Of a stretch of 53,730 nt of DNA, positions 1-53,730 are shown piece after piece. How positions within the stretch are numbered: position 1 is the first letter of the stretch; every line of letters starts with the position of its first letter. The stretch covers positions 1 to 53,730 of the IMG/VR virus record IMGVR_UViG_3300003319_000115, one strand, 5' to 3'. The notes beneath the pieces are model-generated. The model was not told where the DNA came from, ran no database searches, and saw only the letters and a program-made list of their open reading frames with translations. The stretch is from a virus. The translations under genes and the position numbers were made by a program.

Positions 1-24
1 CAAGCTTCCTGTCCAAAAGCTACG
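1..24. repeat. 24-bp terminal repeat joining the two window ends
   Basis: Bases 1-24 are identical to bases 53707-53730. The polymerase reading frame that leaves the right end continues in the correct frame from base 2. The simplest reading is a circular (or circularly permuted) genome cut at an arbitrary point, not a physical terminal repeat. Confidence 0.9.
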
Positions 25-436
25 CGATGGAAAGGTCACTACGAACGAGGACGCAATCGTATATCTCATTGGCTACGCAAAAGGAAAAGCCGAAAGCTAT
101 AAAACTATACAATATAAAAACCAATGGCTTCTTATCGAAGCTATTCTTCGCGGTATCTTGGAAATTAGAGGCATTCGTCAGTTGTTGTCGAATTATATTC
201 TCGCCCGCATTTCCGCAGACAACAGAATTCGTTCTACTTATAAAGTCGCCGGGCCGGAAACAGGTCGTTGGGCCGCTGAACATTTTGTTGATGGATCAGG
301 AAACAACGCTCAGACATTCCCTAGAGGTCACGTCGAATTAACAGAAGGAGAAATGGCGGATGTTGAGAAGTTACTTAAAGAGCTTGAGAGTGAGGTTGAA
401 GAGGATCAAGAAGAACTTGAAGAAGAATATGCATAA
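1..436 (+). CDS. polA: UDG-like/DNA polymerase I N-terminal half (3' end of the gene starting at 52427)
   Basis: This is the continuation across the circle junction of the gene that begins at 52427; the whole product would be 571 residues. This part supplies the thumb and start of the palm of a family A polymerase. The conserved nucleotide-strand motif GPETGRWAAEHF followed by NNAQTFPRG (about residues 511-536, equivalent to TGR-SS-PNLQNIP) is visible. Immediately after it, where a normal polymerase runs on into motif A, the chain instead enters a very acidic Glu/Asp-rich tail of about 35 residues and stops at 436. The rest of the polymerase is a separate gene at 550. Overlap of 8 bases with the next small gene suggests translational coupling. 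Confidence 0.85.
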   Translation, partial: KLPVQKLRDGKVTTNEDAIVYLIGYAKGKAESYKTIQYKNQWLLIEAILRGILEIRGIRQLLSNYILARISADNRIRSTYKVAGPETGRWAAEHFVDGSGNNAQTFPRGHVELTEGEMADVEKLLKELESEVEEDQEELEEEYA

Positions 437-560
437 ACATGCTGGTTATGTGGTTACTTGGTATGCAATGGGAAGGTTAAGAGTCGGGCTTAAGTGTAGT
501 GAGTGTGGAGCTATAGTCGGACAAGATTGGGTACCTGAACATATTTTCGATGAAAATTAA
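429..560 (+). CDS. Small putative zinc-binding protein lying in the polymerase split
   Basis: A 43-residue frame that overlaps the polymerase N-half stop by 8 bases and the C-half start by 11 bases, so the three frames form a coupled chain. It contains one CSECG (CxxC) pair and several His residues near its start (MHKHAG), compatible with a small zinc ribbon. It is not part of the canonical polymerase sequence. It could be a remnant of whatever element split the polymerase gene. No function is claimed. Confidence 0.5.
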   Translation: MHKHAGYVVTWYAMGRLRVGLKCSECGAIVGQDWVPEHIFDEN

Positions 561-1395
561 AATCCGCTCCATGATAGTCGCACCTCCTGGTAAAGTTCTA
601 CTAATGTGTGACTTATCTCAAGCTGAATCGTGGGTAGTAGCATACTTAGCTAACGAACCACGGATGAAACATGCTTTGCAATACGGAGATATTCATACGG
701 AGACAGCGGGTAGTGCAATATTCTTTCCATACGGATGTAGTCATAATTGGGATAAAGATTTACGAACGTGTAGTGTTTGCGGTAATGTTGTTACAACTGA
801 GATGCGGTACATCGGAAAGAGATGGAATCATGCTTCTGCATACCGTATGAAACCTGCGCGGGCTGCACAAGTAGTAAATAAGGACAGCGACCAGCCCCCT
901 TATGTAACTATCACCGTTGCACAATCAACCGAATACAGTAAGGCTTGGCATTCCTACTATAACCTCAAACCGTGGTGGGGTGAAATTGAGTACCAACTTG
1001 GAGTTAACCGCACTATGGTTACTCCTTATGGTCGTAAGAGGACTTTCTTTGGTGGATGGGGAGATGAGTTATTCAAAGAAGCAACCGCGTTTGTACCACA
1101 ATCAACGGTTGCGGATCATTTTAATGGTGCTGTGCAACCTGAACTTGGTATTAGTGGGGGTTTGCTTAGTATTTATACTAATATTGTTCTACCAAATCCA
1201 GAAATTAAACTAATCAACCAGAGTCACGATAGTTGTATGTTGGAAGTTCCACAGAGTAGTTACGTTGAAGTAGCCCAACAAATGAAGAGTTACTTATTCC
1301 GCCCGATTATCATTAACGGAGAAACTTGTTCCATTCCAGTTGATTGCGAGGTTGGTGAACGTTGGGGAGAACTAGAGAAACTAAAGGTGGCTTAA
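550..1395 (+). CDS. polA: DNA polymerase I palm/fingers (C-terminal half of a split polymerase)
   Basis: 281 residues holding the catalytic core of a family A DNA polymerase. Motif A is DLSQAE (residues 21-26) with the first metal-binding Asp. Motif B in the fingers is RYIGKRWNHASAYRM (about 86-100). Motif C is HDS (226-228), where HDE is usual. The beginning, KIRSMIVAPPGK, is the normal continuation of the NNAQTFPRG motif that ends the upstream half, so the split falls between two adjacent conserved blocks. Between the DIHTETAG helix and motif B is an insert with C63, H65, C74 and C77, a likely small zinc ribbon. The two halves probably associate to form one polymerase. All key catalytic residues are present. 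Confidence 0.9.
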   Translation: MKIKIRSMIVAPPGKVLLMCDLSQAESWVVAYLANEPRMKHALQYGDIHTETAGSAIFFPYGCSHNWDKDLRTCSVCGNVVTTEMRYIGKRWNHASAYRMKPARAAQVVNKDSDQPPYVTITVAQSTEYSKAWHSYYNLKPWWGEIEYQLGVNRTMVTPYGRKRTFFGGWGDELFKEATAFVPQSTVADHFNGAVQPELGISGGLLSIYTNIVLPNPEIKLINQSHDSCMLEVPQSSYVEVAQQMKSYLFRPIIINGETCSIPVDCEVGERWGELEKLKVA

Positions 1396-1572
1396 ATGTA
1401 CGGTATTGAACTAGATACAGAAGAAAAGGCACGCTGTTGGGACGAGATGATTAGTATGTTGGAGGAGCTTGGTAAGAAAGATGATGTTAAAGCTAAGACC
1501 GTTGTCAGTATTGTTAGTACCTTAATTCGTGCTGCTATGTTAGTAGTGAAGATGGAACTTGATAAGAGATAA
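1396..1572 (+). CDS. Hypothetical 58-residue protein
   Basis: The ATG follows the polymerase stop directly (TAA then ATG with no gap). The predicted chain is charged and alpha-helical, beginning MYGIELDTEEKARCWDEM, with no membrane segment or metal motif. Position between polymerase and a DUF3987-like ATPase suggests a replication-block accessory protein, but the family is not recognised. Confidence 0.6.
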   Translation: MYGIELDTEEKARCWDEMISMLEELGKKDDVKAKTVVSIVSTLIRAAMLVVKMELDKR

Positions 1573-1575
1573 ATT

Positions 1576-1905
1576 ATGAAACTAACTAAAACAGTAACTA
1601 GAGTAGAAATGGAAGATGCCATATACAACCCACCGTGGTATATGGGTAAAGCCCACACGGATTTTGATAGAGATACAATTACATATACAGTCATTCCTTT
1701 CAATGTAATTGTAGCTTTTATCAATTACCTACTTATTCAAATTCGATTTCGTTTACCTATAAATTTACAAGAAGCTGAAAAACACAATTATTATCAATTA
1801 GGTTACAAAAGGGGTTTCGAAAACGGTTGCATTAAGGGTGCTGCTGACGCTAGTGCTCATTGGACAGACAGAGTAAAAAATGGCTTACCAAAGAAAATGT
1901 CCTAA
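1576..1905 (+). CDS. Hypothetical protein with one hydrophobic segment
   Basis: 109 residues, starting 3 bases after the previous stop. A hydrophobic stretch (about residues 38-56, VIPFNVIVAFINYLLI) could be a membrane helix and is followed by a polar, Tyr/Asn-rich C-terminus. It overlaps the next gene by 26 bases, consistent with coupled translation. The family is not recognised. Confidence 0.65.
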   Translation: MKLTKTVTRVEMEDAIYNPPWYMGKAHTDFDRDTITYTVIPFNVIVAFINYLLIQIRFRLPINLQEAEKHNYYQLGYKRGFENGCIKGAADASAHWTDRVKNGLPKKMS

Positions 1906-3049
1906 CTGGCTAGAGAGTTTTATAACGTGGTCAATGCCGAGAAGTGAAGCACCTTCGACCTTCATCCTCTGGACGGGATTATTCACGTTATCCTCCGCAC
2001 TTAGACGTAGAGTACAAGTTCCCAAAACACTTCTTGGCGGTTGGGCTGCACCACCAAATTTATACGTTATCTTTGTAGCACCACCCGGTAAAGCACGTAA
2101 GTCTACAACTGCCGGTTATGCAGATGACTTACTTGACGATGTGCCGGGGATTACACGTTCCTCCACTAGCACCAGTCAAGCCGCTTTAATGAAAAAGATT
2201 GCAGACACGGATGATAGCTCTATTTCCATCCTCTCGTCCGAGTTTGCAACCTTTATCCTTAAATCCGGCCTTGATATGTTCGACTTCCTAACCGATATCT
2301 ACGATGGCAAAAAATCTATTACAAACGAAACCATCGGACGTGGATTTGAGTTCGCGAATAAACCCTGCATTAATATGCTCGCTGCAACAACTCCTGAATG
2401 GATTGCAACAGGAATGCCAGAGAGCGTTATTGGAGGAGGGTTTGCGTCGAGAGTCATCTTCATCTATGAAGATAAGGTCCGCAGACGGCAACTTATTTAT
2501 AAGAATCTCGATTATACCGGAATTAACAGACTTCACGATGATCTTAAATCGGACTTGATTCACATTGCAACGAACATTGCAGGGGATTTTGCGTTCGATA
2601 ACGTATTAACAGAACAATGGATTAACAATTGGTACGTAGAAAACGCTGACAAACTACCGCCTGAACAGTACAAACTCCACGGTTATTACGAACGAAAGCC
2701 CGCTCATATCTTAAAAGTAGCCCAGCTTCTACATGTTGCTTATTCAGATGAACTTGTTCTTACTCAAAAAGATTTAGAAAACGCCATTACAATACTAGAA
2801 CAAGTCGAAAAGAATCTACCAAAAGCATTTAACATGATTGGTAAAAATCGTTACACTGTAGACATGAGACGTATTCTTGAATACATTCAAGAAAAGAAAA
2901 AGGTTGGACGTCGAGAACTGCTTAGTAATTTCTACCAAGCAGCGACACCCAACCTTTTAAACGAACTAGTTGCGGGCTTAATTCAAATGGGAGCAGTAGT
3001 TAGTGAATATAACCGAGAGGAAGAAGAAGCCTATTACATAGCAGTATAA
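1880..3049 (+). CDS. DUF3987-like P-loop protein (putative phage replication ATPase)
   Basis: 389 residues. Residues about 62-75 read VIFVAPPGKARKSTT, a Walker A-like loop in the arrangement seen in DUF3987/YfjI-type proteins. A segment FATFILKSGLDMFDFLTDIYDG and a later MLAATTPEWI, then a GGGFASR arginine-finger-like stretch, also match that family's layout of sensing and finger elements. The C-terminal 100 residues are helical and could be a winged-helix DNA-binding part. These proteins are usually linked to phage or mobile-element replication as helicase/primase-associated ATPases; that role is inferred. It is the last plus-strand gene, and only 2 bases separate its stop from the stop of the converging late block. 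Confidence 0.7.
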   Translation: MAYQRKCPNWLESFITWSMPRSEAPSTFILWTGLFTLSSALRRRVQVPKTLLGGWAAPPNLYVIFVAPPGKARKSTTAGYADDLLDDVPGITRSSTSTSQAALMKKIADTDDSSISILSSEFATFILKSGLDMFDFLTDIYDGKKSITNETIGRGFEFANKPCINMLAATTPEWIATGMPESVIGGGFASRVIFIYEDKVRRRQLIYKNLDYTGINRLHDDLKSDLIHIATNIAGDFAFDNVLTEQWINNWYVENADKLPPEQYKLHGYYERKPAHILKVAQLLHVAYSDELVLTQKDLENAITILEQVEKNLPKAFNMIGKNRYTVDMRRILEYIQEKKKVGRRELLSNFYQAATPNLLNELVAGLIQMGAVVSEYNREEEEAYYIAV

Positions 3050-3051
3050 CT

Positions 3052-6000
3052 CTACTTCCTCTTAGGTGTGTTACCAGTCCATTGATCCACCACACTAGCT
3101 GGACCTCTCTCATAACCTAAACCTAATCCAATACCTGTATTAACTTCCTCAAGTTTTAACTTATAATACTCTCCACTATCATCAATGGTGGGAACGCTAA
3201 TCGTGTAGCCTTCGCGCACGATTTCGTCCCACCAATTTTTATTTTGTTCATCTACGCGCGCACCTAAAGCTTGGCCCGCTACTTGATATCCCAAGTAACC
3301 ATTTTGCCACATTTCAAAAGCCCGCCACCAACCACTAACTGCGGAGTAGCCGGGAACCATTAAGGTCGCGTTGCGTAACAAGTTCTTCCTACCTGCCGTA
3401 GCAATAAACTCATTATCGTTTGTTGCGTCTCTAGCATTCTGATATGCAGTTACGAGAGGACCACCACCAAACAAGAGTGAGTTTGGTGTAGTCATCCAAC
3501 CGGATAAGTTAAATCCAGTAACAGCGTCGGCAGCGCGTAGAGCGATTTGAACTTCTGAAAACCTACGCATTCTTCCTACACGTTCTCCTAAATCCCCCAA
3601 CGTTGCTAACTTTCCTACAAATCTACTTTGCCACGCTGTCCATTGACCAAACTGACCAAACACTTTACCAGCTAACTTATCCCAACCTAAGGGATGGTTC
3701 ATGGCCCCATACACAAATCCTGTTTGTGCCCCATTAACACGCGCTAAGAACTTAGCGGCGTCTTGATATTGTTGCTTAGTGATAAGCCGGTCGAACTCTA
3801 GTTGAACGGAAGGATCGAAGGCGCTTAGACCAATCTTTTTATACACTTGCGCTTTATTCTCACTCCCATTCACTAATCCCTTCAACGCTTCCGCCGTGTT
3901 CGTAAACGATTCTAGGAACGCCGCCGAATGAAAGTTGTCATAAGCAGTTTTCTGCATCGAACCCGTAAACATGACATTCATGTAACCTTCCATGAGGCCA
4001 CGCCCAAACTCACGAACAACTCCGGGTTGTTCACCGGGAACGGAGAATTCAATAGGACTGAATTCACCAAATTGACCGGATTTCTTAAAGGCTTCCCGGA
4101 GTTCCCTCATTTCTCCGGTAGGTGCTAGGTACTTCAACAACCTTCTCGTTCTCTCCAATCCATGTAATGCATAATAGTTACCAATCATTCCTACAAAGTC
4201 ACGCGCACCTGCAACTGGACGTAAACCCTGTGCAGAAGCTTCAGCAATACCAATGTAGCGATTGAAGGTTTTACTGAACAGTTCAGCAACGTCTTTGGGA
4301 CTACGCTGGATACCTAACGTTTTTAAGAACTCCGAAGTATGCTCTGCCGTAGCATCAGCAATACGCTTACTACGGCCCGCCATACCTTCTAAGTAATCTA
4401 CCATCCTTGTCTCGATCTGTTGTGCATTCTTAGGTGCAGTAAGAGCAATACGTTTTACTTCTGCACTTATAGCATTCTTAGCATTGTTCCATGCTTCATT
4501 AAAGCCAAGCTCCTTTTTAATCGCACCAGTAGCATAACGAACTAACAGAGACATTGGATCTCTGTCAAGCATGTCGTTATTTAGCTCACCAGTGCGTATG
4601 AGTTCGCTAACAAACTCGTCAGGGCGACGCGACTTTAAAATATCTTCCTCAATAATAGCATCAGGGAATTGTCTATAGTGAGGAATGTACACTCTGATAA
4701 TGCGATCTTCTGCAATACCAGTAAGTTTGCTCAAGTCTCTAAAGTGGTCATCAAGCATCCGTGCAGCAACAGTAAATCTACCTTTAAGGTGTTCGGGAAC
4801 ACGTTGCTTAAGAAACTCATCTCGCGTAAGCCCAAACTTAGGGTCAAGTGCTTGTGCATAACGAGTAATAGCTAATAGAGAACTAGTATTCATATTACTA
4901 GCTGTTACTCGTTGAAACATTTCAAATGCTTTCATATGTAAGTCGTCCATTTGCATTTGATCTTTATGGACAGACATTACAGCTTGGAAAGCTTCAGGTT
5001 CTAATCCACGCTTCTCAGCATTGATATAAGCACGACGATACTTGAATACTTTATCAAGATCCACCTTGTTATCATACAACCATTGACCATCAGTAACTTC
5101 CTGTTTGGTCATTGAGCGGTGGAGGAGAGACGAGCGAACCTCGTTAGCACTAAGGGTTTCGGTGTAATCAAGTAAAAGTGCCCGCTCAGCACTAGTCATT
5201 CCCTTTAATACGTTGTCTAAGGGAAGGAACTTAACTTTCAGAGGTGTTACCTTACTAACATATTGTCTATGCAATACTTGTAAGCTATCGAATACTCTTG
5301 CGTAAAGACTTGTACGATACGTGTTATCAATAGATTTAAAATAATCGCCTCTAGCTGTTAACCAGGGTAAGCGAATATTGAGATAGTCAGCAATACCACC
5401 CAAGAACTTACTACCATAATTCGCTTCAAAGGGTTGCTCATACGCTTTAGGATACCTAACAGGCATACTCGGAGGTAACACAACTCCATCAGGAACAGGA
5501 GAATCAACAAGATCAATATTCTTCTCTTGTCCTGATTTATTAACAAACGCTAATGCTTCTTCACCGTTGCTGAACTTTTCCAGTACCTTCCCATCTTGTA
5601 CTCTCCTTAATATCACACCCCCACCCGGAACCATGTCGAAGTACATATTGTTCGTAATGGTAGCTACACTAAGTCTAGACGCAACCTCAGTATTAGCATC
5701 AATGTGACGTTGACGCTCCTCTAAGAGTCGGTCTATAGTAGCTTTGAGAACTGCGTGTTCTTCGTCGGGCAGTAGCTTTTCGAGACGTTTATTAAATCTA
5801 CTAACAAACTCATTTCTTAACGCAGGTATATCAGCTTGTGTGAATCCCTTTTCCTGCACAAAGGACTCAAACAAGTTATTGAAATTTATGCTAGCTGAAC
5901 CCCTTAACTTATCATACGCTTCTGCTAGCTGAGAAATCGTATGATAGAACTCAGCAAAGTATTGATTCAAAACTCTATCATACTTATCTTGAAGCTTGTT

Positions 6001-8961
6001 CTTTAATGGTGTAATCTTCACACCATCCATTTCTTGCTTGAGAACAAGTAGGCGGGCTCTTGCTGCATCACTGCCGGGAGCGGGCGTTGGTGTTGCCTGC
6101 TTAACACTTTGTAGCTCTGATACATTCTTATTAACATCACCTTTACCTAACTCAAACTCCAAACGGTCAATATCATTAGTTGATGTACTCAAGCTTTTGA
6201 TCGTTCCTAGTACACCAAAATCCTGATTCTTTAACAAACTCGTGTCACCAATCAACTCGCTAACAGCACCAGCAACTTGCTTGAATCGCTTGTCGAAGAA
6301 TTCTGTTTCACCAATACGAGGACTTTCTCTATTTCTAATTGCGCCATAATCATCATACAGCTTGGCTAAAGCTTCATTCAAATCTTTGTACTTTGAAATA
6401 TAATAATTAGCAATATCACTCGGTGACCCTGTGTACCAAGTTCTAATTGCTTCACGGTCGAATGCGTCTTTTTCTTTGTAATTAAGCTTAAGGTCTTGAG
6501 TAATATTTCTAAGTAAATTATCACTATCTACAGAAGGATGTGATAATCCTTCCAACAGGGTATTAATATCAACTTTCGCCACTGTACCTCTAGCTAATAC
6601 ATATTCAACTACATCCCCACCTAAACCGATAATATAGTTTAGTTGGGGATTTTGCGTTTCTGCTGGTCCAACTTTCTTAGGTTCAGCTAAACCTAATGAT
6701 ACTAAAGCATCGTGTTTTCCTCTTTCAAAATTAGGATTCTTAGTACCATTTCCCTCTTTTAAATATCCAATCATCTCTGGTTGAACTTTCAAAGCACCAA
6801 CGTCAACTAGTTCTGTAACAATTCCACCAATATAAGTCATGTTCAACAACCGTAGTGCTTCTGTATCATTTGGCACTATCTTATTAAAATGATCGTACAA
6901 TGAATCTAATGCTTCATTAATGGATTTTCTAGAATTAAGATAATGTGTAACAATACGCACACCGTCACCAGTTAACCATACTTCTGTATCATCGTGGGTT
7001 AATGGTGTTGCAATCTTTTCTCCTTCGGTCTTGCTTATAATATGTGCAATAACAGTTTCTCTATCAAGCCCCATCTCAGGGTCATTAATTGCTTCATTTA
7101 AGATATCAAATGGAGCATAGTTAAGTAACATCCTTTGTTGTTGATTTTTATCTAAATTACCATAACGCAACATGAAATTTGTGTAACGCTTAGACCCCTT
7201 AAATTCTTTACCAACAACACTCCCCTTCGCCATCTTAGCCTTCAATGCTTCCAACTTCGCTTCAACAGTATTTGGAGAGCGAGGAATAATTGTAGCTTGT
7301 GCAGCATTGGGAACGTCGCGGATGTCGTTGTGCTTGACTGAAAGCTCATTACCCTCACTGTCCTTCAACTTAATAACGTCACCATCTTGACCCTGAACAA
7401 AATACGACTTCCCATTAACAGAAACTTCCTCTTGCGGAATAAAGCCCGTTCGTTGAAAGAACTCAATGTGCCCAGTTGGTGTATTCTTATCTGCAATCAA
7501 TACATCAAACGTACCATCAGCATTCTTTCTGCTGATTCCTTGGCGCACGTTCTTAACAACATCATCATCCTCTAGTTTGGGAGGATTATTTATCAACTCC
7601 TTTAATTCTGCTTCCTCTCTAATTAAATTACTTTCCAACCTTGCCCGATCAGCAGCAAATTCTACAGTACCAGCAGCTTTAATTGCTTTGATGTCAGCAA
7701 TAATACGTTCCTTAATGTCTATCTCATCTTCATATGCTTGATACTTAGCTGCCCCCTTTTCTGTGAACAATGTCTCTGCGTGAGCAAAACTAGAAGCAAT
7801 ATCAGCAGATTGCACACCACGAACGATCTGTGCTCCCGGTATGCGTAACTTACCAGTGATTACAGCTTGAGCTAGATTATCAGCTGTAGCTATCGCCTCT
7901 AACTTCGCTGTACCAGAATTGATACTATCATCAATGTAAAGCTTTAATTGACGCTCATAGAGTAAGTTACGAGCTACAGTCTGAATAAGCTCGGGAGCTT
8001 CTAGAACGTTCCTTCCTCTAACACCTTGAAAGAAATCCACCGCAAACCCTAGTGGAATTCCCATAATGGTATTAAAGACGATATTCTTAAATGCATCTTT
8101 ATTACCAGCTTCACCAACAATACCGCCCGCTAAACCACCCACTGCACCACCCACCGTATCACCGATTAGATCGCGAGCTAACTTACCTAAACGTGGACCA
8201 CGTGCAGCATTTAGTAAAGCTTCACGACCAACGGTTTGTGTTGTACCTTTTACTAAGTTCTCTGCAATTTCTTTTCCTGCTTTCCTAAACGCACTTCCAG
8301 CCAAAGCTTCCTTTGTCACCATAGAAGCTCCACCAGTAGCGAAAATCATGATACCGTCAGCAAGGGCGTCTCGCATCTTTTCAGCCCTTTCCTCGGGCTT
8401 TAAGGCCCTCAAATCCTCACCAAAGGCTGTGTTTGCGAGAGTTTCAATGGGTCGCCCAACCATCTCCAAAAGCCCCAAGCCTAACGCGGGAACCCCTTTG
8501 GCAATAGTTGATAACTTTTCATCGCTCTTAGCAAAAGAGCGAGCAGAGTTGACAAACTCTTGTGCTCCTTCCGCACCACCACTAAGAGCCTGTACTCTAG
8601 CTGGAGTAAGGTCTTGTACACCAGAAATAGTGTAATCACCAATAGCTAACAGCTTGTTATAAAGCGCTACTGTAAAATCACTATAATCAGTGTTTTGTAA
8701 GTTAGTTAAAATTTTGTATCTATCAGCCAAGGCTTGCTTATTAATCATGTAATAGCCCGGCGTAAAAGCTTGCATGGTACGGGCTAAACCTGAAATATAC
8801 GATGTAAACGTAGTACGAGGTATACTATCGTCAACTTCGTCTAAAACACTATAATCAATCTTAGTATCTACTGCTTTTCTAGTAGATGATTTTCCCGGCG
8901 CTGTTTGCTTAGGTTCTTCCTCCTCAAGAATGCTCCAATCAATAGGCTTGGGTCCAGTCAT
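3052..8961 (-). CDS. Giant internal virion/ejection protein (1969 residues)
   Basis: The largest gene and the last of the late block. It starts at the last base of the preceding gene's stop. The sequence is mostly alpha-helical, with Ala/Gly-rich amphipathic and weakly hydrophobic stretches near residues 200-300 (KDAFKNIVFNTIMGIPLG region), a mixed middle, and a C-terminal part carrying FGQFGQWTAWQSRFVGK, a type of motif common at the C-termini of huge phage internal proteins. No lytic transglycosylase, peptidase or RNA polymerase motif was recognised. Position after two smaller putative internal proteins resembles the ejection-protein sets of podoviruses. The likely role is passing into or across the cell envelope ahead of DNA. 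A coding-strand enzyme domain hidden by divergence cannot be excluded. Confidence 0.75.
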   Translation of the reverse strand: MTGPKPIDWSILEEEEPKQTAPGKSSTRKAVDTKIDYSVLDEVDDSIPRTTFTSYISGLARTMQAFTPGYYMINKQALADRYKILTNLQNTDYSDFTVALYNKLLAIGDYTISGVQDLTPARVQALSGGAEGAQEFVNSARSFAKSDEKLSTIAKGVPALGLGLLEMVGRPIETLANTAFGEDLRALKPEERAEKMRDALADGIMIFATGGASMVTKEALAGSAFRKAGKEIAENLVKGTTQTVGREALLNAARGPRLGKLARDLIGDTVGGAVGGLAGGIVGEAGNKDAFKNIVFNTIMGIPLGFAVDFFQGVRGRNVLEAPELIQTVARNLLYERQLKLYIDDSINSGTAKLEAIATADNLAQAVITGKLRIPGAQIVRGVQSADIASSFAHAETLFTEKGAAKYQAYEDEIDIKERIIADIKAIKAAGTVEFAADRARLESNLIREEAELKELINNPPKLEDDDVVKNVRQGISRKNADGTFDVLIADKNTPTGHIEFFQRTGFIPQEEVSVNGKSYFVQGQDGDVIKLKDSEGNELSVKHNDIRDVPNAAQATIIPRSPNTVEAKLEALKAKMAKGSVVGKEFKGSKRYTNFMLRYGNLDKNQQQRMLLNYAPFDILNEAINDPEMGLDRETVIAHIISKTEGEKIATPLTHDDTEVWLTGDGVRIVTHYLNSRKSINEALDSLYDHFNKIVPNDTEALRLLNMTYIGGIVTELVDVGALKVQPEMIGYLKEGNGTKNPNFERGKHDALVSLGLAEPKKVGPAETQNPQLNYIIGLGGDVVEYVLARGTVAKVDINTLLEGLSHPSVDSDNLLRNITQDLKLNYKEKDAFDREAIRTWYTGSPSDIANYYISKYKDLNEALAKLYDDYGAIRNRESPRIGETEFFDKRFKQVAGAVSELIGDTSLLKNQDFGVLGTIKSLSTSTNDIDRLEFELGKGDVNKNVSELQSVKQATPTPAPGSDAARARLLVLKQEMDGVKITPLKNKLQDKYDRVLNQYFAEFYHTISQLAEAYDKLRGSASINFNNLFESFVQEKGFTQADIPALRNEFVSRFNKRLEKLLPDEEHAVLKATIDRLLEERQRHIDANTEVASRLSVATITNNMYFDMVPGGGVILRRVQDGKVLEKFSNGEEALAFVNKSGQEKNIDLVDSPVPDGVVLPPSMPVRYPKAYEQPFEANYGSKFLGGIADYLNIRLPWLTARGDYFKSIDNTYRTSLYARVFDSLQVLHRQYVSKVTPLKVKFLPLDNVLKGMTSAERALLLDYTETLSANEVRSSLLHRSMTKQEVTDGQWLYDNKVDLDKVFKYRRAYINAEKRGLEPEAFQAVMSVHKDQMQMDDLHMKAFEMFQRVTASNMNTSSLLAITRYAQALDPKFGLTRDEFLKQRVPEHLKGRFTVAARMLDDHFRDLSKLTGIAEDRIIRVYIPHYRQFPDAIIEEDILKSRRPDEFVSELIRTGELNNDMLDRDPMSLLVRYATGAIKKELGFNEAWNNAKNAISAEVKRIALTAPKNAQQIETRMVDYLEGMAGRSKRIADATAEHTSEFLKTLGIQRSPKDVAELFSKTFNRYIGIAEASAQGLRPVAGARDFVGMIGNYYALHGLERTRRLLKYLAPTGEMRELREAFKKSGQFGEFSPIEFSVPGEQPGVVREFGRGLMEGYMNVMFTGSMQKTAYDNFHSAAFLESFTNTAEALKGLVNGSENKAQVYKKIGLSAFDPSVQLEFDRLITKQQYQDAAKFLARVNGAQTGFVYGAMNHPLGWDKLAGKVFGQFGQWTAWQSRFVGKLATLGDLGERVGRMRRFSEVQIALRAADAVTGFNLSGWMTTPNSLLFGGGPLVTAYQNARDATNDNEFIATAGRKNLLRNATLMVPGYSAVSGWWRAFEMWQNGYLGYQVAGQALGARVDEQNKNWWDEIVREGYTISVPTIDDSGEYYKLKLEEVNTGIGLGLGYERGPASVVDQWTGNTPKRK

Positions 8962-10493
8962 TATTTTTTCCTCTCAGACTTTCTGTTAGCCTTAACATAG
9001 TTCTCAATAGCAACACCAACTAACCAGTTTTCCTCAGAAGTTTTAGGATTGGTGGCTACAGCATCTCTAACTTGCTCATCGGTATAGCCCGCTTTAAGAA
9101 ACTGATCGCCAATGTTCTTAGCGATCTTTTTCATCTTAGCACTAGTAATAGAATCACCTTGTGCAGTTAAGTCTCTAGCAATTTCTTCCGGTGTACGTAA
9201 ATCAACATTACCTGTATCTGTAGCTGTGGGAATAACGCCCGGATAATCGTCAGTAAAATTGGGTGCAATAGTTTGTTCTTCTGTTACTTCGGTTCCACCT
9301 TCGTCAATGATTTTAATGCGGGGTTTACTAGGCGTACCCAAACCCATAAATCCCTGTTTAATTCCCCCCTCATCATAAACCGCCGTAAACTTCTTTGCAC
9401 CGTACATTGATTTAATTCCATACAACTCATTTAGTTCTTCTGCTGCTGCACGTAATACACCAGGATCACCCTTGGCATTCTTAACACGTTGATAGACAGC
9501 ACTAATACCTCTACCAACTTCGATCTGTCTCTTGCTCAGTGTAGCCGTACCAAAGGTTTTAACTGCTTTAGCAGTTTCTAAAACGTCACGTTCCTCAGGA
9601 GTAAAGTCAGTCTTACCTTGTTTTTGTTGCCACAATAACTGTGTAGGGTTAATTCCCATCTTAGCATAATCACCATCACCAAATAGAATTAACCTGTGTG
9701 CTTCAATACTGCCAACTTTACCTACATCATCACGTTGTCCAATAGCTAACGTCATTCTCCTAAAATCACGAGCTTCTTCACGACGTTCAGAGGATGAGTC
9801 ATTAGCTAATTCCTTTTGTAGTCTTATGTTCTCCTCTCTTATCTCCGCTTGCAATGCTGGTCCTGTACGGGGATCGATTAAAAGCGCAGACATTTCTCTA
9901 CCAGAAATGCTGCCATTTTTCCACGCATTATACATTGCCCGACTACTTTTGCCGGGATTCTGCTTGACGTAGGTATCAACTTCTTCAAAATTGCTTAACT
10001 CAACATCTTCCTGCCGAGCTTTAAGTAAATTCACACCTAATCTATGTTCCCAATACTGTTGCTGAACTCTAGGACTTTGTTGACCAAGCCACTTATAACC
10101 CTTTCCTTCCTGTTCTGCTTCTAAACGCTTAACTTCGTTATCATAAGGATTACCGGCACCAGCAGCTTGTGAGCCAGCTACTTTAGCGGTAACAGGATCC
10201 TCTAATGCACTAATGCCCGCATTAGTAACCTTATCCTTCAACAAGGAGCTAGGCGAAGGATTAACTTTGTTTACGAGCTTTGCAACGTTCTTTAATCCCA
10301 TTTCCTCTAACATACCGGGATTACGAACAGCAAACAAAGCAAACTTCTCAGCAAGTTCAGGATCAGCTCTAATAGCTGTCCCTAATTGCTTCTTCATTGC
10401 ATAGTTAGGATCAATCAAGCCCGCAACAGTATCACCTAATTGTTGAATGACCGGGCCTAATTGTTCATGTAAACCTGGGAGAATCTGTACCAT
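8961..10493 (-). CDS. Putative internal virion (ejection) protein, 510 residues
   Basis: The second large member of the internal-protein cluster. The chain is helical and rich in Glu/Lys/Gln, with a long coiled-coil-like middle (about residues 120-270) and no signal peptide or catalytic motif. It ends one base into the start of the 1969-residue gene. In podoviruses three consecutive internal proteins downstream of the tail hub genes are ejected into the host; placement rather than sequence identity supports the call. Confidence 0.65.
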   Translation of the reverse strand: MVQILPGLHEQLGPVIQQLGDTVAGLIDPNYAMKKQLGTAIRADPELAEKFALFAVRNPGMLEEMGLKNVAKLVNKVNPSPSSLLKDKVTNAGISALEDPVTAKVAGSQAAGAGNPYDNEVKRLEAEQEGKGYKWLGQQSPRVQQQYWEHRLGVNLLKARQEDVELSNFEEVDTYVKQNPGKSSRAMYNAWKNGSISGREMSALLIDPRTGPALQAEIREENIRLQKELANDSSSERREEARDFRRMTLAIGQRDDVGKVGSIEAHRLILFGDGDYAKMGINPTQLLWQQKQGKTDFTPEERDVLETAKAVKTFGTATLSKRQIEVGRGISAVYQRVKNAKGDPGVLRAAAEELNELYGIKSMYGAKKFTAVYDEGGIKQGFMGLGTPSKPRIKIIDEGGTEVTEEQTIAPNFTDDYPGVIPTATDTGNVDLRTPEEIARDLTAQGDSITSAKMKKIAKNIGDQFLKAGYTDEQVRDAVATNPKTSEENWLVGVAIENYVKANRKSERKK

Positions 10494-10496
10494 TGA

Positions 10497-11030
10497 TTAA
10501 GCTCCCTGAGAAGCACTGATAATCTTAGCAATTGATCCAATTAGATCAGAACCAACACCAATACCTTGAACCCAATTATTGGGTTGCATTACGGTCTGAC
10601 GTTGGGGAATTCCAAGTTGACTAATTCCTGCGATAGCTTGTATAATAGGGAACAATGCTTGCAATTGCAAACCACCAATTGCTTGCGTAAGTTTTGGAGC
10701 TTGCTCTGATCGAAGTAATGCCTCCGAATAAGCAGCAGGTGTACCATAACCTAACCCTTGTTGACCATAACGAGCGCGTAATGCACTTGCTTGACGTTCA
10801 GTATCCTTGCTAATCATTTCCATCAGGGAGTTTCCCATTGCTCCACCACCGGGAGACAATAGGTTGTTTAAAACTCCACTGATTCCTAACGTACTACCAA
10901 TCGCACCACTACCGGCGGGTTGCTGACCACCAAAGGAACCGGTGTTTAATGCACCTTGTAACCATGCGGTAAAGTCATCAGCTAATCCAGTAGCACTACC
11001 GCCACCAACTGTTCTTTCTTTCATGCCCAT
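10497..11030 (-). CDS. Putative small internal virion protein, Gly/Ala-rich
   Basis: 177 residues, rich in Gly, Ala, Ser and Gln, with the pattern of flexible N-terminus, amphipathic helix (MISKDTERQASALRARYG) and hydrophobic C-terminal helices (LFPIIQAIAGISQLGI). Similar small, glycine-rich proteins precede larger ejection proteins in P22-like and related podoviruses. It overlaps the upstream GNAT-like gene by 10 bases and lies 3 bases before the 510-residue gene. Confidence 0.6.
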   Translation of the reverse strand: MGMKERTVGGGSATGLADDFTAWLQGALNTGSFGGQQPAGSGAIGSTLGISGVLNNLLSPGGGAMGNSLMEMISKDTERQASALRARYGQQGLGYGTPAAYSEALLRSEQAPKLTQAIGGLQLQALFPIIQAIAGISQLGIPQRQTVMQPNNWVQGIGVGSDLIGSIAKIISASQGA

Positions 11031-11581
11031 GAGTCGGTTTCCTCTTTGAGAATGCCGTAACAGTTGATGTCAAACCAGTTATTATCGTAGAGTGCAGCCT
11101 TTCTTTTACGTCCTTCCTTAGTAAAACCTACTTCTTCTACGAATTTAAACACGTAATTTGATGCATAATAGGGAATTTCAGCAGTAAGTCTCCTAAACTT
11201 GTACTTACCAAACACGTATTTAACCATTTCTCTCGTTAGTTTTACTCTTCCAATGTGCTTTTTATCGAAAAAACTGTAATGTACCTTCGCATCTATGCCA
11301 GGTTGAATGTCTGTGAGATAAAAAACACCCACAAAATCATCAATAACCCAAAAAAGTCCAGTAGATTCAATCGGAGTTTCACCTCTAGGGTTAGCCAAGA
11401 CAGAAATGAAACGGTGAAAGTCCTCTCCAATCTCTCTACCAAACAATGTTTTAAAGTTTTTGGATTTTTCCCAAAACTTTTTCAGATTTTCAGGAGTAAA
11501 GTATAGTGGACGCACCTCACGCTTTACTTTACCTACCTTTGATTCAACACAAAGTGCTGATACAACGGGCTCTTTATTCAT
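11021..11581 (-). CDS. GNAT-like acyltransferase-fold protein of the virion gene cluster
   Basis: 186 residues. The second half shows the order expected of RimJ/RimL-type GNAT folds: FWVIDDFVGVFYLTD, then VHYSFFDKKHIGRVKLTREMVKYVF, then AEIPYYASNYVFKFVEEVGFTKEGRKRKA. The last segment corresponds to the conserved 'N-xx-s-xxf-xkxGF-xxEG' C-terminal motif. Proteins of this kind are common between tail-hub and internal-protein genes in podoviruses, where their substrate is unknown. An enzyme activity is inferred from the fold only. Confidence 0.65.
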   Translation of the reverse strand: MNKEPVVSALCVESKVGKVKREVRPLYFTPENLKKFWEKSKNFKTLFGREIGEDFHRFISVLANPRGETPIESTGLFWVIDDFVGVFYLTDIQPGIDAKVHYSFFDKKHIGRVKLTREMVKYVFGKYKFRRLTAEIPYYASNYVFKFVEEVGFTKEGRKRKAALYDNNWFDINCYGILKEETDSWA

Positions 11582-13128
11582 TTTAGCGCAGGGCCACTCT
11601 CATAAACGTACACTTCGTAACTAACAAGCGAAAAACTTACTGTAGAAGAACTAATACGAAAAGCAAAACGTCTAGCTTTTACTGATCTTACACGTTTAAA
11701 TATGCGAGGAATACCAAGTTCAGTTACACTAAAAACCTTTTCATTGTTCCATCTACCATCTTTATAATATTCTAGTAGGATATCACCACTTCCTGCATAA
11801 GCTTCTACTTCAATTCTAACTTCAGCTACATATATATCGAGTCGAGGAAGTGTAAATATCTTACTAGTTAAAGAAAAATCTATAGCAAGTGTATCATCTA
11901 ATGTAGCAGTTTGATTTTCTAGCCATAATTCACCAGTCTTTAACCCTAAAACTTTAACTGAAGGTTGAATAATATTAGGTGAGAGTGCATCTGCGGTACC
12001 AGTAAGGCTATCAACAGGGATATCACCCAATTGATCGGCAGATAAAGCACCAAAAGAAAGCTCTACTTCATCTGCGGAACTGACATTAGAGTAAATATGA
12101 TAAGTCCAAGCTTGTGTTTGGAAATTATATGTCCAGCCAATTACTATGCTACTGCTTGTTTGTGGTACATAAAGTGTATATTCGTGCGCTTTTCCATTAT
12201 AACCTGAAAAAATAAGTTCTTTGTTACCAATAGAACCAAATAATCTACTCTCTATGGGCGTAGAAATAGCTTGCTTACCTTGACCTGGAACTAAAACCCA
12301 AATTGCTTGAGTCCTAGTATCGAGCCAAACTAAGCCAAACTCAGTAAGTTGAATGGAAAATGGCACATTACAACCAACATTCAAGCCCGCGTCACGAAAG
12401 TAGAAGGGAGCTTGAGGAATTGGTTGTGGAGTACCAAGCCAAATGGAACGTTCTCTTAATATAACTAATTCATTATTAAAATTGAATAAGCCTGTGATAT
12501 AATCGCTAAAATCACTAGGCGACGTAACGAGAGGGGAATAGCCAGCTTCTTCGTTAACTGCTGGATCCCACTCAGAAATACCAGTAACACCAGTAGCAGA
12601 CCAACCAACTTGAACTTCGTTATCACCTCTAAGTGCAGCACCAACAATACGATCATTAATTGCCGTAATGAATCTATATTCAGGAGCGTTTCCAAGAGTA
12701 GAAACAACACCCAAATCAGTATCCACAATACGTATACTATCAGCGCCGTTATTAGAAAAGATAAACTTATTGAAAGCAACGAGTGTGTTGAATCTATCAT
12801 TAATGCCACCAGTTAACGCACCAGTTACAGCAGACCAAGCATTACCAATGAGAAGATGTACACCTAAATTAGTAAATCTAATAGTGTAACTATTTCCATT
12901 ATCTTGACGGAAATAAGCAATTTTTAAAACAGTTTCACCATCTGGCTTAAATGGAGACATAAGCCAGTTTCCATATCTCTTGCTAGTTTTATCCTGTCTA
13001 ATGCTTGCATTTTTAGCTTCTTGTAAAGCTCCGCTATCAATATCAGCAGGATCAAACTGACTAATCATGCCTTTATTGACACGGCTTTCAATAAATGGGC
13101 GAAGTTCAAATGTCAGTTTGGTAGCCAT
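11578..13128 (-). CDS. Putative tail hub/beta-propeller structural protein
   Basis: 516 residues with repeated beta-rich blades. Recurrent patterns such as FNTLVAFNKFIFSNNGADSI, FITAINDRIVGAALRG, and GLFNFNNELVILRERSIWLG are typical of the propeller-type head-closure/hub proteins of podoviruses (P22 gp10-type packaged DNA stabilisation proteins and relatives). The C-terminal 100 residues form another beta domain. It overlaps both neighbours by 1-4 bases. Assignment is by fold pattern and position. Confidence 0.65.
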   Translation of the reverse strand: MATKLTFELRPFIESRVNKGMISQFDPADIDSGALQEAKNASIRQDKTSKRYGNWLMSPFKPDGETVLKIAYFRQDNGNSYTIRFTNLGVHLLIGNAWSAVTGALTGGINDRFNTLVAFNKFIFSNNGADSIRIVDTDLGVVSTLGNAPEYRFITAINDRIVGAALRGDNEVQVGWSATGVTGISEWDPAVNEEAGYSPLVTSPSDFSDYITGLFNFNNELVILRERSIWLGTPQPIPQAPFYFRDAGLNVGCNVPFSIQLTEFGLVWLDTRTQAIWVLVPGQGKQAISTPIESRLFGSIGNKELIFSGYNGKAHEYTLYVPQTSSSIVIGWTYNFQTQAWTYHIYSNVSSADEVELSFGALSADQLGDIPVDSLTGTADALSPNIIQPSVKVLGLKTGELWLENQTATLDDTLAIDFSLTSKIFTLPRLDIYVAEVRIEVEAYAGSGDILLEYYKDGRWNNEKVFSVTELGIPRIFKRVRSVKARRFAFRISSSTVSFSLVSYEVYVYESGPALK

Positions 13129-13739
13129 TATATTGTATTCAAGTGCGACGGTGTATCATACGTTACTTGCATTCCATACAACCAAGTCTGATCCCCAGGA
13201 TTTCCAATAGGGCTAATACGGAAATAATAGAATTGCGTATCTAATGTAATAAGAGATAAACCAGCTAAGTTGCTAAAAATGATACTACTAGATGCACTAC
13301 TAAATGTAGTACCTACTATCTCTGTAGGACCAGATCCATCAATACCTACAGCCATCAAATCTACATCAATATTTTGTAAGCCTGTGCGCTTAGCTAGGAG
13401 TCCATATGATCTAATGGTAACTCCGGACGGAAGCTTTATTCCAGCATAAGCTGGATAGCTTTCTGGAATTCTAGCATAACCATTAAAATAAGCGCTATCT
13501 ATAACAGCGCCATTATCTTCGTTGAACTTAAATTCAGTAAAAGGAATATTTAAAGTTTTTAATTTCTTTCCACTAACTGTAGACTTAAGCACTAATGGAT
13601 CAACAGCCATACTTTCTACTAACGTAGCTTCTAAGCGTTCTCCTATATCTTGTTTAGCTTGTCTAATATAATCATCTAACTGATTCGCTGGGATTGTTCC
13701 CGGCGGAGTAGTAATAGACCAAGCTCTAGTAAATGGCAT
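13128..13739 (-). CDS. Structural protein, likely fibre/appendage-associated
   Basis: 203 residues. The N-terminus MPFTRAWSITTPPGTIPANQLDDYIRQ resembles the short N-terminal modules at the start of many phage fibre-type proteins. The rest is beta-strand-rich with a GVTIRSYGLLAKRTG segment. It starts in a TAATG overlap with the preceding membrane-protein gene and ends overlapping the propeller gene. A tail appendage or virion surface role is inferred. Confidence 0.55.
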   Translation of the reverse strand: MPFTRAWSITTPPGTIPANQLDDYIRQAKQDIGERLEATLVESMAVDPLVLKSTVSGKKLKTLNIPFTEFKFNEDNGAVIDSAYFNGYARIPESYPAYAGIKLPSGVTIRSYGLLAKRTGLQNIDVDLMAVGIDGSGPTEIVGTTFSSASSSIIFSNLAGLSLITLDTQFYYFRISPIGNPGDQTWLYGMQVTYDTPSHLNTI

Positions 13740-13891
13740 TATAACACCTTACGACCAGTAAGTAAACGAACAAGAACTAGAACGAGAATAACAACAAGTA
13801 ATAAATGAATAAGCCCGCCCCCAATATGGAAAGCGAACCCACCGCCCCAAAGTAGAAGCAAGATTATGATGACTACTAAGAACAAATCCAT
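13739..13891 (-). CDS. Tiny membrane protein, DUF5670/lmo0937-like
   Basis: A 50-residue frame with start ATG at 13891 and stop overlapping the next ATG (TAATG). Two hydrophobic segments flank a WGGGFAFHIGGGLIHLLLVV core, and the chain ends in a basic RLLTGRKVL tail. That layout (LLWxxG-FxFH-xGGxIHxLLV...RxxxGR) is the hallmark of the small lmo0937/DUF5670 family found in bacteria and phages. Function is unknown; it may act in the envelope during lysis, given the nearby endolysin. Confidence 0.75.
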   Translation of the reverse strand: MDLFLVVIIILLLLWGGGFAFHIGGGLIHLLLVVILVLVLVRLLTGRKVL

Positions 13892-13900
13892 AAATCCTCT

Positions 13901-14215
13901 CTATTCATGTTCATACCAAACACCATGAAACATAGTAAAGGTATATACTATGTTAGCAGCCAATACTTTATCGCCCAAAGCATTCGTTTGAATGTTCGCA
14001 TTGTGGGAAACGGTTAAATTCCCATTGCCTAATATAAAGAGCGACTGACAATCTTGACCATCAACAAAGTCGGTGATAGTTGTTGCTCCCACTGGTGATT
14101 CCCAATATTCTTGATTTCTTACACTAGGTGTAGCATTACCAGAAGGAAACCTGGCTATAACTCGCCTCTCCAACAACAGCCTCGTTTCCTTCTCAGTTAT
14201 AATTTTATCACTCAC
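13901..14215 (-). CDS. Hypothetical late protein next to endolysin
   Basis: About 104 residues. I chose the GTG at 14215, because it overlaps the endolysin stop as GTGA and has an AGGTGG ribosome-binding site 10 bases upstream; an upstream ATG at 14239 is possible. The second half is beta-rich (QSLFILGNGNLTVSHNANI, VYTFTMFHGVWYEHE), like the short beta modules of phage fibre or collar proteins. No enzyme motif. Confidence 0.6.
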   Translation of the reverse strand: MSDKIITEKETRLLLERRVIARFPSGNATPSVRNQEYWESPVGATTITDFVDGQDCQSLFILGNGNLTVSHNANIQTNALGDKVLAANIVYTFTMFHGVWYEHE

Positions 14216-14619
14216 GTTGGATTGTCCACCTGAATCCAAATACGTTCTCCCGGTCGTTTTCCCTCAGTACGATCAAGGTGAATGCTACCACCAGCGTAAA
14301 CGCCTAACCTAGTACAATCCTTTTCCATTGCAGCTTTAACAATTAAGTAACGCGCGTGATTCCAATTGGGATCATCAGGTGTTGGGTTTGGTGCAATATC
14401 TACTGCTTCTACAATCGTGTCCGTGTGCGCAGAATCCTTAGCACCACCAACACTCTTGTTGTGAGCTTTCGTCCTACCGTCACTAGAAATAATAAATGGT
14501 ACGCCTGCAAGATCGCGTACTTCATCCAACCACAACATAAACTGATAACCCATTCGATCTGGGAAATCAAACTCTAACGGATGGAAATAACGTAGCTTTT
14601 TCCAATCTTCTTTCTTCAT
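14212..14619 (-). CDS. Endolysin, peptidase M15-like (L,D- or D,D-peptidase)
   Basis: About 135 residues in the M15 fold. Zinc-site pattern: SAHTDTIVEAVDI (His and Asp of the SxHxxGxAxD-type motif) and a later GGSIHLD (third zinc ligand and general-base region). The preceding FIISSDGRTKAHN also fits. M15 endolysins cut peptide cross-links of peptidoglycan at the end of infection. The ATG at 14619 gives a typical N-terminus (MKKEDWKKLRYFHPLEF). A GTG at 14670 with AGGGA four bases upstream would add 17 residues and overlap the upstream gene by 41 bases. Confidence 0.85.
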   Translation of the reverse strand: MKKEDWKKLRYFHPLEFDFPDRMGYQFMLWLDEVRDLAGVPFIISSDGRTKAHNKSVGGAKDSAHTDTIVEAVDIAPNPTPDDPNWNHARYLIVKAAMEKDCTRLGVYAGGSIHLDRTEGKRPGERIWIQVDNPT

Positions 14620-14629
14620 TGTTCTATCA

Positions 14630-15061
14630 CTAAACACGGCTATTCCTTGGTTGGAATTTTTCGTTATCACTACGTCCCTGTAAGAAACCTTCTATACTAG
14701 AAATACGCTCACTGTTTGCGTTGGCTTGTCTTTGTGTATCTTCGGCAATTTTCTTCGTTTCTCTTGACAAAGTTTCAATACGGCCTAATATCTCTAACTT
14801 TCTATTAATTTCCAATATTGCATTACCTTGTGCTTTAATTGCTTCTAATGAAGCTGTAACGGAATCAGTATTAGCACTTGCTTGCGTACAACCATCATCC
14901 CAATCTTTGATTTTATCTTCAAAGATTCTATTAAAGCGTTTCCTAAAAACACTATCAGCTAATGGTGTAAATAGAATTCTGACAGCTGTCCAAACACTAC
15001 CAATAACCGCAAATGCAGCTATTACACCGCCTGATATTTTTCCCCATAAATCCCAATTCAT
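14630..15061 (-). CDS. Membrane-anchored coiled-coil protein, holin/spanin-like candidate
   Basis: 143 residues: one N-terminal membrane segment (about 8-32, ISGGVIAAFAVIGSVWTAV), then a basic stretch and a long heptad-rich region (about 60-128, INRKLEILGRIETLSRETKK). This is the layout of phage membrane proteins with a periplasmic or cytoplasmic coiled coil. It lies directly before the endolysin gene, which supports a lysis role. It has no lipobox, so it is not an outer-membrane spanin. Confidence 0.55.
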   Translation of the reverse strand: MNWDLWGKISGGVIAAFAVIGSVWTAVRILFTPLADSVFRKRFNRIFEDKIKDWDDGCTQASANTDSVTASLEAIKAQGNAILEINRKLEILGRIETLSRETKKIAEDTQRQANANSERISSIEGFLQGRSDNEKFQPRNSRV

Positions 15062-15474
15062 GAGTAATCTGGATTATAAGCAGACTCAGATAGGAACATA
15101 GGCTTAGTAGCTTCGTCGCTACTAACAATTGGTGTATATGCATCTGAAGCAGAAACTAGAAATGTAGAAGATCCTACTGATTCAAATGAACTTCCAGCTA
15201 TTATAAACGAACTCACAGCTGTAAAGAACTCACTTATAGTTAGTGCGCTAGAACCACTTTGAATCCAGCTTGCTTGTATAGGAGTAACACCATCAGCAAT
15301 AAAATTGCTAGATCCACTAGCAGTAAAACCAGAATCAAACTGAGTAAATTTTTCTTCAGTTAATGTTAATACAGAAGTACCAGTGGGATTAAAAGAAGAA
15401 GCATAACCGAGACTTTCTGTAAGAGTAAGACTAGCATTACCCGACTCTGAAAAACTACTATCATGTATGGTCAT
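15058..15474 (-). CDS. Ser/Thr-rich repeat structural protein
   Basis: 138 residues built from about five imperfect 20-25-residue units with the core F-x-x-SG-(S/N)-(S/A)-x-L-T (FSESGNASLTLTE, FNPTGTSVLTLTE, FTASGSSNFIADG, WIQSGSSALTISE, FIIAGSSFESVG). The composition is low in charge and rich in Ser. Overlaps of 4 bases on both sides place it in the structural operon. A beta-repeat virion surface protein is the best guess; no homologous family is recognised with confidence. Confidence 0.6.
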   Translation of the reverse strand: MTIHDSSFSESGNASLTLTESLGYASSFNPTGTSVLTLTEEKFTQFDSGFTASGSSNFIADGVTPIQASWIQSGSSALTISEFFTAVSSFIIAGSSFESVGSSTFLVSASDAYTPIVSSDEATKPMFLSESAYNPDYS

Positions 15475-15926
15475 GAAGTTTCACCATAAACAATAGAAGC
15501 AACTGGCAGATTCAAAGTATCGCCCGCATTAATAGTACGTGGCGTTGACAATGGACCAACAATTAATAAGTCATTAACACCTCTAACACCTCCTCTAGCA
15601 ATTGCAGCATGTGTTACCGTACCAAATCCTGCTCCAGTAGCAGGACCAAAAAGAATAGCTCCTGGATTATTAACAGAAAAGTTTCTAGCAAAAGGTAGAA
15701 CAGTTGTAACTAAATCTAGCGTCAATGCTTGACGAGCATAACTAACGCCCGCAACTACTTCATCACCAGCATATCCATCATCGTAACGTGTAAGGGGATC
15801 GGGACCTTGTGTCGGATCGGCTGTAAATAAACACATAAACAATCCAGAAGGTCGAGACGGAGCAACAGTACTAAGATCGAGAAAGTATAAAAGAATATCT
15901 CTACGAAGGTTCGGAGTCTTAGCCAT
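15471..15926 (-). CDS. Phage minor structural protein (neck/collar-type beta protein)
   Basis: 151 residues. The order 'LFMCLFTADPT... GVSYARQALTLD... FSVNNPGAILFGPATGAGFGTVTHAAIARG... GPLSTPRTINAGDTLNLPVASI' matches a widespread family of short phage virion proteins whose conserved core is the 'fp-a-tg-xW-GTVTHxai' segment. These lie between the adaptor and fibre genes in many phages. The exact virion position is not known from sequence. Confidence 0.6.
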   Translation of the reverse strand: MAKTPNLRRDILLYFLDLSTVAPSRPSGLFMCLFTADPTQGPDPLTRYDDGYAGDEVVAGVSYARQALTLDLVTTVLPFARNFSVNNPGAILFGPATGAGFGTVTHAAIARGGVRGVNDLLIVGPLSTPRTINAGDTLNLPVASIVYGETS

Positions 15927-16573
15927 TAGTAACGTCTCCGTAAAACCTGTAAACCAGCCATTTGATCGTAACCACGTTCCTTAGCTTGTGTCGGTTGCTT
16001 AGTGCTAATAAGCTCCATCATCTCTTGCTTTGCTGCTCTCGCTCTATTCCAATCACCAATATCAATAAATGCACGGTAAATTCCACCCATTTCAATAATT
16101 TCATGCCAAGCTTGTGGAATAGGTGGAGTTAAATTAGTATCACTTAGATCATCAAGAGTTGTAAGATAACGAACCGTAACGAGATATACGTCGTCAGGTG
16201 TGGGATAAATAATTGCTGTCTTATCTTCTCTTACATAACGAGTTGGTTTTCCATAAGCTTCAATATCAGAATCATATACACTTTCATATTCAGTTCGCTC
16301 CATGTAACCTAATGGAGTATGACTATTGTCATATAGATCACGAACTGAAAGTACCTGAATAGCTTCAAAGGGATCGGGCATAATATACTTTCTAACACCC
16401 AATACCGTATTGAAACTAACGGTACGTTCTTTTTCTCTAAACTTAATAATATCTAAAATGTCCCAATATGCCCGATTTAAGAGTAGTGTAGCATCTGAAT
16501 TGGACATATCAACTTCATCAACACCTAATGCTTTGCGTAAGCGGCTACGCATTTGATCTAAGTTAAGTGCCAT
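15926..16573 (-). CDS. Head-tail adaptor (connector) protein
   Basis: 215 residues, helical N-terminus (MALNLDQMRSRLRKALGVDE) followed by DATLLLNRAYWDILDI and a beta insert, ending in helices with a basic tail. This is the pattern of phage adaptor proteins that form a ring under the portal (gp4/gp6-type). It lies just downstream of capsid and a small beta protein, the expected position for a connector gene. It overlaps the next gene by one base. Confidence 0.7.
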   Translation of the reverse strand: MALNLDQMRSRLRKALGVDEVDMSNSDATLLLNRAYWDILDIIKFREKERTVSFNTVLGVRKYIMPDPFEAIQVLSVRDLYDNSHTPLGYMERTEYESVYDSDIEAYGKPTRYVREDKTAIIYPTPDDVYLVTVRYLTTLDDLSDTNLTPPIPQAWHEIIEMGGIYRAFIDIGDWNRARAAKQEMMELISTKQPTQAKERGYDQMAGLQVLRRRY

Positions 16574-16823
16574 TTATTAGCTCCGCAAAGACACTGATGT
16601 AGGATTCAGAGCCACGCTTAACAAACTTAACACTAGTACTTGTACCAATTGTTATCTTTACACCTTGCAATGGAATTTCATAATCTTTCCCATCGAGCAG
16701 AAGGGATAGTTTACTATCAACTACCCCCTCTTGCTCGATGTTCCATGTACCTGCTTTCAATCTAACACTAGGGCCGCACACCGCGATTTTGGGATTCGCA
16801 CCGGATAATAATACGAGTCGCAT
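16563..16823 (-). CDS. Small beta-rich protein between capsid and adaptor genes
   Basis: 86 residues predicted as mainly beta strands, with a WNIEQEGVVD segment and no Cys pairs or membrane span. Downstream overlap with the adaptor gene is 11 bases. Position suggests a capsid accessory or connector-associated protein. It is not recognised. Confidence 0.6.
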   Translation of the reverse strand: MRLVLLSGANPKIAVCGPSVRLKAGTWNIEQEGVVDSKLSLLLDGKDYEIPLQGVKITIGTSTSVKFVKRGSESYISVFAELINGT

Positions 16824-16850
16824 AGTGTTACTGTGTGTTAGTGTTACTGT
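16823..16850 (-). repeat. 12-bp direct repeat behind the capsid gene
   Basis: TAGTGTTACTGT occurs at 16823-16834 and again at 16839-16850, separated by GTGT, filling the gap between the capsid stop and the next start. No hairpin or T-run typical of a terminator is visible here. Confidence 0.6.
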
Positions 16851-17759
16851 TCAAACCGCGTTCGCGCCAGCCCAACCACGCCAATCAACAAACCACACTA
16901 AGAAACGAGTGCTAGCCTTATACTTCGCAGCATCCGTCTCAAAGTCAAACGTATCGTCAAACTCAACAGCACGACGAATGACCATGTGAGCATCATTCAT
17001 CTTGCTGTTAACAAGGAAGTACGAACGCGGGTTAGCCTTGTAGTGCGAAACAAATACCTTCGGCTTTAACCGCATTCTGATTGCGTTCTCTTGGTTGTTA
17101 GCCGTAAAAGGCTCCAACTGAGAATTGAAAATCTGCAACGCAATGTTCATATCGGTCGTGCTGTTGCCGAGGATTAACGTATCCGGCCACGCACGAACAG
17201 GATCACCGTTCTCATCCTTCATCTGCGAGAACAGATCCATAAGCGACGTGATACCAGCAACCGACAGGTTCACGTCAGAAGCAGGGCGGTTAGCAACCGT
17301 CGTGCTCGTACCGAGCAACGTGTGCGCGGTATGAATCAGAGGAAGGTTATCAATACCTCTGAAAAAGTTACCCGTAAATGCATCATCGAGTAACGCTGCT
17401 GCACGATACTCGTAGGTCATACGAGAAGCGTGAGCTAACCACTTAGCAGCTTGGTTAGCTTTACCATACTGATCGTCCTCAACTGCACGACGAGTGATGA
17501 TAAAGCCTAACGCAAACTCCTTATCAACACCGATTACCTTCGGACCCATCTTGGGGTACTCGTAGGTAATCGGTTCACCTTCCCCACGTTCAACTAAACG
17601 GGAGAGTCCCGTCATAGTTGTAGCTTGTTGTTCGGGAAGGTTACTAGTTTCTACACGTAAGAAACTAGGATACTCCGGCTCATAGTAGTCGAAGTTATCA
17701 CGGAAGTCCCGACGTAAGCCGGGACGATAGAGCATGTTAAATGCGCCACTAACTTGCAT
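16851..17759 (-). CDS. Major capsid protein (HK97-like fold)
   Basis: 302 residues. Features in order: N-arm (MQVSGAFNMLYRPGLRRDF), an E-loop-like stretch with MTGLSRLVERGEGEPITYEYPKMGP, a long central helix (KANQAAKWLAHASRMTYEYRAAALLDDAFTG), then beta-rich P/A-domain segments (PDTLILGNSTTDMNIALQIFNSQ; VSHYKANPRSYFLVNSK) and a terminal FETDAAKYKASTRFLVWFVDWRGWAG. This is the Mu gpT/HK97-like arrangement of many podovirus and siphovirus capsids. A strong AAAGGGAG ribosome-binding site lies 8-9 bases before the ATG at 17759. Head-protein neighbours support the call. Confidence 0.85.
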   Translation of the reverse strand: MQVSGAFNMLYRPGLRRDFRDNFDYYEPEYPSFLRVETSNLPEQQATTMTGLSRLVERGEGEPITYEYPKMGPKVIGVDKEFALGFIITRRAVEDDQYGKANQAAKWLAHASRMTYEYRAAALLDDAFTGNFFRGIDNLPLIHTAHTLLGTSTTVANRPASDVNLSVAGITSLMDLFSQMKDENGDPVRAWPDTLILGNSTTDMNIALQIFNSQLEPFTANNQENAIRMRLKPKVFVSHYKANPRSYFLVNSKMNDAHMVIRRAVEFDDTFDFETDAAKYKASTRFLVWFVDWRGWAGANAV

Positions 17760-17785
17760 TTTGATAGTCTCCCTTTAGGTTAGTA

Positions 17786-18277
17786 TTATGGCATCGCTAA
17801 AACACTTTCGATAAACTTAAACACGAAAGCGTTAAGCTCAGGGAGAATATCCACGATCTCAACAGCAGGAGTCGTGGGGTTAGCCATGTCGATAACCCAA
17901 TCGTTACCAACTTTGGCAAGCGAGTACTGCTCACCAATATGCGTCTGAGTTGGCACAACTGGATCAGTACCACCGTTAACACCACGAGCCGTGAAGTTCG
18001 TGTGACGATCAGCAATTGCAACACTAACTTCTTGCGCACGACCAGTAGCAAAAACGATACTGGTGCTATCAGCTAAACCATAGCCCGGACCAGTACCAGC
18101 GTCTTGGAGTGCGATTCCACGAATACTTTGTGGATCAGCAGCGGTTTCCACAATTTGACCGTTAACATCATCAACAACTGGAGCACCGCGCTTAAAAACT
18201 TGCCCGGTTGCATACGCTAAAACTTGTACTTGCGGCACGCCTTGATGAAAGCGTGCAGGCTGGATTGTGCGACCCAT
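17786..18277 (-). CDS. Putative capsid decoration/stabilising protein
   Basis: 163 residues, beta-rich with no catalytic motif, beginning MGRTIQPARFHQGVPQVQVL and including a GQVFKRGAPVVDDVNGQIVE stretch typical of small decoration proteins encoded directly upstream of capsid genes. The ATG at 18277 follows an AAAGGAG site by 9 bases. Decoration protein is the likely role by position. Confidence 0.6.
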   Translation of the reverse strand: MGRTIQPARFHQGVPQVQVLAYATGQVFKRGAPVVDDVNGQIVETAADPQSIRGIALQDAGTGPGYGLADSTSIVFATGRAQEVSVAIADRHTNFTARGVNGGTDPVVPTQTHIGEQYSLAKVGNDWVIDMANPTTPAVEIVDILPELNAFVFKFIESVLAMP

Positions 18278-18280
18278 TTG

Positions 18281-18934
18281 TTATGGCTCCTTTAACCCAA
18301 GTGCGTTAGCTAATTCATCTCTGTTAGCTTGGCGGGCAGTCCCTTCGTTAAATACGGGAACAACCCCATCAGTATCCTTACGCGTAAGCTTACTAAAATC
18401 CTTCTCTTCCTTTTGCTCATTACGAGCATCCTTCGTTAATCCACTAATACGTTGAGCATGACGATCCATAACAAAATCAATATCTTCCTTGTTTTCTCTG
18501 CTAGTAATCATGTGCACAACGTCACCCACGATCACTCTACCAGTACCATCATTGTTTAACTGAGTACGAGGAACGTAATCAGTGTTAATCTCAAAACCTA
18601 ACAACTGCATCCTATGAATCTCCATAGGATCATTACGCACCCACTGACCAACTAAGTGTGGAGGAAGATCAACATGAAGATGATCTTGCACAACACCACG
18701 ATCTAATACTTGAGCTAATCTAGCTCGCCGTTCTTGCCGAGTTTCCGTTGGAGCTTTGTTAACTTCCTGTTGAGCAACAGTAGTGTTACTCTGTGCGAAG
18801 GTTATAGTACCAACATTCGCAACACTTGCTTGCTCGTGATTCTGTGTTGAAGGTGGGTTATTAGTAGAAGGTTTTGCGGTATTGATAATCTTTTCATCGG
18901 GCTTGACCACGACGGGAGTACGCTCGGTAGACAT
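18281..18934 (-). CDS. Head-cluster protein, disordered N-terminus
   Basis: 217 residues. The first 75 are low-complexity and Asn/Pro/Thr/Gln-rich; the next part has DHLHVDLPPHLVGQWVRNDPMEIHRMQLLGFEI, a conserved-looking core seen in proteins near scaffold/capsid genes of podoviruses; the C-terminus is charged and helical. AAGGAG lies 11 bases before the ATG, and the start overlaps the preceding stop (TAATG). Possibly a scaffold-associated or head-assembly protein. Confidence 0.55.
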   Translation of the reverse strand: MSTERTPVVVKPDEKIINTAKPSTNNPPSTQNHEQASVANVGTITFAQSNTTVAQQEVNKAPTETRQERRARLAQVLDRGVVQDHLHVDLPPHLVGQWVRNDPMEIHRMQLLGFEINTDYVPRTQLNNDGTGRVIVGDVVHMITSRENKEDIDFVMDRHAQRISGLTKDARNEQKEEKDFSKLTRKDTDGVVPVFNEGTARQANRDELANALGLKEP

Positions 18935-19719
18935 TATTTAGGTTGCTCCTTATCACCTTTATAGAATGCAACATCTTGTGCGGGCATTTCCATCCACCGC
19001 CAATATTCTTCTTCATTCTTAAAACCGTTCTCACGCATTAAACGTCGCTCATTCTCCGTCAACGCACGGCGAGTTGGTTTATTATCCTGGCGCGTCGGTG
19101 GTGCAGGAGGATTTGGACGTAAATGCGGCGGATTAATCACGTTAGTAGGAGCGGGATTAGGAGTTGGTGTTGGTTCAGGAGTTGGTATCTGTTCAACCTC
19201 ATTACCTTTCCACATTCCTGATTGCTGCATACCAATTGCTGCTAACAATGCACCTTGAACATTGTTCAAGGAACTAGTATCAATACTAGAACACAATTGA
19301 TCTAATAAAGGTTCGATAGAAGGAAAATACTTACTAAACCTTCCATCAGCCTTCAACGTTTTCTTGTGTTTATCGTAAGCAGTTTCAGCTTGAAACGACT
19401 TAGTAAACTCAAGTAACGGTGCAATAGTTTCCTTCAGTTGCGTCTGAATCTCATTTCTGATTACAGAAAGAGGATTAGCATAAAACTCTTTCTGTTCATC
19501 TTCAGGAGACTTAGGTGGAGTCTGTTGTTGCCGTCTTACTTCATCTAACTCTTTTTGTAAACGCTCACGCTCTAATCGTTCAGCCCTTGCATTTTCCTGC
19601 AATAATGCAACCATCCCACTATTATCAATAGACGGAGGTGAAGGTGGTGGGGGAGGAGACGGTGGATTGTTGTTCGGTTGCTGTCCCTGCGTCTCTACTG
19701 TTTCCGTTTCGTGTTCCAT
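18934..19719 (-). CDS. Putative scaffolding protein
   Basis: 261 residues: Pro-rich N-terminal leader (about 19-32), coiled coil with ENARAERLERERLQKELDEV (about 40-65), helical middle (IQTQLKETIAPLLEFTKSF) and a Pro/Thr/Asn-rich linker followed by a basic C-terminal helix (ALTENERRLMRENGF). Long coiled coil, high charge, and position between portal and capsid are the usual signs of a scaffold. No protease domain is seen. Confidence 0.65.
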   Translation of the reverse strand: MEHETETVETQGQQPNNNPPSPPPPPSPPSIDNSGMVALLQENARAERLERERLQKELDEVRRQQQTPPKSPEDEQKEFYANPLSVIRNEIQTQLKETIAPLLEFTKSFQAETAYDKHKKTLKADGRFSKYFPSIEPLLDQLCSSIDTSSLNNVQGALLAAIGMQQSGMWKGNEVEQIPTPEPTPTPNPAPTNVINPPHLRPNPPAPPTRQDNKPTRRALTENERRLMRENGFKNEEEYWRWMEMPAQDVAFYKGDKEQPK

Positions 19720-19966
19720 TTTCGAGTGTCCTTACATAACTAGAGTTAATAGATTCTAACACGGTTAAACCAACATTAAAACCTTGAACCTTTCCCCTTT
19801 TTTCATATGCATCGAATTGATCTTTAAACGCGACCATTTCCCGCATATGAAGGACTTGCAAATGTCGGAATAGCTTGATTAATGGCGCCCATCCCTCCGT
19901 TTTGACCAGGTAAGATAAGTCCTTGACTTCCGCCGGACTGAGAAATTTGGTTAAGTCCATTTCCAT
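19625..19966 (-). CDS. Small helical protein overlapping the portal 3' end
   Basis: 113 residues. The frame overlaps the portal gene by 143 bases and the scaffold-like gene by 95 bases. It is the only frame open across 19720-19823. Its sequence (KFLSPAEVKDLSYLVKTEGW, KLFRHLQVLHMREMV, FNVGLTVLESINSSYV) is a coherent helical protein of the kind that follows portal genes in podoviruses, which argues against chance. An internal ATG at residue 41 would avoid the portal overlap. Function is unknown. Confidence 0.6.
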   Translation of the reverse strand: MEMDLTKFLSPAEVKDLSYLVKTEGWAPLIKLFRHLQVLHMREMVAFKDQFDAYEKRGKVQGFNVGLTVLESINSSYVRTLENGTRNGNSRDAGTATEQQSTVSSPTTFTSVY

Positions 19967-21713
19967 TGCCAGTCACCGCTTGAATTAGTTCACGCAATAT
20001 GATACGATCAACATTTCTAACATCAAAGGTTTCGAGAATTTGAACCATAATCTCTGTTGCACCAGACATACCCTTTTGTGCAATAAGTGCTGCTAACTGT
20101 GCATTACCAGTCAGTTGAGCTAATGACAACATTCCTGTAAGATACTGTTGGAATACAGGAGCAATTTGCAACCAGTTCTGACGGTCAAGGAGTTTGTTTT
20201 GTTGTTGTCCAGTAGTTTTAAGTTCTAACAGTAATCCATTACTAACCAACCTCTCAGGCATATTAAACAACTTTGCAACTTGACCCTCAACATCAACATA
20301 TTCAAAATATTCTACTGTACGCGGACCGAATATATGAATGTTGACTGCTGTCTTTTTAATGGAACGATCTAAGAAATCTTTGAAGTTTCCGTAGTGATAA
20401 TCAGATTTCTTCTGTCCTTCTTGAATACGAGATAAGTCGCTAGTTGCTGTACCGGGAGTACCAACTTGTGGCATCCCAAGCATTACTTCATTAACACCAG
20501 TTCGTTGTTGTAAGTAGATCAACGAACCTTGTTCGTCAGCAAAACTAGAAGGATAGATTTCTGCTAATTGGAAAGAATCAATGTGATCCATGTTATCAAC
20601 GAACCACATCTTTCCAGGCCAAATTGGTTCGTTAGGACCATACTTGCTTAAGGATGATACTTTAATCATCCTCATGTTTGCTAGTGTAGCATTATCCAAT
20701 CTTTGTCTGTGTTGAGTTGTAATCTCTCTTTGAAAATGTTCTGACTGCTTACAAACACCCATGCCCGTCCAACGATGTTCAACTGGAAAGTAGATTCCAA
20801 TCTCGTAAGGACGAGACAAATCTGCATACCAATTATAACGCACACTCATTAATGTGCGCGATTCTTTATGATAATGTACTACGATTTCTTCATCTCTACC
20901 ATCACCATCAACGTCGAATGCTAACCAGATTTCTTTCCACTGAATAGTCTTAGGCCAAACTGGCTTGATATTATCTAAGTCTTGTTGTTGCTGTTTAAAT
21001 TTATCAGGATTCTGTTGAGAATCGGCGATCCATTTTTCTAGGTTATCTCTTGTTCCTTCCTTGAAAAGTCCACCATATTCTAAGTTAATAACATCGTAAG
21101 CGGTCTTTTCGTGTTCCTCGCCAACCCACGGCGAATTCTCAGGATCACGAGCATAAAAAGGCATCAAGAAGCGTGAAATGGGTACTGCATCCATACACGC
21201 ACCTTGCTTAGTCACTACGTCAAATGTCGTTTCTTCACCATTAGGTAATGTGATAACAGCTTTCTTCACCAGCCTTTCATAACCCATTTTTCCAACACAA
21301 GTACCATACTTTACTCTCTCTAAATCTGTATCAACAACGTATTGTCTAAAGTTAATACCATACTTCAACTCATGATCGAAGAAGCGCTCAAACGGTCTAG
21401 CACTATCACTCCAATCAGGAGCTTTAGCTTGAGCAGAAACTAACTCTTTAACAGCAAATACTGTTGTAATATTACGTGCATGAACAGTCTCGACAGCAAT
21501 AGCACTTAACGGAATTTCAATTGTAGCTGCACCTTTAAATGGAAACTCAGCTAGCTCAGTAGAAGGCTGAGCCCAATAAATCTGTTGCCAACGGTTTAGG
21601 TCATCAATAAACCTGCCCCGTTCAGCATAGAAATTTTCCAATTCTGTATTGAGGTAACTGATTAATCTTTCCTCAGTATCCTCATCTAACACTAACTGTC
21701 TAGGATAAGGCAT
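19824..21713 (-). CDS. Portal protein
   Basis: 629 residues. The clues are the early LNRWQQIYWAQPSTELAEFPFKGAAT segment, a long central stem/wing region, LSRIQEGQKKSDYHYGNFKDF, and a disordered Gly/Gln/Ser C-terminus. These match the portal proteins of podoviruses, which form the dodecameric DNA gate at one capsid vertex. The gene lies two positions upstream of the scaffold and capsid genes and after terminase, the normal order. The start overlaps the HNH gene by 14 bases. Confidence 0.8.
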   Translation of the reverse strand: MPYPRQLVLDEDTEERLISYLNTELENFYAERGRFIDDLNRWQQIYWAQPSTELAEFPFKGAATIEIPLSAIAVETVHARNITTVFAVKELVSAQAKAPDWSDSARPFERFFDHELKYGINFRQYVVDTDLERVKYGTCVGKMGYERLVKKAVITLPNGEETTFDVVTKQGACMDAVPISRFLMPFYARDPENSPWVGEEHEKTAYDVINLEYGGLFKEGTRDNLEKWIADSQQNPDKFKQQQQDLDNIKPVWPKTIQWKEIWLAFDVDGDGRDEEIVVHYHKESRTLMSVRYNWYADLSRPYEIGIYFPVEHRWTGMGVCKQSEHFQREITTQHRQRLDNATLANMRMIKVSSLSKYGPNEPIWPGKMWFVDNMDHIDSFQLAEIYPSSFADEQGSLIYLQQRTGVNEVMLGMPQVGTPGTATSDLSRIQEGQKKSDYHYGNFKDFLDRSIKKTAVNIHIFGPRTVEYFEYVDVEGQVAKLFNMPERLVSNGLLLELKTTGQQQNKLLDRQNWLQIAPVFQQYLTGMLSLAQLTGNAQLAALIAQKGMSGATEIMVQILETFDVRNVDRIILRELIQAVTGNGNGLNQISQSGGSQGLILPGQNGGMGAINQAIPTFASPSYAGNGRV

Positions 21714-22113
21714 GTTCCTTCTTATGACAAGATTGACAAAGGAACTCTAAGTTGTTTAAATCAAGAGCGCGCAAAGGGTGAGTGTAAATACGAAGCTTAT
21801 GATGAGCGTGGTGACCCACACAGCCACAACGATTACAGAGTCCAACATAACGCTCACGGCAACTCTGCCTAAGTATTTTCCAGGCTTCGCTCTGATAGAA
21901 TTTAGTACGTAACTTAAGATAGACATACTTTAGTTTCTTCTCGGATATACGACCTTTCCTATACAGTTCTTTATGTAACTCGATTTCTTCTAAGATTCTA
22001 AATGCTACGTCAAGAGGACCACGATAAGTTATACCACCCTTAACGGAAGCCTTCTTAGCACTAGAATCTAGTTTCTTTCTGTAAGCTGATATGTACTCTG
22101 AGTAACTCGCCAT
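21700..22113 (-). CDS. HNH endonuclease
   Basis: About 137 residues. The C-terminal half has a complete ββα-metal HNH site: LCNRCG (CxxC), then HHAHHKLRIYTHPL with the catalytic HH, the Asn in LDLNNLEFLC, and LCQSCHKKEH (CxxC and final His). The N-terminal half is basic and helical. HNH proteins near terminase and portal genes occur either as free-standing homing endonucleases or as helpers of DNA packaging. The 14-base overlap with the portal gene suggests co-translation. An in-frame GTG at 22122 would add three residues. Confidence 0.8.
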   Translation of the reverse strand: MASYSEYISAYRKKLDSSAKKASVKGGITYRGPLDVAFRILEEIELHKELYRKGRISEKKLKYVYLKLRTKFYQSEAWKILRQSCRERYVGLCNRCGCVGHHAHHKLRIYTHPLRALDLNNLEFLCQSCHKKEHALS

Positions 22114-22122
22114 TCTAGCCAC

Positions 22123-22336
22123 TACTCGCTAGTCTAAATTCGTAACTAGTGAAAGCTCCGTTAGGTGGTGCGGTGAAGGGCTAACTACTATGCTTCTGCC
22201 CGCCAAGTAACTGCTAACGGAAGTGCGTGGGGTCAGCATCCAAGCCTCCGTGTGGCGTGGAAAGCCCTCTACCGGGCGGGCGGAAGTGCGCGCGCTATTC
22301 GCTTCGCAAACGCTCGCTGCGCTCGCGTTTGCTCGC
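22123..22336 (-). other. GC-rich structured gap between lysis-type genes and the HNH gene
   Basis: No gene is seen in these 214 bases. Near the boundary with the preceding gene, GCAAACGC and GCGTTTGC form an 8-bp stem around CGCTGCGCTC, nested inside GCGCGCG-type outer arms (roughly 22287-22336). The rest contains several CGGGCGGGC and GCTAACGG segments of possible structure. It may be a transcription terminator or RNA processing site; no T-run is seen on the transcribed strand. Confidence 0.45.
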
Positions 22337-22687
22337 TCATGCGCGCGTTATCAAGTATCCGAGTAATGCACCACATGTGTCAGCAAGTAAGTCTCTCCAC
22401 ATATAAGGTAGCCATTGGGCGGGCTTACGTCTCCCATTGATTGCTTGAACAACTTCATAACCAAATCCGAGCGATACGGTTATAACTAATGCAGGCCAAG
22501 GTTGAACGTGAAGTAACCATACTGAACCCAACACTAACAACAAACTAATTCCAAAGTGCTCAGCTTTATCGGGCGTAAGTAAGTAATCCTTGTAACCACC
22601 AGTATCAGTATCCAGTTTAAACGCTCCAATAAGCAATAACGCTAACAAACCTAGAGCTATATAAATATTTTCTGGTGTCCAACTCAT
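22337..22687 (-). CDS. VanZ-like small membrane protein
   Basis: 116 residues with about three or four hydrophobic helices (YIALGLLALLLIGAF, ISLLLVLGSVWLLHV, PALVITVSLGFGYEVVQ, GALLGYLITRA). The pattern DKAEHFGISLLLV and YMWRDLLADTCGALLGY matches the DK-x-x-H...D-x-x-AD-x-xG core of VanZ-type or DUF2279-like membrane proteins that occur in phage genomes. A role in envelope or lysis is inferred from neighbours. Confidence 0.55.
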   Translation of the reverse strand: MSWTPENIYIALGLLALLLIGAFKLDTDTGGYKDYLLTPDKAEHFGISLLLVLGSVWLLHVQPWPALVITVSLGFGYEVVQAINGRRKPAQWLPYMWRDLLADTCGALLGYLITRA

Positions 22688-22893
22688 TTTCTATTTTGCC
22701 AAAGAAAAATCGCAACGGCGCCCAAGAGAACGAGTCCGATTATGATATATACTGGACTAACAACTCCTGCTGTTTCACAAACCTGATACGGAACTCTGTT
22801 CGCATCATACGTACATTTCTGACGACCAACAAAGTAGAAGATAAGGCCTAAAAGGATAACTAAAGGAAACCCAAAAGCTAATGCTTTTTTCAT
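22684..22893 (-). CDS. Two-helix membrane protein (lysis-region)
   Basis: 69 residues: hydrophobic segment 5-24 (ALAFGFPLVILLGLIFYFV), a short loop with two Cys (KCTYDANRVPYQVCE), then a second hydrophobic segment 46-65. Size and topology fit a class II holin or similar. It overlaps both neighbours by 4 bases. Confidence 0.5.
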   Translation of the reverse strand: MKKALAFGFPLVILLGLIFYFVGRQKCTYDANRVPYQVCETAGVVSPVYIIIGLVLLGAVAIFLWQNRK

Positions 22894-23096
22894 GGATGAT
22901 CTCCGACTAGTAACACAAACACGCTATGCAGGTCACGTACATAAACAGACTTACGAATAAACCATACCTTAAGCGTTGTTACTCGTCTTTCCTTATTCAA
23001 ATCGTACCAATTCCAAAATAACTCATTCATTACCTGTCTTGCATATACCTTTAGTGGACCAAAATCACTAAGGTCCATCTCATCAATGGCGGCCAT
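22890..23096 (-). CDS. Hypothetical 68-residue protein
   Basis: Soluble, mixed alpha/beta, with an aromatic stretch (NELFWNWYDLNKERR). It overlaps neighbours by 1-4 bases within the small membrane-protein cluster after terminase. The family is not recognised. Confidence 0.55.
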   Translation of the reverse strand: MAAIDEMDLSDFGPLKVYARQVMNELFWNWYDLNKERRVTTLKVWFIRKSVYVRDLHSVFVLLVGDHP

Positions 23097-23368
23097 TATT
23101 CCTTTACCGTATCAAGGTTACTACGTTCAACCTTCTCAATCTTACTAATAGTCACGCTAGCAGCGTCACCGGGATTGACTTTACGATTGATTAATTTATG
23201 AATAGCACTATAGAGAACTAATAACACTGCTCCACTTAAACTAGCTTCTGCTTCTGGTCCTAACGTAAAGTGCAACTTCTCAAATAAGTAAACACCCAAT
23301 GCAGCAACTAAGCCCGCTATCACACGAGCAAGAACAGGACGCAAGGTATCGAATAGTGTCAATTCCAT
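23096..23368 (-). CDS. Holin-like membrane protein
   Basis: 90 residues. Two hydrophobic helices (LARVIAGLVAALGVYLF and SGAVLLVLYSAIHKLI) are separated by a short acidic turn and followed by a charged C-terminal tail (SKIEKVERSNLDTVKE). This is the usual layout of small phage holins. It sits directly after the large terminase gene, one base apart. Confidence 0.6.
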   Translation of the reverse strand: MELTLFDTLRPVLARVIAGLVAALGVYLFEKLHFTLGPEAEASLSGAVLLVLYSAIHKLINRKVNPGDAASVTISKIEKVERSNLDTVKE

Positions 23369-25105
23369 TTAACCCTCCCGCACTTTCGAGTAACCCGTCA
23401 TTGGATCAATACTAGCAAAACGTTTAGCCATTGCTTCATTTTCTTCTTCAACTTTAGTTCTCGGAAATCCAGGAACCCAAACTTCTGGACCTTGAGAAAG
23501 AGCATCTAGTAAGTGAATTTGTTTTTCGCTGATGGAACCAAAGCGACGAAGTTGGTACTCTAAATCTGAATACTCATTTTTGGGGTCTTGACCTTTGGTG
23601 TAATAAAGCGGGTTAATGAAAATCTTCCCAGCTTCTAATGGATTCGCCAGCACATCTACACGTAAAGGTTTAGCCCGCTGTAAAACGTCGAACTCACTAA
23701 CATGGAACTTAATACCTCTCGTTCTCATTTCAGCTTCCCACCAGAACTTATACAACTCTGAGAATAGAACTTTTTCAACACTTACAGCATAAGGTCTGTA
23801 TTGAGAAACTTTCTGGAAAACGAGTTCGGTAAGCTCAGGACTTGTTAATTCTTTTTGGATTGCTTCCAGAATGAAGTTTCTACGAAATTCATCAGTAGCA
23901 CTAATAATAATCCCGTTATCGCCGCCAGGAGCAGGATCGAGAAGAATAAAAACGTTGCAGTCTCTAATATTGACAATAGTCTCCCGACCTTTAGCTCCCC
24001 ATACCGTAAGCCTGTACTTATCGCGCCAACCAAAATAGCGAATCCAATCAGGATTAAACTTAGTTTGAGAATTATCCGGATCATTCTCATACTGCGCAGA
24101 GAAAACTTTACGGTTCTTCTTGAGGATTTCTAAATCTTCACTACTGACTTCTTCTGGAAAGATTGGAACTTTCTTTCCATCAATTACTTCTTCAACAGGA
24201 CGACGATAAACCTTTAATTTCTTTCCATAACGCTCCATACCGTGAGCGTATAGATCATCTACTGACCAACGAGTGCCATTCCAATCAATGCGATCTTTGT
24301 TGAATACACTAAAGAATGCTTGTGCATTGTCAAACCAATCGAATGCACTTTGCATTTCGGCAGCAGAGTCGCGGGCCTTTTCTCCGATAAGGTCATCGAA
24401 TTTCAATACATTATAGTGTCTACCCTGACTCTTAGCACCAACACCCATTGTATCGAGTGTGGGTTCAGACCAAATCTTTGTACGAGGTAACTGTAACTCG
24501 TGTTTATTGATCTTGTGAATCTTTGGGCTAGGAATGACATCAGGAAACAATGCCATTAAGATCGGATTCGAGAGGAAGTGAGTAGTAATGGAGAACAGGT
24601 ATCTACTCGCTCCCTCTTGTGTTTCGTGTCCGATTAAAACCCTAGCATCAGGGCCTAATTCCTCAGGCCACGGTAATGGATTATACGGAAGTGGATCAGG
24701 CCCTACGTATTCTTGTGATTCTCTGTCGTACTTTCTATCTTCGTCCGTGTATGGTAATACAATGCGAATAGCATCACTAATGGTAAGGATAGTAGACTTA
24801 AAGTGGTTACGAGGAAGCAGGACGAGCCTAAAACGCTCGTATCTATTGTTGTACCACCAAGTAGCAAGATTACCGTGCAGGTTAACGGAAAGACGAGTAT
24901 ACTGTAATACGGAATAAGCGAGGAAGAACAAATCTCGTTTACATCTAACTCGCGCTTCGTGCCATTGCTTCTTGGTAATGCCATGATACTTAGCGTTTGC
25001 TTCCTTCTGTTTTGTAGCAATGTTAACAGGGTCTAGTAACTTCTCCCATTCTTCATCACCAATATCTCTCTTGTGATCTTGGTGTCTATTTAGGATCTCC
25101 GCCAT
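23369..25105 (-). CDS. terL: Terminase large subunit
   Basis: 578 residues. The ATPase half has an atypical Walker A, LPRNHFKST (about 97-105), a VLIGHETQEGASRYLF motif, and a Walker B-like LKFDDLIGEKARDS. The nuclease half has the RNase H-like start FILLDPAPGGDNG (first metal Asp) and SVEKVLFSELYKFW (second acidic site). Together these define a phage DNA-packaging motor that hydrolyses ATP to drive DNA into the capsid and cuts the concatemer. It overlaps the small-subunit gene by 20 bases. Confidence 0.9.
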   Translation of the reverse strand: MAEILNRHQDHKRDIGDEEWEKLLDPVNIATKQKEANAKYHGITKKQWHEARVRCKRDLFFLAYSVLQYTRLSVNLHGNLATWWYNNRYERFRLVLLPRNHFKSTILTISDAIRIVLPYTDEDRKYDRESQEYVGPDPLPYNPLPWPEELGPDARVLIGHETQEGASRYLFSITTHFLSNPILMALFPDVIPSPKIHKINKHELQLPRTKIWSEPTLDTMGVGAKSQGRHYNVLKFDDLIGEKARDSAAEMQSAFDWFDNAQAFFSVFNKDRIDWNGTRWSVDDLYAHGMERYGKKLKVYRRPVEEVIDGKKVPIFPEEVSSEDLEILKKNRKVFSAQYENDPDNSQTKFNPDWIRYFGWRDKYRLTVWGAKGRETIVNIRDCNVFILLDPAPGGDNGIIISATDEFRRNFILEAIQKELTSPELTELVFQKVSQYRPYAVSVEKVLFSELYKFWWEAEMRTRGIKFHVSEFDVLQRAKPLRVDVLANPLEAGKIFINPLYYTKGQDPKNEYSDLEYQLRRFGSISEKQIHLLDALSQGPEVWVPGFPRTKVEEENEAMAKRFASIDPMTGYSKVREG

Positions 25106-25619
25106 GAAGTAGCTTAACCTCGTTAGCCTTATTGAGTCCGTCTGTGAAGATTTGAGCTAATTCGGCGGGCATTGCAAAGACGGCGTTGTTTATGTTCATA
25201 TTACCACTACTAGGCTTATCCTCTTTCAAATCACCAAGACCCTTAGCAACTTGTAACGAACGATCAAACACAGCTAAAGGTGAAGATTCCATTAAGTCAG
25301 GGTTAGCTAGGACAGACTTAATATTCTTAATGGCTTGCTTCCTGATATCTTCTAACTGCTGTGGAATGTTATCAATGTTGTTCTTTCTCATTTTCTCTAA
25401 TAACCTCTCGCGAAACTCCTCCGCTTGAGGTGTATTGAGAATATTACTGATGTGTTGCTTAGTATAAGAGAGATTATGCTTTTCTCTCATCAAATCAGCG
25501 ATTTTCTGATTACCAAAGCCCGCTGATGAATAAGCAACTACAATCTCGTATTCGGGCTTCCACTTCCTAGGAACCCACCTTCTTAGAGCAGCTTTTTTCT
25601 CTGTTAACGTCTCAGCCAT
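25086..25619 (-). CDS. terS: Terminase small subunit-like DNA-binding protein
   Basis: 177 residues. An N-terminal helix-turn-helix-like stretch (IVVAYSSAGFGNQKIADLMREKHNLSYTK, about residues 27-55) is followed by coiled-coil helices with LEDIRKQAIKNIKSVL. That is the composition of terminase small subunits that recognise pac/cos DNA and form rings. The position directly before the large subunit supports it. Confidence 0.75.
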   Translation of the reverse strand: MAETLTEKKAALRRWVPRKWKPEYEIVVAYSSAGFGNQKIADLMREKHNLSYTKQHISNILNTPQAEEFRERLLEKMRKNNIDNIPQQLEDIRKQAIKNIKSVLANPDLMESSPLAVFDRSLQVAKGLGDLKEDKPSSGNMNINNAVFAMPAELAQIFTDGLNKANEVKLLHGGDPK

Positions 25620-25628
25620 ATTTCAGTA

Positions 25629-25649
25629 GGGAGAGTTATTAGCTCTCCC
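25629..25649 (-). terminator. Short hairpin upstream of the terminase genes
   Basis: GGGAGAG (minus strand; 25643-25649 in complement) pairs with CTCTCCC across a 7-base loop: a 7-bp perfect stem between the preceding gene and the terS start. No T-run follows, so it may be a processing or attenuator hairpin and not a full terminator. Confidence 0.45.
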
Positions 25650-25743
25650 CACGATTTAAGTCCTATCGAATTTTCCAGATGAACCGTGAATAATGCGGAT
25701 ACTACTGTTAGGCAACGCAGCTACGCGTTCCCAAAACCGAATG

Positions 25744-26475
25744 TTATTTACTGGTTCCCCCGGCTGAGCCCCCGGTTTTATTTTGCTCTGTGCTTGTAGT
25801 CTTCGGGGCTGACTGGGTTGTTGAACTAACTGAGCGGGTTCCAGCGGGCTGTTGCTTGCTCGTTGAAGAACTACTGGAAGTGGAGCTACCTGTTTCTTTG
25901 CTGCTCTCACTTTCTTTAGCGTCTGAATCACTCTTTTCATTCTCAGTCACCTTGGCATCCTCTGCTAACTTGGTGATCGTTTGCTGAACTTCTTGTGTAG
26001 CTTCACGAACGGGAGTTCCTACGTCTTGTAACTTCCGCTGTAACTCTTGCTGTTTCTCAGTACGTTGCTCAGCAAGGTCCTTCATGTACTCGACCTTCTG
26101 ATCGTTAGAAGATTCCACCTTCTCAATAAAGCCCGGATCACTCACAACAACACGATCGGGCGGAAGATCATGCTCGTTAACTTCTCCAATAGGAATAATC
26201 TTACCCTGTTGACCAAGTTTAAAAATCTCTTGATCGCGCTCGTAACGCGGATCACTACGTAAACGAGTCTCAGCTTCTAACGTATCAGATACACGCGCAC
26301 TATAAGCTGCTAAACCAACTTGAGCCGCAGCAACCATATCGGGAGCAAACTGCTCACGTTCATCAGGAGGAGCTTCGTTAAGGTTACTTCCCTCTTGAGA
26401 ACGCTCAGCACTACTCTTTTTCGTTTCTAAGTGATGTTCAGGTCCACCAGTGTGTAATGCTTCAGCCTTTGCCAT
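25744..26475 (-). CDS. Low-complexity late protein (Ser/Gln/Glu-rich)
   Basis: About 243 residues from the ATG at 26475, which has GGGAG 8 bases upstream; a longer frame from 26514 lacks such a site. The central part is helical (FSPDMV region, KVEYMKDLAEQRTEKQQELQRKL), and the C-terminal 80 residues are Ser/Thr/Gln/Gly-rich and probably disordered. No family is recognised. The +1 frame stays open past this gene's stop and could encode 30 further residues, but there is no independent sign of a programmed frameshift. Confidence 0.6.
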   Translation of the reverse strand: MAKAEALHTGGPEHHLETKKSSAERSQEGSNLNEAPPDEREQFAPDMVAAAQVGLAAYSARVSDTLEAETRLRSDPRYERDQEIFKLGQQGKIIPIGEVNEHDLPPDRVVVSDPGFIEKVESSNDQKVEYMKDLAEQRTEKQQELQRKLQDVGTPVREATQEVQQTITKLAEDAKVTENEKSDSDAKESESSKETGSSTSSSSSTSKQQPAGTRSVSSTTQSAPKTTSTEQNKTGGSAGGTSK

Positions 26476-26558
26476 TTTTCGTACTCCCTTTTTTGAGTTT
26501 CTTGACGCTTTCACTAATGGCCTTCATGAAATAACCTTTCTGCTTACTTCCTTTCGCT

Positions 26559-26756
26559 TTAGGTACCCGGTAATCTTTTGCCACCTTTTAAGCCCTCGCT
26601 CGCTGATTTAATGGGCTTCGAACTACCAACACGATTCTTATGAGAGTTACCACCATTCGGGTACTTATAGGGTTTCAAGGGAGCCTGTCCGTTACCAGTT
26701 CCGTAACTCGGTTCGCTAACTCTACCACCGCCCGTTTTTGTAATGGACTTGTTCAT
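26559..26756 (-). CDS. Small basic Gly/Lys-rich protein
   Basis: 65 residues, rich in Gly, Lys and Ser (SKPIKSASEGLKGGKRLPGT), likely disordered. Overlaps the upstream gene's stop by 4 bases. Such short basic proteins are common in virion operons; no specific role is claimed. Confidence 0.5.
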   Translation of the reverse strand: MNKSITKTGGGRVSEPSYGTGNGQAPLKPYKYPNGGNSHKNRVGSSKPIKSASEGLKGGKRLPGT

Positions 26757-26968
26757 TTTGCCTCCAATTCATCAGGATTCCAAAGACGGTTAAAACCTGC
26801 TTCTCTCTGACACCAATCAGCAATTGCTTGTTCTGCACTATACCACGGACCTAACGATGGATGTAGGATACTTCTAGAACCATCATCAGGATCAACATGG
26901 ATAATCTTCCAATTGCGTGGAGAACCACCTTCAGCAATTGGAATGATTGTTTTATCAGTTTCACTCAT
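26753..26968 (-). CDS. Hypothetical 71-residue protein
   Basis: Includes the segment WYSAEQAIADWCQREAGFNRLW, a compact helical stretch. It overlaps the preceding fibre-type gene by 4 bases, so it is probably co-translated. The family is not recognised. Confidence 0.5.
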   Translation of the reverse strand: MSETDKTIIPIAEGGSPRNWKIIHVDPDDGSRSILHPSLGPWYSAEQAIADWCQREAGFNRLWNPDELEAK

Positions 26969-28899
26969 GCTGAAGTCCTCACATTGTAATAGTTTTCAAG
27001 CGCTGTAGTTCTACTAATTGCTTGTGAAACTAACTGGCCCGGAATACCCATTACTTTTTCTAAAGTACCCGGACCTTGAAATCTAAGCTTACTACCAGCA
27101 CTTCCATATGATCCTGAAACGAATCCATTAGATTGGTTTGTTACACCATTGATCTGCATGAATTCGTTAATACTGCCTGCTGAACCAATATGGCGTAAAT
27201 AAAATCCACGCTTAGAATTACCACTAGCTGAAACGCGAAGAATAGCAGGAGCAAAATCAATGGCAACACCACTAGCTTGCAACATTTGTAAGTTAGTAGT
27301 GCCTCCAACTAAACCATGCTCAAGTGTACCATTTCTCATCGTTAACTTACCACCAGCACCCGCAGAGAAATCAACAATAGCAAATAAACCGTGGTCCTGA
27401 TCGAACCTCATTGTAGATGCTGTTTCTAACTCTACAATGTCACTAGCGGTAGGACAGTAAATCTTTACCATCGAGCGCCCAGCTTCTGTTGTTCTTAATA
27501 TTTGTGGTGCACCTGAAATTACAACAAGTCTGGCAAAAGATGAACCACGAATATCATCAAGACTAGTAAAAAGCTCTGGACCAGATCCGCTAGAAACTAA
27601 ACCAATTCTAGGTTCAAAGAAGAAACTAACTCTAGCTCTAGCTTGAGCAAGTGTTAATGTTGGATACGTACCAGTGTGCCATTCACCTTCCCATAGAAGA
27701 TCACGAATCCAACGCTCTTGAATGTTTATTGCGCCAGTGAAAGTAACTGGAATTTCTTTATAAAGCCCGCCACCATAACAACCGAGTATTATACCACTAC
27801 CAGAAACAGCATCTATAGTGCAGATATTCTGAGTTGGTGTAGCACTAACAAAGTCAGGAACGTAAAAGCGATGTGCATTAACTGAGTCAGCAGAGAATAT
27901 GTTAACAAAATTACCTAATATCTCATGCTCAGGAGTATCACTTTCTGCTTTGAGTGCAGGAGGATAACGGCTGGTAATGTCAACTCCATTACGGAAAGCT
28001 AAAAGTTCAATTCTCTGAGAACGAGTACCTAATGGAACACTGAAACCATTTGAATCATTTACAACGAATACTGTTCCATCTTGCAGTCTACAACGAAATT
28101 CATCTGGATGTAGAACTGGTACTCCACTGCCTCTAGCATCAGCTTTTACTACTTGCCATCCTTGTGCTTCTTGATCCACAATACCAGTAGACATAGGGTG
28201 AACAAAGAACCCTATACCACTGATAAAGCCTTCACGCCAGCTAGAATAAATGGAGCTAGTTCCTTTCAAAGCTCCATTTAAACGATTGGGAACTAATGAA
28301 CCACCATCAGGATTACGTAATGTTGTGCGTGGATAGTTTAACGGATTAACAAATAGATCACCATATTGAGAGGGATTAGCAAGAATAATCCCCATCATGT
28401 AATCTAAGTACGTACTATTCCACGTATTTAATCCTGCACCAATGTTCTGTGGATATGAACGGAGCAAGTATGAAACAATAAGCTGTGTTCCACCAAGCCC
28501 GCGAACCCACGTTACATGCCGACGCCACTTAGTAAGAATATTGTCAGGACTAGTACCAAGGTTATTTAAATCATTAACACTAAAGCCGTCACCATCAATC
28601 AGGAATATGTTTAGCTTACTAGCGCTAACAAAAGGTTGAATCTCTGTAGCTCTAACAGCGTAACCTTGATCCCAATCTCTAGAGATAGCAGCAGAATTAA
28701 CGTAACTCCAATTAGCAACTTGTGCAGGATCAAGCGCTTTTAATACTTGATCCTCCATACTAATATGTGCAGGAACACCAGCATCATTTCTAGTAGAAAA
28801 GAAACTGGCTCCTGTAGCAATTACAACTCCCCCATCCGAACCATTTGGGAGACTAGAGCCAACGTCTCTCCTTCTCCTTCTGATGCTGGCGTAAGACAT
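26965..28899 (-). CDS. Large tail fibre/receptor-binding candidate
   Basis: 644 residues. The N-terminus is basic (SIRRRRRDVGS), then an alpha/beta region containing LNIFLIDGDGFSVND, WVRGLGGTQLIVSYLL and FISGIGFFVHPMSTG that could be a divergent hydrolase or glycoside-hydrolase-like fold. The C-terminal 250 residues are beta-rich with Gly/Ser patterns typical of fibre or tailspike domains. It is the second gene of the late block. A receptor-binding role is inferred from length, composition and place; no catalytic triad can be assigned. Confidence 0.5.
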   Translation of the reverse strand: MSYASIRRRRRDVGSSLPNGSDGGVVIATGASFFSTRNDAGVPAHISMEDQVLKALDPAQVANWSYVNSAAISRDWDQGYAVRATEIQPFVSASKLNIFLIDGDGFSVNDLNNLGTSPDNILTKWRRHVTWVRGLGGTQLIVSYLLRSYPQNIGAGLNTWNSTYLDYMMGIILANPSQYGDLFVNPLNYPRTTLRNPDGGSLVPNRLNGALKGTSSIYSSWREGFISGIGFFVHPMSTGIVDQEAQGWQVVKADARGSGVPVLHPDEFRCRLQDGTVFVVNDSNGFSVPLGTRSQRIELLAFRNGVDITSRYPPALKAESDTPEHEILGNFVNIFSADSVNAHRFYVPDFVSATPTQNICTIDAVSGSGIILGCYGGGLYKEIPVTFTGAINIQERWIRDLLWEGEWHTGTYPTLTLAQARARVSFFFEPRIGLVSSGSGPELFTSLDDIRGSSFARLVVISGAPQILRTTEAGRSMVKIYCPTASDIVELETASTMRFDQDHGLFAIVDFSAGAGGKLTMRNGTLEHGLVGGTTNLQMLQASGVAIDFAPAILRVSASGNSKRGFYLRHIGSAGSINEFMQINGVTNQSNGFVSGSYGSAGSKLRFQGPGTLEKVMGIPGQLVSQAISRTTALENYYNVRTSA

Positions 28900-28951
28900 T
28901 AAGGAAGGCGGGCGAAAGTGAGAGAGGGAAGCGTAAGCATCAACACTAACC

Positions 28952-29257
28952 TTAACCCTTATTCAAATTAAACGTAAACTTAACTCCTGTTGTTCCAGCG
29001 GCACTTAGCCGAACTCCTACCCTAACAAGTCCCACAACCTCAAAGCTATAAATACCAGCCGCATTCATACTATTAGCCGACGCACCACTATTAATATTCT
29101 TAACAGGAATCACAACCCACACTGTTCCGTTAACAGTACCAACAATTTCAATCGTTCCATCACCAGACTCAAATTGAACAGCCGCTCCACCATTAATGTC
29201 ATTGACATCAAGGGGGGCGATAGAGTTGAGTGTGGTTAGAGTTTTAGAGAAGTACAT
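28952..29257 (-). CDS. Small beta-sandwich virion protein candidate
   Basis: 101 residues, almost entirely beta-prone (AAVQFESGDGTIEIVGTVNG, YSFEVVGLVRVGVRLSAAG). It is the first gene of the late block. The pattern resembles small phage surface/decoration proteins; no family is recognised. Confidence 0.55.
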   Translation of the reverse strand: MYFSKTLTTLNSIAPLDVNDINGGAAVQFESGDGTIEIVGTVNGTVWVVIPVKNINSGASANSMNAAGIYSFEVVGLVRVGVRLSAAGTTGVKFTFNLNKG

Positions 29258-30009
29258 ATTTAATCCTAGTTATCAGTCAACGTAACTTCCCCTAAGTGTA
29301 ATATAGTTAACAGCTCAACCTAAGGCTACCCTTACCTTAAGTTATTTCCCCATGTATTTAACGAAGGGTCCTAGTTTTGCTAGAGCACAAAATGAGCTAT
29401 ATTTATCCGTCGTTACTCCCTTTAGTAACTCACTCTTAAATAACTCACTCTAAAAATGCCGCACGTTTTGTGGGAGAGTCATAATTTAACCTTTTACTTA
29501 TGAATTTCCCCCCACCCCCCTAAGTGCTATAGTGAATCGCTAAAGGACTTTGTTCGTTGTCCTTGACTAGCACCGAGTCGTGGTGTGTTCGCTGCGCTCA
29601 CTCGATGAGATTTATAAAGGTGTGCTCGCTTACGCTCGCTTTTTGCCAAAGCGCCAACAGCATGGTACGCTCACTTCGTTCGCTTTTGTTGGATTAAAGG
29701 ATTGGCTACGCGTTAACTGCATGACAGTTGCATAAAGGCTATTACTCGCTAATACCGTTCAGCAACAATGTTAACGGCCTGCGGCCCGCTTTAGTATAGT
29801 CATATTGCTAGTCTCTAGTGATACTAGATAAATGTGCTGCTGCTAACGCGGTAGCTCACGCGGGCATGTCGCACGCACGCAACAACGTTAGGCGTTAGGC
29901 GTTGTCGTTAGGCTACAGTTTGTAACGATTAGGTAACGATGCGTTGGCACAGAGTATGCCTTAGTGAAAGGTAGTTATCTTCCCTACTCACTCTTTCACT
30001 GAGGTTGCT
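29258..30009. promoter_or_regulatory. Divergent 752-base noncoding region between late and early blocks
   Basis: No gene is supported on either strand here. The region should hold the leftward late promoter and the rightward early promoter, but no promoter of the conserved type found elsewhere was seen. It contains C-runs (29509-29520), several GCTCGCT/TTCGCTGCGCTCAC inverted motifs (29585-29690), a CTAGT/ACTAG hairpin near 29815-29835 and a GTTAGGC tandem repeat. It is a candidate origin or control region. Confidence 0.5.
29887..29913. repeat. GTTAGGC tandem repeat
   Basis: GTTAGGC is present at 29887-29893, 29894-29900 and 29907-29913, with a degenerate GTTGTC between the second and third copies. 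Two GTAACGAT copies follow within 30 bases. Such short iterons close to the start of the early block could bind a replication or regulatory protein. Confidence 0.55.
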
Positions 30010-30579
30010 ATGACGAACTGGATCGCAATCGTGATGTACATGCTTCGTGAACTCGCGCGCAACTCTGTTGTGCGTGACTTCGCCACGTTCACGCAGCGTG
30101 ACGCTATGCAGCGTGCGGACTGTGCTCGGTTGATGGTTGATTCCGAGGTGTCGCGTTTCCTCTCTGAGTTTAACGCCCGCTTTGGTAACGACCACCGCGC
30201 AATCGCTGTACACCTTCTCGCCCAGGCAACCAAGGAACAGATTCGCGAGATCGGTACGACTCCGCTGCCTCTTGGCTACACGCTGGTAACCAAGAAGAAG
30301 CGTGCTCGGCGCACACCTAAGCCTCTCACGCTCAAGAACGCTGGCCCGCGCAAGCTGAGCGCATTCGAACGTTATCATGCTGACCGCACGTTGTTCCGTG
30401 ACGAGACGGAAGTTGATTCCCAGACATTTCGCCCAGGCTATGACGGTGAGGGGGCCGTTAACGCGCGTACCGGGCGTTGTGCAGGAAGCTGGGGTAAGCC
30501 TGCTAAGGTGCGTTCGCCATTCCGAGTTATTGTCAAGTACGTGAACGGGGTTGCTTGCGTCGGATTGCCGACTAAGTAA
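30010..30579 (+). CDS. First early gene, basic hypothetical protein
   Basis: 189 residues, the first gene rightward from the divergent region. N-terminal half helical (MLRELARNSVVRDFATFTQRDAMQRADCARL), then a very basic stretch TKKKRARRTPKPLTLK, then a Gly/Arg-rich end. Codon use is visibly GC-richer than that of the later early genes. A nucleic-acid-binding role is plausible; the family is not recognised. A strong terminator follows. Confidence 0.65.
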   Translation: MTNWIAIVMYMLRELARNSVVRDFATFTQRDAMQRADCARLMVDSEVSRFLSEFNARFGNDHRAIAVHLLAQATKEQIREIGTTPLPLGYTLVTKKKRARRTPKPLTLKNAGPRKLSAFERYHADRTLFRDETEVDSQTFRPGYDGEGAVNARTGRCAGSWGKPAKVRSPFRVIVKYVNGVACVGLPTK

Positions 30580-30584
30580 CTTCA

Positions 30585-30626
30585 CTGAGGGGTGTGTCGA
30601 AATGACACGCCTCTCAGAAATTTTTT
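30585..30626 (+). terminator. Rho-independent terminator after first early gene
   Basis: CTGAGGGGTGTGTC (30585-30598) pairs with GACACGCCTCTCAG (30604-30617), 14 pairs with two G-U, around a GAAAT loop. It is followed by AAATTTTTT (T-run 30621-30626). The upper stem also contains a GTGTC/GACAC palindrome seen elsewhere in the genome. Confidence 0.85.
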
Positions 30627-30976
30627 AAAAACCCGTTCGGGATGTTACGATTGGCGAGTAAACATTAGCTGGCACTTAAGCTAACAACACTCACCTAAAC
30701 AGCTAATACGTTCGCCCGCCGGCGTAACCCAGGAGCAACAACAAGGACTGCTCGCAAAATTGCTCGCATGTTGTAGTTCTTTAAGGACTGCTCGCTAGCG
30801 CTCGCGATTGTTGAACAACGCCGGAAAGGGAAATGTGGTTGGACCAAAGGACTTGGGGTTGAAGTGCGTTTGATGAGAACAACTACTAAGCTACTACCTT
30901 ACAATAAGCCACTAAATATCTTTTGTTCGGTTCGGCCGCTTCGCTATGAAGCCGAACCTCACTCTAGGAGGTAGTT
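30627..30976 (+). other. Noncoding leader with repeats and a hairpin
   Basis: No gene is seen. It contains a TTAGCT/AGCTAA hairpin near 30667-30685, AAGGACTGCTCGC twice (30742 and 30783), and a hairpin at 30929-30958 (GGTTCGGC/GCCGAACC with inner TTC/GAA) ending just before the AGGAGGT ribosome-binding site of the next gene. Hairpin location could affect translation or mRNA ends. Confidence 0.5.
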
Positions 30977-31171
30977 ATGTATCACGTGATTGGTGAAGAT
31001 TCGTTCGATAATCTACTTGATGGTGCGAGTGAAGTTTCGTACTTCTATGCGGGCTCCTACGAAGATATGGAAGAAGTACGTCATGTTTGTTGGCGCATTG
31101 ATGATTACGATGTACACGCGTTTGTGTACGATGAGTTTGGTAATGAAGTGGAAGTTCCTAATCGTCGTTAA
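30977..31171 (+). CDS. Small acidic hypothetical protein
   Basis: 64 residues, acidic, with a strong AGGAGGT site 5-6 bases before the ATG. It has a DDYDVHAFVYDEFGNEVEV beta-hairpin-like segment. High-quality ribosome-binding site and early place suggest strong expression. The family is not recognised. Confidence 0.65.
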   Translation: MYHVIGEDSFDNLLDGASEVSYFYAGSYEDMEEVRHVCWRIDDYDVHAFVYDEFGNEVEVPNRR

Positions 31172-31208
31172 GTTAATTAGTTCTTTTCCACTCACTGAGG
31201 AAAATACA

Positions 31209-31553
31209 ATGTACTTCATTCAGCTTGTTGGTTCCGATCGCACGTTCACGGACATGAGCACGGTTATCGAGTCCGCTGTTTGTGATCGTTTCTCGCAGCT
31301 ACTTCAGGTGAAGCGCAACACGGACATGTACGACAACGTTCAGCTTCGTGTGCTGAAGGAGGAGACGAACTACTACGGTGATGTGAGCTACGTTGACGTT
31401 AGCGTGGACTTTCACGCACTGTTGTATGGTACGAAGAAGGTGTGCGACTTCCGTGATGACGATGATTGCACAGAAGTTGCAACGCACTCGTTCGGTTTGT
31501 ACGACGTTTGCGCTAACTGCCACCGTAAGCTTCTCGTTCAGGAGGACCGTTGA
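31209..31553 (+). CDS. Hypothetical early protein with terminal Cys/His cluster
   Basis: 114 residues. ATG at 31209 chosen because CACTGAGGA lies just upstream and the sequence before it in frame is a shadow of the preceding gene. The C-terminus HSFGLYDVCANCHRKLLVQ carries a CxxC pair with nearby His, a probable zinc-binding knuckle. No function is assigned. Confidence 0.65.
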   Translation: MYFIQLVGSDRTFTDMSTVIESAVCDRFSQLLQVKRNTDMYDNVQLRVLKEETNYYGDVSYVDVSVDFHALLYGTKKVCDFRDDDDCTEVATHSFGLYDVCANCHRKLLVQEDR

Positions 31554-31554
31554 T

Positions 31555-31899
31555 ATGTTCGCGCTCGATAAGTACAACGCGGGGTCTATCTTATTCACTC
31601 TGGACACTGTTCCGGAGTGGAGAGAGTTAGTTGCTATTCAAAGTCTTGACCGTTTAGCCTATTCCCTGCGTATGAGCAACCTCATGCTTGTTGAGGATTG
31701 CGTTGACTTAGTTAAGTTTCAGAGTCCAACAGAACTCACGTACAACAGCTACGTAGGCGATTACGAAGAGGATTTCGACTTCAACGCAGAGTGGGCTGAG
31801 TACGAGAGGGACAGGTACACGTTTGCGGGGGACACTGAGGACGAAGAAGATAACTACGTAGAGTTCCTTGTAGAGGAGGGAACAGACGACGAGTTCTGA
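31555..31899 (+). CDS. Acidic early protein
   Basis: 114 residues from the ATG at 31555, preceded by GGAGGA 8 bases away. The last 45 residues are strongly acidic (YEEDFDFNAEWAEYERDR, then EDEEDNYVEF), a possible DNA mimic or protein-interaction tail. The start overlaps no other gene and lies one base after the previous stop. The family is not recognised. Confidence 0.6.
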   Translation: MFALDKYNAGSILFTLDTVPEWRELVAIQSLDRLAYSLRMSNLMLVEDCVDLVKFQSPTELTYNSYVGDYEEDFDFNAEWAEYERDRYTFAGDTEDEEDNYVEFLVEEGTDDEF

Positions 31900-31985
31900 G
31901 TCACACTGGAGACTGAGTGTTCGGTTAACTACTAACTGGACACTCAGTTCCCATAAACAGCTACAGTGACAGTGCTACCAACTAG

Positions 31986-32114
31986 TAACGCACTATTACT
32001 TAGTAACGTGCTTCGGGCTAGCTCCACGTAATGCACTATTGCTTAGCAATGGCACACCAGTACGGTTCACGTAACGCACTATTGCTCACCACGTGCCTCA
32101 CACTACGCTTCCCG
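31986..32114 (+). repeat. Three imperfect 43-base tandem repeats
   Basis: Units begin at 31986, 32029 and 32072 with the shared core TAAYGCACTATTRCTYA, and each ends near a CCACG/TTCACG/TTCCCG block. Inside the first two units inverted parts (GCAC...GTGC or TTACT/AGTAA; GCTTAGC) can fold. The exact 43-base spacing shows tandem duplication followed by drift. Confidence 0.75.
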
Positions 32115-32253
32115 TACCACGCTTAACCCCCGTGTCGCTGGATGATACCAGGAGCGGATTTTTTCGTTTTGTTAAGTTGTACTCACTGTGTTTACTTACT
32201 ACTACGTTCCCGTTCGTTGTGGCGCTTACGCTACTACTCACATTCCCGTTCGC

Positions 32254-32284
32254 GTTGCCCCTTCGCTTCGCTACGGGGGGCAAC
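32254..32284 (+). other. Hairpin with TTCGCT-CGCTACGG loop
   Basis: GTTGCCCC (32254-32261) pairs with GGGGCAAC (32277-32284), with loop TTCGCTTCGCTACGG. It lies about 12 bases before the AGGAG site of the next gene. A close relative of the loop lies in the hairpin at 38890-38933. Confidence 0.75.
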
Positions 32285-32302
32285 ACTCACTAGGAGTTGG
32301 TT

Positions 32303-32497
32303 ATGATTATTATAGATTCGAATAGAAGAGGTGAGATTTTTGTATTTGTTGAGGTTAACAAACATTCAAGCGCTCACACTATATTGAGCAAAGAATGTGA
32401 AGAACCACCAGACAGAGCACAGATCAACATGCGCGAATATACAATCTATAAGTTTACTAATTCAAAAAATATTCCTCAACTTACACTATACCTTTAA
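32303..32497 (+). CDS. Small hypothetical protein
   Basis: 64 residues from the ATG at 32303 (AGGAG 7 bases upstream). Starts MIIIDSNRRGEIFVFVEVN, beta-rich, then a helical/charged end. The family is not recognised. Confidence 0.55.
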   Translation: MIIIDSNRRGEIFVFVEVNKHSSAHTILSKECEEPPDRAQINMREYTIYKFTNSKNIPQLTLYL

Positions 32498-32498
32498 A

Positions 32499-32846
32499 AT
32501 GTCTAATCAGGTCGAAGTCACTGGCGATTTTCTCGTGAACATGGCTCAGAAGAACGACATTTTGCTGTATCGTGCAATTCTCTATATTAACAAGCGTTCC
32601 GGTTGGAGTGAGAATCACAAAAAGTTCATGAACTCGCTTGCTACGAGGATCGAATTTAAGCTTAATACTGAGAGTGATAACGTACTCACTTCCAAGCAAC
32701 TCGAAGTTGCTCGGCGCATTATCACTCATTACGGTCCGCTGCTTCTATGTGCGCACCATGAGAAGGTTGAGATGAGGAAGGAGAGAAAGAGGAATAGTGG
32801 TGTTACTACTAACAACACTTCCAATGATTCGATTCAAGCGGCATAA
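32499..32846 (+). CDS. Hypothetical early protein
   Basis: 115 residues from ATG 32499, which follows the previous stop by one base and has no clear Shine-Dalgarno (CTTTAAAATG). Helical: NDILLYRAILYINKRSGWSENHKKF and LTSKQLEVARRIITHYGPLLL, with a basic Glu/Lys/Arg segment near the end. No known family. Confidence 0.6.
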   Translation: MSNQVEVTGDFLVNMAQKNDILLYRAILYINKRSGWSENHKKFMNSLATRIEFKLNTESDNVLTSKQLEVARRIITHYGPLLLCAHHEKVEMRKERKRNSGVTTNNTSNDSIQAA

Positions 32847-32994
32847 GACAGTAAACAAACAGACAATTCACGTATTCAATGTGAACGGGGCTGAAGTTGA
32901 GTTTAACGTTAGTGAAAACGTTTACTGGTGTCACGCTTGTCGTACTGACAACTGTCGTCATATTGAAGCTCTTAGCTCTCACGATTATGACTAA
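32824..32994 (+). CDS. Tiny SWIM-like zinc-finger protein
   Basis: 56 residues from the ATG at 32824. The core YWCHACRTDNCRHIEAL (CxxC-x4-CxH) resembles a SWIM-type or small zinc knuckle. Overlaps both neighbours (23 and 8 bases). Nucleic-acid or protein binding is likely; role unknown. Confidence 0.6.
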   Translation: MIRFKRHKTVNKQTIHVFNVNGAEVEFNVSENVYWCHACRTDNCRHIEALSSHDYD

Positions 32995-33151
32995 AAACAA
33001 GTGTCCCAACTGCAACAAGTTCGTCGGTAATAGGCTCGTGTACATTGTCGAGTATTTCGTCAATCGTGTATTCACCTATAAGTTTCAATGTAACAACTGT
33101 CGTTCCTTTTCCGGTATCGTAGTTGGCTTTACCACTACTCACATTAAGTAA
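32987..33151 (+). CDS. Tiny zinc-ribbon protein
   Basis: 54 residues. Two CxxC pairs, CPNC near residue 6 and CNNC near residue 37, form a classic zinc ribbon with an aromatic/hydrophobic core (IVEYFVNRVFTYKFQ). Start overlaps previous stop by 8 bases. Confidence 0.65.
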   Translation: MTKNKCPNCNKFVGNRLVYIVEYFVNRVFTYKFQCNNCRSFSGIVVGFTTTHIK

Positions 33152-33153
33152 TT

Positions 33154-33369
33154 ATGCGATTCTCCGAGGCTTGTGAACGTGCATTCTCTGAAGCAAAAGA
33201 GCAGCGTGATACATTCGTAGTTGTTCAGGTTACAACTCAGATTGATACAACTTTCGGTTACATGCACCAAAGGGAATACACCGGCTCAAACGCTGTTGCA
33301 GAAGCAATCAATCTCATTGTAGACGGTCCGGTTTCCGTAATTATCGCTGCAACCATTCACCCAATTTAA
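33154..33369 (+). CDS. Hypothetical 71-residue protein
   Basis: Starts 2 bases after the preceding stop. Amphipathic N-terminal helix (FSEACERAFSEAKEQRD), then beta strands. The family is not recognised. Confidence 0.55.
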   Translation: MRFSEACERAFSEAKEQRDTFVVVQVTTQIDTTFGYMHQREYTGSNAVAEAINLIVDGPVSVIIAATIHPI

Positions 33370-33371
33370 CT

Positions 33372-33542
33372 ATGTTCTGGTTCGAAGTTTGGTTCAATGG
33401 TGATCGTGGAAAGCGTTGGTTTTGTTTATGTAACGTTGAGTTAACCGTAGTAGAGTCAATGGAGTTGGTTAGTAAAGCTCGTTCTGCTCTTGGTATCTCT
33501 GGTAACTCCACTTACGAATTCACCCTCAATCCAGCAAAGTAA
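33372..33542 (+). CDS. Tiny hypothetical protein
   Basis: 56 residues, starting MFWFEVWFNGDRGKRWFC, two bases after the previous stop and ending in a TAATG overlap with the next gene. Aromatic-rich beta N-terminus. Short but framed by perfect coupling signals, so probably real. Confidence 0.6.
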   Translation: MFWFEVWFNGDRGKRWFCLCNVELTVVESMELVSKARSALGISGNSTYEFTLNPAK

Positions 33543-33853
33543 TGACTAAGCGAAAGCCTTATACACAGAATGACGCTCGTTACGATATTAGCATTGCTCA
33601 GAACTTAGTTAGTAATGCAGAGTATTTGGAGCGAGATGCTAGTGATTTCAGTGTATCACTCAGTGAATATTCTCGTATTACTTTGCGTAGTCAAGCAATG
33701 CTAATGCGTAGTCGTGCGAACAGAAAGCTAAGTAAGGTTCGTGGCGCAGTTATCAACTGTGTCAGAACGACACGCCCAGAGAAGTACCTAGAACTACTTG
33801 ATGCGTTGAATCTTCCCTTTGTCTTGAGGGAGGGTATTGACAACGAACCCTAA
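33542..33853 (+). CDS. Hypothetical helical protein
   Basis: 103 residues, basic and helical (NLVSNAEYLERDASDF, LRSQAMLMRSRANRKLSKV). The last third overlaps a GTGTCAGAACGACAC palindrome at 33760-33775. No family is recognised. Confidence 0.6.
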   Translation: MTKRKPYTQNDARYDISIAQNLVSNAEYLERDASDFSVSLSEYSRITLRSQAMLMRSRANRKLSKVRGAVINCVRTTRPEKYLELLDALNLPFVLREGIDNEP

Positions 33854-33862
33854 ACTTGGCTC

Positions 33863-33891
33863 TTGACTTTTTCGTTGTACCATGTTATATT
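33863..33891 (+). promoter_or_regulatory. Phage-type sigma70-like promoter A
   Basis: TTGACT (33863-33868), 17-base spacer, TATATT (33886-33891). Shares the TGTTATATT block and flanking layout with promoters at 40989, 43208 and 52153. It drives the 133-residue gene at 33959, whose leader would be about 60 bases with AAGAGGA as ribosome-binding site. Confidence 0.85.
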
Positions 33892-33958
33892 ATAGTCGTG
33901 GTTCGGTTGCTGAGCACCCTGTTCAGTTAACCATTAACCGTTTTAAGAGGAACTAAAA

Positions 33959-34360
33959 ATGCTTCTCGTTAAGGACACCATTAAGGGAAAGAATGTTGCC
34001 GCCGAGGGAGAGATTCCTGAGCAGGAAATCGAAGTTGAGATTCTTCAGTGTGAGAATCTTGAAGAGTGCATTCAGGATGCTGGTAGCGAGAATAACCTTC
34101 GTGATGCGTACAACGATCACAAGCGTAATCGTGCGCTGACTGCTGGACGTAATCAGTATCGTAACGCTCCGAAGGGAACGATTGTCAGTGAGCTTATCGA
34201 AAAGGTTAAGAACACTGTCAAGAACTTCTCGCTCTCTGAGTCTGAGCGTGGAATGGGCGTTAAGAAGAAGGCTGAGAAGGTTGATATGCTCAAGGCCGCA
34301 CTTGAGGCTGGTAAGGAGTTTTCGCGTGAGGAACTGCTTGCGATGCTGGCGAGTCGTTAA
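33959..34360 (+). CDS. Early charged protein in its own transcription unit
   Basis: 133 residues with its own promoter (33863) and a strong terminator (34379). GAGG precedes the ATG by 8 bases. N-terminal beta (MLLVKDTIKGKNVAAEG), then helices including SELIEKVKNTVKNF, a KKKAEKVDMLKAALEAGKEF segment and SREELLAMLASR. The isolated unit and codon use with many preferred codons suggest abundant expression. The family is not recognised; a DNA-binding role is possible. Confidence 0.65.
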   Translation: MLLVKDTIKGKNVAAEGEIPEQEIEVEILQCENLEECIQDAGSENNLRDAYNDHKRNRALTAGRNQYRNAPKGTIVSELIEKVKNTVKNFSLSESERGMGVKKKAEKVDMLKAALEAGKEFSREELLAMLASR

Positions 34361-34378
34361 GGTTAGTTAGAGTAAGTT

Positions 34379-34441
34379 AAGGGTACTAAGTGATTGAGGT
34401 TTATTTAGCTCACTCACTTAGTACCCTTAATTTGCTTTTAA
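34379..34441 (+). terminator. Strong terminator after the 34.0 kb gene
   Basis: AAGGGTACTAAGTGA (34379-34393) pairs perfectly with TCACTTAGTACCCTT (34414-34428), 15 bp, with further TGAG/CTCA pairing toward the loop. T-rich sequence follows (AATTTGCTTTT). Confidence 0.85.
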
Positions 34442-34475
34442 TTACTTGTTACTTCACGTTCGTTTGTGTCTTATT

Positions 34476-34745
34476 TATTTCCCCATATTCCCTGTATTCC
34501 CATGGAACACGGGGAGAGAGATTGGAGCTTGGTTGTCTCTTTTTTCGGACACTGTATCAGTTTGACACACCCTAGGTCGCTTTTGTAACAATTTTATATA
34601 TTAAAAAAAAAAAAATAAAAAAGAAGAGAACAGGCACAGAACTTGAGCAGAGTCAAAATGACACAGGGAGATAGTGTATCAGAAAGACACACTCAACTAA
34701 CCTTCTCCCCGTGTTCCCCATTTTTCCAGGGAATATAGGGAAATA
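34476..34745. repeat. Inverted-repeat element with A-rich core
   Basis: Arms of 42 bases at 34476-34517 and 34704-34745: when the right arm is complemented, 8 + 10 + 14 bases align (TATTTCCC, ATATTCCCTG, GGAACACGGGGAGA) around a divergent middle. The interior has an A-run (34603-34615), TATCAGTTTGACACAC at 34556, TATCAGAAAGACACAC at 34677 and GTCAAAATGACACA at 34652. No gene is present. It could be a replication origin, an operator complex, or an old mobile-element footprint. Confidence 0.65.
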
Positions 34746-34751
34746 ACTCTA

Positions 34752-34898
34752 ATGATTGAAGATAATAAAGATATTCAATGTCAAGGTTGTGGTAGAAAGT
34801 TAGAGAAGGATGACATAAATAAAGTAGATGAGTTAATTCTCTGTTTGTTTTGCTTGCCGAGTGTTGAAGAAATTAAAGAGTTCTACAAAAGGAAATAA
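34752..34898 (+). CDS. Tiny zinc-ribbon protein
   Basis: 48 residues: CQGCG near residue 10 and CLFCL near residue 31 are two CxxC knuckles, ending in KEFYKRK. Follows the inverted-repeat element by 7 bases. Confidence 0.6.
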   Translation: MIEDNKDIQCQGCGRKLEKDDINKVDELILCLFCLPSVEEIKEFYKRK

Positions 34899-34901
34899 CT
34901 A

Positions 34902-35039
34902 ATGCTCAATTATTATATTACTCCACGTTATGAATATACAGACCTATTGTGGATGATTGGTGTAGCTTGGGAGACTCATAATTATTATAACTATCAAGCT
35001 TGCATAGAACTCGATCTTCCACAATGGATAGTTAAATGA
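34902..35039 (+). CDS. Tiny Tyr-rich protein
   Basis: 45 residues, MLNYYITPRYEYTDLLWMIG, aromatic-rich with a single hydrophobic segment. Start is 3 bases after the previous stop, and end overlaps next start by 4 bases (ATGA). Function unknown. Confidence 0.5.
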   Translation: MLNYYITPRYEYTDLLWMIGVAWETHNYYNYQACIELDLPQWIVK

Positions 35040-35212
35040 TTATTAAGATTGGAGCATATAGGATAAAATTAGAGTTCAAGATTTATAAAGTTAATAAGCG
35101 AAACCAGCAAACAGTTATGAAGAATCTACCCTTCATATCTGAGAAGGATATATATATGACAAGAGAGGAACTCGAGATGCTAAATGAGAAAGTCAGAAAC
35201 TATAAGCTATAA
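35036..35212 (+). CDS. Small basic protein
   Basis: 58 residues, basic (KLEFKIYKVNKRNQQTVMKN) with a helical Glu-rich end. ATGA overlap with the previous gene. The family is not recognised. Confidence 0.5.
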   Translation: MIIKIGAYRIKLEFKIYKVNKRNQQTVMKNLPFISEKDIYMTREELEMLNEKVRNYKL

Positions 35213-35348
35213 CTTCACCGACTTTTGGTACATAGCTCTAATTAGTACTCTCGGTGAGTGTTGGGTTAAACACAACTATAAGACTTATAATTACATTCTT
35301 ACTAACAAACTCAATGAGCTTTCAAGAAGAACTAACCAAGCTAACTGA
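35184..35348 (+). CDS. Tiny protein, 54 residues
   Basis: Frame from an ATG at 35184 (after GAGATGCTA) overlapping the previous gene by 29 bases and the next by 35. Aromatic and Asn-rich (YNFTDFWYIALISTLGECW, then YKTYNYILTNKLNELSRR). Coding status is inferred from the otherwise unfilled gap 35213-35313. Confidence 0.45.
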   Translation: MRKSETISYNFTDFWYIALISTLGECWVKHNYKTYNYILTNKLNELSRRTNQAN

Positions 35349-35499
35349 CACTCAATTGGCAGCTAGAGCAGCTGATGTAATTATGGATATTATTAGCAAC
35401 AACATGAGTCGCTCCGTCGCTGAGTTAAAGCTTGGTGATATCACGTACGAAGCAAAGAAGAGACAGACTGAGAAAAAGAAAACACTCAACTCACTATGA
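35314..35499 (+). CDS. Small helical protein
   Basis: 61 residues from the ATG at 35314 (TTCAAGAAGAAC context). Two short helices with Arg/Lys C-terminus. Overlaps next gene by 4 bases. The family is not recognised. Confidence 0.5.
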   Translation: MSFQEELTKLTDTQLAARAADVIMDIISNNMSRSVAELKLGDITYEAKKRQTEKKKTLNSL

Positions 35500-35705
35500 T
35501 TATCAACGAAAATGGCGAGCTTGATCCATATATTCTAGCTCGTACAGAGTTAATTAACGCTATTAACGCAGCTGATAAAACTACATATTTCGCTGCATTT
35601 CCAGAAAAGAAAGATAGAGCAATAGCTACTGTATACATTCTCGAAGATATAATCGAAAAGTTTGCAGGAAAGTTATTCTTGCAAAAAATCATTAACAAAG
35701 AATAA
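35496..35705 (+). CDS. Small helical protein
   Basis: 69 residues, predicted helices (ARTELINAINAADKTTYFAAF, ATVYILEDIIEKFAGKLF). Four-base overlap with the preceding gene. The family is not recognised. Confidence 0.55.
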   Translation: MIINENGELDPYILARTELINAINAADKTTYFAAFPEKKDRAIATVYILEDIIEKFAGKLFLQKIINKE

Positions 35706-35708
35706 ACA

Positions 35709-35873
35709 ATGAAAAAAGTATTCTTCGCCAAAGATTATACGAAAGCCGTAGCGTATAAGGAGAATACTTATCCCTCCATTATGGTCCGAGAGCTTCACGC
35801 AACTCTGGGACCACTTTATGTGATTATTCCGGTGCCCACAAAAGAACGTTCACCTTATAGGGACATTGATTAA
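35709..35873 (+). CDS. Small basic protein
   Basis: 54 residues (MKKVFFAKDYTKAVAYKEN). Starts 3 bases after the previous stop, ends one base before the next ATG. The family is not recognised. Confidence 0.5.
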   Translation: MKKVFFAKDYTKAVAYKENTYPSIMVRELHATLGPLYVIIPVPTKERSPYRDID

Positions 35874-35874
35874 A

Positions 35875-36111
35875 ATGCACCCAAACGAGCCACTTTTGGT
35901 TACCAACGTCGGTTGGAATAATAACGTTCCAACTTACGATTATACGAACGATTTCAAGCGTTTAGAGAGTAATGCATTTCACCTCGATTATCTCGATTGG
36001 AAGGGTTCTACCAACAATCCTGATTATCTTCGCGTTCAAGCTATGGATGCACAAGCAATGCGTCAGGCTTACGAGATTCTTGGTGTTGTTGAACCTTCAC
36101 CTGAACTCTAA
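35875..36111 (+). CDS. Small acidic protein
   Basis: 78 residues from ATG 35875 (after TTAAAATG; no Shine-Dalgarno visible). Aromatic/Asp-rich (YDYTNDFKRLESNAFHLDYLDW). Ends in overlap with next ATG. The family is not recognised. Confidence 0.55.
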   Translation: MHPNEPLLVTNVGWNNNVPTYDYTNDFKRLESNAFHLDYLDWKGSTNNPDYLRVQAMDAQAMRQAYEILGVVEPSPEL

Positions 36112-36623
36112 TGGCCCAAACACTAGAACAATTAGAGTCACTAATTAACGATGTAGCACTAGAATTAGGCAAGACTCTATTCTCACTCAAGCCCGGAATG
36201 TTTCGAATTTATTATGATAGTTCTTTGGAATCTTTGTTCAAGATCAAGGGTGGACCTCTAGTTGAAATCTACTTAGGAATCGGTCCCAACGACAAGGATT
36301 TCCGCTACGCCATTTTCGATTCCTTGAAGCAAGTTAAGTCGCTATACAAGCCAATGGCTTTGGTTCCTTATACGTTGAGTAAAAAGGATAAAAAGTCTAA
36401 ACTCAAAAAGGAACGTTGGGAACCTGAGTTTAAGCTTGACGAACGCCGCGTGCGCTTCACCACAAAGACAATTACGGAAGTAACAGCTACAGATCGCTTT
36501 ACAAATATTTCCGTAACACTGAAATCGAGCAAAATCAACGATATTGCGCTTAAGGAAGAGGCGCTAATTATTCTTTCACGTCGTGTTGAGTCCTACTATG
36601 AATCTCAAGCTGACGGACAGTGA
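36111..36623 (+). CDS. Hypothetical 170-residue early protein
   Basis: Mixed alpha/beta with a GGPLVEIYLGIGPND stretch, then basic YTLSKKDKKSKLKKERW loop. Overlaps the next gene by 26 bases. No family recognised. The position directly upstream of the SNF2 helicase gene suggests a DNA-metabolism accessory. Confidence 0.6.
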   Translation: MAQTLEQLESLINDVALELGKTLFSLKPGMFRIYYDSSLESLFKIKGGPLVEIYLGIGPNDKDFRYAIFDSLKQVKSLYKPMALVPYTLSKKDKKSKLKKERWEPEFKLDERRVRFTTKTITEVTATDRFTNISVTLKSSKINDIALKEEALIILSRRVESYYESQADGQ

Positions 36624-36795
36624 AATTGAAGATGGTTGGACATTCAAAGTAGAATACAAAGGAACTTATGCTTGTTTTTATAGTTTCCATTCAGCAGCAC
36701 TAACTTACGCACGTCAGCTTAATGAGTTTAGTGCTATCGCTCCTAAATTCTACGTAAATTTTAACTACACTTGGATCGAACTCACAGCCTTGTAA
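36598..36795 (+). CDS. Small protein before the helicase
   Basis: 65 residues from ATG 36598; beta-rich with aromatic patterns (ACFYSFHSAALTYARQL). Overlaps previous gene by 26 bases and ends 5 bases before the helicase start. The family is not recognised. Confidence 0.5.
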   Translation: MNLKLTDSEIEDGWTFKVEYKGTYACFYSFHSAALTYARQLNEFSAIAPKFYVNFNYTWIELTAL

Positions 36796-36800
36796 CTAAA

Positions 36801-38873
36801 ATGCCAAACCCACTCGACGATTACGATAAGGAAGAGGCTGATCTTCTCAAGCGTATTGAAGAAATTCGCCGGCGTAAACAGCTAGCTGAGGAGGCTTTGA
36901 AGAATAGCATTAAGCCTCTGTTGCTTACGGTGAATGAAGTTTTGGGCAAATCCTATGTCCGTACAAGGGTTAATGAAGCGCGGGCTGATTTCATTGCTGT
37001 GTGTTCGCGAATTGCTGAGCGTACTTATGTAGAGCAACAGCGAGTTAATAACATTCCCTTGCTTTATTGGAATGATTTTCTTACTCGCGTTCAAGCCCTT
37101 CCCGAAGTAACTATCACTTACGATCTTGGTGTTGAGGACGAGATTAAAGCTATCACAGAAGGTCCACGCTTTTTCGTAGACATTAAAGACGGAAAGTTTA
37201 CAATTCAGTGTACAGTTTTCGCAAAGAATAAGTGGAAGCTATATAACATTCCTTCTGCACACCAGAAGCATAATCAGTCCTTCTGGACAGTGAGCATGAG
37301 CGAAGCTCACTTGGTTGCGGAAGCTTTAAAGGACGAGCATGTTGAGTACACAGAGAATGCTTCCACATTTATTGAAGAAAGGGTTCGTATTAGAGCCCTA
37401 ATCGACGTTATTGCTACGAAAGAGGACACTGATCTGGTTCTCGATCTTAATGGTAACTCTCTCCGTAACTTCCAAAAAGTTGGCGTCGAATTCATTAATG
37501 CCGTAGATGGTAACGGTATTATTGCTGACGAGATGGGTCTTGGAAAGACTCCACAGGGAATTGGTGCGTGTGTATTTAATAACTGGCGCACCCTTGTAAT
37601 CTGTCCTGCTTCCCTAAAGACTAATTGGTACCGGGAAATCTACAAGTTCACCGGAAAGCAAGCTACGGTTCTGTTCGGTAGCATTCCAGATGAATACGAC
37701 ATTGTTAAACTCATTGTCGATAAGCCTACTTGGACGATTGTCAACTATGATATGATTTCGAAGAACGTCGATATTATGGACGACAAAACCAAAGAGAAGG
37801 TTAAAAAGTGGCCTTGGATTGATCTAATTAATATTGCAGGGTTCGATGCAATCCTGATTGACGAGGCGCATTACATTAAGAATGTGGGGAGTTTGCGTTC
37901 TCAAGCGTCCAGAATGCTTAAAGCCCCACACATTATGCCACTCACCGGAACACCATTGATGAATCGGCCTTCTGAACTCTGGCCCCTTCTTACGATGGTT
38001 GCTCCGAATCAGTTTCCCAGTTATGAGCAGTTTACGTTGCGTTACACTCACGACGGAAAGGAGGCTCGTAACGTTGAAGAACTCAAAAACCTACTTAAGT
38101 CCTACATGATTCGCCGTCTCAAGCGCGACGTAATTAAGGAACTTCCTCCAATCAATCGCATTTACGAAACTCATGATATGAGCGACGAAGCGATGAGGAA
38201 GTATAAGAAAGTGTTACAGGGGATTTATGAAGTCTTGGCTACTTATAAGCCCGGCCATGCTGGAGAGGAATGGAAAGTCACTAGTATTCTAACAGAGATT
38301 ATGCGTTTGAAGCAAATTTGTTCAGACGATAAGCTTGATAGGGCTAGTGAGATGGCGATTGAGCTTTATGATAGTGCGGACGTTGATGATCCAAACCGCA
38401 AGGTAATCATTTTCTCTCAGTTCGAAGGAGCAGTAAAGGAAATTGCAAAACGGCTTGGACATGAAGCGGTTTACTTTACAGGAAGTAATCCGATGCATGA
38501 ACGGACGAAGCTCCAAGACGAATTCCAGAACAACGATAAAGTTAAGTTCCTTGTAACAACAATGAGAGTTGCAGGAGAGGGACTAAACCTTACTCGCGCT
38601 GGAAGCGTGATCTTCGTTGATCTTGGTTGGACTCCTGCTATTCACGAACAAGCAGAAGCACGAGCTTATGGTAGGTTGTCGAATCTTCACTCTATCAACT
38701 CCTACTATCTAATCGCCTCCAACACTATCGAAGATTGGATTCAAGAGCTTTTGGCAATGAAGATGCGAATTATTACCGAAGTTGTCGAAGGCGTTAAGGA
38801 AGTTCGCGACTCCGATAGCTCTATTGCTAACGAAATCATTAAGCGTCTTAAGGATCAGATGGGGAGAGGTTAG
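36801..38873 (+). CDS. SNF2-family helicase/ATPase
   Basis: 690 residues from the ATG at 36801. The coiled-coil N-terminus (about 1-40) and a HARP/SMARCAL1-like region precede the SNF2 core. Core motifs: motif I GIIADEMGLGKT (about 237-248), motif II DEAH, motif III TGTPLMNRPSELW, MIRRLKRDV, then motif IV-VI region FSQFEGAVKEI, TMRVAGEGLNLT and AEARAYGR with the arginine finger. Such phage SNF2 proteins are ATP-driven dsDNA translocases, here presumably in replication fork remodelling or recombination. Promoter-proximal genes upstream share its strand. Intact with all motifs. Confidence 0.9.
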   Translation: MPNPLDDYDKEEADLLKRIEEIRRRKQLAEEALKNSIKPLLLTVNEVLGKSYVRTRVNEARADFIAVCSRIAERTYVEQQRVNNIPLLYWNDFLTRVQALPEVTITYDLGVEDEIKAITEGPRFFVDIKDGKFTIQCTVFAKNKWKLYNIPSAHQKHNQSFWTVSMSEAHLVAEALKDEHVEYTENASTFIEERVRIRALIDVIATKEDTDLVLDLNGNSLRNFQKVGVEFINAVDGNGIIADEMGLGKTPQGIGACVFNNWRTLVICPASLKTNWYREIYKFTGKQATVLFGSIPDEYDIVKLIVDKPTWTIVNYDMISKNVDIMDDKTKEKVKKWPWIDLINIAGFDAILIDEAHYIKNVGSLRSQASRMLKAPHIMPLTGTPLMNRPSELWPLLTMVAPNQFPSYEQFTLRYTHDGKEARNVEELKNLLKSYMIRRLKRDVIKELPPINRIYETHDMSDEAMRKYKKVLQGIYEVLATYKPGHAGEEWKVTSILTEIMRLKQICSDDKLDRASEMAIELYDSADVDDPNRKVIIFSQFEGAVKEIAKRLGHEAVYFTGSNPMHERTKLQDEFQNNDKVKFLVTTMRVAGEGLNLTRAGSVIFVDLGWTPAIHEQAEARAYGRLSNLHSINSYYLIASNTIEDWIQELLAMKMRIITEVVEGVKEVRDSDSSIANEIIKRLKDQMGRG

Positions 38874-38889
38874 CTTCTAACAAGTTCAC

Positions 38890-38933
38890 GTTGTATGGTG
38901 CCCTTCGCTAACGCTACGGGGGCACCATACAAC
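38890..38933 (+). other. 14-bp perfect hairpin after the helicase gene
   Basis: GTTGTATGGTGCCC (38890-38903) pairs perfectly with GGGCACCATACAAC (38920-38933); loop TTCGCTAACGCTACGG. The T-run typical of terminators is absent, so it may be an RNA-processing, stability or attenuator hairpin. Loop closely resembles that of 32254-32284. Confidence 0.85.
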
Positions 38934-39063
38934 TTAGTTAGGAACTTATCTCGCCATTGTTTAGTGGGTTGGCTACTCACAACAATGGGATAAGTTAGCC
39001 TAGCCAGCTAACGAGTGCGAGCCTGAACTCGCCGAGATAAGTTTCTCTTATAGGATATAACTC

Positions 39064-39408
39064 ATGAACATTTTCGTTTTCGGTTCCAACTTGCAGGGTC
39101 GTCACGGTAAGGGAGCAGCGTTAGAAGCTGTTAAGCACCATGGCGCACAGTATGGCGTTGGTTACGGTCCACAGGGTCGCAGTTATGCGATTCCTACGAA
39201 GCGTACACCATATGAGACGCTTCCATTAAGTGAGATAGAACCTTACATTAAGCAATTCATTCGCTTCGCTATCAATCACCCACAGCACACTTTTAACGTA
39301 ACTCGCATTGGTTGTGGTTTAGCTGGATATAAAGACGCTGATATTGCTCCATTGTTCACTGGGGCTCCGCAGAATGTTAACCTTCCGGAGAATTGGAGAA
39401 ACTACTAA
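39064..39408 (+). CDS. A1S_2505-type phage protein (macro-domain-like)
   Basis: 114 residues. The start MNIFVFGSNLQGRHGKGAAL is the hallmark of the A1S_2505-type family of small phage proteins, related to macrodomain-like folds by the FGSNLxGxHGxGAA loop that would bind a nucleotide-sugar or ADP-ribose. The next segment AQYGVGYGPQGRSYAIPTKR and IGCGLAGYKDADIAPLF also fit. Role in infection is unknown. Stop overlaps the next ATG (TAATG). Confidence 0.75.
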   Translation: MNIFVFGSNLQGRHGKGAALEAVKHHGAQYGVGYGPQGRSYAIPTKRTPYETLPLSEIEPYIKQFIRFAINHPQHTFNVTRIGCGLAGYKDADIAPLFTGAPQNVNLPENWRNY

Positions 39409-39635
39409 TGAACATTTTCACTAAGGAGGAGCTTAAGATGCTTATGATTGACCACGATACTCCCGCTACCATGAACAACGCTTGGAAGGACGATCCGAAG
39501 CTGAAGGACAAGCCTTTCGAAATCCTCGATCTTATCATGGTCAAGGCAAAGGGAGATAATTACATTCCGCGTTCACGGTGCGTTTGTCGTCGTAACAACA
39601 TTACTGGTGAGTGGGAAGTTAAGTATCTAGATTGA
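39408..39635 (+). CDS. Small basic protein
   Basis: 75 residues from ATG 39408, charged; ends SRCVCRRNNITGEWEVKYL, with two Cys. It could be an early regulator or small host-modifier; the family is not recognised. Confidence 0.5.
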   Translation: MNIFTKEELKMLMIDHDTPATMNNAWKDDPKLKDKPFEILDLIMVKAKGDNYIPRSRCVCRRNNITGEWEVKYLD

Positions 39636-39661
39636 GATTAAGTTACTACGGGGATTAAATG

Positions 39662-39696
39662 ATACGAAAGTATCATACTAGTCCATACTTTCGTAT
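39662..39696. repeat. 12-bp perfect inverted repeat
   Basis: ATACGAAAGTAT (39662-39673) and ATACTTTCGTAT (39685-39696) with an 11-base spacer. The first arm itself is a GATAC-GAAA-GTATC mini-hairpin. It lies in a gene-free stretch; possible operator or hairpin. Confidence 0.7.
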
Positions 39697-39773
39697 ACAT
39701 TACCCTCTCACCTCAATAAAGTAACAAACACTCAATCAAAACTTAACTATGACCCACACAATAACGATTAAGT

Positions 39774-40089
39774 GGTGGACTAGCGATGGTTCTAAGAGCC
39801 CGTTTTAACGGAACCAAGTTTTTAGCGAGAAAATCACCGTAAGCGCTGCGCACGCCATGAATAAGAGTTAAGTGAGATTCTAACAGTACAAACTCACTTA
39901 ACTTCGTGTCTTTTGTATGGTTCCTAGGGCATTGTAAAAAGACGCCTGTAGAGTATCTGGTATCTGTGCTGGACTCTACAGTTGCACACAGATCGTCAGT
40001 AATGCTCACGTCTGATGAACCTAACAAAACGTGAGAAGGGGACGGTTAGGATTTAGGTAGGCCACCTTAACCTAGCCGTCCCTTTTTTT
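39774..40089 (+). ncRNA. Structured noncoding RNA candidate ending in a terminator
   Basis: Gene-free stretch with five independent perfect stems: GGTTC/GAACC (39788/39811), GTTAAGTGAG/CTCACTTAAC (39867/39893; 10 bp), CTGTAGAGT/ACTCTACAG (39946/39973; 9 bp), CTCACGT/ACGTGAG (40005/40029; 7 bp) and the terminator stem (40039-40082). The weak closing pair GGTGG/TCACC brackets the first hairpin. Minus-strand frame across it has no protein-like pattern. The terminator shows that the RNA ends here on the plus strand. Confidence 0.7.
40039..40089 (+). terminator. Rho-independent terminator
   Basis: GGGACGGTTAGG (40039-40050) pairs with CCTAGCCGTCCC (40071-40082), 12 pairs including one G-U, immediately followed by seven T (40083-40089). 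Textbook intrinsic terminator on the plus strand, upstream of the dpdA-like gene. Confidence 0.92.
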
Positions 40090-40253
40090 ATTCGCCAGGT
40101 AACTACCAAAAAAGTCAAAAGACCTAAACAGCTATGATTAATACATCGGTTAGTGCTCAACGTGCTTCCTTACTCTTACTGTTCCCTATCGCCCGCTGCA
40201 CCCACCATTAACCCCCAGGACGGGGACTTAAGCTAGGAGCGGAATTAACTCAA
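40090..40253 (+). other. Leader before the dpdA-like gene
   Basis: No gene. A-rich at 40105-40125; a GGAGCGG site at 40235 precedes the ATG at 40254 by about 12 bases. No conserved-type promoter or recognisable riboswitch was found. Confidence 0.4.
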
Positions 40254-40949
40254 ATGCAATTCTATATCGGCTTACATGTTCCGGGCCATTGTTCACAGTT
40301 CTCTCACTCAATGGTAAGCGTCAACAGACTTCGTTACCTCGTTAAACACTTTACCCCAAACAAGTGGATTCTCGATAGTGGGGCATTTACAGAAATCAGC
40401 AAGTATGGAGAATACCGGCACAGCGTTGCCACTTACGCTAAAACCATAGAGAAGTGGAGAAGGAGCGGAACTCTACATGCCGTTGTGTCACAAGACTATA
40501 TGTGTGAACCCTTCATATTGAAGCGTTGGGGAACTACAGTTAGGGAGCATCAAGTTAAAACAGTATTACGTTACCTTGAATTACAATCACTCACCACCGT
40601 TTACATAATGCCCGTCCTACAAGGTTATACTACTTATGAATACCTTGAACACATCGAAATGTATATTGATTATATCTCACCTTCCCAGTGGATCGGAGTA
40701 GGTTCTGTGTGTAAGCGCAATACGAGTGACCCACAAGAAGTGTATAGGATACTTAGTGCTATTAAGAATCGCTTACCCGATATTAAACTCCATGGCTTTG
40801 GCTTGAAAGCTAATACTCTCAAAGACCCTAACATTTACTCACTTCTCCACTCCGCCGACTCAATGGCTTGGTCATTAAACGCAAAGCTTCAAGGCCGTGA
40901 CCCCAATGATATTAATGAAGCACTTAGATTCTGGCGCGAACTCAGTTAG
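40254..40949 (+). CDS. dpdA: DpdA-like 7-deazaguanine DNA transglycosylase
   Basis: 231 residues. Conserved blocks of the DpdA/TGT-like family: WILDSGAFTEISKYGEY (about 39-55), VSQDYMCEP (catalytic-type Asp), YIMPVLQGYTTYEYLEH, WIGVGSVCKRN, IKLHGFGLKANTL and SADSMAWS. DpdA enzymes exchange guanine in phage DNA for a 7-deazaguanine such as dPreQ0 or an archaeosine-like base, which protects DNA from nucleases. No queC, queD, queE or folE gene is seen in this window, so the base would have to come from the host or from unrecognised genes. Short version of the family (231 residues versus about 400 in some phages). Confidence 0.85.
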   Translation: MQFYIGLHVPGHCSQFSHSMVSVNRLRYLVKHFTPNKWILDSGAFTEISKYGEYRHSVATYAKTIEKWRRSGTLHAVVSQDYMCEPFILKRWGTTVREHQVKTVLRYLELQSLTTVYIMPVLQGYTTYEYLEHIEMYIDYISPSQWIGVGSVCKRNTSDPQEVYRILSAIKNRLPDIKLHGFGLKANTLKDPNIYSLLHSADSMAWSLNAKLQGRDPNDINEALRFWRELS

Positions 40950-40988
40950 TTGGAGCGGTGTTATTACTCTCTACCTTCTATTTAGACC

Positions 40989-41017
40989 TTGACAAAACCA
41001 GCCCCATGTGTTATATT
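40989..41017 (+). promoter_or_regulatory. Phage-type sigma70-like promoter B
   Basis: TTGACA (40989-40994), 17-base spacer, TATATT (41012-41017), then GGGTTCACAACCC (41018-41030), a 5-bp-arm inverted repeat at the expected start point. The leader to the ATG at 41045 would be only about 20 bases and has no Shine-Dalgarno. Confidence 0.85.
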
Positions 41018-41044
41018 GGGTTCACAACCCAACCCACACTAAAA

Positions 41045-41365
41045 ATGGTTAAAACCCTTTCCTCCCTCGACGAACACTTATCACCTATACACTTAGCAGT
41101 TCTAGATTTGTTCGATTTAGGTAATAACACCTACATGATTACCCGTATTAATGTGCCAAAACCACACAGAGGAAATGGAGTAGGTAGTAAGTTGTTGAGC
41201 ACTATTTGTAAAGATGCTGACGAATTAGGAGCCACATTAAAGCTAGAAATTAATTCGTATGGTGAAATGACAGACGCGCAACTAAAAGAGTGGTACAAAC
41301 GCTATGGTTTTGCGTACGATTTCGAAGAAAGACTATGGGTTAGAGAACCTAAGAGGATTACATGA
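41045..41365 (+). CDS. GNAT acetyltransferase
   Basis: 106 residues from ATG 41045, just after promoter B. Motif A is PHRGNGVGSKLL (the Q/RxxGxG/A acetyl-CoA loop), then the following helix and LKLEINSYGEMTDAQLKEWYKRYGF with the usual YxxxGF C-terminal motif. Transfers acetyl from acetyl-CoA to an unknown amine. Probable host-takeover or self-protection enzyme. It overlaps the next gene by 4 bases. Confidence 0.8.
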   Translation: MVKTLSSLDEHLSPIHLAVLDLFDLGNNTYMITRINVPKPHRGNGVGSKLLSTICKDADELGATLKLEINSYGEMTDAQLKEWYKRYGFAYDFEERLWVREPKRIT

Positions 41366-41589
41366 ACTCTCCTGAAAAATGCGTCGTATGTGGAGCGGAG
41401 TTAATGTCCTTTACGTATCGCAACCTAGTAGGTATCAAATTCTGTCGAGATTGTTACGATTCACCGTGGGGCGAGCACTTACTACAGGAAGTAAAAGAAA
41501 CTATCAACATTCTCGTTGACCAAAAGAAAAATGAAATTCAACGTAACCGTGACAAAGACCCTCACGTACACACAGAACGTAATCGTTGA
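41362..41589 (+). CDS. Zinc-ribbon protein
   Basis: 75 residues: CVVCG (about 7-11) and CRDCY (about 28-32) are CxxC pairs forming a zinc ribbon; the remainder is a charged helix (EVKETINILVDQKKNEIQ). Overlap with the next frame is long (59 bases). Confidence 0.6.
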   Translation: MNSPEKCVVCGAELMSFTYRNLVGIKFCRDCYDSPWGEHLLQEVKETINILVDQKKNEIQRNRDKDPHVHTERNR

Positions 41590-41704
41590 GGGAAATACGT
41601 TTGCGCAAGCAACAGAGAAAGCGCGTCATGAACATGATGACTCATTGTTTTCTCTGACGTCCACCAAGATCAACACACCAAAAATTTTCAAGGTTGAGGA
41701 ATAG
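41531..41704 (+). CDS. Small beta protein
   Basis: 57 residues from ATG 41531 (KMKFNVTVTKTLTYTQNV); beta-rich followed by helix (AQATEKARHEHDDSLF). Overlaps the previous gene by 59 bases. Its N-terminal 'FNVTVTKT...TQNVIVEGNTFAQATEKA' looks like a small phage DUF-type domain; not named. Confidence 0.5.
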   Translation: MKFNVTVTKTLTYTQNVIVEGNTFAQATEKARHEHDDSLFSLTSTKINTPKIFKVEE

Positions 41705-41708
41705 TCCA

Positions 41709-41993
41709 ATGTCCATTCTCAAGAACGTTCTTGAAGTTCTCAAGAATAAGGATCAGCGCAACGAGCCTGAGCTGCGTTCAGCAGCACTAGAGGTAGTTCA
41801 GACGTTAGACAAAGACCTTGACGAACTTGATTATGAACCTTCGTCTAAGGTTGATAGTGCAATGGAAAATCTGTTGCAGAAAATTGATGAATTTGAAAAC
41901 ACGCCTCCAGTTGAAGTTGATGATGATGAGCTTGACGATGATGATGAGCTTGACGATGAGTTAGACAACGAGGACGAAGATGACATTACCTAA
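41709..41993 (+). CDS. Small protein with very acidic tail
   Basis: 94 residues from ATG 41709. N-terminal helices, then a C-terminal run of Asp/Glu (EVDDDELDDDDELDDELDNE), about 25 acidic residues. Candidate DNA mimic or chaperone-like tail. Overlaps next start by 14 bases. Confidence 0.6.
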   Translation: MSILKNVLEVLKNKDQRNEPELRSAALEVVQTLDKDLDELDYEPSSKVDSAMENLLQKIDEFENTPPVEVDDDELDDDDELDDELDNEDEDDIT

Positions 41994-42384
41994 TGTAGCA
42001 TATAACAGTAGTACCATTCGAGTTGAAACTCCTAATGGTACTATGTTTGTGAATATCCTTGAGAACCAACAAGGAAATCCCTTCAAAGTAATTATCAACC
42101 TCGGTAAAGCAGGAACTCCAGTAAGTGCCTGGGCTAACGCTCTAGCAGAGTTATGTTCGGTATTACTAGAACGAGGGATGAGTATTACCGATCTAATCGT
42201 TCACCTTTCTGGTATTACTAGCGAGCGTTACAAAGCTTCAATTAATGGTCCTGTTGTTCGTTCTGGTCCAGCGGGCTTAGTTATTGCCTTGCTTAAATAC
42301 CGTGACAGTAATTACGCACCCATTATTGACGATGAACTTACCGACATCGAATATTACAGACCGCCAAGACTCCACAAAAGATAA
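41980..42384 (+). CDS. TSCPD-domain protein
   Basis: 134 residues matching the TSCPD fold of class II ribonucleotide reductase tails and related standalone proteins: TPNGTMFVNILENQQGNPFKV, NLGKAGTPVSAWANALAELC, LIVHLSGI. The usual Cys of the TSCPD name are not all present. Likely role in dNTP metabolism or as a small binding domain is inferred; no reductase large subunit is seen here. Confidence 0.65.
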   Translation: MTLPNVAYNSSTIRVETPNGTMFVNILENQQGNPFKVIINLGKAGTPVSAWANALAELCSVLLERGMSITDLIVHLSGITSERYKASINGPVVRSGPAGLVIALLKYRDSNYAPIIDDELTDIEYYRPPRLHKR

Positions 42385-42535
42385 GTGGTCAGTAACAGCG
42401 GATAAGCGTCATTCCAGCACATTGTTGATCTTCTCTTACGCTAACACCGTTCGTGGTTCCATTTCCGTTTACTCCGATAAGGAAGTACAACAATGGGAGA
42501 AAGCAATGGAGTTTATGAACACTCTAAACGTGTAG
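42332..42535 (+). CDS. Small hypothetical protein
   Basis: 67 residues from ATG 42332, overlapping the TSCPD gene by 53 bases. Beta-rich middle (HSSTLLIFSYANTVRGSISVY) and helical end. The family is not recognised. Confidence 0.5.
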   Translation: MNLPTSNITDRQDSTKDKWSVTADKRHSSTLLIFSYANTVRGSISVYSDKEVQQWEKAMEFMNTLNV

Positions 42536-42786
42536 AGCTAATAGACAAAATAACACCAAGTCCCTATACAAGAGCCCAAAGTGTTTACACAATACTACGT
42601 AAACAAAATCTCTCAAATTGGGACTTGGTGTGTTTTTGTATAGAATTCTTAGCGTTACAAGCACATACGTACAACTGGCTCACAAGTTTCATTAAACCTC
42701 TAGCCCGAATCGTCTATACGACCCATTACTATGAAGGCGAATCCATTGGTTTATATGAAAATCCTAAAAGTGACACCCCACCGTAA
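42493..42786 (+). CDS. Hypothetical 97-residue protein
   Basis: Basic/aromatic, with a hydrophobic middle (LVCFCIEFLALQAHTYNWL) that could be a buried helix. The gene contains two halves of a 12-bp inverted repeat, ACACCAAGTCCC at 42553-42564 and GGGACTTGGTGT at 42620-42631, the latter followed by GTTTTT. Function unknown. Confidence 0.5.
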   Translation: MGESNGVYEHSKRVELIDKITPSPYTRAQSVYTILRKQNLSNWDLVCFCIEFLALQAHTYNWLTSFIKPLARIVYTTHYYEGESIGLYENPKSDTPP

Positions 42787-42913
42787 CACACTGTGGAAAT
42801 GCACTCACTGTGGTAAGTGTGGAAGCGGAAAGAAAGCGTACAAGGAACATCGTTGTACCACCCAACAAGAATTAGACTTAGTGGTAGAGTTAAACGATGA
42901 CAAAATTACTTGA
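42731..42913 (+). CDS. Small zinc-finger protein
   Basis: 60 residues (an internal ATG at 42755 is an alternative). KCTHCGKCGSGKKAYKEHRC gives Cys and His spaced as in a C2H2/C2HC-type finger. DNA or RNA binding is likely. It overlaps its neighbours by 56 and 17 bases. Confidence 0.6.
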   Translation: MKANPLVYMKILKVTPHRNTLWKCTHCGKCGSGKKAYKEHRCTTQQELDLVVELNDDKIT

Positions 42914-43211
42914 AAACCAAAGACTAATTTTTGCTTACAATCGTCATTACGCAATCATGATTTGGACAGACAGTGAATGTGTCCAACATGACGCAGAAGC
43001 GATGACTGTAAACTTGGAAGATATTGGTATTGATGATTGGAATGAGTTTGTCACTGAACCAGGACTCTACCTATGGATCGGTAACATTCATATCCACACT
43101 CATAGCGGGCCTGATGATGATTATGATGTATGTTATACGACAAAGCAAGTGATTAAGTCTGATATTGAAGATGTAAAAAAGTTATTTACAGAACTTTCTA
43201 CTAGACCTTGA
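42897..43211 (+). CDS. Hypothetical 104-residue protein
   Basis: Helix-strand mix with a WIGNIHIHTHSGPDDDYDV segment rich in His and Asp. Its stop lies inside promoter C. The family is not recognised. Confidence 0.55.
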   Translation: MTKLLENQRLIFAYNRHYAIMIWTDSECVQHDAEAMTVNLEDIGIDDWNEFVTEPGLYLWIGNIHIHTHSGPDDDYDVCYTTKQVIKSDIEDVKKLFTELSTRP

Positions 43212-43237
43212 CAAACGGGGGTCCAACGTGTTATATT
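43208..43237 (+). promoter_or_regulatory. Phage-type sigma70-like promoter C
   Basis: TTGACA (43208-43213), 18-base spacer, TATATT (43232-43237). Arms GGGGTCCA (43218-43225) and TGGACTCC (43239-43246) form an inverted repeat around the -10 box. The leader to ATG 43260 is about 15 bases and Shine-Dalgarno-less (CACACCAAAAATG). Confidence 0.85.
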
Positions 43238-43259
43238 GTGGACTCCAGCCACACCAAAA

Positions 43260-43790
43260 ATGACTTACTCGAAAAATCCTCGCGCAATTCTTATAGTTAA
43301 AGATCAACTCGATCAACTCGTACCAGCAACAAATGACATTACTTGGATCACTGATGATCCTGTTACGTTAGCGTATCGTCTACGTCAAGCATTTAATGTA
43401 GCACAAAGTTTTAAAACGAACTTTAGTCAGTATAGTAAGTTGAAGGATCAATACATTATCAAAGTAGAACGCAATAGGGTTACAGCTAAACTCCGTATCG
43501 TAGACGCTAAACCCCTCGTTCTTGATCCCCAAGAGTTCAAGAAATCAATCCCCAAGCTCACTTCCCCACTAACCGACGTATTTTCAATGGTTGGTTTACT
43601 AATTGCCAACCAGTATGAAGAAGTGTGGTTTAATGAAGCAGAGCTTAGTTCAGACGATCTTACTAAGCTTTACAAGTGGACTAGTAGCAACGGTTATAGT
43701 ATCATAAATGGTAATGGTATTACCGTAACTAAGAAAGATTGTGGAGAATTGGAATGGAAACCGAAGGAACAAAAAGTGGTCGATTCGTGA
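43260..43790 (+). CDS. Hypothetical early protein under promoter C
   Basis: 176 residues from ATG 43260. Alpha/beta: a helical first third, KVERNRVTAKLRIVDAKPLVL, then EEVWFNEAELSSDDLTKLYKW near the end. No family is recognised. A 14-bp hairpin straddles its stop. Confidence 0.6.
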   Translation: MTYSKNPRAILIVKDQLDQLVPATNDITWITDDPVTLAYRLRQAFNVAQSFKTNFSQYSKLKDQYIIKVERNRVTAKLRIVDAKPLVLDPQEFKKSIPKLTSPLTDVFSMVGLLIANQYEEVWFNEAELSSDDLTKLYKWTSSNGYSIINGNGITVTKKDCGELEWKPKEQKVVDS

Positions 43791-44155
43791 ACGTGATAAA
43801 CGAATCGACCACTAAAAGAGTATGGATTACGAATTACGCAGGACACAATTACGAGCGAGCGAAGTCATTTGGTGAGTTACGTTTTGTCACCAAGGGTTCC
43901 ATCAACTTTCAAAGCCTTGACCGTCTCAAGTTTCAAGTTGCTCAAGATTTGATGGAGATTCAGGAAGATGACTTTGTACTCCTTTCGGGAACGAACATTA
44001 TTAGTGTCATTACTTGCTTACTTGTTTATGAGAAATTTGGCCGTATCAACATTCTCAACTATGACAAATACACTGATACTTACCGAGTCCTAGTTGTTGA
44101 TAGTACTTCCAATAAAGACATAATCCGAGTCATAATGGGAGAGAAATCATTATGA
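43754..44155 (+). CDS. Hypothetical protein after the junction hairpin
   Basis: 133 residues from ATG 43754, overlapping the previous gene by 37 bases; the hairpin at 43775-43813 lies inside its first 20 codons. Includes VWITNYAGHNYERAKSFGELRFVTKG and a helical/hydrophobic FVLLSGTNIISVITCLLVY. Family unknown. Confidence 0.55.
   Translation: METEGTKSGRFVNVINESTTKRVWITNYAGHNYERAKSFGELRFVTKGSINFQSLDRLKFQVAQDLMEIQEDDFVLLSGTNIISVITCLLVYEKFGRINILNYDKYTDTYRVLVVDSTSNKDIIRVIMGEKSL
43775..43813 (+). other. 14-bp perfect hairpin at a gene junction
   Basis: AGTGGTCGATTCGT (43775-43788) and ACGAATCGACCACT (43800-43813) pair perfectly over an 11-base loop. It spans the stop of the 176-residue gene and the start region of the next frame, so it could control translation or processing of the transcript. 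Confidence 0.8.
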
Positions 44156-44331
44156 TTCGCAAACAGATTGAGTTAGACGAGGAAAACGTTGATTGGTTTT
44201 TTGCTACTTACGGTAACGCGAGCTTAAGCTGGGTGTTGAACCTGTTACTCTTAAAGTTTCGTGAAGCCCACACGCACACACCAACTGACTATGCTAAAAT
44301 TGGTGCCGAAGCATTAAAGGAGGAATTATGA
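44152..44331 (+). CDS. Small RHH-like DNA-binding candidate
   Basis: 59 residues (starts in a 4-base overlap). ENVDWFFATYGNASLSWVLNLLLLKFREAHTHTPTDYAKI has the strand-helix-helix layout seen in small phage ribbon-helix-helix proteins; the N-terminal IELDEENV would be the strand. Probably a regulator, by fold inference only. ATGA overlap with the next gene. Confidence 0.5.
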   Translation: MIRKQIELDEENVDWFFATYGNASLSWVLNLLLLKFREAHTHTPTDYAKIGAEALKEEL

Positions 44332-44630
44332 ATTATGAAGAACTTAAGCTAGTAATGGATAAGTTCAAAGAGGAACATGGTGATAGTAAGCCACCAAAGC
44401 TCTATGTTGTAGAATTACTTGTAAGTGAATATACAGATCGTTATTACCATGACCCAAACCATAACATTTGGTTAATGTCCAAAAGTGTTTGGGATAAGTT
44501 TGTAGAGATGTTGCCAGTGATTGAGCATAACACCGAACAATGGGGAATGCCCATTATCTTCGTTAAATCAATTTTTCATATTCCAGAGTATAAAAAAGAA
44601 ATCACTACCTTCCACAGCAAATATCTATAA
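44328..44630 (+). CDS. Hypothetical 100-residue protein
   Basis: Soluble alpha/beta with PKLYVVELLVSEYTDRYYHD and a helical end; ends 2 bases before the nuclease gene, suggesting co-expression. The family is not recognised. Confidence 0.55.
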   Translation: MNYEELKLVMDKFKEEHGDSKPPKLYVVELLVSEYTDRYYHDPNHNIWLMSKSVWDKFVEMLPVIEHNTEQWGMPIIFVKSIFHIPEYKKEITTFHSKYL

Positions 44631-44632
44631 CA

Positions 44633-45583
44633 ATGGAACTAGAACCAGTACCTAAGCAAGTTTTCATGGCAGCTTTCCCTCGTTACGAGCCTCTCATTAA
44701 AGATTCTACCGCCATTGTAACCGCTAAAACCTGCTTTCGCAAATATTTCTATCGCATTGTTCTCGGTAGAGTTCCCGGTAACACAGCACCGTGGCTAACT
44801 TTTGGTGGGGCTTATCATAAGTTTAGAGAACATTTAGAGTTAGAATATAATAAGTTACTCAAAGAAGGAAAAACTAAAGAAGATGCCTGTCTATTCTCAT
44901 TTCAGCCCGCCCTTAAAGCAGGAGTAGACAACCTAGATAAGCGACACGTTACTCCCCCAGCAGGAACTCAATGGGATTTCTTTACCAAAGACAGGTTTAC
45001 GAAATCGTGTAAGGAAGCGTGGAAACATTGGGTTATCGAGAAGAAACAAAACAAAATTGAGGTCATTGCAATTGAACAAGCCTTCAATGTACAACTACGA
45101 GACGGTAGCTCGACATCTGGACGTTTTGATCAAATTATTCGGTGGAACGGAAAATTGTGGGGTAGAGATTTTAAGACGACCTCGAAAGAAGGAGCTTATT
45201 ATTCACGTACGTTGGAACCAAACGATCAATTTACGCGATATACTCTCAGTGAGTCCTTACTTTGCGGAGAACCTGTTCAGGGACAAATCATTGAAGTCCT
45301 TTACAATAGTAAATCTAAAGGACCACTCATCAGTGTCTATACGACTACAAGAACTCCCGAACAGTTAAAGAAGTGGGAAGATGAGTTAATTTTCTTTCAT
45401 CAGCTTCTTGCTATGTGTCGCGAGCAAGACAACTGGCCCATGATGGATAATTATTATCAATGTTCTCATTGCGACTACCATAGTGTATGTAAGAAACCCA
45501 ACGAAGCTGCACAAATGGCTCAGTTGCGCAATGAATACAAGTTGGAACCGTGGGATAATACGAGGATTGGAGTTGAGGATTAA
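44633..45583 (+). CDS. PD-(D/E)XK nuclease, Cas4/RecB-like with probable Fe-S cluster
   Basis: 316 residues. An N-terminal Cys (KTCFRKYFYRI) plus three C-terminal Cys (YQCSHCDYHSVC) fit the four-Cys iron-sulfur clamp of Cas4/AddB-type nucleases. Active site: GRFDQIIRWNGKLWGRDFKTT supplies the two Asp and Lys of PD-(D/E)XK, with EQAFNV near it. Cleaves DNA, probably processing ends for recombination with the Sak4-like ATPase downstream. Its stop lies in the 24-bp tandem repeat. Confidence 0.85.
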   Translation: MELEPVPKQVFMAAFPRYEPLIKDSTAIVTAKTCFRKYFYRIVLGRVPGNTAPWLTFGGAYHKFREHLELEYNKLLKEGKTKEDACLFSFQPALKAGVDNLDKRHVTPPAGTQWDFFTKDRFTKSCKEAWKHWVIEKKQNKIEVIAIEQAFNVQLRDGSSTSGRFDQIIRWNGKLWGRDFKTTSKEGAYYSRTLEPNDQFTRYTLSESLLCGEPVQGQIIEVLYNSKSKGPLISVYTTTRTPEQLKKWEDELIFFHQLLAMCREQDNWPMMDNYYQCSHCDYHSVCKKPNEAAQMAQLRNEYKLEPWDNTRIGVED

Positions 45584-45619
45584 AGTTAACCCAACGTTGA
45601 AGATTAAAGTTAACCCAAC
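45572..45619 (+). repeat. 24-bp tandem duplication
   Basis: GTTGARGATTAAAGTTAACCCAAC twice in direct succession (45572-45595 and 45596-45619; one difference). It covers the nuclease stop and the following gap. A recent duplication or a binding-site pair. Confidence 0.8.
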
Positions 45620-45624
45620 TAACA

Positions 45625-45846
45625 ATGCCCAAAACAACTTTGGTTACGCTCGAAAAGGAACTGGGGGAGCGGGGCTTTAATAAGTATCGCACACTAGCTC
45701 CCGCTGGTGATACTCAGCTAACCATTTGGCGTCGTAACGACGAAGAAATTATTACACTTTATTCCTCTTCCGGTATCTACGACATCTACTATCGTCTCAA
45801 CGACATCTCTGAACTCTCAGTGATTAATCCAAATGCCCAAGGTTAA
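45625..45846 (+). CDS. Hypothetical 73-residue protein
   Basis: Beta-rich (YRTLAPAGDTQLTIWRRND, YSSSGIYDIYYRLND). Starts 6 bases after the 24-bp repeats. Overlaps next gene by 14 bases. The family is not recognised. Confidence 0.55.
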   Translation: MPKTTLVTLEKELGERGFNKYRTLAPAGDTQLTIWRRNDEEIITLYSSSGIYDIYYRLNDISELSVINPNAQG

Positions 45847-46093
45847 TACGGTTGTAAACATTATCACAATGGCAGGAACGACGATTAGTGTTCCTACTGA
45901 GGAAGATTGGACGAAGGTATCGGCAGAGGTGAGAAACTGTAAGAGTGGTTTGGTGAAGATTAAAGCTCTCGATCCACAAAATCCAGCTACGGAAGTAGAC
46001 TTTTACATTAATCCCGCTTGTGTCGCTATCATCGCCGTAGAAAAGCAATCAGTAATTGAAGCTCCACCTAAGCTTCTCACCAAACTTCAATGA
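45833..46093 (+). CDS. Hypothetical 86-residue protein
   Basis: Beta-rich small domain (TTISVPTEEDWTKVSAEVRN, LVKIKALDPQNP) ahead of the Sak4-like ATPase, with which it overlaps by 4 bases. Recombination accessory by position only. Confidence 0.55.
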   Translation: MPKVNTVVNIITMAGTTISVPTEEDWTKVSAEVRNCKSGLVKIKALDPQNPATEVDFYINPACVAIIAVEKQSVIEAPPKLLTKLQ

Positions 46094-46920
46094 ACTTCTA
46101 TCGCCTTCAAGATAAACCACCATTAGAAAGTAGCTCCACACTTGTCTATGGACACTCTGGAAGCGGAAAAACAACATTTATTGGTACAGCAGGCGATAGA
46201 ACGCTTATTATCAATAATGGAAAGGGAATTGACACGCTCTATAGTCCAGGATTTATCCGTAAGTACGGTCCCGTTAATCCCCTTGTCATTGACGTACGAG
46301 AAAGCGGGCCTGTGTCAGAAGGGGCTTCGGCTTTCAACCAGATGTCTGGCGCAATTTCAAAGGGGTTCCTCACCTTACGTGATGATTTCGACAACGTAGC
46401 AATTGATGATGGAACAATGATGAATCTGCACGCTAACCTTAAGGCAATTGAGGTAGCGGCAGAGTACAGAGGAAGCAAGACGTTAGGCGCAGCAAAGAAA
46501 CATAACTTAGTTGTGCTTGACGTGGGGGATTACAATTTCCAGTTCGCTTTACTTCACCAGTTCCTCACATGGCTCCGCGACTTATGCAAGGAACATAACA
46601 AACACTTAATAATCGCCGCCCACATTCGCGAGATTTACGGAAAGCTTAGTGGTCCCGGAGCAGAAGCACCATTACGTAGAGTGGTTCCTTCATTCTCCGG
46701 AAAGACATTTCCCGATTCTGTTGTTGCATTGTTCGATAATGTGTGGAAGTTTGAAGTAGTAAGCACGGCCCGTGAACCAATCTATCGTGCAATTACAATC
46801 GGGAACGAAATGACAGTAGCCAATACTTCAATGGGAGGAATACTTGATGAAAAGATAAATAATCCACATTTCTTACAACTGATGAAGAAGCTACAGGAAG
46901 CTAAGGCTAAGACTAAGTAA
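46090..46920 (+). CDS. Sak4-like RecA-family ATPase (recombinase)
   Basis: 276 residues. Walker A YGHSGSGKTTF (about 20-30) and Walker B-like VAIDDG (about 100-105); the segment KHNLVVLDVGDYNF and HLIIAAHIREIY complete the AAA_24/Sak4 layout. Sak4-type proteins anneal or exchange single strands in phage recombination. An adjacent ssDNA-binding protein and a RecB-like nuclease complete a recombination module. Confidence 0.8.
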   Translation: MNFYRLQDKPPLESSSTLVYGHSGSGKTTFIGTAGDRTLIINNGKGIDTLYSPGFIRKYGPVNPLVIDVRESGPVSEGASAFNQMSGAISKGFLTLRDDFDNVAIDDGTMMNLHANLKAIEVAAEYRGSKTLGAAKKHNLVVLDVGDYNFQFALLHQFLTWLRDLCKEHNKHLIIAAHIREIYGKLSGPGAEAPLRRVVPSFSGKTFPDSVVALFDNVWKFEVVSTAREPIYRAITIGNEMTVANTSMGGILDEKINNPHFLQLMKKLQEAKAKTK

Positions 46921-46941
46921 TAACACTCAACTAAAACTAAA

Positions 46942-47397
46942 ATGCAATTCACTTTCGATCCCACTCAGGTTTCCGCTGGTATCAAGATTTTCGACAAGGG
47001 CACCTACGAGTTTGCTATCGGTCAGCCCAAGCCGTTCTTCAAGGATGCACAGAACGATAAGAGTGAGAACTTTGGTGTCCGTTATGTTCTCACTGATCGC
47101 GCTAGTGGTGATAAGTACATTCAGACGTGTTACATGCACAATCAGGGTGGACAGTCGTTCTCCAAGGGTTTCATGATGGCAGCGTATGGTTTCGCTCGCA
47201 ATCAGGAGAACGAGTTTAACGCTTTCTGCCGTAAGGAGTTCACGGAGAAGGATTATGCCTTCTCTCACGAGGACAACTCGGCTGGGCGTTATTGGACCGA
47301 AGTTGCGGGCAAGAACATTGTTGCTGACATGGACGTGCAGTTTGATGCCAAGTCCGGTAATCAGCAACAGAAGGTTCAGTTCAGACCGATTGAGTAA
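46942..47397 (+). CDS. DUF669-like single-strand DNA-binding protein
   Basis: 151 residues; DPTQVSAGIKIFDKGTYEFAIGQPKPFF at the N-terminus is typical of the DUF669/ssDNA-binding partners of Sak4-type recombinases, followed by an OB-fold-like body and a C-terminal QQQKVQFRPIE. Likely coats ssDNA during recombination or replication. Leader lacks a Shine-Dalgarno (CTAAAACTAAAATG). Confidence 0.65.
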   Translation: MQFTFDPTQVSAGIKIFDKGTYEFAIGQPKPFFKDAQNDKSENFGVRYVLTDRASGDKYIQTCYMHNQGGQSFSKGFMMAAYGFARNQENEFNAFCRKEFTEKDYAFSHEDNSAGRYWTEVAGKNIVADMDVQFDAKSGNQQQKVQFRPIE

Positions 47398-47402
47398 TTA
47401 AT

Positions 47403-47481
47403 AGGGAATGGTCCCGGTGAGTAGTAACAGACAACAGCCCTGTTAGGGTTTAAAAGGCGAACCAATACAATAGCCTTCCCT
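47403..47481 (+). ncRNA. Small multibranched RNA-like element
   Basis: AGGGAA (47403-47408) closes with TTCCCT (47476-47481); inside are AACAG/CTGTT (47433-47444) and AAGGC/GCCTT (47454/47473). No gene is present. It shares the 'closed junction' architecture of the array further downstream. Confidence 0.45.
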
Positions 47482-47515
47482 GTAAAACGAAATCCGGGCG
47501 CCCACCCAATTACTT

Positions 47516-47701
47516 ATGTTCAGGATTCAAGTTAATAAAAAGTATGAGAAGGGTGATCGTATTAGGCTTATAGCTCACACTCCGAATAAATCAAGTCCCA
47601 CCCTCTTATGGGGCTTAGTGATGATCTATAAGCATCCATATATTTGGGTTCGTACAAACTCTAATATACCCGCGAACAGTAGAGTAACAGTTCGTGATTA
47701 A
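47516..47701 (+). CDS. Small hypothetical protein
   Basis: 61 residues, basic beta (IQVNKKYEKGDRIRLIAHTP). Overlaps the next gene by 8 bases. Possible small beta-barrel; family unknown. Confidence 0.5.
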   Translation: MFRIQVNKKYEKGDRIRLIAHTPNKSSPTLLWGLVMIYKHPYIWVRTNSNIPANSRVTVRD

Positions 47702-47948
47702 TCATTGGCAGATTCATACAGCAGATAATAGATACTACGTCAGCTTTGAAGTTGCTGTAATGGTATTAGCTAGTTGGAAAGCTGACGAAGGTATTATTGA
47801 GTTCAGCAATTTAGCTGATACTACTATTGCACTCAATACTTGTGACATTGAATGCATCTTCGAAGTTACTGAGGAATCAGTAAGATTCGAAGCAAAGATG
47901 AAGAAAGATATTATTGCTATTCAAGACGAAGTAGAACATTACAGTTGA
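47694..47948 (+). CDS. Hypothetical 84-residue protein
   Basis: GTG start at 47694 overlapping the previous stop. Mixed alpha/beta. The stop is 6 bases before the structured RNA region. Not recognised. Confidence 0.5.
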   Translation: MINHWQIHTADNRYYVSFEVAVMVLASWKADEGIIEFSNLADTTIALNTCDIECIFEVTEESVRFEAKMKKDIIAIQDEVEHYS

Positions 47949-47954
47949 GTTCTA

Positions 47955-48027
47955 GGTTGGTGCGTGGAGTTATAACGAGATAACAGAAGCGCATCAACCG
48001 GAGTGTTTAGTGTTAGTTAAACACTCC
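47955..48027 (+). ncRNA. 5' structured modules preceding tRNA-Lys
   Basis: GGTTGGTGCG (47955-47964) pairs with CGCATCAACC (47990-47999), ten pairs with one G-U, enclosing GTTAT/ATAAC. Directly after it GGAGTGTTTA (48000-48009) pairs with TAAACACTCC (48018-48027), 10 bp with an 8-base loop. These adjoin tRNA-Lys with 5 bases between, so they are likely part of the same RNA precursor. Confidence 0.7.
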
Positions 48028-48032
48028 AAAAA

Positions 48033-48106
48033 ACCCCGATAGCTCAGTCGGTTAGAGCAACTGACTTTTAATCAGTAGGTCGTGGGTTCGATTCCCACTC
48101 GGGGTA
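48033..48106 (+). tRNA. tRNA-Lys (anticodon TTT)
   Basis: Complete cloverleaf of 74 bases: acceptor ACCCCGA/TCGGGGT with A discriminator, D-arm AGCTCAG...GAGC, anticodon loop CTTTTAA, T-arm GTGGGTTCGATTCCCAC. No encoded CCA. Reads Lys AAA/AAG. Confidence 0.95.
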
Positions 48107-48779
48107 TTTGATGGGGTAGCACACAGCGAACGTCTGACTAACTAGTAGCTGTGTGGAAACGTAGTCTTGTCAACTACGGGTGAAGGAAACGTCTCATAAA
48201 CGTAACCCTTCCTACCCACACTTTTTGGTTAGTTATACTCAGTTAGCGTATCAAGAGGGTATTGGCCCGCATAATCCAATGTAAGTTACCAGGCCGTTAG
48301 CTATAACTAACCATTAACTTAAGTGTGTAATCGAGATGGCGCACAGTAGGTTACTACGAGCACCCTCGTTGCGCGACCTCCGTATGGCGTCGTAAGGGTT
48401 AGTTAACGTTAACGACGTACCTCTAACTACCCTCCCTTCTCTTACACACTAGTTAAGCGTCTACCCTTATGTAATGTTGGGGAACTAGGCTAACATCTAG
48501 TGAAAATTAGCCCGCTTAACTTTAATTTCGTTCCCATTCGACTAGCGGTAAGTCGCCCCGTAAATAGCGTAGTGCTGCGACCACGTTCGGGCTTAATAGG
48601 TGCTGATCCTGCGCGCGGGACAGCAAATACCTATATGAGTACATATCCGTGGTGAGGGAAACGCCGTTTTCGATAGCGGCATGGGAATTTGGTGATGTGT
48701 CAGTAGCATAACGCGAGATAGTGTGGCCTAAGCCTAACGGCAGATGGGTAGAATCCCACTCTGACTATCACCAAAATAA
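48107..48779 (+). ncRNA. Array of six closed, branched RNA modules between tRNA-Lys and tRNA-Gln
   Basis: 673 gene-free bases between two intact tRNAs. Closing stems: module 1 GGGTAG/CTACCC (48114/48212) holding CACACAGC/GCTGTGTG, CGTAGT/ACTACG and GAAGG/CCTTC; module 2 GGTTAGTTATA/TATAACTAACC (48227/48302; 11 bp); module 3 AGTGTGTAA/TTACACACT (48322/48442; 9 bp) with ACGAG/CTCGT and CGTCGT/ACGACG inside; module 4 AGTTAAGCG/CGCTTAACT (48451/48513; 9 bp) with GGCTAA/TTAGCC; module 5 TTCCCAT/ATGGGAA (48531/48681; 7 bp) with CGACT/AGTCG and TAGGTGCTG/CAGC-ACCTA; module 6 GGTGAT + GTCAG/CTGAC + ATCACC (48691/48772). None is a normal tRNA. Best seen as one large ornate phage RNA, of the general kind known as GOLLD or ROOL, but membership is not proved. 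Confidence 0.75.
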
Positions 48780-48851
48780 TCCCCACTCGTATAATGGTCA
48801 TTACACTGGACTTTGGCTCCGGGGATAATGGTTCGATTCCATTGTGGGGTA
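48780..48851 (+). tRNA. tRNA-Gln (anticodon TTG)
   Basis: 72-base cloverleaf: acceptor TCCCCAC/GTGGGGT (first pair is a T-T mismatch), anticodon stem CTGGA/TCCGG with loop CTTTGGC, T-arm AATGGTTCGATTCCATT. No encoded CCA. Reads Gln CAA. Confidence 0.85.
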
Positions 48852-48855
48852 TCTA

Positions 48856-49095
48856 ATGGACTACAATAACTTAATAGCTTGTATCTACTACGATACAAAT
48901 GTCATAGAAATACTTGATCCACAAGAACCTGATATAAGAGTTATAATAGACTTACTCGGACTTGAAAATATACATTATGATAGAAATTACTTATTCAAAC
49001 TAGCCCGAGGCATTTTGAAGTTTGCAAAGGTTCCTCATGTACCATCGCCATTAATGGGAATGAAATATAATAACACTTACATTGATGAACTATGA
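48856..49095 (+). CDS. Hypothetical 79-residue protein
   Basis: ATG at 48856, four bases after the tRNA-Gln 3' end; a longer frame from 48844 would run back into the tRNA. Mixed alpha/beta, overlaps the next gene by 4 bases. The family is not recognised. Confidence 0.55.
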   Translation: MDYNNLIACIYYDTNVIEILDPQEPDIRVIIDLLGLENIHYDRNYLFKLARGILKFAKVPHVPSPLMGMKYNNTYIDEL

Positions 49096-49280
49096 ATATT
49101 CCTGCCGAAGAATTAAATTATGTTATTCGCATTGAACAACGTTCTAGATTTTACCTAGATGCATTACGCTCTCAACTTCCTATTCCCGTATTTGCAACTA
49201 AAGAAGAAGAAATCGAAGAACATAGAAAAATCTTAGATGCTTATTGTAAAACTTGGTTAAGTTATAGGGATAAGTTATGA
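49092..49280 (+). CDS. Small helical protein
   Basis: 62 residues, two helices (NYVIRIEQRSRFYLDALRSQL, EEIEEHRKILDAYCKTWL). ATGA overlaps on both sides. The family is not recognised. Confidence 0.55.
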   Translation: MNIPAEELNYVIRIEQRSRFYLDALRSQLPIPVFATKEEEIEEHRKILDAYCKTWLSYRDKL

Positions 49281-49522
49281 AGAAAACATTAATCATTGAC
49301 GTAATTTGTCCTCAATGTAAAGCAAAAGACAATGAAGTAGAAATAGAAATCACTGAACACGGTTATGATGGTTCCTACTTTAGCCCCGGTCATGGTTGTC
49401 AGTGGACAGTGATTAAGAATCAAGAGTGTGAACATTGTAAGCACAAGTTTACTGACGACGATCTAGAACCCTACGAAGTAGAAATCCAAATGAGATATAG
49501 TGAACCGAGTGATCCTTTATGA
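49277..49522 (+). CDS. Zinc-ribbon protein
   Basis: 81 residues: CPQC (about 11-14) and CEHC (about 51-54), with a beta hairpin between (VEIEITEHGYDGSYFSPGHG). Zinc-binding, possibly nucleic-acid-binding. Confidence 0.6.
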   Translation: MKKTLIIDVICPQCKAKDNEVEIEITEHGYDGSYFSPGHGCQWTVIKNQECEHCKHKFTDDDLEPYEVEIQMRYSEPSDPL

Positions 49523-49707
49523 GCAAACAAGACATCGAACAATTCCTAAAGAAACTAGAAGGCAAGAAAATTGGTGATGGTATTGCAGCATTTGAAGAAC
49601 AGTTGGGTATAGAATTATTGAACGAAGATAATTCACATTATGGTGTATTGTGGTTTGATGTGGTGGTGCATGATGATGGTAAACCTGGATATGTGTTAAG
49701 AGTATGA
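49519..49707 (+). CDS. Hypothetical small protein
   Basis: 62 residues, helix then beta strands; overlaps both neighbours by 4 bases. The family is not recognised. Confidence 0.5.
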   Translation: MSKQDIEQFLKKLEGKKIGDGIAAFEEQLGIELLNEDNSHYGVLWFDVVVHDDGKPGYVLRV

Positions 49708-49940
49708 TTATCTCAATTAAACGTTTCATTCTTCAACACGATTTTGAAGTAGAAACACTAATAAACACACGATACATTTTAAAGATCGAAAATACTCAAC
49801 CACATGAAGGAAAACCAACAACTAGAATCTTAATGGATTCTCTAGATAGTAGTAGAGGACCAGATATTATTTATACATACGATACGTTAGGAACAATCAA
49901 AGGTAAGGTAACCAAAGCCCGGAAGGTACAAGGTGACTAA
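49704..49940 (+). CDS. Hypothetical beta-rich protein
   Basis: 78 residues; beta strands with a KIENTQPHEGKPTTRIL stretch. Overlaps the following frame by 8 bases. The family is not recognised. Confidence 0.5.
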   Translation: MIISIKRFILQHDFEVETLINTRYILKIENTQPHEGKPTTRILMDSLDSSRGPDIIYTYDTLGTIKGKVTKARKVQGD

Positions 49941-50151
49941 CTGGATTTGCGAAATTTGTGAGATTGATTATGAATAACGTAGACGACCACACACGAAGCT
50001 ACTAGGTCGTGAAGGTCACACCTTTATCGTCTGTAAAGACTGTGGCCCGGCGGTAGCTAAACAGTTATCCGTTATGAATGATCGGGCTGAAACAGTAAGA
50101 AAAAGAAAGCGGGCTAAGACACTAACGCCTCCACCTGAGGCTATTACCTAA
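49933..50151 (+). pseudogene. Zinc-finger gene interrupted by an in-frame TAA
   Basis: From GTG 49933 one frame reads VTNWICEICEIDYE, TAA (49975-49977), then without a frame change continues to GREGHTFIVCKDCGPAVAKQ, a basic tail and a second stop at 50149-50151. The two halves hold one CxxC pair each, so together they make a zinc ribbon of 72 residues, but neither half is a sensible protein. Simplest: nonsense mutation. Readthrough is an alternative; the nearby tRNA-Leu has anticodon TAA, which decodes TTA and not TAA. Confidence 0.65.
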
Positions 50152-50160
50152 GCCTCAACA

Positions 50161-50243
50161 GCCACTATGGCGAAATCGGTAAACGCAAGAGACTTAAAAT
50201 CTCTCACCCTTTGGGTTTGTGGGTTCGAGTCCCACTAGTGGCA
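50161..50243 (+). tRNA. tRNA-Leu (anticodon TAA)
   Basis: Class II tRNA of 83 bases: acceptor GCCACTA/TAGTGGC with A discriminator, anticodon stem AGAGA/TCTCT with loop CTTAAAA, long variable arm, T-arm GTGGGTTCGAGTCCCAC. No encoded CCA. Reads Leu TTA/TTG. Confidence 0.92.
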
Positions 50244-50248
50244 TTATT

Positions 50249-50548
50249 ATGGAAGAACAACAAGAAACAACTACCGATCCCTCCGTTATAGCCTCGCGTC
50301 ACCGCACCCATCAAGTAGAAACGTTAGAGTTGGAATCAATGATTGCATTTAGAGAAGCTGTAGGAATGCACATAGGCTTACTTCACTTACGCCGAGAGGG
50401 GAACGTTAACACTAATATGCGTTCTCTTTACCGTAACTCCGAAACTCTCCTTCACATTGAGTTCGAAAAACTAATGGACAAAGCCGTTAACAAGTGGCTT
50501 GAAATGAGAAAGATTCAACTTGTTCAGAAAAAGTTAGGAGAACGTTAG
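50249..50548 (+). CDS. Helical hypothetical protein after tRNA-Leu
   Basis: 99 residues from ATG 50249, 5 bases after the tRNA; the longer frame from 50219 would begin inside it. Helical (LELESMIAFREAVGMHIGLLHL, FEKLMDKAVNKWLEMRK). The family is not recognised. Confidence 0.55.
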   Translation: MEEQQETTTDPSVIASRHRTHQVETLELESMIAFREAVGMHIGLLHLRREGNVNTNMRSLYRNSETLLHIEFEKLMDKAVNKWLEMRKIQLVQKKLGER

Positions 50549-50574
50549 TAATCACCGTATAACACTAATCAATA

Positions 50575-51108
50575 ATGATCCGTCCAATTAAAGATCAAGT
50601 ATTTGTTAGACCAATCTTCGATCCTGATACTAGTCCAACTGGACTTATCATTATTCCCGATGAAGCTAAAGAGCGTTGTGACCAAGGCATTGTCAAGTAT
50701 GTGGGGCCTGACGTGCGAGATGTTAGAGTGGGTGATTACGTTCTATTCGGAGGATACAATGGAACGTTAATTAGGTTAACGGAACCTAATGAGTTACTTA
50801 TAGTTTTCCGTGAACCCTGGATTCATGCTATTCTAACAGACGTTGATAACATCACTGTAAACGGACTTTACTACGAAGATGTAAATTCAACTATAGATTT
50901 AGCCCGATTAATTCATAACTTTATCGTAACAAATTTGAGTGCATTACATAATGGTGTTTCATCAATAGATGAAAATGAGTTTGCTCAATACTTAGCAGAA
51001 CAAGGTTACAAGAAAATTTTCCCTGCCACTTACGAGACAGCAGTAGAGTTCCTTGCGCAAGAATTCACTAACCAGAGGAAAACGTTCGATGTCAAAACAG
51101 TTAAGTGA
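50575..51108 (+). CDS. GroES-like co-chaperonin with C-terminal extension
   Basis: 177 residues. Residues 1-83 have the GroES fold pattern: IRPIKDQVFVRPI, SPTGLIIIPDEAKERCDQG (mobile loop region), KYVGPDVRDVRVGDYVLFGGYNG and a final FREPWIHAIL. Residues 84-177 are an added alpha-helical part (FIVTNLSALHNGVSSID) not present in normal GroES. Phage GroES proteins replace or adapt host GroES to help fold capsid proteins; the extension may change partner choice. It overlaps the MazG-like gene by 20 bases. Confidence 0.8.
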   Translation: MIRPIKDQVFVRPIFDPDTSPTGLIIIPDEAKERCDQGIVKYVGPDVRDVRVGDYVLFGGYNGTLIRLTEPNELLIVFREPWIHAILTDVDNITVNGLYYEDVNSTIDLARLIHNFIVTNLSALHNGVSSIDENEFAQYLAEQGYKKIFPATYETAVEFLAQEFTNQRKTFDVKTVK

Positions 51109-51424
51109 ATTACAAAAGGAAATTTATGCATGGGCTCAGTCTAAGGGTTGGTGGGAAGAAGGTGACAGAAATCATGGACAATTAATGTTGCTTATGGTTA
51201 GTGAGTTGACAGAAGCTCACGAAGAATTGAGACATGGACACAACGTTAAAGAAATTTACTATAACGAATCAAAGCCCGAAGGCGTCCCAATTGAACTTGC
51301 AGATTGCGTAATTCGTATTCTTGATTACTGTGCACATTACGACATCAATCTAGAAGCTGCCATTAACATTAAGATGGAGTACAATAAGACTCGACCCTAT
51401 CGTCATGGAAATAAAACAGCGTAG
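51089..51424 (+). CDS. MazG-like NTP pyrophosphohydrolase
   Basis: 111 residues from ATG 51089. ELTEAHEELRHG (ExxxxEE site) followed by ELADCVIRILDYC (second metal-binding ExxD) is the all-alpha MazG/dUTPase-like signature. Hydrolyses NTPs or (p)ppGpp-related substrates; in phages it shifts host nucleotide pools. The last helix includes INLEAAINIKMEYNKTRP, as in typical MazG proteins. Confidence 0.8.
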   Translation: MSKQLSELQKEIYAWAQSKGWWEEGDRNHGQLMLLMVSELTEAHEELRHGHNVKEIYYNESKPEGVPIELADCVIRILDYCAHYDINLEAAINIKMEYNKTRPYRHGNKTA

Positions 51425-51680
51425 TATATGTCCAAGGTGTGAGAAACTAGTTGCTGCCGATGGCATTCACACTTGTTACGACGCGCGTTTAGTTCGTGTA
51501 GAACAAGCCGCATATAAAATGTGGCGGAATATGATTGTAGGATTTAAAACAATTCCTACAGCCTATGAAGTAAAGAATTGGATTGATACAACGTATAGAG
51601 AAGAAAGTAAGGAAATAAGCCTTGAACTCGTAGCCTTGTGGATTCAACATTGGTCGAGTAAACCTTTAGATATGAGCTAA
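51405..51680 (+). CDS. Small zinc-finger protein
   Basis: 91 residues; CPRC (about 9-12) and HTC (about 22-24) could form a zinc site; then helical (RVEQAAYKMWRNMIV; SLELVALWIQHW). Overlaps the MazG-like gene by 20 bases. The family is not recognised. Confidence 0.55.
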   Translation: MEIKQRSICPRCEKLVAADGIHTCYDARLVRVEQAAYKMWRNMIVGFKTIPTAYEVKNWIDTTYREESKEISLELVALWIQHWSSKPLDMS

Positions 51681-51682
51681 CA

Positions 51683-51913
51683 ATGGAAAAGGAACGCCTA
51701 GCTGAAGGTATGAGTGTGCAACCTCCAGAGTTCTTGTTACAGTTTTTTGAGTACAAGCACCTACCACTCCATTTGCAAGAAGTCAGTATAGAATTCTACA
51801 CACTCGCACAATGGCTCATTGACAATCTTCCCCGTAATCCCGAACGTACTGTTGCACTCCGTAAGCTCCTAGAAGCTAAAGACTGTGCCGTCAGAGCGAG
51901 GTTAGCAAAATGA
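51683..51913 (+). CDS. Acb2-like (cyclic-nucleotide sponge) candidate
   Basis: 76 residues. Core: FFEYKHLPLHLQEVSIEFY, then LPRNPERTVALRKLLEAKD and CAVRARL. This two-helix pattern, with ERTVALRKLLEAKDxAVRA, is shared by a widespread family of small phage proteins placed with Acb2/Tad1 cyclic-nucleotide sponges that sequester CBASS or Thoeris messengers. The assignment is by pattern; binding to any nucleotide is not shown. Overlaps next gene by 4 bases. Confidence 0.55.
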   Translation: MEKERLAEGMSVQPPEFLLQFFEYKHLPLHLQEVSIEFYTLAQWLIDNLPRNPERTVALRKLLEAKDCAVRARLAK

Positions 51914-52143
51914 GTGAGATGATCTACACAGCCGAAGATGCACAGAGAGTGAAGTCTGAGGGAAAGCGTATGGTTAAGAAAACTCCCACATATGTTATTC
52001 CTATCCCCGGTCCATGTACAGTTCGTACAGAAGAAGGTTCTATCCTCGTTAATGAAGATGGCTACCTTGCAACAAATGAGGAAGCAGATAGAGTTTGGCC
52101 CATTAGTAAGGATTACATTGAAAAGAACTACACAGAAGCCTAA
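51910..52143 (+). CDS. Hypothetical 77-residue protein
   Basis: Begins in a 4-base overlap with the Acb2-like gene. Beta-rich centre (YVIPIPGPCTVRTEEGSILVNEDG) then helical end. Family unknown. Confidence 0.55.
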   Translation: MSEMIYTAEDAQRVKSEGKRMVKKTPTYVIPIPGPCTVRTEEGSILVNEDGYLATNEEADRVWPISKDYIEKNYTEA

Positions 52144-52152
52144 AACTAAACC

Positions 52153-52181
52153 TTGACTTTCGTGGGCCAGAGTGTTATATT
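52153..52181 (+). promoter_or_regulatory. Phage-type sigma70-like promoter D
   Basis: TTGACT (52153-52158), 17-base spacer, TATATT (52176-52181). Arms GGGCCAGA (52164-52171) and TCTGGCCC (52197-52204) are an 8-bp perfect inverted repeat around the -10 box. It drives the small gene at 52216 and the polymerase. Confidence 0.85.
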
Positions 52182-52215
52182 ATAGATATAACAACTTCTG
52201 GCCCGCTTTATTTCT

Positions 52216-52446
52216 ATGGCAACAATAGTAAAGCTAATTAATGGTCCGTTTCACAGCCAAGTAAGGCACGTTGAATCATGGGAAGATACAATTAAAATAG
52301 AATATGTAAGTATGCAAGATTTACATGATAGTATGTTTAAACAACAGACACCGCCAACCTATGTTGGTTGGTATGTAAGAAAGCGTAATAGTCAAACTAA
52401 TGAAATAGCTTTTTTTTGGGAACAAAATGACCCTAATAGGAAATAA
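52216..52446 (+). CDS. Hypothetical protein before the polymerase
   Basis: 76 residues; beta-rich, ending ERFFWEQNDPNRK-like charged sequence. First gene of promoter D; overlaps the polymerase start by 20 bases. Not recognised. Confidence 0.55.
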   Translation: MATIVKLINGPFHSQVRHVESWEDTIKIEYVSMQDLHDSMFKQQTPPTYVGWYVRKRNSQTNEIAFFWEQNDPNRK

Positions 52447-53730
52447 ACCAGTTCCCGGCACCGGCCCCACTAACTCCAACATTCTCCTAGTTGGTGAAGC
52501 TCCGGGCGCTGATGAGGAACGTTTAGGAGAACCATTTGTTGGTTATTCGGGCGAGTTGTTGATGAACGTATTGGGACGCAACGGTATATCCCGCAACGAA
52601 GTCCGTCTCGATAACCTTTGTCACTACCGCCCGTCATCAAATAAGTTTCAGAACCTTGTAGGTTCCAAGGAACTTGTTCAAGGAATCCTCTCCCTTCATG
52701 ATTACCTCTCCAATCACAGACCCAACATTATCATTGCGTTGGGGAGCCAGCCACTTAAATACCTCACTGGAAAGGTTGGTATTGACAGATACCGTGGTTC
52801 TTTCCTCACTACCAACTTTAAAGACATACCGCCTATTAAGGTATTACCCACATATCATCCCGCTGCCGTATTGCGTGATCGGAAGCTCTACCCGATCTTC
52901 GACTTCGACATACGTCGTGGAATTTCTGATTCGAGTTTTCCCGATTTGCGGCTACCAGAGTACAATTTTGTACTTAATCCACAAGGTCTTGAAAGAGAGG
53001 AATGGACTGAGAAGTTATGCAACGCTAGAAAGCTGGCCGTTGACATCGAGGCTGTTAAAGATTCAACTCAAATCATCTGTGTGGGATTTGCCCTGGATGA
53101 AAAAACAGCAGTAGTTTTTCCGTACGATCATAATAATTACGAGAACATTGATCGAGTTTTACGTAGTGCTGCCACTAAAGTGTTTCACTTTGGCACTTAC
53201 GATAGCATCATGTTGGAGTTAAATGGACATGAAATTAAAAATTACAGCAGAGATACGCTCGTCGGACTTCACACTATCAATCCAGAACTTCCAAAATCTC
53301 TCGCCTTTGCAACTTCTATCTACACAAGACAACCTTATTACAAAGACGATGGACGAGGTTCACTCCCTAGCGATGCGAAAGCTTGGGGCAAGAAAAGAGA
53401 CAGAAACGATGTCTATGAATATAACGCTAAAGATTGTTGCGTCACCTGGTTGATTGATGAGAGGGAGCAGGAATATATTAGTGCTGATCCTCACTTTAAA
53501 GCGACATATGAACTAGAAATAAACTTAATTCCCGTAGCCCGCAAAATGAGTAAAACGGGAATGTTAGTGGACATGAAGCGTAGAGAGATGCTAAGAGTAG
53601 CCCTCCTCAATAAGTGGGCCAAAAAGCAATTTGCCTTAGATAAGCTCGTTGGTGAATCTGTAAATGTACGCTCACCGAAACTAAAAGATATTCTCTATGG
53701 AAAGTTCAAGCTTCCTGTCCAAAAGCTACG
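52427..53730 (+). CDS. polA: UDG-like domain fused to DNA polymerase I (5' part; continues at base 1)
   Basis: Frame open to the window end and continuing at base 2 (571 residues in all). Residues 1-165 are a family-4-type uracil-DNA glycosylase domain: VGEAPGADEERLGEPFVGYSG (23-42) and PTYHPAAVLRD (141-151); the extra Cys of Fe-S family-4 enzymes are mostly missing, as in the glycosylase-like domain of phage SPO1 polymerase. Residues 180-345 are the 3'-5' exonuclease: LAVDIEA (Exo I, D206/E208), HFGTYDSIML (Exo II, D259) and YNAKDCCVT (Exo III, D336). The polymerase palm/fingers are in the separate gene at 550. Proofreading is expected to work. Confidence 0.9.
   Translation, partial: MTLIGNKPVPGTGPTNSNILLVGEAPGADEERLGEPFVGYSGELLMNVLGRNGISRNEVRLDNLCHYRPSSNKFQNLVGSKELVQGILSLHDYLSNHRPNIIIALGSQPLKYLTGKVGIDRYRGSFLTTNFKDIPPIKVLPTYHPAAVLRDRKLYPIFDFDIRRGISDSSFPDLRLPEYNFVLNPQGLEREEWTEKLCNARKLAVDIEAVKDSTQIICVGFALDEKTAVVFPYDHNNYENIDRVLRSAATKVFHFGTYDSIMLELNGHEIKNYSRDTLVGLHTINPELPKSLAFATSIYTRQPYYKDDGRGSLPSDAKAWGKKRDRNDVYEYNAKDCCVTWLIDEREQEYISADPHFKATYELEINLIPVARKMSKTGMLVDMKRREMLRVALLNKWAKKQFALDKLVGESVNVRSPKLKDILYGKFKLPVQKL
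53707..53730. repeat. Right copy of the 24-bp terminal repeat
   Basis: Identical to bases 1-24; the end of the circularly closed sequence. The polymerase frame passes through it unbroken. Confidence 0.9.

Follow-up and report, generated by a model that had tools for sequence, protein, structure and literature searches.

Family A DNA polymerases are textbook single-chain enzymes. In the Methylophilales phages MEP401 and MEP402, a family A DNA polymerase is encoded on two open reading frames (ORFs) with a small middle ORF between them (gp13, gp14 and gp15; OP830906), and the authors left the involvement of an intron open (PMC10580990). No other split family A phage polymerases were found in the literature beyond those of MEP401/402. 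For the split gene 43 of Aeromonas phages 25 and 44RR, the passage of PMC2988022 that cites Petrov et al. 2010 reports that the chains co-purify and are active. As described there, that system resembles the present one: two chains make up a replicative phage polymerase, and their coding parts are separated by a spacer or by a homing-endonuclease gene. It differs in belonging to the unrelated family B, and its split is linked to either a seg endonuclease or a spacer that is not translated, neither of which was recognised in the clade studied here. Polymerases of the UDG-exonuclease-Pol I type, e.g., PaBG gp205 (PMC7412058) and those of L004, L095 and L103 in our collection, have the same domain order and belong to the same family, but consist of one chain.

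The locus described here lies in a 53,730-nucleotide stretch of DNA, hereafter the window, which corresponds to one record of a virus of bacteria (IMG/VR record IMGVR_UViG_3300003319_000115). It shares with MEP401 a family A polymerase divided between two ORFs with a small ORF between them, and differs from it in the break point, the UDG-bearing N chain and the variable cargo of the gap. The MEP401 polymerase is cut past an IRxxF-type strand (IKTLFLSRYGE followed by MILNADAKALEW), with the PF00476 profile interrupted between positions 132 and 154, compared with 124 and 141 in L002, a relative of the window; the break in the window's clade thus lies earlier than in MEP401. By Pfam, the N chain of MEP401 has no UDG domain, whereas that of the window carries one. 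Furthermore, MEP401 is a marine member of the Zobellviridae with 34% GC, and its 77-amino-acid middle ORF is unrelated to the 43-amino-acid ORF found here.

A 24-bp direct repeat is present at both ends of the contig, which closes on itself through this repeat. When the ends are joined in this way, the N-half of the polymerase forms one clean frame with a terminal stop only, open from position 52427 across the contig ends to a TAA stop at 434–436. The C-half is an ORF of 281 amino acids at 550–1395 that starts with MKIKIRSMIVAPPGK, and between the two halves sits an ORF of 43 amino acids with the motif CSECG (429–560). All three lie on the plus strand and use three different frames, confirming what a reading made from the sequence alone (the sequence-only reading) had described as a Cys-pair frame between two polymerase halves. 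The N-chain stop overlaps the small ORF, whose ATG is at 429, and the stop of the small ORF (558–560) overlaps the ATG of the C chain at 550; with ORF ends overlapping on both sides, the locus looks like a coupled operon and not like a broken gene. No obvious Shine-Dalgarno sequence precedes the start of the C chain in the window, and translation of this chain therefore probably relies on coupling. PF00476 matches once in the whole virus record, in the C chain, and no PolB or DnaE matches were found in the record, which leaves the split family A enzyme as its only recognised DNA polymerase among families A, B and C.

The first part of the N chain (52427–53730, continuing over the circular junction) comprises a UDG-superfamily domain (PF03167, E value of 1.8e-24), a 3'-5' exonuclease and the start of the thumb. 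The exonuclease match (DNA_pol_A_exo1, PF01612, E value of 6.8e-05) falls slightly below the curated cut-off; the motifs DIE, FGTYD and YNAKD are present. The second part (1–328, of which bases 1–24 repeat the contig end) contributes thumb and the beginning of the palm up to TGR and NNAQTFPR, i.e., the thumb and the TGR/NxQ part of the palm of a family A polymerase. In Pol I, the residues of TGR and QTxPR are primer contacts. The profile phrog_17 matches positions 2–433 weakly (E value of 0.0041), and the homologous N chain of L002 matches PF00476 positions 19–124. The N-half does not end directly after NNAQTFPRG, as had been supposed, but continues for 35 mostly acidic residues (329–433); this C-terminal tail, GHVELTEGEMADVEKLLKELESEVEEDQEELEEEYA, together with the stop occupies 329–436. 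Acidic tails occur in one subclade only, that of the window, and many members of the clade stop 3–10 residues past QTxPR (e.g., QTIPRESV*, QTVPRGEI* and QTLPREEIEV*). The tail is thus dispensable within the clade, and its suggested role as a contact between the chains does not hold as a general or universal device.

The C chain (550–1395) carries the catalytic palm and fingers of a family A DNA polymerase and matches PF00476 positions 139–381 with an E value of 1.6e-15. All of its motifs are intact, namely the motif A aspartate in DLSQAE (D21), the motif B residues R86, K90 and Y98, and the motif C pair H226-D227, so that the chain has the profile match and the residues that define family A. 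Between motifs A and B, an insertion in the fingers resembles a zinc knuckle (CxH...CxxCG; 736–780, plus strand); related fingers insertions were seen in L077, L078, L081 and L083, while the remaining clade members shown lack them. In L002, the C chain corresponds to PF00476 positions 141–381 and the two chains jointly cover one polymerase. By profile alignment, the cut coincides with the short loop VRNEEGR of Klenow/E. coli Pol I, between NLQNIP and RIRQAF, and directly precedes motif A. In fused relatives, this loop comprises 2 to about 30 residues of variable sequence, which indicates that it tolerates change. Insert 2 of Pol theta presumably occupies the equivalent loop. According to a review, this insert of a family A polymerase lies in the palm; it is an insertion within one chain, in contrast to the split in the window.

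Structure prediction agrees with the assignment of the halves to one fold. For L002, AlphaFold2 was given one chain in which the in-frame TGA is read through; the resulting model shows the whole Pol I fold (pLDDT 87, pTM 0.85), its best solved matches in Foldseek are Pol I large fragments (E value of 3.5e-29), and the chain boundary falls into a low-confidence stretch at residues 575–586. The C chain of the window was modelled alone with a pLDDT of 91.8; as models of a joined L002 chain and of a lone window C chain, these predictions describe the fold and are no proof of an association of free chains.

A first scan with the C-half of the window identified L002, which has 59% identity and is cut at the same place. 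Only TGA-GAA separates its chains, the two halves share one frame that is interrupted by one TGA, and a Shine-Dalgarno-like GAAGGGGAATGAG precedes the C-chain ATG. Profile scans of a viral and a genome collection extended the clade to 29 relatives with 40–61% identity to the C chain of the window. In all 29 the break falls in the same loop, and no fused gene occurs among them, bearing out the proposed split into two ORFs; because several are nearly identical in sequence, the 29 contigs correspond to about 24 distinct lineages. Every contig is an assembly, and the relatives were assembled separately. The two-cistron arrangement is conserved among relatives. Beyond the end of the C chain lies a syntenic DUF3987 primase/helicase-like gene (1880–3049, plus strand), which also adjoins the C chain in L002, and a GroES/Cpn10-like gene (50575–51108) lies upstream of the N chain in the window and, by eye, in L002 too. 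Genome-collection scans yielded one relative, L216 (JACCVY010000265.1), a contig of a Blastocatellia MAG that encodes the same split polymerase in overlapping genes at 61% identity; it is possible that this is a clue to the host, or that phage DNA was binned with the MAG. No close relative was found in phage GenBank records (best 28%), and a tblastn search of plasmids with the N-half returned partial matches only (UdgX-type and Pol I-like) at <60% identity.

Of 74 non-redundant polymerases placed in one tree, 53 are fused, and the 15 palm-split representatives then known formed one branch (SH-aLRT 99). After ten more had been added, the palm-split polymerases again formed one branch, now of 25 representatives, with the same support of 99. 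A tree of the N part supported the clade of 15 with values of 100/99, while in the C-part tree (262 columns) it was not firmly separated from L092 and L106 (48% of bootstrap trees). This sister pair is cut elsewhere, between exonuclease and polymerase. Farther out in the tree, relatives are mostly fused; relatives that were all fused, which the sequence-only reading had named as evidence against a genuine split, are not what is seen among the closest 29. Computation thus shows a single origin of the palm split within the clade. Palm splits separate from the main clade are found in L044 and L005. In L044, the halves meet in an ATGA overlap at the same loop, and its apparent relative L020 was likewise split before a small Cys ORF entered, whereas L005, MEP401 and L215 are cut about 10–15 residues later. 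Splits between exonuclease and polymerase were noted in L041, L043, L047, L049, L050, L092, L106, L149 and L072 (Caulobacter phage Kuura). The profile coordinates of phrog_2573 and phrog_12241 fit stand-alone C-part and N-part polymerases and suggest that other split polymerases are probably in databases already.

Both chains are under strong purifying selection. Across three pairs, pN was 0.09–0.24 and pS 0.61–0.76 for both chains, and dN/dS was 0.085–0.158 where dS could be estimated, two of the pairs having a saturated dS in the C chain.

The gap between the halves varies greatly in length and content. Genes overlap in L084/085, L179 and L216; the gap measures 3 nt in L002, about 113 nt in the window, 190–670 nt in most members, 886 nt in L003/L080 and 1,241 nt in L090, and reaches 2,199 nt in L091, whose gap genes include ThyX and DUF3310, and 2,969 nt in L086, where it holds an epimerase and others. 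Recognised cargo comprises a DHH phosphoesterase (a gene of 262 amino acids in L003), ThyX, NAD epimerase, DUF3310, DUF4031, an RyR domain and small Cys-rich ORFs. A DUF3310 gene lies between the halves in seven clade members, by Pfam in L091, L166, L175, L176 and L178 and by eye in L169 and L213. Small Cys-rich gap ORFs recur as well (L020:3969–4160, L161:5562–5789, L168:5693–5869 and window 429–560), including in independently split polymerases. In the window, the 43-amino-acid CxxCG ORF gave no strong family match in profile searches and has no homologue at the same place in the nearest relatives; across the clade its position is not conserved. Its codon use is coding-like, being matched by 1.6% of stop-free off-frame sequence windows (it beats 98.4%). 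It likely encodes a small zinc-knuckle protein, and we take it as a passenger gene in the gap.

The arrangement, its conservation, the selection on both halves and the intact catalytic residues are shown by computation. Because the only recognised polymerase of the virus consists of two proteins cut in the middle of the catalytic domain, the enzyme is almost certainly built from two parts. We put at about 87% the probability that the two chains are subunits of a true family A (Pol I-like) polymerase and assemble with no covalent bond between them; the conserved split and the conserved halves lend strong sequence-level support to the two-chain polymerase that the earlier reading had suggested. 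Its ancestor would have been a single UDG-exonuclease-polymerase protein, as in most of the more distant relatives, in which a stop and a new start arose in the palm surface loop that links the NLQNIP and IRxxF strands, just before motif A. Two adjacent, probably translationally coupled cistrons would then have yielded two chains, the N chain bringing the UDG-like domain, the 3'-5' exonuclease, the thumb and the first part of the palm with TGR and QTxPR, and the C chain the catalytic aspartates and the fingers. By analogy with split T4-type polymerases, the chains may associate non-covalently, presumably through the palm core, and the assembled enzyme with its proofreading activity would replicate the phage DNA. 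With the loop no longer translated across, the gap could have become free space for unrelated small genes. We favour, with appreciably less confidence, the wider view that this is an obligate heterodimeric family A polymerase across a phage lineage, with a palm formed from two chains and a loop broken independently elsewhere (L044 with L020, and slightly downstream L005 with MEP401 and L215).

Alternatively, the halves could belong to one protein. A sequencing or assembly frameshift breaking one normal gene had been raised by the sequence-only reading, and single contigs are assemblies, but the same break with different spacers in 29 separately assembled relatives, in addition to the coupled appearance of the overlapping ORF ends, refutes such an error and leaves it a negligible probability. 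A self-splicing intron, split intein or programmed frameshift uniting the halves into one mature chain deserves somewhat more consideration. Group I introns are well known from phage DNA polymerase genes, those of the SPO1/Bastille type being examples of genes interrupted in this way, the authors of MEP401 raised an intron for their own split gene, and the halves of L002 are in frame with one TGA between them. However, Rfam searches of the window and of eleven related loci recovered no intron of group I or II, and thus none at the junction; no intein motifs were seen at N-chain ends or C-chain starts; and no homing endonuclease (HNH, GIY-YIG or LAGLIDADG) was recognisable among the spacer ORFs scanned, a negative that is less firm for the small Cys-rich ORFs, which carry no family assignment. 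The suggested tie between the split and a mobile element therefore finds no support in these searches. Gaps that extend from an overlap to 3 kb and contain complete, unrelated genes fit poorly with a conserved intron or frameshift, and this variable cargo argues against an intron in particular. Readthrough of the TGA in L002 is a minor possibility only, as in the other members the halves lie in different frames or kilobases apart. Taken together, a single mature chain appears improbable.

Two further explanations accept separate chains and differ in what these do. The split gene might be decaying or inactive, with replication carried out by the host or by another phage polymerase, and the UDG-like and exonuclease domains could indeed serve separate uses. 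This is very unlikely, given that both halves are under strong purifying selection, that the catalytic residues are conserved and that no further DNA polymerase was recognised in the record. The 43-amino-acid CxxC protein could instead be a third small subunit that bridges or regulates the halves in this phage, in keeping with its overlap-coupled position on both sides, its coding-like codon use and the small Cys-rich ORFs in the gaps of L161, L168 and the independently split L020. Yet L002, L084, L179 and L216 have no spacer, other gaps hold DHH, ThyX, epimerase, DUF3310 or DUF4031 genes, and the nearest relatives have no homologue in the gap; we regard a third subunit as doubtful, about on a par with the single mature chain.

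A palm split between two genes in about 30 viral contigs, under selection and with other genes moving into the gap, would be natural evidence that the polymerase fold assembles from two parts. If the wider view of an obligate heterodimer across the lineage is correct, the loop would represent a natural Pol I split site, the halves could be dosed separately, and the gap would offer accessory genes a place to settle. Such natural breakpoints may be of use for split-polymerase tools, e.g., induced or ligand-controlled polymerases. They also suggest caution in annotation, since phage polymerases labelled "truncated", like fragments of polA in viral databases, can represent genuine subunits and not errors.

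Elsewhere in the window, an HNH endonuclease gene (21700–22122, minus strand) adjoins the portal gene, and three tRNA genes (Lys-TTT, Gln-TTG and Leu-TAA) are located at 48033–50243. A single ORF of 1,969 amino acids (3052–8961, minus strand) probably encodes a large virion protein.

What the first reader, a model, noticed from the sequence alone, without database searches (positions are those of the whole stretch)
47955..48779. Array of six or more branched RNA modules between phage tRNAs
Seen directly: after tRNA-Lys, six consecutive segments are each closed by perfect stems (6, 11, 9, 9, 7 and a split 6+5 bp) and contain further perfect hairpins. Two more modules and a 10-bp hairpin lie before tRNA-Lys. 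No gene fits. Chance alone would not give back-to-back closed stems of this length filling a whole gap. Known: giant ornate RNAs such as GOLLD and ROOL occur in phages beside tRNAs, and some assemble into multimeric RNA particles. Inference: this is such an RNA, perhaps a divergent or new class; its modules are not recognisable tRNAs.
Basis: partly seen in the sequence, partly recalled or inferred. Interest (0 to 1): 0.9.

Follow-up and report, generated by a model that had tools for sequence, protein, structure and literature searches.

The report
Row of small RNAs beside phage tRNAs
An uncultured phage carries, packed between two of its tRNA genes, six back-to-back folded RNA units that match no known RNA family; related phages carry the same kind of units in varying number next to their tRNAs, most like the still unexplained small stable RNAs of phage T4.

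Summary
The 673 nt between tRNA-Lys and tRNA-Gln have no convincing gene and no Rfam match. A blind partition into closed blocks recovers the six modules, with energy far beyond shuffles (-210 versus -175, sd 6.5). The phage is an orphan, but a primase alignment found about 25 relatives with the same gene order (exonuclease, Sak4, Ssb-position gene, [slot], GroES, UDG, polymerase, primase). Many relatives have closed branched modules (closing stems 8 to 17 bp), from none to seven, among tRNAs in this slot or after the helicase; their sequences do not match the window's. In one group of four relatives a module next to tRNA-Gln can be aligned and covaries strongly (7 of 24 pairs changed on both sides, 99% of cells paired), on the plus strand. 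So such modules are real RNAs. Module number and order vary, and tRNAs lie between modules. This fits separate small RNAs, like T4 rnaC and rnaD, better than one giant GOLLD- or ROOL-like RNA, which is unproven but not excluded. Covariation could not be tested for the window's own modules. Function is unknown; co-transcription with the tRNAs and excision is inferred. Two further module loci lie at 38943-39043 and 39637-40085.

The parts
48033..48106 (+). tRNA-Lys (TTT)
47954..47999 (+). hairpin module upstream of tRNA-Lys (11 bp outer stem with inner 5-bp stem)
   Evidence: z -6.4
48000..48028 (+). 10-11 bp hairpin before tRNA-Lys
   Evidence: z -5.8
48111..48220 (+). module M1: closing GGGTAG/CTACCC, three inner hairpins (cloverleaf-like)
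48226..48313 (+). module M2: 12 bp closing stem
48322..48450 (+). module M3: 9 bp closing stem, branched inside
48451..48521 (+). module M4: 9 bp closing stem, abuts M3 with no gap; inner ATGTT/AACAT and ACTAG/CTAGT can form an alternative pseudoknot (read by eye)
48528..48688 (+). module M5: 7 bp perfect closing stem, branched inside
48688..48776 (+). module M6: 9 bp closing stem plus inner GTCAG/CTGAC; ends about 3 nt before tRNA-Gln
   Evidence: z -4.2
48780..48851 (+). tRNA-Gln (TTG)
47401..47485 (+). weak module directly after the Ssb-position gene (AGGGAA/TTCCCT); several relatives have a stronger module at this place
   Evidence: z -0.8 only
46942..47397 (+). conserved gene that marks the slot in relatives (called 'ssb151' or Ssb-position gene here; no family match)
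50161..50243 (+). tRNA-Leu (TAA), the third tRNA of the slot
38943..39043 (+). further closed module after the helicase gene: 11 bp closing stem and three inner hairpins
   Evidence: z -6.2
39637..40085 (+). further structured non-coding stretch before dpdA, with nested and interleaved stems (39946-39954/39973-39981 with 39962-39968/39987-39993, a likely H-type pseudoknot)

Best explanation
The gap between tRNA-Lys and tRNA-Gln encodes a row of about six separate small structured RNAs (71-161 nt each), each closed end to end by its own stem. They are the same kind of thing as the small stable RNAs rnaC and rnaD in the tRNA cluster of phage T4. Inferred mechanism: the row is transcribed in the rightward replication operon together with the tRNAs. 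RNase P, RNase Z and host endonucleases acting at the junctions then release compact RNAs with sequestered, exonuclease-resistant ends, which act in trans during infection. A plausible role is to engage or occupy host factors that handle tRNA-like RNA. Shown: the sequence, the folding statistics, the recurrence in relatives and the covariation in one relative group. Inferred: transcription, processing and any trans role. Fast turnover of sequence and module number across the clade suggests lineage-specific, possibly host-conflict-driven RNAs rather than a conserved machine.
For: Blind partition recovers six closed blocks, beyond shuffles. Relatives with the same synteny carry closed branched modules among tRNAs. 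In the core clade the closing-stem density is 1.47 per kb of non-coding DNA near tRNAs, 0.40 per kb farther away, and 0.2-0.5 per kb in control groups away from tRNAs. L185-L188 covariation: 7 of 24 pairs changed on both sides, 99% of cells paired, sliding controls zero. A consensus fold that was not given the structure gives 8 such pairs, and its three one-side changes are wobbles only on the plus strand. T4 rnaC and rnaD are 139 and 119 nt, 6 nt apart and 1 nt from tRNA-Arg; here M3|M4 and M5|M6 abut and M6 ends about 3 nt before tRNA-Gln. T4 rnaC carries a T-arm, as do tRNA-like elements in relatives (L098, L099, L290, L184, L174). Plus-strand promoter and terminator calls in the slot do not exceed chance. 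No Rfam match.
Against: No homologue of the window's own modules was found, so their covariation is untested. No expression data. Some close relatives (L290, L096, L100) have few or no long-stemmed modules. Fold enrichment of long stems over shuffles is also about tenfold in unrelated phages, though sparser. M1 to M5 individually have only moderate z-scores, -2.4 to -2.8. T4 rnaD does not fold better than shuffles, so the parallel rests on location, size and the rnaC T-arm.
Confidence: 0.62

Rival explanations
1. One giant ornate RNA of about 670 nt, a new class that works like GOLLD or ROOL: the six modules are domains of a single molecule that may assemble into a multimer.
For: Size and location fit: ROOL and GOLLD lie near phage tRNA islands, and GOLLD often exceeds 800 nt and may hold tRNAs in its linker (PMC12286853). 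Six domains fill the gap end to end.
Against: No Rfam GOLLD/ROOL/OLE/HEARO match at E up to 5. Relatives have none to about seven modules, in different order, with tRNAs between them and no shared core. 96% of the folding energy is within modules. In L185-L188 a single module stands alone beside tRNA-Gln.
Confidence: 0.15
2. Decayed or strongly diverged tRNA genes: the row is a tRNA array whose members have lost or remodelled their arms.
For: Relatives have tRNA-like elements with acceptor stem and T-arm but abnormal left halves (L098 3905-4003, L099 2977-3076, L290 5060-5147, L184 12344-12435, L174 2041-2129). M1 is cloverleaf-like with a 7-nt middle loop.
Against: In this part of the window the T-loop motif GTTCRANYC occurs only in the three annotated tRNAs. 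Decay would not produce closing stems longer than an acceptor stem, nor covariation.
Confidence: 0.1
3. Cis-acting processing or stability hairpins, or DNA-level elements (recombination sites, mobile inverted repeats), with no RNA function of their own.
For: Inverted repeats alone cannot tell RNA from DNA, and several modules fold as well on the minus strand.
Against: The one-side changes in the covarying module keep pairing only as G-U on the plus strand. Each module has a different closing sequence, so no shared recombination or terminal repeat sequence exists. Branched interiors are more than a spacer needs.
Confidence: 0.1

Closest known systems
Phage T4 rnaC and rnaD (species 1 and 2 RNAs)
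   Same: Small stable RNAs (139 and 119 nt in NC_000866) packed next to each other and to tRNA genes; function unknown (PMC9697503, PMC3014915). rnaC carries a T-arm, as do the tRNA-like elements of the window's relatives.
   Different: T4 has two; here six or more in a row, no sequence similarity, and longer perfect closing stems. Window modules lack the T-arm.
GOLLD RNA
   Same: Large ornate phage RNA near tRNA islands, sometimes with tRNAs inside (PMC12286853).
   Different: No model match; no conserved 3' region shared among relatives; architecture is a variable row of closed units.
ROOL RNA
   Same: Elaborately folded phage RNA near tRNAs (PMC12286853); total length similar (from memory, about 600 nt).
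   Different: No Rfam match; a single fixed architecture in ROOL, variable module number here.
Viral tRNA-like structures
   Same: The elements in relatives keep acceptor stem and T-arm with a remodelled left half.
   Different: Those elements are in relatives, not in the window; they are DNA-phage genes, not RNA-genome 3' ends.

Membership tests
GOLLD / ROOL / OLE / HEARO (Rfam) | match to the family covariance model | tested here: not met
   (E up to 5 on 47380-48900, only tRNA above threshold)
GOLLD / ROOL | fixed overall architecture or conserved core across members | tested here: not met
   module number, order and sequence differ in relatives
GOLLD / ROOL | location in phage genomes near tRNA genes | tested here: met
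GOLLD / ROOL | homo-oligomeric RNA-only cage | not testable with these tools
   needs cryo-EM or native gels
T4 rnaC/rnaD-like phage small stable RNAs | structured non-coding RNA of about 100-150 nt directly adjoining phage tRNA genes | tested here: met
   modules of 71-161 nt; M6 about 3 nt from tRNA-Gln, M1 about 5 nt after tRNA-Lys
T4 rnaC/rnaD-like phage small stable RNAs | stable excised transcript during infection | not testable with these tools
   no expression data
T4 rnaC/rnaD-like phage small stable RNAs | sequence homology to T4 rnaC or rnaD | tested here: not met
   blastn of 48107-48779 against the phage collection gives only short chance matches, none to T4 listed
tRNA (RF00005) | tRNA model match / T-arm in the modules | tested here: not met

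The most novel reading that the evidence does not exclude
A clade of uncultured phages carries an expandable cassette of closed, branched small RNAs and tRNA-like RNAs in its tRNA locus. It turns over as fast as a defence or counter-defence locus and could act as RNA decoys against host tRNA-targeting immunity.
Probability: 0.2. Interest if true: 0.85.

Novelty: new variant of a known kind. Interest (0 to 1): 0.58.

Why it matters
The small stable RNAs of the T4 tRNA cluster still have no known function. A clade in which such RNAs come in variable rows, with covariation to define at least one fold, gives many independent examples to compare. It makes testable whether they serve tRNA processing, host takeover or evasion of tRNA-cleaving defences. 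It also shows that Rfam scans and tRNA finders miss a layer of phage RNA genes.

Tried and rejected
Rfam at gathering and permissive thresholds: nothing but tRNA and sub-threshold chance matches. Blastn of the region against phages: only tRNA parts or chance matches. Single-protein searches with the Ssb-position gene, Sak4 and TerL found no kin. DpdA alignment found 80 loci, none syntenic. TerL alignment too diverged to use. Internal repeats: modules are not copies of each other; GGAAACG occurs three times in M1 and M5 but is not significant window-wide. A pattern scan for the L185-L188 module found only its own group. nhmmer of every module against all loci found no cross-group homologues of the closed modules. 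Integron attC sites, mobile inverted repeats and group I/II introns were considered and dropped (no shared end sequence, no Rfam match). phi29 pRNA was considered from memory and dropped: a single packaging RNA of a different phage type. Sliding 120-nt MFE did not single the region out; the signal is in long-range closure.

Full report
OBSERVATION. ARAGORN and Rfam place tRNA-Lys at 48033-48106, tRNA-Gln at 48780-48851 and tRNA-Leu at 50161-50243, all on the plus strand. No convincing gene lies between the first two: the longest ORF overlapping 47950-48790 is 54 aa. Perfect stems of 9 bp or more number 5 against 0.36 expected from dinucleotide shuffles. To avoid choosing the modules by eye, a dynamic program sought the best set of blocks whose ends pair. 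It returned six blocks, 48113-48220, 48221-48316, 48323-48448, 48449-48526, 48527-48688 and 48689-48778, with total energy -210.1 against -175.3 (sd 6.5) in 16 shuffles. This keeps 96% of the unrestricted minimum energy, against 90% (sd 2, maximum 94) in shuffles. A 120-nt sliding MFE does not single out the region, so the signal is the long-range closure, not overall stability.

RELATIVES. The window is a virus record of 53,730 bases, a tailed phage with TerL, portal, a DpdA-type transglycosylase (Pfam DpdA), Sak4 and a DNA polymerase whose C-terminal part lies at the contig start. Direct searches found no kin. An alignment of the DUF3987-like primase found kin at 41-58% identity, and exonuclease and polymerase alignments added more. 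Gene order is kept: exonuclease, Sak4, Ssb-position gene, slot, GroES, UDG, polymerase, primase. One relative sits in a Blastocatellia MAG (L290), a weak hint to host.

WHAT SITS IN THE SLOT. Relatives carry closed branched modules with their own closing stems: L098 3821-3901 (15 bp), L093 5603-5659 (13), L099 2884-2968 (10), L104 2634-2739 (10) and 2749-2834 (12), L103 4062-4149 (10), 4352-4479 (17) and 4484-4588 (12), L215 2067-2146 (12) and 2154-2354 (13), L220 4081-4236 (14), L184 12440-12554 (11). L184 has a second row after the helicase with five modules, tRNA-Lys and two more (2405-3326); L182 has modules, tRNA-Leu, a module, tRNA-Met. The window likewise has a cloverleaf-like module at 38943-39043 (11 bp, z -6.2) and a structured stretch at 39637-40085 with a likely H-type pseudoknot. 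In the core clade long closing stems occur at 1.47 per kb of non-coding DNA within 600 bp of a tRNA and at 0.40 per kb elsewhere; unrelated or distant phages have 0.2-0.5 per kb away from tRNAs and too little near-tRNA DNA to compare. Fold enrichment over shuffles is similar in all groups, so density near tRNAs and arrangement in rows, not enrichment alone, sets the clade apart.

SELECTION ON STRUCTURE. Four relatives (L185-L188) share one alignable module just before tRNA-Gln. Of 24 pairs, 7 have changes on both sides, 99% of cells pair, and sliding the partners gives none. RNAalifold, not given the structure, finds the same helices with 8 such pairs; its three one-side changes are G-U on the plus strand only. 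The four sequences are about three lineages, so this is strong but narrow. No homologue of the window's own modules was found, so for them selection is inferred by analogy.

ONE RNA OR MANY. Number (none to about seven), order and sequence of modules vary, tRNAs interleave, and a single module can stand alone. This favours separate small RNAs. GOLLD can hold tRNAs in its linker and has a variable 5' part (PMC12286853), so interleaving alone does not exclude a giant RNA; the lack of any shared core does weigh against it.

CLOSEST KNOWN. T4 rnaC (139 nt) and rnaD (119 nt) lie 6 nt apart and 1 nt from tRNA-Arg and have no known function (PMC9697503, PMC3014915). rnaC holds a T-arm, CCGGG TTCGAAT CCCGG. 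Five relatives hold elements of 88-100 nt with a 7-bp acceptor stem and a T-arm but an abnormal left half (L098, L099, L290, L184, L174). ARAGORN missed those checked except for an odd call in L184, and Rfam did not score them above the tRNA gathering threshold where searched. Between L098 and L099 the left stem changes from GAGTAC/GTACTC to GAACAC/GTGTTC, two compensated pairs read by eye. The window modules have no T-loop.

VERDICT. Observation confirmed; interpretation partly supported: structured RNA yes, single giant RNA unproven and less likely. Best reading: a variable row of T4-rnaC/D-like small RNAs. Processing and function are inference.

Noticed in passing
38943-39043 and 39637-40085: Two further structured non-coding stretches in the same phage, one cloverleaf-like with an 11 bp closing stem, one with interleaved stems (likely pseudoknot) before dpdA.
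   Followed up: partly
L098 3905-4003, L099 2977-3076, L290 5060-5147, L184 12344-12435, L174 2041-2129: tRNA-like elements with acceptor stem and T-arm but unusual left halves, four of them soon after the Ssb-position gene (the L174 one lies elsewhere); resemble T4 rnaC.
   Followed up: partly
L220 4240-4730: A tRNA 5' half appears followed by an HNH-like ORF and then a tRNA-Ile, as if a homing endonuclease had inserted beside or into a tRNA gene.
   Followed up: no
29260-30010: Long non-coding stretch between the two arms of the genome with many short repeats such as CTCGCTTACGCTCGCT; possible replication origin or regulatory region.
   Followed up: no
34375-34432: Long, nearly perfect hairpin (AAGGGTACTAAGTGA.../...TCACTTAGTACCCTT) after the gene 33959-34360, probably a terminator.
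   Followed up: no
40254-40949: DpdA-type transglycosylase (Pfam DpdA, 7e-37), suggesting 7-deazaguanine DNA modification.
   Followed up: no
L290: A close polymerase relative (61%) lies on a contig binned as a Blastocatellia MAG, a weak hint to an Acidobacteriota host.
   Followed up: no
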